Source of the DNA: an uncultured Hyphomicrobiales bacterium
GTDB taxonomy: Bacteria > Pseudomonadota > Alphaproteobacteria > Rhizobiales > Beijerinckiaceae
DNA length: 13,845 bases
NCBI GenBank assembly: GCA_903903935.1
Contig: CAIVAX010000302.1
Span: 1 to 13,845, forward strand
Direction: 5' to 3'
Part shown: positions 1 to 13,845 of the stretch, one piece after another
Numbering within the stretch: the first letter of the stretch is position 1
Layout: each line of letters begins with the position of its first letter
Notes under the pieces: generated by a model
What the model was told of the DNA's origin: nothing
The model's input: only the letters and a program-made list of their open reading frames with translations
Database searches by the model: none
Position numbers and translations under genes: made by a program

Positions 1-663
1 AGCATCAATGAAAGCCCCATATTGATCGCGATCCAGCGGGCAATTGATATAATCAGCACCTGTGCCACCCGGCCCCATCTTGTCATAGCGCGATTGAAAC
101 CAAGCTTTATTGAGATCAATGCTGTCGCGATAGACAATCGGCGCAATCGCATCAAAGAACGCCAATTGCTCTTCGCCCGTCAGCGCCAAAATTTGCTGCG
201 CCAAAGCTAGTGACGTCAAAGGACCGGTTGCAATGATCACCGGACCTGATCCCAGCTGATCAAGATCGCGCACTTCTTCGCGTTCAATCTGGATCAACGG
301 CTCATTGGCAATGGCCTGTGTCACAGCTTTGGCAAAGCCATCGCGATCCACCGCCAAAGCCCCGCCCGCCGGGACTTGATTCTGATCCGCACAGCCAAGA
401 ATCAATGAGCCCATGCGCCGCATCTCATAATGCAGCTGCCCCACAGCATTGCTCATTGCATCATCGGAGCGGAAGGAATTGGAGCACACCAGCTCAGCTA
501 GAAAATCCGTCTGATGCGCGGGGGTCGGCTGGACGGGGCGCATTTCATGCAACAGCACGGGCACGCCAGCCTTGGCCAATTGCCAAGCCGCCTCACTGCC
601 CGCAAGGCCACCACCAATAATATGAACCGGAGAGATCGCTGGATTTTTGGATGAAAAACTCAT
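1..663 (-). CDS. trmFO: TrmFO, folate/FAD-dependent tRNA U54 methyltransferase (N-terminal part, cut by window start)
   Basis: TrmFO makes 5-methyluridine at position 54 of the tRNA T-loop, using 5,10-methylenetetrahydrofolate as carbon donor and FADH2 as reductant, in the cytoplasm. The first 221 codons are open to the window edge. The translation starts [19 protein letters not shown] and has a Rossmann FAD motif GGGLAGSE at about residues 17-24, then HEMRP near 39-43 and [11 protein letters not shown] around residue 60; that Cys matches the first catalytic cysteine of the family (Cys53 in Bacillus subtilis). The second catalytic Cys would lie beyond the window. AAGGG sits 5 nt before the ATG. 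A TATAAG box (674-669) ends only 5 nt before the ATG, and the terminator of the upstream gene ends about 30 nt before it, so the promoter, if separate, must be very close. Family assignment is firm; GidA/MnmG, a distant relative, lacks this N-terminal pattern. Confidence 0.95.
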
Positions 664-697
664 GTGCCCTTATAGAGCCAAAGTCTCGAATAGAAAA
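664..697 (-). promoter_or_regulatory. Possible trmFO promoter giving a leaderless or very short leader
   Basis: Between the upstream terminator hairpin and the trmFO ATG there are only 34 nt. On the minus strand they hold TATAAG (674-669) as a -10 candidate, with TTTTCT (697-692) 17 nt upstream as a poor -35. The expected start point, 5-7 nt after the -10, falls at or next to the A of the ATG (663). This is inferred from spacing; read-through of the upstream terminator is the alternative. Confidence 0.25.
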
Positions 698-724
698 CGC
701 CCGCCGGGGGAGGACCGGCGGGCG
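691..724 (-). terminator. Rho-independent terminator of the DUF1127 transcript, with UCCUCCC loop
   Basis: Perfect 10-bp GC-rich inverted repeat: arms 698-707 and 715-724, 7-nt loop 708-714. On the minus strand it is followed by TTTTCTATT (697-689), so it terminates minus-strand transcription coming from the DUF1127 gene. The loop reads UCCUCCC in RNA, an anti-Shine-Dalgarno sequence, so the hairpin is also the second arm of the candidate cuckoo RNA. Confidence 0.88.
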
Positions 725-768
725 TGAAGACATGGGATCAATTCATTAGGGAGGACTATCCCATGCCA
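691..768 (-). ncRNA. Candidate cuckoo-family (CcsR-like) small RNA in the 3' UTR of the DUF1127 gene
   Basis: Two hairpins follow the DUF1127 stop codon on the minus strand. Hairpin 1 has perfect 8-bp arms (731-738 and 758-765; CATGGGAT/ATCCCATG) and a 19-nt loop with UCCUCCC (complement of 749-755). Hairpin 2 is the terminator (arms 698-707/715-724), whose loop is again UCCUCCC (708-714). Two stem-loops, each presenting a CCUCC-type anti-Shine-Dalgarno motif, next to a DUF1127 gene is the described arrangement of alphaproteobacterial cuckoo RNAs, such as CcsR1-4 with CcaF1 in Rhodobacter sphaeroides, which are released from the mRNA by RNase E. Only one copy is present here. The 5' end is not visible in sequence; about 25 nt separate the stop codon from hairpin 1. 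Function is inferred from the known family: stress-related pairing to mRNAs or trapping of other RNAs. Confidence 0.72.
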
Positions 769-789
769 AAACTGGTCGCAGAGGCCGGA

Positions 790-945
790 TTAGATGCCAA
801 CACTCTTGCGGGCGACGCTTTCGATCTCGGCGCGTGTAAGGCCAAGATCACGCAATTCGCGATCGGTGAGCTGGGAGAGTTCCCGAACCGAGGTCCGGTA
901 GCGACGCCAAGCATTGAACTTTGCTGTAATCGACTTGATGGTCAT
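790..945 (-). CDS. DUF1127 small Arg-rich protein (CcaF1-like)
   Basis: A 51-residue protein starting MTIKSITAKFNAWRRYRTS. The DUF1127 core is residues about 21-47, with the LSQLTDRELRDLGLTR pattern typical of the domain: a short helix-turn-helix-like unit with Arg in the N-terminal half. GAAAGG lies 9 nt before the ATG. DUF1127 proteins are abundant in Alphaproteobacteria; R. sphaeroides CcaF1 binds RNA and affects sRNA processing and stability, and Agrobacterium homologues affect phosphate/carbon metabolism and growth. Here the gene is followed within 25 nt by the two-hairpin cuckoo-like RNA and terminator, so protein and RNA are probably made from one transcript. The leader carries a strong hairpin and an RpoH-like promoter candidate. 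Family is confident; its exact role in this organism is unknown. Confidence 0.9.
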   Translation of the reverse strand: MTIKSITAKFNAWRRYRTSVRELSQLTDRELRDLGLTRAEIESVARKSVGI

Positions 946-967
946 AATTTAGCCTTTCAAAGATTTG

Positions 968-989
968 ACCTGCAGGCCGGGCCTGAGGT
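968..989 (-). promoter_or_regulatory. Hairpin in the DUF1127 mRNA leader
   Basis: CAGGCC-G-GGCCTG (973-985) is a 13-nt palindrome flanked by ACCT (968-971) and AGGT (986-989), which extend it with a one-base bulge. It starts about 23 nt upstream of the DUF1127 ATG and leaves the GAAAGG ribosome site free. It may stabilise the transcript, be an RNA-binding site, or be a DNA operator; sequence alone does not decide. Confidence 0.4.
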
Positions 990-1015
990 GCTGAAATGAT
1001 CAGTTAATGCAATGC

Positions 1016-1044
1016 AACATAAGCGATTCATTCTCTAGGCAAAA
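1016..1044 (-). promoter_or_regulatory. RpoH-like promoter candidate for the DUF1127/cuckoo transcript
   Basis: The minus strand reads TTTTG (1044-1040), a 16-nt spacer, then CTTATGTT (1023-1016). This resembles the alphaproteobacterial sigma-32 pattern CTTG-N17-CYTATNT with one -35 mismatch and a spacer one shorter. The expected start near 1008 would give a leader of about 63 nt containing the 968-989 hairpin. RpoHI/RpoHII control is known for the Rhodobacter ccaF1-CcsR locus, which is why this pattern was sought; the match is suggestive only. Confidence 0.3.
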
Positions 1045-1152
1045 GGTCTAATTGGGAAACACTGATATGCTATTAACGCATAGCTCATTCATAAAAAATT
1101 AATCATGTAAACTGAACTTGACATAACTTTTGATTTTAAGTGATTTAAAAGC

Positions 1153-1223
1153 ATAATTCTTAGAGCGAAACTTGCCTCTTTAGGCAGCTATGCAAAATTT
1201 TCAAGCTCTCGTCCTCCTTTTTT
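1153..1223 (+). ncRNA. Weak candidate sRNA ending in a T-run
   Basis: After a TTGACA at 1118-1123 the plus strand has AGAGC (1162-1166) pairing with GCTCT (1204-1208), an inner hairpin TGCCT-CTTT-AGGCA (about 1173-1186), then TCCTCC (1212-1217) directly followed by T6 (1218-1223). The outer stem is only 5 bp and is 9 nt from the T-run, so it is a poor terminator, and the -10 is weak. It could simply be the leader of the gene at 1335. Confidence 0.2.
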
Positions 1224-1299
1224 GTGCTCCGCAGCAAAATTAGAGGCTCATCTACCCTTTGCAAGCTAAGGCGGTTAGACTGGCCAAATAGGGCAATGC

Positions 1300-1316
1300 C
1301 TGATCTGTGTGATCAG
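1300..1316. promoter_or_regulatory. Inverted repeat CTGATC-N5-GATCAG before a ribosome binding site
   Basis: Perfect 6-bp arms (1300-1305, 1311-1316) with loop TGTGT. It ends 6 nt before the AAAGGAG ribosome site (1323-1329) of the small gene at 1335. It may act as an operator or as a leader hairpin influencing initiation. Confidence 0.35.
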
Positions 1317-1334
1317 CTGCCGAAAGGAGTTTCC

Positions 1335-1508
1335 ATGGCCATCAAATTTGTCGATCTCTCTGCCCAGCCCACGCCCCCCGCAGACAAGCCCAAAAAGGCC
1401 AAAGCTGAGGAGGTGAAAGCCGACAAAGCTCAAGCTGAGCCGCATCTGGAGCTGGCCTCCGAAAAGACTAAAGCCCCCGCCAAACGCGGTCGCAAGAAAA
1501 AGACCTGA
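1335..1508 (+). CDS. Small Lys/Ala-rich protein of unknown function
   Basis: A 57-residue protein that begins MAIKFVDLSAQPTPPADKP, followed by a Lys/Ala/Glu-rich disordered middle and the basic tail RGRKKKT. The start is fixed by a strong AAAGGAG (1323-1329) 5 nt before the ATG; an upstream in-frame start at 1224 has no such site. The composition, with alternating K-A-E and a terminal GRKKK-type cluster, resembles histone-H1-like or AT-hook-like tails that bind DNA or RNA, but no domain is recognised and low-complexity sequence is a poor guide to function. An inverted repeat at 1300-1316 lies just upstream. The downstream neighbour (stop at 1530) is convergent, 21 nt away, with no clear terminator. 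Confidence 0.7.
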   Translation: MAIKFVDLSAQPTPPADKPKKAKAEEVKADKAQAEPHLELASEKTKAPAKRGRKKKT

Positions 1509-1529
1509 GCCAACTAGCCTCTGATGCAC

Positions 1530-3257
1530 CTAGCCTCTTGGGCGGGTGGTAATGGCCAGAGTCACGGCTGTGCCCGAGGCGACCTTCTCAAGCGAGCGGC
1601 GCAGGGTCGATTCCAACTTGGCCGGATCTTCGACCTTTTCGCCATGGCCGCCGCAGGCCTCGACGATCTTTTCATAATCAACGCTGGGTGCGAGCTCCAC
1701 AACGGGCAATTGATTGGCCTTGGAAGCATGCCCATCGGGATACATGGACAGAGTGGCGCGCCGCACGGCGAACCATTGGGAATTATTCATCACAAGTGTC
1801 AGGGTTGGGATCTTCTCCGCCCGCTGCACAAAATGCGCCGCCGTTGGCACACCAAACATATAAGAGCCATCGCCAACAATGCCGATCACTTGACGATGTG
1901 GCGCCGCTACTTTCGCGCCAAGCATTTGGCCAATGCCCATGCCAAGAGCACCTGAACTTGATGAGATCCAGCAATCGGGCTGTTCCAGATCGAGCGCAGG
2001 AAACGGCACGCCCAATTCATCAGAGATGATCGCGTCTTTTTCCTTCACTTTATTCAGACAGGCCGCCACCCAGAGCGGCGAGATCGGCGCCATGGTCGAG
2101 GCTGCAGCAATTGCAGCATTCACCTTCTCATCTTGGGCCGCACGCAGATCGGCAATTTTGCGACGGCGCTGTTCAATGCCAGCTGCCTGCCCCTTCACGC
2201 GATCGCGCAACGCATCGCGCAACATGCCAATCGCCGCCGCCGGATCACCTGCAACAGCCAGATCCATTTCAAAGCCACGGAAGGGATAGCGGCTGAAGAG
2301 AGGATCATGCGCAATATGCACAAATTTGGCATCGCGCTTGGGTTTAATGTGAGCGGGCATCCACGGCACAGCGGAATCCAGCACAACAATCAAATCAGCT
2401 TTTTCAACGATGGCATGCGAGACAAGGCCCAGATGCATAGGATTGCTGGAGGCAATATTGTGATAGGCCCCGCCCTGTACAAACATGAGAGCATTCTCAT
2501 GCACCAATTCACCCAGAGCATGAAAGGCCTCGCGCGTCGAGCTGGGATGGCCCGCAATAATCAACGGCGCTTCCGCCTTGGCAATCATATCGGCGGCCTG
2601 CTCGATGGCAGCAAAACTTGGCGCGGCGGGAATGGCGCCCAAAGCGCGCCCGCGCGGCAATGACCCATGATCGGCATGATGCTCGGCCAGCACTTCGCGC
2701 GGCAAGGTGAGATAGACCGGCCCTTTGGGCTGGCTCATCGCAATATCCAGCGCGCGCAGCACCATTGTATTGACTGGCTGACCTGAGCGCAGCTCATAAT
2801 CCCATTTCACATGCTCACGCACGATCCCGGCCTGATCGAAATTTTCCTGGGCCCAATGGATCGGCACATCCCGCGAGCCATGCAGACCAGACTCACTGAC
2901 CGGTGTGCGCCCAGCAGCCAAAAGCACAGGTACATTGTCACGCGCCGCATTCATCAAGCCGCAAATTGTATTGGCAGTGCCGACATTCACATGCACCATC
3001 ACACATGACGGCTCGCCGGAAATTTTCGAATAACCCTGCGCCATAGCAATGGCGACATTTTCATGCGGCACTGTCATGAAATTGGGGATCTGCTGTCCCT
3101 GACCCGACATCGCCACTAGGCTCTCAATGATCGGGGCAAAGTCAGTGCCGCCATTGGCAAACACATATTTCACACCGCAGGCATGCAGCGCGGAAAGATA
3201 GGCTTCAGCAACGCTGGTGCCCTTGCCCTGATGGGCTGTGTTTGGCTCTGTGGTCAT
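1530..3257 (-). CDS. Thiamine-diphosphate-dependent enzyme, acetolactate synthase-like, substrate unknown
   Basis: A 575-residue enzyme of the TPP-dependent decarboxylase/synthase superfamily (acetolactate synthase, benzoylformate decarboxylase, oxalyl-CoA decarboxylase relatives). The three-domain layout is visible: an N-terminal pyrimidine-binding domain with the ylide-activating Glu in TVPHENVAIAMAQGYSK (Glu66), a middle Rossmann-like domain around residues 200-370, and a C-terminal PP domain with GDGSYMFG at 462-469 and the closing NN at 491-492, spaced as in the TPP-Mg motif. ATG 3257 is chosen because GGGGAGG sits about 8 nt upstream; the frame is open to 3350 but that extension lacks a ribosome site. 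No small regulatory subunit gene (ilvN/ilvH) is adjacent, arguing against a housekeeping acetolactate synthase. It is divergent from copA across 137 bp. The reaction cannot be named from sequence. Confidence 0.92.
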   Translation of the reverse strand: MTTEPNTAHQGKGTSVAEAYLSALHACGVKYVFANGGTDFAPIIESLVAMSGQGQQIPNFMTVPHENVAIAMAQGYSKISGEPSCVMVHVNVGTANTICGLMNAARDNVPVLLAAGRTPVSESGLHGSRDVPIHWAQENFDQAGIVREHVKWDYELRSGQPVNTMVLRALDIAMSQPKGPVYLTLPREVLAEHHADHGSLPRGRALGAIPAAPSFAAIEQAADMIAKAEAPLIIAGHPSSTREAFHALGELVHENALMFVQGGAYHNIASSNPMHLGLVSHAIVEKADLIVVLDSAVPWMPAHIKPKRDAKFVHIAHDPLFSRYPFRGFEMDLAVAGDPAAAIGMLRDALRDRVKGQAAGIEQRRRKIADLRAAQDEKVNAAIAAASTMAPISPLWVAACLNKVKEKDAIISDELGVPFPALDLEQPDCWISSSSGALGMGIGQMLGAKVAAPHRQVIGIVGDGSYMFGVPTAAHFVQRAEKIPTLTLVMNNSQWFAVRRATLSMYPDGHASKANQLPVVELAPSVDYEKIVEACGGHGEKVEDPAKLESTLRRSLEKVASGTAVTLAITTRPRG

Positions 3258-3394
3258 GGCGCATCCTCCCCTATGTCCCGTGCCTATACCAAGCGCCGCA
3301 GCCGCCACAAAGGGCTTTTCGAGCACTCGGGCCAAAAGGTCACAGGCCAATCCCTAGGCAAGCACTTGGAAAGCCAGCCTCAGGCGCTTAAGTG

Positions 3395-5854
3395 ATGAGT
3401 CTCACCCATGGTCACCAAATGAATGAAATAGCCTCACAATCGCAGCTTCCCAGCCCATCACAGGCCGCTCAGGGGGTGACATTGCCCATTCTGGGCATGA
3501 CCTGCGCAACCTGTGTGGGACGGGTGGAAAAAGCCCTCAATGCCATGCATGGCGTTCACGCCAGCGTCAATCTGGCCAGTGAGAGCGCCACAATTCAGTT
3601 TGACCCGCTTGCCACATCTGCCGCCCAATTGGTCCGCGCAATCGAGGATGCGGGCTATGATGTGGGCCAAGAGACATTCGCGCTCAAAATCGGCTCCATG
3701 ACCTGCGCCAGCTGTGTGAGCAGAGTTGAAAAAGCCCTCAGCGCCGTGCCCGGTGTCACCAAAGCTGTGGTCAATCTAGCCACGGAAAGTGCCCATGTCG
3801 AAGCCACAGCTGGCCTCACCCATCAAGATCAATTGATCAAAGCTGTTGAAGATGCGGGCTATGAGGCAGAGCTGATCGTTGACAGCGCAAAAGATCAAGC
3901 CTTGGCGGAGGCAAAAGACACAGCCCAGCGCCAGCGTGAAACCTTGCGCATGATTGCAGCGCTTGTTCTGGCAGCGCCTCTGCTCTTGCCCATGCTCGGC
4001 TATGACATTGCAGGATGGGTGCAGTTTCTTCTCGCTACGCCGGTGCAAGTGATCATTGGTGCGCGGTTTTATGTTGCCGCTTGGAAGGCTGTGCGCAATG
4101 GCGCAGGCAATATGGATTTGCTCGTCGCATTGGGCACATCAACAGCCTATGTCTATTCGATCTGGCTTTTGGTCTTTGCCCCCGGCCATCATCATCATTA
4201 TTATTTCGAGGCCTCCAGCGTCGTCATTGCGCTTGTGGTGTTGGGCAAATGGCTTGAGGGACGCGCCAAACGCTCCACCTCATCGGCCATTCGCGCTCTC
4301 ATGGCCTTGCGTCCCGCCACAGCTATGATTGAGAGTGAGGGTGTAGAAACTGAAGTGCCGCTGAGCGCCATTGTCACCGGTGATATTGTGATCGTGCGCC
4401 CCGGCCAAAGCCTGCCGGTAGATGGCATCGTCCTGTCTGGCCATTCCTCGGTTGATGAAAGCCTGCTAACCGGCGAGAGCCTGCCGATTGAGAAAAGCTT
4501 GGGCGATAAAGTCACCGGCGGCTCGATCAATGGCGATGGCCTGCTGCGCATCAGCACCACAGCCATTGGCGCAAAATCCGTTCTCTCGCGCATCATCGCC
4601 TTGGTAGAAGGGGCACAGGCTAAAAAGGCGCCAGTGCAAAAGCTCGTCGATCAGGTCGCGGCTATATTTGTGCCTGTTGTTCTCCTCTGCGCTGTGCTGG
4701 CTTTTTTAGGCTGGTGGCTCGTCCTGAATGATCCTGCCAATGGGTTGATTGCCGCTGTGGCGATTATGGTCATTGCCTGCCCCTGTGCCCTTGGTCTTGC
4801 GACGCCCACAGCCTTTATGGTGGGAACCGGCGTTGCCGCCAGAGCTGGCATATTGATCCGCGATCCTGAAGCACTCGAACATGCCCAAAAGGTCGATGTT
4901 GTTTTGATTGACAAGACCGGCACACTTACGCAAGGCCACCCCTCGCTCATTGACATAATCCCAACCGATAAGCTTGCTGCCAACGAGGTGTTGAAACTCT
5001 CCGCGCAGGTGCAGAAGGGCTCGGAACACCCTCTTGCCCGCGCCTTTCTGACTGCGGCAGCTGAAATGACATTCTCGCCAGCAGACAATATCACCGCCAT
5101 CAGAGGTCAGGGTGTCGAGGGCGATATCGAGGGCAGCCGCATTATCATTGGCAATCGCCGCTTGATGGAGACGCATGGCGTTGATCTGGCGTCTGTGGCA
5201 CAGCAAGCCGAACAGAGCGAGAGCCTTGGGCGCACGGTTATGTTCATTGCGCGCAAAGCTCTAGACACTTCACAAGCCGCGCGCCTGATCGGCATGACAA
5301 GTGTCGCCGATGCGATCAAACCGCAAGCCAAAGACGCCATTGCAGCTTTGCGCGCACTTGGCGTGAAGCCGATTTTGCTCACCGGTGATAATGAGCGCAC
5401 AGCCAGAGCCGTAGCCAATCAGCTTGGGATTGAGGATGTGCGCGCTGGCGTGCTGCCCGATGGCAAAGCGCATGTTGTCGAGAGCTTGCGCAGCGCCGGC
5501 CATAAAATTGCAATGGTCGGGGATGGTGTGAATGATGCCCCCGCCCTAGCCTCTGCCGATGTTGGCATGGCCATGGGCACGGGCTCGGATGTGGCGATTG
5601 AGGCCGCAGGCATGACTTTGATGTATGGGGATCCGCGCCTGATTGCCGATGCAATCAGCATCAGCCGGGCCACGTATAGCAAGATCAAAATGGGGCTGTT
5701 CTGGGCCTTCTTCTATAATGTGCTGGGCATTCCCTTGGCCGCCAGTGGTCAATTGGATCCGATGATTGCGGGGGCGGCTATGGCACTTTCTTCTGTCAGC
5801 GTTGTCACCAATGCTTTGCTGCTGCGCCGCTGGCGCTCCTCAACACAGAAATAA
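3395..5854 (+). CDS. copA: Cu(I)-exporting P1B-type ATPase CopA
   Basis: An inner-membrane pump that uses ATP to export Cu(I) from the cytoplasm. Domains in order, numbered from the GTG at 3392: two N-terminal heavy-metal-associated domains with GMTCATC (Cys38, Cys41) and SMTCASC (Cys105, Cys108); transmembrane segments from about 185, with a His-rich loop [11 protein letters not shown]; actuator motif TGES; transmembrane CPC (463-465), diagnostic for Cu+/Ag+; phosphorylation site DKTGTLT (Asp507); SEHP in the nucleotide domain; hinge GDGVND (710-715); and two final membrane helices. Full length at about 820 residues. The start is uncertain: GTG 3392, ATG 3395 and ATG 3419 are all in frame and none has a strong ribosome site. 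No CueR gene or copper chaperone gene is next to it, and no clear CueR dyad was seen in 3258-3394. A glutathione transferase gene follows at 58 nt. Confidence 0.97.
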
Positions 5855-5860
5855 GATTTT

Positions 5861-5900
5861 AAAACGCACAGACTCAGAATAAAAAGGCCCTGTGCATTTT
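5861..5900 (+). terminator. Weak hairpin between copA and yfcG (terminator or attenuator)
   Basis: Arms 5861-5871 and 5890-5900 (AAAACGCACAG / CTGTGCATTTT) pair over 10 of 11 positions with one C-A mismatch; the loop is 18 nt and only four T follow. It begins 6 nt after the copA stop and ends right before the GGAG ribosome site of yfcG. It may end copA mRNA partially, letting some transcription continue into yfcG. Confidence 0.45.
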
Positions 5901-5912
5901 GGAGACGAAGCG

Positions 5913-6545
5913 ATGATTGATCTTTATTACTGGGCCACTCCCAATGGTCATAAAATTCCCATCTTCCTTGAAGAAGCTGGGCTGGATTACAAAATTCATC
6001 CTATCAATATTGGCAAAAACGAGCAGTTTCAGCCTGATTTTCTCAAAATCGCTCCCAATAATCGCATTCCTGCGATTGTTGATCACGCCCCCACAGATGG
6101 CGGCGCGCCAATCTCGATTTTTGAATCGGGCGCGATCTTGCTCTATCTGGCCGAAAAGACCGGTAAATTCATCCCCGCAGAGGCTCGCGGCAAAGTCACT
6201 GTGACGCAATGGCTGTTCTGGAAAATGGGCGGATTGGGCCCCATGGCGGGACAGAACCATCACTTTGCTATCTTTGCGCCTGAGAAAATACCCTATGCGA
6301 TCGATCGCTATGTGAAAGAAACCGCCCGCCTCTATGGTGTGCTGGATCGGCAATTGGCCAAAGGCCCCTATATCGCTGGTGATTATTCCATCGCCGATAT
6401 GGCCGCCTATCCTTGGATTGTGCCTTATGAGCGCCAAAGCCAAAAGCTCGAAGACTTCCCCCATCTCAAGCGCTGGTTCGAGACCATGCAGGCACGCCCT
6501 GCCGTGATCCGCGCTTATGAGAAAGCCAATACGATCAATCGCTGA
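5913..6545 (+). CDS. yfcG: YfcG-type (nu class) glutathione transferase / disulfide-bond oxidoreductase
   Basis: A 210-residue cytosolic enzyme of the glutathione transferase superfamily that closely resembles E. coli YfcG, which binds two glutathione molecules and reduces disulfides rather than performing classic conjugation. Visible motifs: LYYWATPNGHKI at residues 4-15, where Thr9 and Asn11 match the YfcG active site; PNNRIPAIVD with the cis-Pro at 53; FESGAILLYLAEKTG from residue 70 of the thioredoxin fold; then the helical domain with QWLFWKMGGLGPM, GQNHHF and YSIADMAAYPW, all hallmark YfcG strings. The start at 5913 is supported by GGAG about 8 nt upstream; an in-frame ATG at 5892 would put extra residues MHFGDEA in front of the conserved N-terminus. 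It follows copA in the same direction, which fits a thiol-redox role alongside copper export, though a weak terminator lies between them. Confidence 0.93.
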   Translation: MIDLYYWATPNGHKIPIFLEEAGLDYKIHPINIGKNEQFQPDFLKIAPNNRIPAIVDHAPTDGGAPISIFESGAILLYLAEKTGKFIPAEARGKVTVTQWLFWKMGGLGPMAGQNHHFAIFAPEKIPYAIDRYVKETARLYGVLDRQLAKGPYIAGDYSIADMAAYPWIVPYERQSQKLEDFPHLKRWFETMQARPAVIRAYEKANTINR

Positions 6546-6557
6546 TTTTCAAACATC

Positions 6558-6594
6558 GTCTCATCTTGTTGGGTTCGACCTGACAAGATGAGAC
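6558..6594. terminator. Perfect 12-bp hairpin between convergent genes
   Basis: GTCTCATCTTGT (6558-6569) and ACAAGATGAGAC (6583-6594) are exact reverse complements with a 13-nt loop. It lies 12 nt after the yfcG stop and 9 nt after the end of the convergent permease gene, the position expected of a bidirectional terminator. Neither side has a long T-run, so termination could be imperfect or partly Rho-dependent. Confidence 0.65.
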
Positions 6595-6603
6595 ACATCT
6601 CAC

Positions 6604-8346
6604 TCACGCCTTGAAGCCGTGCCTTTGACTAAGCCGCATAAAGGCAATGCCAAGCACAGTAACAGCCAGCGCAATCACAATGCTCAGAGCCGCCAATTGC
6701 GGCACTTCGCCATTGTTCCACAAATCCAAAATCACAATCGAGATGATGGCATTCTTCGGACCGGACAAGAGCACGGCAGCTGACAAATCGCGCACGGCAT
6801 ACATGAACACATAAATCCATGTTGCGATGACAGCGGGTAAAGTGAGCGGCAACACAATCGAGCGCAAGATCCGCAAAGTCCCCGCCCCGCTCATGCGCGC
6901 GCTTTCTTCCAATTCCTTGCTGATCGAGATAATGCCGGAATAATTAAACCGCATGCCATAGGGCAAAAAGCGCACGACAAAGGCGAACACCAATATCCAG
7001 ATCGTTCCGTAAATCGGGATGAAGCGCATGCTTAAGAATTGCACGAGAATAGCAATGCCCAGCACAATGCCGGGGAAGACCAGCGGCAAAGAGCACAACA
7101 CATCAATCGCCCAGCGCGCCTTTTCTTTACGCCGCACAACCACCCAGCTCATCACAAGGGTGAGCGCCGCAACAAAGGTGGCCGCAATCGCGCCAATGAG
7201 AATGGAATTCTGCAATCCCGCATGTGTATCTTGCCGCGCCCATAGATCAGTATAATTTTTGAAGGTGAGCTTGGCAAAATCCGCCCATGAGGGGGAGGTA
7301 TAAATCGGCAGGAACGATGCCCACAGCATGATCAGCAAGGGCAGCGCCAAGGACAAAGGTACCAGCAAAACATAGACGCCCGCCAAGGGCTTCCAGCGAC
7401 CAAGATCAATGCGCGAGGGACGAAAGCCCTTGCCCGTCACCGTGGCATAGCGACCACTCTCTTTGGTCAGGCGATAATACCAATAAAGCGGCAAAGCCAC
7501 CGCCCCCATCAGCAAAACAGCATAGGCGCTGGCATCGCCATAACGTGGTAAAAAGCCCGCGTGAATGCTGCGATAGAGCGCCGTCGTCACTGTCGTAATG
7601 CCACCTGGAATGCCAATCAGAAGCGGCACTTCAAAGGATTCCAGCGTACGAATGAAAGACAAGAGCATGACCGCAAGAATGCTCGGCCGCGCCAGAGGAA
7701 TGATCACGCGAAAAAGGATCTGCCACCATTTGGCCCCAGACATGGCCGCAGCTTCTTCCAAGGTGGGGTCCATAGCGGTGAGAGGCGGCAGCGCCAATAA
7801 GAAGGCAATCGGCGTCCACAGCAGACCCTCAATAAAGATCATGCCGCCCATGCTGAACAATTCAATGGGCACGCCCTCAATGCCAAAGAGTTTGCGCAAC
7901 CAGACATTGATGAGCCCATTATTGGGCCCCAGCAGAAGAATCCAGCCAATGCCTTTGACAATCAGCGGCGCCGCCAGTGATAAAAATGAGCCGACATAAA
8001 CGGTCTGGCGAAACGGCACATTGGTTCTAGCCACCAACCAAGCCACCGAAAAGCCAAGAGTAATCGCCATCACCGAAGAACCAAAGGCAAACACCAGCGT
8101 TGTCCACCACAGCTTCCAACCCGAGAGCGCAATCACGCGTTCATAATTGCCAAACCCAAAGGCCGTCTGAAAGGCAGGAAGTGGAACCGAGACACTGCTC
8201 TTGAGCAGATAAAAGAAAGGCGGCAAAACCATGCTAGCTGTCAGCAGAATGAGGAACCAAACGCCCAATCGGCCCGGATCAAACTCATTGCGCTGATGAT
8301 GGGCAGATAGAACTACCTTGTCTCCACTCTCAACCATGCCTGTCAC
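6604..8346 (-). CDS. Fused two-domain iron(III)-type ABC transporter permease (FbpB-like)
   Basis: A 580-residue inner-membrane protein made of two homologous permease halves, each with about six membrane helices and one cytoplasmic EAA loop: EEAAAMSGA at 197-205 and EESARMSGA at 480-488, each followed by a conserved IPLARP / LPLTLP stretch that contacts the ATPase. This fused 2 x 6-helix plan is typical of FbpB/SfuB ferric-iron permeases and some putative putrescine/2-aminoethylphosphonate systems, so the substrate is not certain. GTG 8346 is preferred as start because GAGGGG lies 5 nt upstream; the ATG at 8337 would be 14 nt away. No periplasmic binding protein or ATPase of this system is in the window: the upstream neighbour is divergent and the downstream one convergent, so the gene stands alone here. 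Confidence 0.92.
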   Translation of the reverse strand: MTGMVESGDKVVLSAHHQRNEFDPGRLGVWFLILLTASMVLPPFFYLLKSSVSVPLPAFQTAFGFGNYERVIALSGWKLWWTTLVFAFGSSVMAITLGFSVAWLVARTNVPFRQTVYVGSFLSLAAPLIVKGIGWILLLGPNNGLINVWLRKLFGIEGVPIELFSMGGMIFIEGLLWTPIAFLLALPPLTAMDPTLEEAAAMSGAKWWQILFRVIIPLARPSILAVMLLSFIRTLESFEVPLLIGIPGGITTVTTALYRSIHAGFLPRYGDASAYAVLLMGAVALPLYWYYRLTKESGRYATVTGKGFRPSRIDLGRWKPLAGVYVLLVPLSLALPLLIMLWASFLPIYTSPSWADFAKLTFKNYTDLWARQDTHAGLQNSILIGAIAATFVAALTLVMSWVVVRRKEKARWAIDVLCSLPLVFPGIVLGIAILVQFLSMRFIPIYGTIWILVFAFVVRFLPYGMRFNYSGIISISKELEESARMSGAGTLRILRSIVLPLTLPAVIATWIYVFMYAVRDLSAAVLLSGPKNAIISIVILDLWNNGEVPQLAALSIVIALAVTVLGIAFMRLSQRHGFKA

Positions 8347-8394
8347 ACAAACCCCTCAGCGCCCCTCCCCGGGGATCTTCTCATTGATTTGGCC

Positions 8395-8468
8395 ATACTA
8401 GCATGTCTGCGCCAGCGCCAAAAGTACCTTGCGGACTGATTGACAGGGCTTTTGGCTCGTCTAGCATG
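8395..8468. promoter_or_regulatory. Divergent promoter region with repeated CTAGCATG
   Basis: For the plus-strand racemase pair: TTGACA (8440-8445), 16-nt spacer, TAGCAT (8462-8467), about 70 nt before ATG 8541; the -35 is a perfect match. For the minus-strand permease: a weaker TAGTAT (8400-8395) with TTTTGG 17 nt upstream. Both -10 candidates overlap a directly repeated octamer CTAGCATG (8398-8405 and 8461-8468), which could be a regulator half-site. Inferred by eye. Confidence 0.4.
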
Positions 8469-8540
8469 CGACATAAGAGCTGGCGATCATGCGAACACAA
8501 CAGGCCTGAACATTAATCAGGCAGAACAGAGCGGGGGATT

Positions 8541-9287
8541 ATGTTTGAAGCTGATATACCGACCTTCAAAATCGGCTATCTCTCCCCCCTGCCCATTATC
8601 GACAATGCCGCTTATGAATTTTATCGCCTGGCTCCCCCCGGCCTGATGGCGGTGTTGATTTCAGTGGGCCTGGGCGAGTTTTCCGCCAAAGATGTCGAGC
8701 GCGTCTTTGCACCCCTCGATGGCTATCTCGACCAATTAATGGATCGCGGCATTGATATGACCGTGCAAGCCGGCACGCCTCTGGCAGTGCTGATGGGTAT
8801 AGAGGCGCATGATCGTCTGCTCGATCATATTGCCAAACGCACCGGCAAGCCTGCCACATCAACAGTCACAAGTGTGGTGCGCGCCAGCAAGGCCATGGGT
8901 CTGAAGAAAATTGCGCTCGTCAACAAATGGAGCGAGCCGATGAATAAAGTGCTGGCTGATTTCTTTGCGAGGGATGGCATTCAGGTCTGCGGCACGTCAA
9001 CCAAAGATTTAACGCCTGCTGAATTTGTCAAAATCGAATCCGGCAATCATATGCAATTATGTTATGAGCTGAGCCGCCAAGCCATTCTCAATCATCCCGA
9101 TTGCGATGGTCTTTATGTGGGCGGTGGCACTTGGCTCTCAGTGCCCGTCACACGCGCTTTGGAAAAGGAATTTCCCAATCACGTGATCATTTGCAACCAA
9201 ACTGCACAAATGTGGGATTTCTTGCATATGCTTGGAATCTGGAAGCCGATCCCCGGCTATAATAAATTGCTCGCACAGGCGCATTGA
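8541..9287 (+). CDS. Asp/Glu racemase / arylmalonate decarboxylase superfamily protein, first tandem copy
   Basis: A 248-residue cytosolic protein of the superfamily that includes maleate isomerase, arylmalonate decarboxylase (AMDase) and Asp/Glu racemases, with two Rossmann-like halves. Recognisable parts: an N-terminal strand with PLPIIDNAAYEFYRLAPPG, a mid segment VQAGTPLAVLMG, KKIALVNKW in the second half, and DGLYVGGGTWLSVPV followed by CNQTAQMWDFL near the end. By hand alignment Gly78-Thr-Pro matches the Gly74-Thr-Ser position of AMDase (Cys in racemases and isomerases), and GGG 194-196 covers the usual second catalytic Cys; no Cys is present at either. Other cysteines (188, 218) do not align with them. 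GGGGG lies just before the ATG. The next paralogue starts 1 nt after the stop, so they are translationally coupled. The substrate is unknown. Confidence 0.85.
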   Translation: MFEADIPTFKIGYLSPLPIIDNAAYEFYRLAPPGLMAVLISVGLGEFSAKDVERVFAPLDGYLDQLMDRGIDMTVQAGTPLAVLMGIEAHDRLLDHIAKRTGKPATSTVTSVVRASKAMGLKKIALVNKWSEPMNKVLADFFARDGIQVCGTSTKDLTPAEFVKIESGNHMQLCYELSRQAILNHPDCDGLYVGGGTWLSVPVTRALEKEFPNHVIICNQTAQMWDFLHMLGIWKPIPGYNKLLAQAH

Positions 9288-9288
9288 T

Positions 9289-10029
9289 ATGTTTGAAGAG
9301 GATATTCCCAACATCAAGCTCGGCGGCCTGCTGCCTTTGCCCATTATCGACAATGCCGCTTATGAGTTTTATCGCCTCGCGCCCAAAGGCGTGATGCAAG
9401 TGATGATCTCGGTCGGTCTGTCGGAATTTTCAGCCCAAGATGTCAATCGCGCCTTTTCGCCCTTGGATTCTTATCTCGATCAATTGATGGATCGCGGCGT
9501 GAATATGGTGGCTCAACATGGCGTGCCATTGCCCATTCTCATTGGTGTTGAAGCGCATGATCGCATGATTGCCCATATGGCCAAACGCACCGGCCTGCCA
9601 GCCTCCTCAACTGTGTTAGCAGTGGCGCGCAGCGCCCGCGAATTGGGCTTAAAACGCCTTGTTGTCGTCAACAAATGGACGGATGCGATGAATGGCGTGC
9701 TCGCGGAATTTTTCGCACGCGAGGGTGTCAGCGTGATTGGCAAGACCGTCGAAGAAATGACGCCTGCACAATTTGTCAAACTGAGCAGCAGCGATAATCT
9801 CAAACTCGCCTTTGATCTGGGTCGCAAAGCCTTTCACGATCACCCTGACTGCGATTCCATTTATATTGGCGGCGGGGCTTGGCTCTCCGAACCTGTCGCG
9901 CGCGAATTAGAACGCCTGACCGGCAAGATTGTTTTATGCAATCAATCCGCGATGATCCGCGATCAGTTGAAGACACTCAATGCTTGGGTCCCGCAACAGG
10001 GCCACAGCCGCTTGCTCAGCTTGCCCTAA
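9289..10029 (+). CDS. Asp/Glu racemase / arylmalonate decarboxylase superfamily protein, second tandem copy
   Basis: A 246-residue paralogue of the preceding gene, about 56% identical by hand count overall and about 77% over the first 70 residues. Same features: PLPIIDNAAYEFYRLAPKG, AQHGVPLPILIG (Gly78 at the first catalytic position), KRLVVVNKW, DSIYIGGGAWLSEPV (GGG 194-196 instead of a Cys-containing motif) and LCNQSAM. Cys188 (HPDCD) and the Cys of CNQ are shared by both copies. ATG 9289 is set by homology to the first copy and by the 1-nt gap to its stop; the frame is open further upstream. The two products probably form a heteromer or act on related substrates. The gene ends in a 12-bp tandem repeat shared with the convergent aldolase gene. 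Confidence 0.85.
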   Translation: MFEEDIPNIKLGGLLPLPIIDNAAYEFYRLAPKGVMQVMISVGLSEFSAQDVNRAFSPLDSYLDQLMDRGVNMVAQHGVPLPILIGVEAHDRMIAHMAKRTGLPASSTVLAVARSARELGLKRLVVVNKWTDAMNGVLAEFFAREGVSVIGKTVEEMTPAQFVKLSSSDNLKLAFDLGRKAFHDHPDCDSIYIGGGAWLSEPVARELERLTGKIVLCNQSAMIRDQLKTLNAWVPQQGHSRLLSLP

Positions 10030-10056
10030 ACCTCGCCCTAGTCCTCGCCCTAGACC
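10021..10056. repeat. Three 12-bp tandem repeats spanning two convergent stop codons
   Basis: Units TTGCCCTAAACC (10021-10032), TCGCCCTAGTCC (10033-10044) and TCGCCCTAGACC (10045-10056) differ at one to three positions. The first unit contains the TAA stop of the racemase-like gene; the third overlaps the TAG stop (10052-10050) of the aldolase gene on the other strand. No hairpin terminator is seen between these convergent genes. Confidence 0.8.
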
Positions 10057-10784
10057 TCAAAGGAGGGATGATCGGGCACAAGCCCCGATTTGCGCGCCCG
10101 GCTGAGATAATAGGTCCATAATTTGCTGCAATGATAATCGCGCACTTCATGGCGATTGATCTGCTCCATCTCGGCCTCATTGAGCGGCACAGGCACTTGC
10201 CCGGCCTGCATGACTTGGATTTGCGCTTTGGCATTTTCTTCAAAATGCACGGCATCCACCAATAAGGCTGGAATGGATTCCGCGACAAGCACAAGACCAT
10301 GGGCGCGGATCAACGCCGCCTGATGCGGGCCAAGTGTCTGCGCCAAAGCCCGGCCTTGTTCTGGCAATTTGATATGGCTGGGATCAGGATGAGTGGGAAT
10401 GCCGCTCGCCCAGCGCACAGCGCGCGCCCGCATGGGCTTGAGCTGCGCATCTTGCATCAAAGTAAAGGCAATGGCCAATTCCATATGCGAATGCAAGACA
10501 GCCTCAACATCCGCGCGCTGCCGATAAATCTCGCCATGAATGGCCGCTTCGATAGGTGGCTTGCCGTCGCCCTCCACAACACGCCCGTCAAAATCCACCA
10601 ATAGCAAGCGATCCGGCTCAAGGTCTGAGCGCGGATCCGAGCCAGCTTGAATAAAATAAGCCTCGCGACCCGGCGCCCGCACCGAGACATGGCCCGAATA
10701 GTCCAAAATCCCCTCAGCATTGAGGATACGGGAGGCTATGGCCACACTGGCGCGCAGCGCTGGATCGCGATTGGAATGCGCCAT
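10050..10784 (-). CDS. Class II aldolase/adducin family protein
   Basis: A 244-residue cytosolic, probably Zn2+-dependent aldolase or decarboxylase. Family features: LDYSGHVSVR at 27-36 (the G-N-x-S loop of the fold), the catalytic-type Glu79 in PPIEAAIHGEIY, metal ligands His98 and His100 in VLHSHM, and the third ligand His162 in LIRAHG. Length and motifs fit fuculose-phosphate aldolase relatives, but many members act on other 2-hydroxy or 3-keto acids, so the substrate is open. ATG 10784 is 1 nt past the stop of the upstream binding-protein gene (10786), indicating translational coupling; the frame extends upstream but overlaps that gene. Neighbours are the Bug binding protein and a VOC protein upstream, with the racemase-like pair converging. 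This supports a role in breaking down an imported carboxylic acid. Confidence 0.88.
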   Translation of the reverse strand: MAHSNRDPALRASVAIASRILNAEGILDYSGHVSVRAPGREAYFIQAGSDPRSDLEPDRLLLVDFDGRVVEGDGKPPIEAAIHGEIYRQRADVEAVLHSHMELAIAFTLMQDAQLKPMRARAVRWASGIPTHPDPSHIKLPEQGRALAQTLGPHQAALIRAHGLVLVAESIPALLVDAVHFEENAKAQIQVMQAGQVPVPLNEAEMEQINRHEVRDYHCSKLWTYYLSRARKSGLVPDHPSFEV

Positions 10785-10785
10785 A

Positions 10786-11868
10786 TTAGCGACCTGTATT
10801 CTCTTCAATGCCACCGATGATTTGTTGCAAACGATCAGCAACGGGCTTAGGCGTTGCGACAATTTCGGCGACGATCTTCTGCAGGCTTTCACCTGACACA
10901 GCCGTAATATCGAAATTTTCCTTTCGAGCTTCGGCAAGGAATGACGGATCGACCAGCAATTTATCAAAAGCCGCACGCAAAGCTTTGACGCGATCTTCCG
11001 GCACGCCCGGCGTAGTAAAGATCGGGCGACCAATCGTTGTGGAAGCTGAGAGCAATTTGAGAATGCCGCGATCTTCCTCATTCTTGGCCAGATCAATCAA
11101 GAGCGGCACATTGGGAAGGTCGGGCGCTTTTTCCAAACCAATCTGCACCAAAATATTGATCTTCTTTTGCTCAAGCCAATCGGGGCGTGTGGCTTTCCAA
11201 GCGGCCCAAGAATTCGAGCCACGTCCCGCAACTTCGCCCTTTTCCATGGCAAGATTGATGTCATTGCCGCCTGGATAGCCGGAGATGATCTTGAATTTGG
11301 TACCAAGAAGCGCATTCATCGCCTTGGGATATTGCGAAGATGTGCTGCCCCCAGTGGCGCCAATGGGTACTTCTTTCGTTTTAGCATCATTAATGCTGGC
11401 AATTCCGGAGGTGAACCAAGTCACAGTGGTATTATTATCGGCATTGGGATTGCCAATATAAATGAATTTGTTCACATCGATCTTGAGCTGTGTATCGCCC
11501 ATCGCCTGTTCAACAGAGAGGGATTGATCAGCTGTGGCCAGAACTGTGCCATCCTTGGGCGCAACATTATACACAAAGGTTGCCGCCACGCGCGACCCAC
11601 CGCCCGGCATATTGCGCGGAACAATGCTAGGTTTACCGGGAATAAAATCACCCAATCGCCGCGCAACGAGGCGCGCATACAAATCATAGGTGCCACCGGG
11701 CGTATAGCCGATGATGAGATCAATTTTCTTGCCCTTGTAGAAATCCTCAACCGATTGCTGCGCTTGCGCCATCTCAACTGAGCCTGCTCCCAACAGCAGA
11801 AGCGAGAGCACAGAAACGCTCGAGAGTTTGAACACAGCAGACAGAGAACCATTCATCATTTTCACCAT
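10786..11868 (-). CDS. Bug/TctC-family periplasmic substrate-binding protein (tripartite tricarboxylate transport type)
   Basis: A 360-residue exported protein. The signal peptide has a basic start, a hydrophobic core SVLSLLLLGAG and a likely cleavage after AQA (residue 36). The mature part starts with the Bug hallmark FYKGKKIDLIIGYTPGGTYDLYAR, then GKPSIVPRNMPGGGS and APKDGTVLA, strings that line the carboxylate-binding cleft in this family. Members bind di- and tricarboxylates, aromatic acids or amino acids and usually feed TctA/TctB. Neither membrane subunit is encoded here, as is common in Bug-rich Alpha- and Betaproteobacteria. Starts at ATG 11868, GTG 11865 and ATG 11859 are all close to GGAG (11875-11872) and cannot be separated. 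It lies 35 nt after the VOC gene and 1 nt before the aldolase gene, so the three form an operon. Confidence 0.93.
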   Translation of the reverse strand: MVKMMNGSLSAVFKLSSVSVLSLLLLGAGSVEMAQAQQSVEDFYKGKKIDLIIGYTPGGTYDLYARLVARRLGDFIPGKPSIVPRNMPGGGSRVAATFVYNVAPKDGTVLATADQSLSVEQAMGDTQLKIDVNKFIYIGNPNADNNTTVTWFTSGIASINDAKTKEVPIGATGGSTSSQYPKAMNALLGTKFKIISGYPGGNDINLAMEKGEVAGRGSNSWAAWKATRPDWLEQKKINILVQIGLEKAPDLPNVPLLIDLAKNEEDRGILKLLSASTTIGRPIFTTPGVPEDRVKALRAAFDKLLVDPSFLAEARKENFDITAVSGESLQKIVAEIVATPKPVADRLQQIIGGIEENTGR

Positions 11869-11903
11869 TCACTCCAATTCGATGTGCGGCAGGTCAGAGA
11901 CGA

Positions 11904-12311
11904 TTAGTCTTGCGATTCATCCTGCGGCGGTTTTTGTAGATCAATAATCTCGATCACATTGCGATCGGGATCATGAAAATAAGCACTGCGCCCTTGAAAC
12001 GTGCCAGAGCGGCGGTCTTCTTGTTTGAACACGCGCACCTGTTTGGAGGCGAGAAAAACCAGAGCCCGATCATATTCTGCAGACGTGACACGAAAGGCCG
12101 TATGGATCTCGTGCTTATCGCCGACATTGGGATCAATCGGATTGTCCGAATAGGTTAGCACAAAATGCTGATTATCGGGCGTGCGCATGAACACCATATG
12201 ATTATTGCGGCGGATGCGTTTGAGCCCAAGAATCTCCGTATAGAATGTCTCGGACCGATCGAGATCCTTCACCGGTATTGTGAAATGGACCAAACCTTCA
12301 ACTTGCAACAT
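11904..12311 (-). CDS. VOC-family (glyoxalase/extradiol dioxygenase fold) metalloprotein
   Basis: A 135-residue single-module protein made of two beta-alpha-beta-beta-beta units. The likely metal ligands are in the standard places: His9 in GLVHFTIPV, His70 in HEIHTAFRV, and Glu121 in the C-terminal DPDRNVIEIID motif; DLDRSETFYTEILGL after the first strand is typical of glyoxalase-like proteins. The single-module size suggests a dimer. Possible activities include isomerase, epimerase, glutathione-linked chemistry or ring cleavage; sequence alone does not choose. A GAGG-rich site precedes the ATG. It is the first gene of the VOC - binding protein - aldolase operon and diverges from the pirin gene. 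Confidence 0.88.
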   Translation of the reverse strand: MLQVEGLVHFTIPVKDLDRSETFYTEILGLKRIRRNNHMVFMRTPDNQHFVLTYSDNPIDPNVGDKHEIHTAFRVTSAEYDRALVFLASKQVRVFKQEDRRSGTFQGRSAYFHDPDRNVIEIIDLQKPPQDESQD

Positions 12312-12354
12312 TCCGCCCCCCTCGCCAATCTCCTCAAGGCCCTTTTTAGAGCAG

Positions 12355-12395
12355 GCTTGCAGACTAGCAAGCTCCTCTTGGCACCATAGCTATGG
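12355..12395. promoter_or_regulatory. Two dyads in the VOC/pirin divergent intergenic region
   Basis: GCTTGC-N6-GCAAGC (12355-12372) is a perfect 18-nt inverted repeat, and CCATAGCTATGG (12384-12395) is a perfect 12-bp palindrome only 11 nt further on. They lie in the 143-bp gap between divergent genes (ATG 12311 minus, ATG 12455 plus), without a T-run, so regulator binding sites are more likely than terminators. No regulator gene is adjacent. Confidence 0.45.
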
Positions 12396-12454
12396 CCAAT
12401 CCCTCTGGCCACTGCCATATAAGCTTAAACACCTCTCCCATGCAGGAGTTCCTG

Positions 12455-13324
12455 ATGAGCGTCAAAACAGTTGAAAGCGTCGAATTCGCCCCGCACTCCC
12501 ATTGGGTGGGAGATGGCTTCCATGTCCTGCCTTTATTCGGCCAAAAGGCCTTTACCCCCAGTGTCAGCCCCTTTTTGATGCTGGATTATGCCGCACCTGA
12601 GGTCTTCTCGCCCCGCGAACAGCCCCCCGGCGTGGGCCCGCATCCCCATCGCGGCTTTGAGACCGTGACCATTGTCTATGCTGGCGAGGTCGAACATCGC
12701 GATTCGGCCGGACATTCCGGCAAAATCGGTTTGGGCGATGTGCAATGGATGACAGCGGCATCCGGTATTCTGCATGATGAATTCCATTCGCGCGAGCAAT
12801 CCCGCAAGGGCGGGCCGGTCAGCATGGTCCAGCTCTGGGTGAACCTGCCCGCCAAGGACAAAATGACCAAGCCCGGCTATCAGACCATTTTAGCCCAGCA
12901 GATCCCCAACATAGCTCTGCCCGATTCTGCCGGTCAGCTGCGGGTGATTGCTGGCGACTTTGCCGATCAGCGCGGCCCTGCCCGCACCTTCACCCAGCTT
13001 GGCGTCTGGGATGTTCAGCTGGAAGCAGGCAAAACCGCACATCTGCCCATTCCCAATGGGTTTCGGACCATGCTGCCGCTGTTAGAGGGCGAACTGACCA
13101 TTGGCGCAAAAACCTATCGCCAAGGCCATGTGCTGTTCTTCTCCGATCACGGCGAAGCTCTTGAGATCAGCGCCAAGACAAAGGCGAAGTTCCTAATCCT
13201 GTGCGGCGAGCCGATCAATGAGCCCATTGCCCATTATGGTCCCTTTGTCATGAACACACAGGATGAGCTGCGCACAGCGGTTGAGGATTTTCGTCGCGGC
13301 CGCATGGGCCATTTGGCGGCCTGA
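12455..13324 (+). CDS. Pirin family protein (bicupin)
   Basis: A 289-residue bicupin of the pirin family. Bacterial pirins include quercetin 2,3-dioxygenases (YhhW) and metabolic modulators; the human homologue is a redox-sensitive nuclear protein. The N-terminal cupin has the metal-binding set GPHPHRGFETVTIVYAGEVEHRDS (His63, His65) and GILHDEFH (His107, Glu109), a complete Fe ligand set. The second cupin (about 180-270) lacks such ligands, as is usual. The start at ATG 12455 is fixed by AGGAG (12444-12448) 6 nt upstream; an in-frame ATG at 12392 lies inside a palindrome and adds residues not typical of the family. The stop lies 7 nt from the stop of the convergent downstream gene, with no terminator between. 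The in-vivo function is unknown. Confidence 0.93.
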   Translation: MSVKTVESVEFAPHSHWVGDGFHVLPLFGQKAFTPSVSPFLMLDYAAPEVFSPREQPPGVGPHPHRGFETVTIVYAGEVEHRDSAGHSGKIGLGDVQWMTAASGILHDEFHSREQSRKGGPVSMVQLWVNLPAKDKMTKPGYQTILAQQIPNIALPDSAGQLRVIAGDFADQRGPARTFTQLGVWDVQLEAGKTAHLPIPNGFRTMLPLLEGELTIGAKTYRQGHVLFFSDHGEALEISAKTKAKFLILCGEPINEPIAHYGPFVMNTQDELRTAVEDFRRGRMGHLAA

Positions 13325-13331
13325 TCCTAAA

Positions 13332-13727
13332 TCAAGCGGGCTCCAAGGGCTCAAGCCCCGCCATATCACGCGCCGCCTGCCAGCGCGCATGGGCATAGTC
13401 CAGCGCATTAGCATGGGGCGGCGTGCCATAGGTGAGGCGCGCAGCCCGCTCAAACTGGTTCAGCACCCAGATAAATTCGCCAAGCTCGGAGAGAGGATCG
13501 GGCGTTTTATGCGCCCAATTGGCGTCAGCCGGATGATACAGCGCCTGTTCGTTGGATAGCATATAGACATGCGCCTCTTCGCCATAATCCAGCAAGGAGG
13601 CGCGCTCAAAATGACGCAAGAGCGCCAACACTTCGATCAAGCTCGCCGCATGATCACTCTGCGCCGCCGCCCAGTCGCGTGCCTGAGCAGACGATATGGC
13701 CTTGTTGAAGATAAACGCGTGCGCCAT
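13332..13727 (-). CDS. Conserved-looking protein of unknown function, 131 residues
   Basis: Starts MAHAFIFNKAISSAQARDW. The protein is mainly helical by composition, rich in Ala, His, Glu and Trp, with no signal peptide and no membrane segment. A loose internal repetition is visible: LRHFERASLLDYGEEAHVYML and LNQFERAARLTYGTPPHANAL share the pattern FERA-x2-L-x-YG, suggesting two related helical hairpins. No known domain is recognised. The start at ATG 13727 fits GGAGG 4 nt upstream; the codon before it is GTG. The ATG shares one base with the TGA of the upstream gene (TGATG), so the two are translationally coupled and likely share a process. Confidence 0.7.
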   Translation of the reverse strand: MAHAFIFNKAISSAQARDWAAAQSDHAASLIEVLALLRHFERASLLDYGEEAHVYMLSNEQALYHPADANWAHKTPDPLSELGEFIWVLNQFERAARLTYGTPPHANALDYAHARWQAARDMAGLEPLEPA

Positions 13728-13845
13728 CACACCTCCGCTGCGCTTGAAGGGGGGTTTTCCCAGAGGGATAAGTCAACTCCCGCTTTGGCATCGAGTAGGC
13801 GGGTGGAGATCAGAGACAGCCCATGTCGCTGCAAAATAGCCTCGG
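13727..13845 (-). CDS. C-terminal 38 codons of an unidentified gene cut by window end
   Basis: An open minus-strand frame enters at 13843 and ends at TGA 13729-13727, encoding a tail that begins EAILQRHGLSLISTRLLDAK and ends NPPSSAAEV. The evidence that it is coding is the one-base overlap of its stop with the ATG of the next gene, the presence of stops in the other two minus-strand frames, and the good ribosome site inside its last codons. The fragment is too short to assign a family. Confidence 0.5.
   Translation of the reverse strand, partial: EAILQRHGLSLISTRLLDAKAGVDLSLWENPPSSAAEV

Follow-up and report, generated by a model that had tools for sequence, protein, structure and literature searches.

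The co-occurrence of DUF1127 genes and cuckoo RNAs, described as the CIN1 locus, is already in print. In Rhodobacter sphaeroides, the RNAs CcsR1-4 arise from the 3' UTR of ccaF1, and both RNase E and CcaF1 are reported to act in their maturation (PMC8625941, PMC10253847). The initial annotation of the locus studied here had stated that CcaF1 is co-transcribed with CcsR1-4, and these later papers agree with it. The alpha-r14 RNAs are described as having three (or four) hairpins with CCUCCUCCC in each loop (PMC10746234, PMC3927594), and one of them, NfeR1, silences mRNAs through its anti-Shine-Dalgarno (aSD) loops (PMC10746234). Control of a DUF1127-cuckoo operon is described for Rhodobacter only, within the literature that we surveyed. 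Separate reports describe the control of DUF1127 genes by VtlR and of NfeR1 by LsrB; among the literature matches listed, none reports that PhaR or LsrB governs a DUF1127-cuckoo operon. A Caulobacter sponge RNA was also considered for comparison and set aside, the available text offering no matching feature (PMC12559287).

We analyzed a 13,845-nucleotide stretch of DNA (the window) from an 82%-complete assembly with 583 contigs and a total of 2.6 Mb. On its minus strand, a gene at 945-790 encodes a small DUF1127 protein of 51 amino acids (PF06568, 64.2 bits against a cut-off of 23.3). It is the one DUF1127 gene found in the assembly; its closest relatives among named records are proteins from Beijerinckiaceae and Rhizobiales assemblies, and an NCBIfam search yielded no name for the protein. 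After the stop codon, a U-rich stretch of 22 nt leads to the first of two hairpins on the same strand. Hairpin 1 (767-729, minus strand) has a core stem of 8 bp, formed by CAUGGGAU (765-758) and AUCCCAUG (738-731), with two more pairs and a 19-nt loop that contains the aSD heptamer UCCUCCC at 755-749. Hairpin 2 (725-697, minus strand) comprises 11 pairs, the 10-bp CGCCCGCCGG/CCGGCGGGCG among them, its 7-nt loop is exactly UCCUCCC (714-708), and a short U run follows the stem. The fold of 790-690 (-40.2 kcal/mol, z = -3.55) contains two stable hairpins, and none of 200 shuffles was as good. Hairpin 2 is terminator-like and is the one such site at 600-1400 when both strands are scanned; the scan alone proves nothing, because shuffles average 1.0 sites. 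The end of hairpin 2 lies 34 nt from the start of trmFO (1..663, minus strand, start at 663; PF01134, 158.6 bits; NF003739, 312.9 bits), which runs off the window. The 51-codon gene, the two perfect stems of 8 and 10 bp with UCCUCCC in both loops, the additional terminator-like nature of hairpin 2 and the 34-nt distance to trmFO had all been pointed out in the initial annotation and are borne out here. Its reading of the RNA as a 3' UTR product of the DUF1127 mRNA also stands: only 22 nt separate the stop codon from hairpin 1, and therefore any RNA made here would be a 3' UTR product, unless a promoter sits inside the DUF1127 ORF. Elsewhere in the window, two adjoining plus-strand ORFs at 8541-10029, of 248 aa (Amdase family, PF17645) and 265 aa, are similar by eye and form an apparent tandem duplication.

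The arrangement is like that of ccaF1-CcsR1-4 in R. sphaeroides, which likewise combines a small DUF1127 gene, a 3' UTR RNA and an end terminator (PMC10253847, PMC8625941). It differs in having one RNA unit instead of four and a DUF1127 protein of 51 rather than 71 aa; moreover, the ccaF1 promoter is reported to depend on RpoHI/RpoHII, whereas the promoter found here carries a LysR-type box and a PhaR-type core. Of the features that define a CIN1 locus in PMC10253847, a short DUF1127 gene with an RNA and downstream hairpins with aSD loops that are kept in relatives were found; a third feature, release of the RNA from the co-transcript by RNase E and the DUF1127 protein, is predicted here. We consider it likely that the window holds a compact DUF1127-cuckoo operon (a CIN1 locus) that would release a trans-acting aSD RNA from its mRNA 3' end.

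A DUF1127 match at E ≤ 1e-6 was present in 43 of 51 genomes of the genus, and we compared 43 distinct genus loci, with the window's own included and five duplicates removed. Hairpins were counted when an uninterrupted stem enclosed CCUCC wholly within the loop at no more than 130 nt after the stop codon. At least two such hairpins follow DUF1127 in 37 of the 42 other genus loci (dinucleotide shuffles, 0.2%), and at least one follows it in all 42 (dinucleotide shuffles, 12.8%). Fewer than two hairpins were counted in L050, L111, L117, L123, and L132. In L123, hairpin 1 has no CCUCC; inspection by eye of the remaining four shows the motif in hairpins with an interrupted stem or with a loop above the length limit of the filter. 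CCUCC is found upstream of hairpin 2 in 42 of the 43 loci and within hairpin 2 in all 43, and the loop conservation that the initial annotation had anticipated is thus present in relatives. In L127 and L128, another CCGCCGG-UCCUCCC hairpin, which is absent from the window, lies past the first terminator and at most 130 nt after the stop codon, as if the RNA were duplicating in tandem.

Covariation had been anticipated for both stems; it was found for hairpin 1, and hairpin 2 hardly varies within the genus. The arms of hairpin 1 reach a stem score of 22.2 with their own partner vs 13.5 with the arms of other loci (0/2000 permutations). The own arm is the best or a tied partner in 17 of 42 loci, stems being common to related loci, and 29 different inner arms occur among the 42. 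For hairpin 2, there are 4 different inner arms and the effect of swapping is small (34.6 vs 33.0, also 0/2000). A MAFFT alignment of 24 loci, folded with RNAalifold, showed a nearly invariant stem for hairpin 2 and did not reveal hairpin 1, whose stems cannot be aligned at the sequence level; for this reason, covariation was assessed by permuting the arms between loci (arm-swap test).

Conservation is looser beyond the genus. Among the 24 best-matching loci from other genera of the family, six have two CCUCC-loop hairpins, 17 have at least one, and seven have none. A TrmFO motif lies within 700 nt downstream in 31 of the 41 genus loci with room for it (the window's own included), and trmFO is downstream in 19 of the 24 loci from other genera. 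The initial annotation had suggested that terminator efficiency may bear on tRNA modification through trmFO. The seven loci without the hairpin would be expected if the DUF1127 gene simply had an mRNA with a structured 3' end, in which hairpin 2 is the terminator, hairpin 1 is protective and no trans-acting RNA is made; the terminator-like form of hairpin 2 and the conservation of its stem as sequence fit this explanation as well. However, protection needs no CCUCC, yet the motif is kept in 42 of 43 genus loci while both arms turn over. In addition, the loops of alpha-r14 RNAs are alike, and the aSD loops of NfeR1 are reported to act in trans (PMC10746234). We regard a merely structured 3' end as an unlikely account of the locus and continue to favor a trans-acting RNA.

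The Rfam search that the initial annotation had suggested gave no match in the window at gathering thresholds, and its best match was ar14 (RF02344) at 692..805 on the minus strand (model positions 1-123; 39.8 bits, E 4.5e-6 in 421 bases), below the gathering score of 58.8 bits. No other ar14 match in the 2.6-Mb assembly reaches E < 0.01 (E 6.8e-6 for this one; the next has E 0.68). An ar14 match at E ≤ 0.05 was obtained in 44 of 51 genus genomes and in none of the 14 control genomes; when the threshold was relaxed to E ≤ 1, 3 of the 14 controls gave matches. The gathering cut-off of 58.8 bits was passed by none of the 51 genus genomes. A wider search of the order, at E ≤ 0.01, produced ar14 matches in 49 of 121 genomes; the cut-off was exceeded in 14 of these, and the controls again had none (0/14). 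Seven other Rfam matches at E ≤ 10 (6C, anti-hemB, sX13, suhB, STnc310, Hrs10, and a betaproteobacterial RNA) were rejected, as they score far below their cut-offs (anti-hemB, E 0.002) and all lie over the terminator stem.

The initial annotation had taken a two-stem design to be the norm for this kind of RNA, and this claim does not hold for alpha-r14. Because alpha-r14 RNAs have three hairpins and the nonamer CCUCCUCCC (PMC10746234, PMC3927594), two stems with a heptamer are a departure from alpha-r14. Three of its defining features are missing here: the score of 39.8 bits does not reach 58.8, a third hairpin is lacking (the first hairpin of the Rfam model is only partly matched), and the loops contain UCCUCCC only instead of the nonamer. 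The combination of a hypervariable stem with a constant loop is found in hairpin 1; the stem of hairpin 2 is nearly invariant within the genus. The RNA of the window is like NfeR1, the alpha-r14 RNA of S. meliloti (RF02344), in its constant aSD loops and in the LysR-type box at about -65, and is unlike alpha-r14 in that DUF1127 lies directly upstream. It probably resembles and works like an alpha-r14 or cuckoo RNA, yet it fails these three defining features. Judged by its sequence, the locus is a cuckoo or alpha-r14-like RNA in the DUF1127 3' UTR in a compact form, with two hairpins and a heptamer.

The linkage to DUF1127 extends to the order, where a DUF1127 ORF lies within 500 nt upstream and on the same strand in 17 of 29 ar14-matched loci, which were drawn from 48 other matched genomes. 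Four of these order-level loci (L005, L006, L013, and L025) have two to four DUF1127 ORFs in the 3-kb locus around the ar14 match, and the genomes of L005 and L006 have at least two ar14 matches within 500 bases of each other.

A third CCUCC-loop hairpin occurs in the 5' leader of DUF1127 in 9 of 42 genus loci (L059, L110, L112, L114, L118, L121, L126, L129, and L132; shuffles, 0.7%), so that aSD hairpins stand on both sides of the gene. This position puts the motif beside the gene's own start, as would be expected if UCCUCCC acted in cis by pairing with ribosome sites on the same or a neighboring transcript, namely those of DUF1127 or trmFO. In the window, however, GGGAGG is absent from the leaders of both DUF1127 (GAAAGGCTAAATT) and trmFO (TATAAGGGCAC), and the DUF1127 leader has no CCUCC hairpin. 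Action in cis is in our view highly improbable, and the trans-acting RNA is again preferred.

Upstream of the gene, a LysR-type box, ATGCGTTAATAGCAT, lies at 1067..1081 on the minus strand, has the form ATGC-N7-GCAT and fits T-N11-A. The ATGC-N7-GCAT palindrome is conserved in 38 of 42 genus promoters (the window's own included; shuffles, 1.0%). A -10 element, TATGTT (1016..1021, minus strand), stands at a fixed spacing from it within the genus: TANNTT is located 52-53 nt from the box center in 28 of the 38 box-bearing promoters, and each of the other offsets from 25 to 79 accounts for 0-3. If transcription begins about 7 nt after the hexamer, the start would be at about 1009 and the box would be centered at about -65. 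This is a common binding place of LysR-type activators. The box, which combines the T-N11-A pattern with a layout of the TGCA-N6-GCAT kind and lies near -65 at a fixed distance, could be the site of an LsrB/VtlR-type activator. The published LsrB site at the NfeR1 promoter is TGCA-N6-GCAT at -72 to -60 (PMC10746234). The window's box is one base off this site; the exact form is found in 12 of 42 genus promoters and, with one mismatch, not in the window. The VtlR box is GCAT-N3-TG-N3-T (PMC7486931), which 7 of 42 genus promoters contain exactly and which the window does not fit exactly. The LsrB site and the VtlR box overlap the same GCAT. In the window's assembly, the box followed by NNCWG occurs at five places, one of them here, and the reversed pattern at 0. 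The locus is comparable to the VtlR system of Agrobacterium and Brucella, with its AbcR RNAs, in the putative LysR-type control of a small DUF1127-type gene; unlike in that system, where the protein and the RNA are reported as separate targets, both are joined here and the exact VtlR box is missed. A divergent 57-aa Lys/Ala-rich ORF without a Pfam match lies at 1335-1508 on the plus strand, opposite the DUF1127 promoter.

A candidate for the activator is present in the genus. A LysR-type gene adjoins trxB in 11 of 13 loci examined, and lsrB is reported to lie beside trxB (PMC11975290). At E ≤ 1e-60, 46 of 51 genus genomes have the trxB-adjoining LysR-type protein, as do 30 of 30 of good quality; we call it LsrB from its place beside trxB and not from comparison with a named LsrB. 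In the window's own assembly, which is 82% complete, LsrB was not found and no TrxB scored above cut-off, and its four LysR-type proteins match no NCBIfam model above cut-off, one of them being nearest to OxyR. LsrB is described as redox-sensing (PMC11975290, PMC8844928).

Two further promoter patterns were considered. A strict search gave a LysR-type box in 1 of 17 DUF1127-linked and 6 of 12 unlinked alpha-r14 loci of the order, as if the linked loci were without it; this idea was dropped when the contrast faded with the VtlR consensus (exact, 3 of 17 vs 5 of 12; with one mismatch or none, 13 of 17 vs 10 of 12, with a null of about 30%). The genus is therefore not claimed to be unique in having the box. 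An RpoH-like promoter, which the Rhodobacter operon would lead one to expect, was found in 0 of 29 order-level loci, using a crude pattern without a positive control; within the genus, 5 of 42 promoters contain this pattern, and the window lacks it.

A second conserved element, TGCATTGCA (1008..1016, minus strand), overlaps the -10 element and the putative start. Its core, TGCRNYGCA, is found in all 42 genus promoters, against 3.9% of shuffles. It resembles the PhaR consensus, TGCRNYGCASMA (PMC6201568), and this 12-mer is present with at most one mismatch in all 42 genus promoters (shuffles, 8.4%) and exactly in 15 (shuffles, 0.5%); the window has the exact core and is one mismatch off the 12-mer. 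Furthermore, TTGCATTGCA of the window equals the middle of a site in the S. meliloti phaP2 promoter, which PhaR binds (PMC12542648). We suggest that TGCATTGCA at -10/+1 is a candidate site of a PhaR-type repressor. The locus would then also be like that of MmgR in S. meliloti, an RNA with an aSD motif and a PhaR site in its promoter (PMC7143759, PMC12542648); unlike the RNA studied here, MmgR belongs to the alpha-r8 family, and no link to DUF1127 is reported for it in the available text of these papers. In the order, the core occurs in 10 of 17 DUF1127-linked loci (null, 4.6%) vs 2 of 12 unlinked loci (null, 4%). Among the 24 best-matching loci of other family genera, the core is present in 17 and the exact palindrome in 11. 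The core is also found in four of the seven family loci without any CCUCC hairpin, and the promoter element and the RNA are therefore not strictly tied.

It is possible, if somewhat doubtful, that TGCATTGCA is not a PhaR operator and instead provides the LysR-type regulator of the upstream box with another binding site, or belongs to the start region. Binding at two sites is frequent among LysR-type regulators. The element and the upstream box have TGCA in common, and the exact 12-mer is limited to 15 of 42 promoters and does not occur in the window. Against this, the same 15 of 42 contrasts with 0.5% in shuffles, and the element takes two alternative places that are 20 nt apart: all 38 box-bearing promoters have TGC-NN-YGCA at a distance of 57-59 or of 36-39 nt from the box center, 25 at the first place only, 9 at the second only and 4 at both. 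The PhaR site of SMa1961 in S. meliloti is also reported to lie between the -10 element and the start (PMC12542648). A PhaR-type site is thus the reading that we retain.

With respect to possible targets, the assembly contains 29 occurrences of the pattern GGGAGGA-N3-9-ATG vs 3 of the reversed pattern. Subtracting the hairpin-1 antisense, one double place and seven ORFs shorter than 60 aa leaves 20 ORFs of at least 60 aa. Six of these score above cut-off for ABC or TctC transport families and a seventh (TctC) scores below it; the 20 also include three Rieske oxygenases, one thiamine-diphosphate (TPP) enzyme encoded in the window and three ORFs without a Pfam match. The candidate site of the TPP enzyme, a GGGAGGA ribosome site with ATG at 3255..3270 (minus strand), is predicted from the pattern only. 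The start of this enzyme is probably the ATG at 3257, behind a perfect GGGAGGA, and not the upstream TTG at 3350. As background, we used 68 ORFs of at least 100 aa from 12 readable contigs, which is a weak sample; 8 of the 20 contigs sampled from the assembly read entirely as N. In this background, no ABC family has two or more members, and one ORF is TctC-like by eye; single matches are covered for the first 25 of 182 families. If one to five transport genes are assumed in the background, Fisher's test for six of 20 gives p from 0.0004 to 0.015. This bias among predicted targets agrees with that reported for the predicted targets of NfeR1, and strong ribosome sites on abundant binding proteins would give the same bias.

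From the observed gene, hairpins, conservation, covariation of the hairpin-1 arms and conserved promoter elements, we infer how transcription, processing, pairing, target choice and control by an LsrB/VtlR-type activator and a PhaR-type repressor may proceed. One promoter with a start at about 1009 would yield an mRNA that carries the DUF1127 ORF and two hairpins exposing UCCUCCC. An RNase E-type cut in the U-rich spacer between the stop codon and hairpin 1 would free an RNA of about 75-80 nt. Its loops would mimic the anti-Shine-Dalgarno end of 16S rRNA, pair with ribosome sites of the GGGAGGA type and block the translation of mRNAs for transport or uptake and for catabolism. The DUF1127 protein may help to process or use the RNA, as CcaF1 does in Rhodobacter, or alternatively may act on proteins such as PhoR; RNA-binding and protein-acting (PhoR) roles of DUF1127 proteins are called a puzzle in the literature (PMC12501420). 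The activator would be of the LsrB/VtlR type at -65, and the repressor of the PhaR type at -10/+1.

We tentatively propose, as a possibility short of a probable one, that the operon is a two-input switch, with a redox-sensing LsrB/VtlR-type activator at -65 and PHB-sensing PhaR on the core promoter. If this is true, a cell that is oxidised and has a full carbon store, with PhaR on PHB granules, would make the small protein and the aSD RNA from one transcript, and the RNA would shut down nutrient uptake and catabolism. PhaR would then be an indirect activator of transporters via the RNA. In a study of S. meliloti PhaR, 30% of the PhaR-activated proteins in one medium had transport functions, and the PhaR motif is reported at only seven activated genes (PMC12542648); this result could be explained if PhaR represses an RNA that represses transporters. 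The promoter points to two candidate regulators, each at a defined position, and leads to the prediction that the RNA appears under PHB accumulation and oxidation, with targets at GGGAGGA ribosome sites, many of them of transporters. If the proposal holds, the fields of DUF1127 proteins, alpha-r14 RNAs, LsrB and PHB would meet in one locus.
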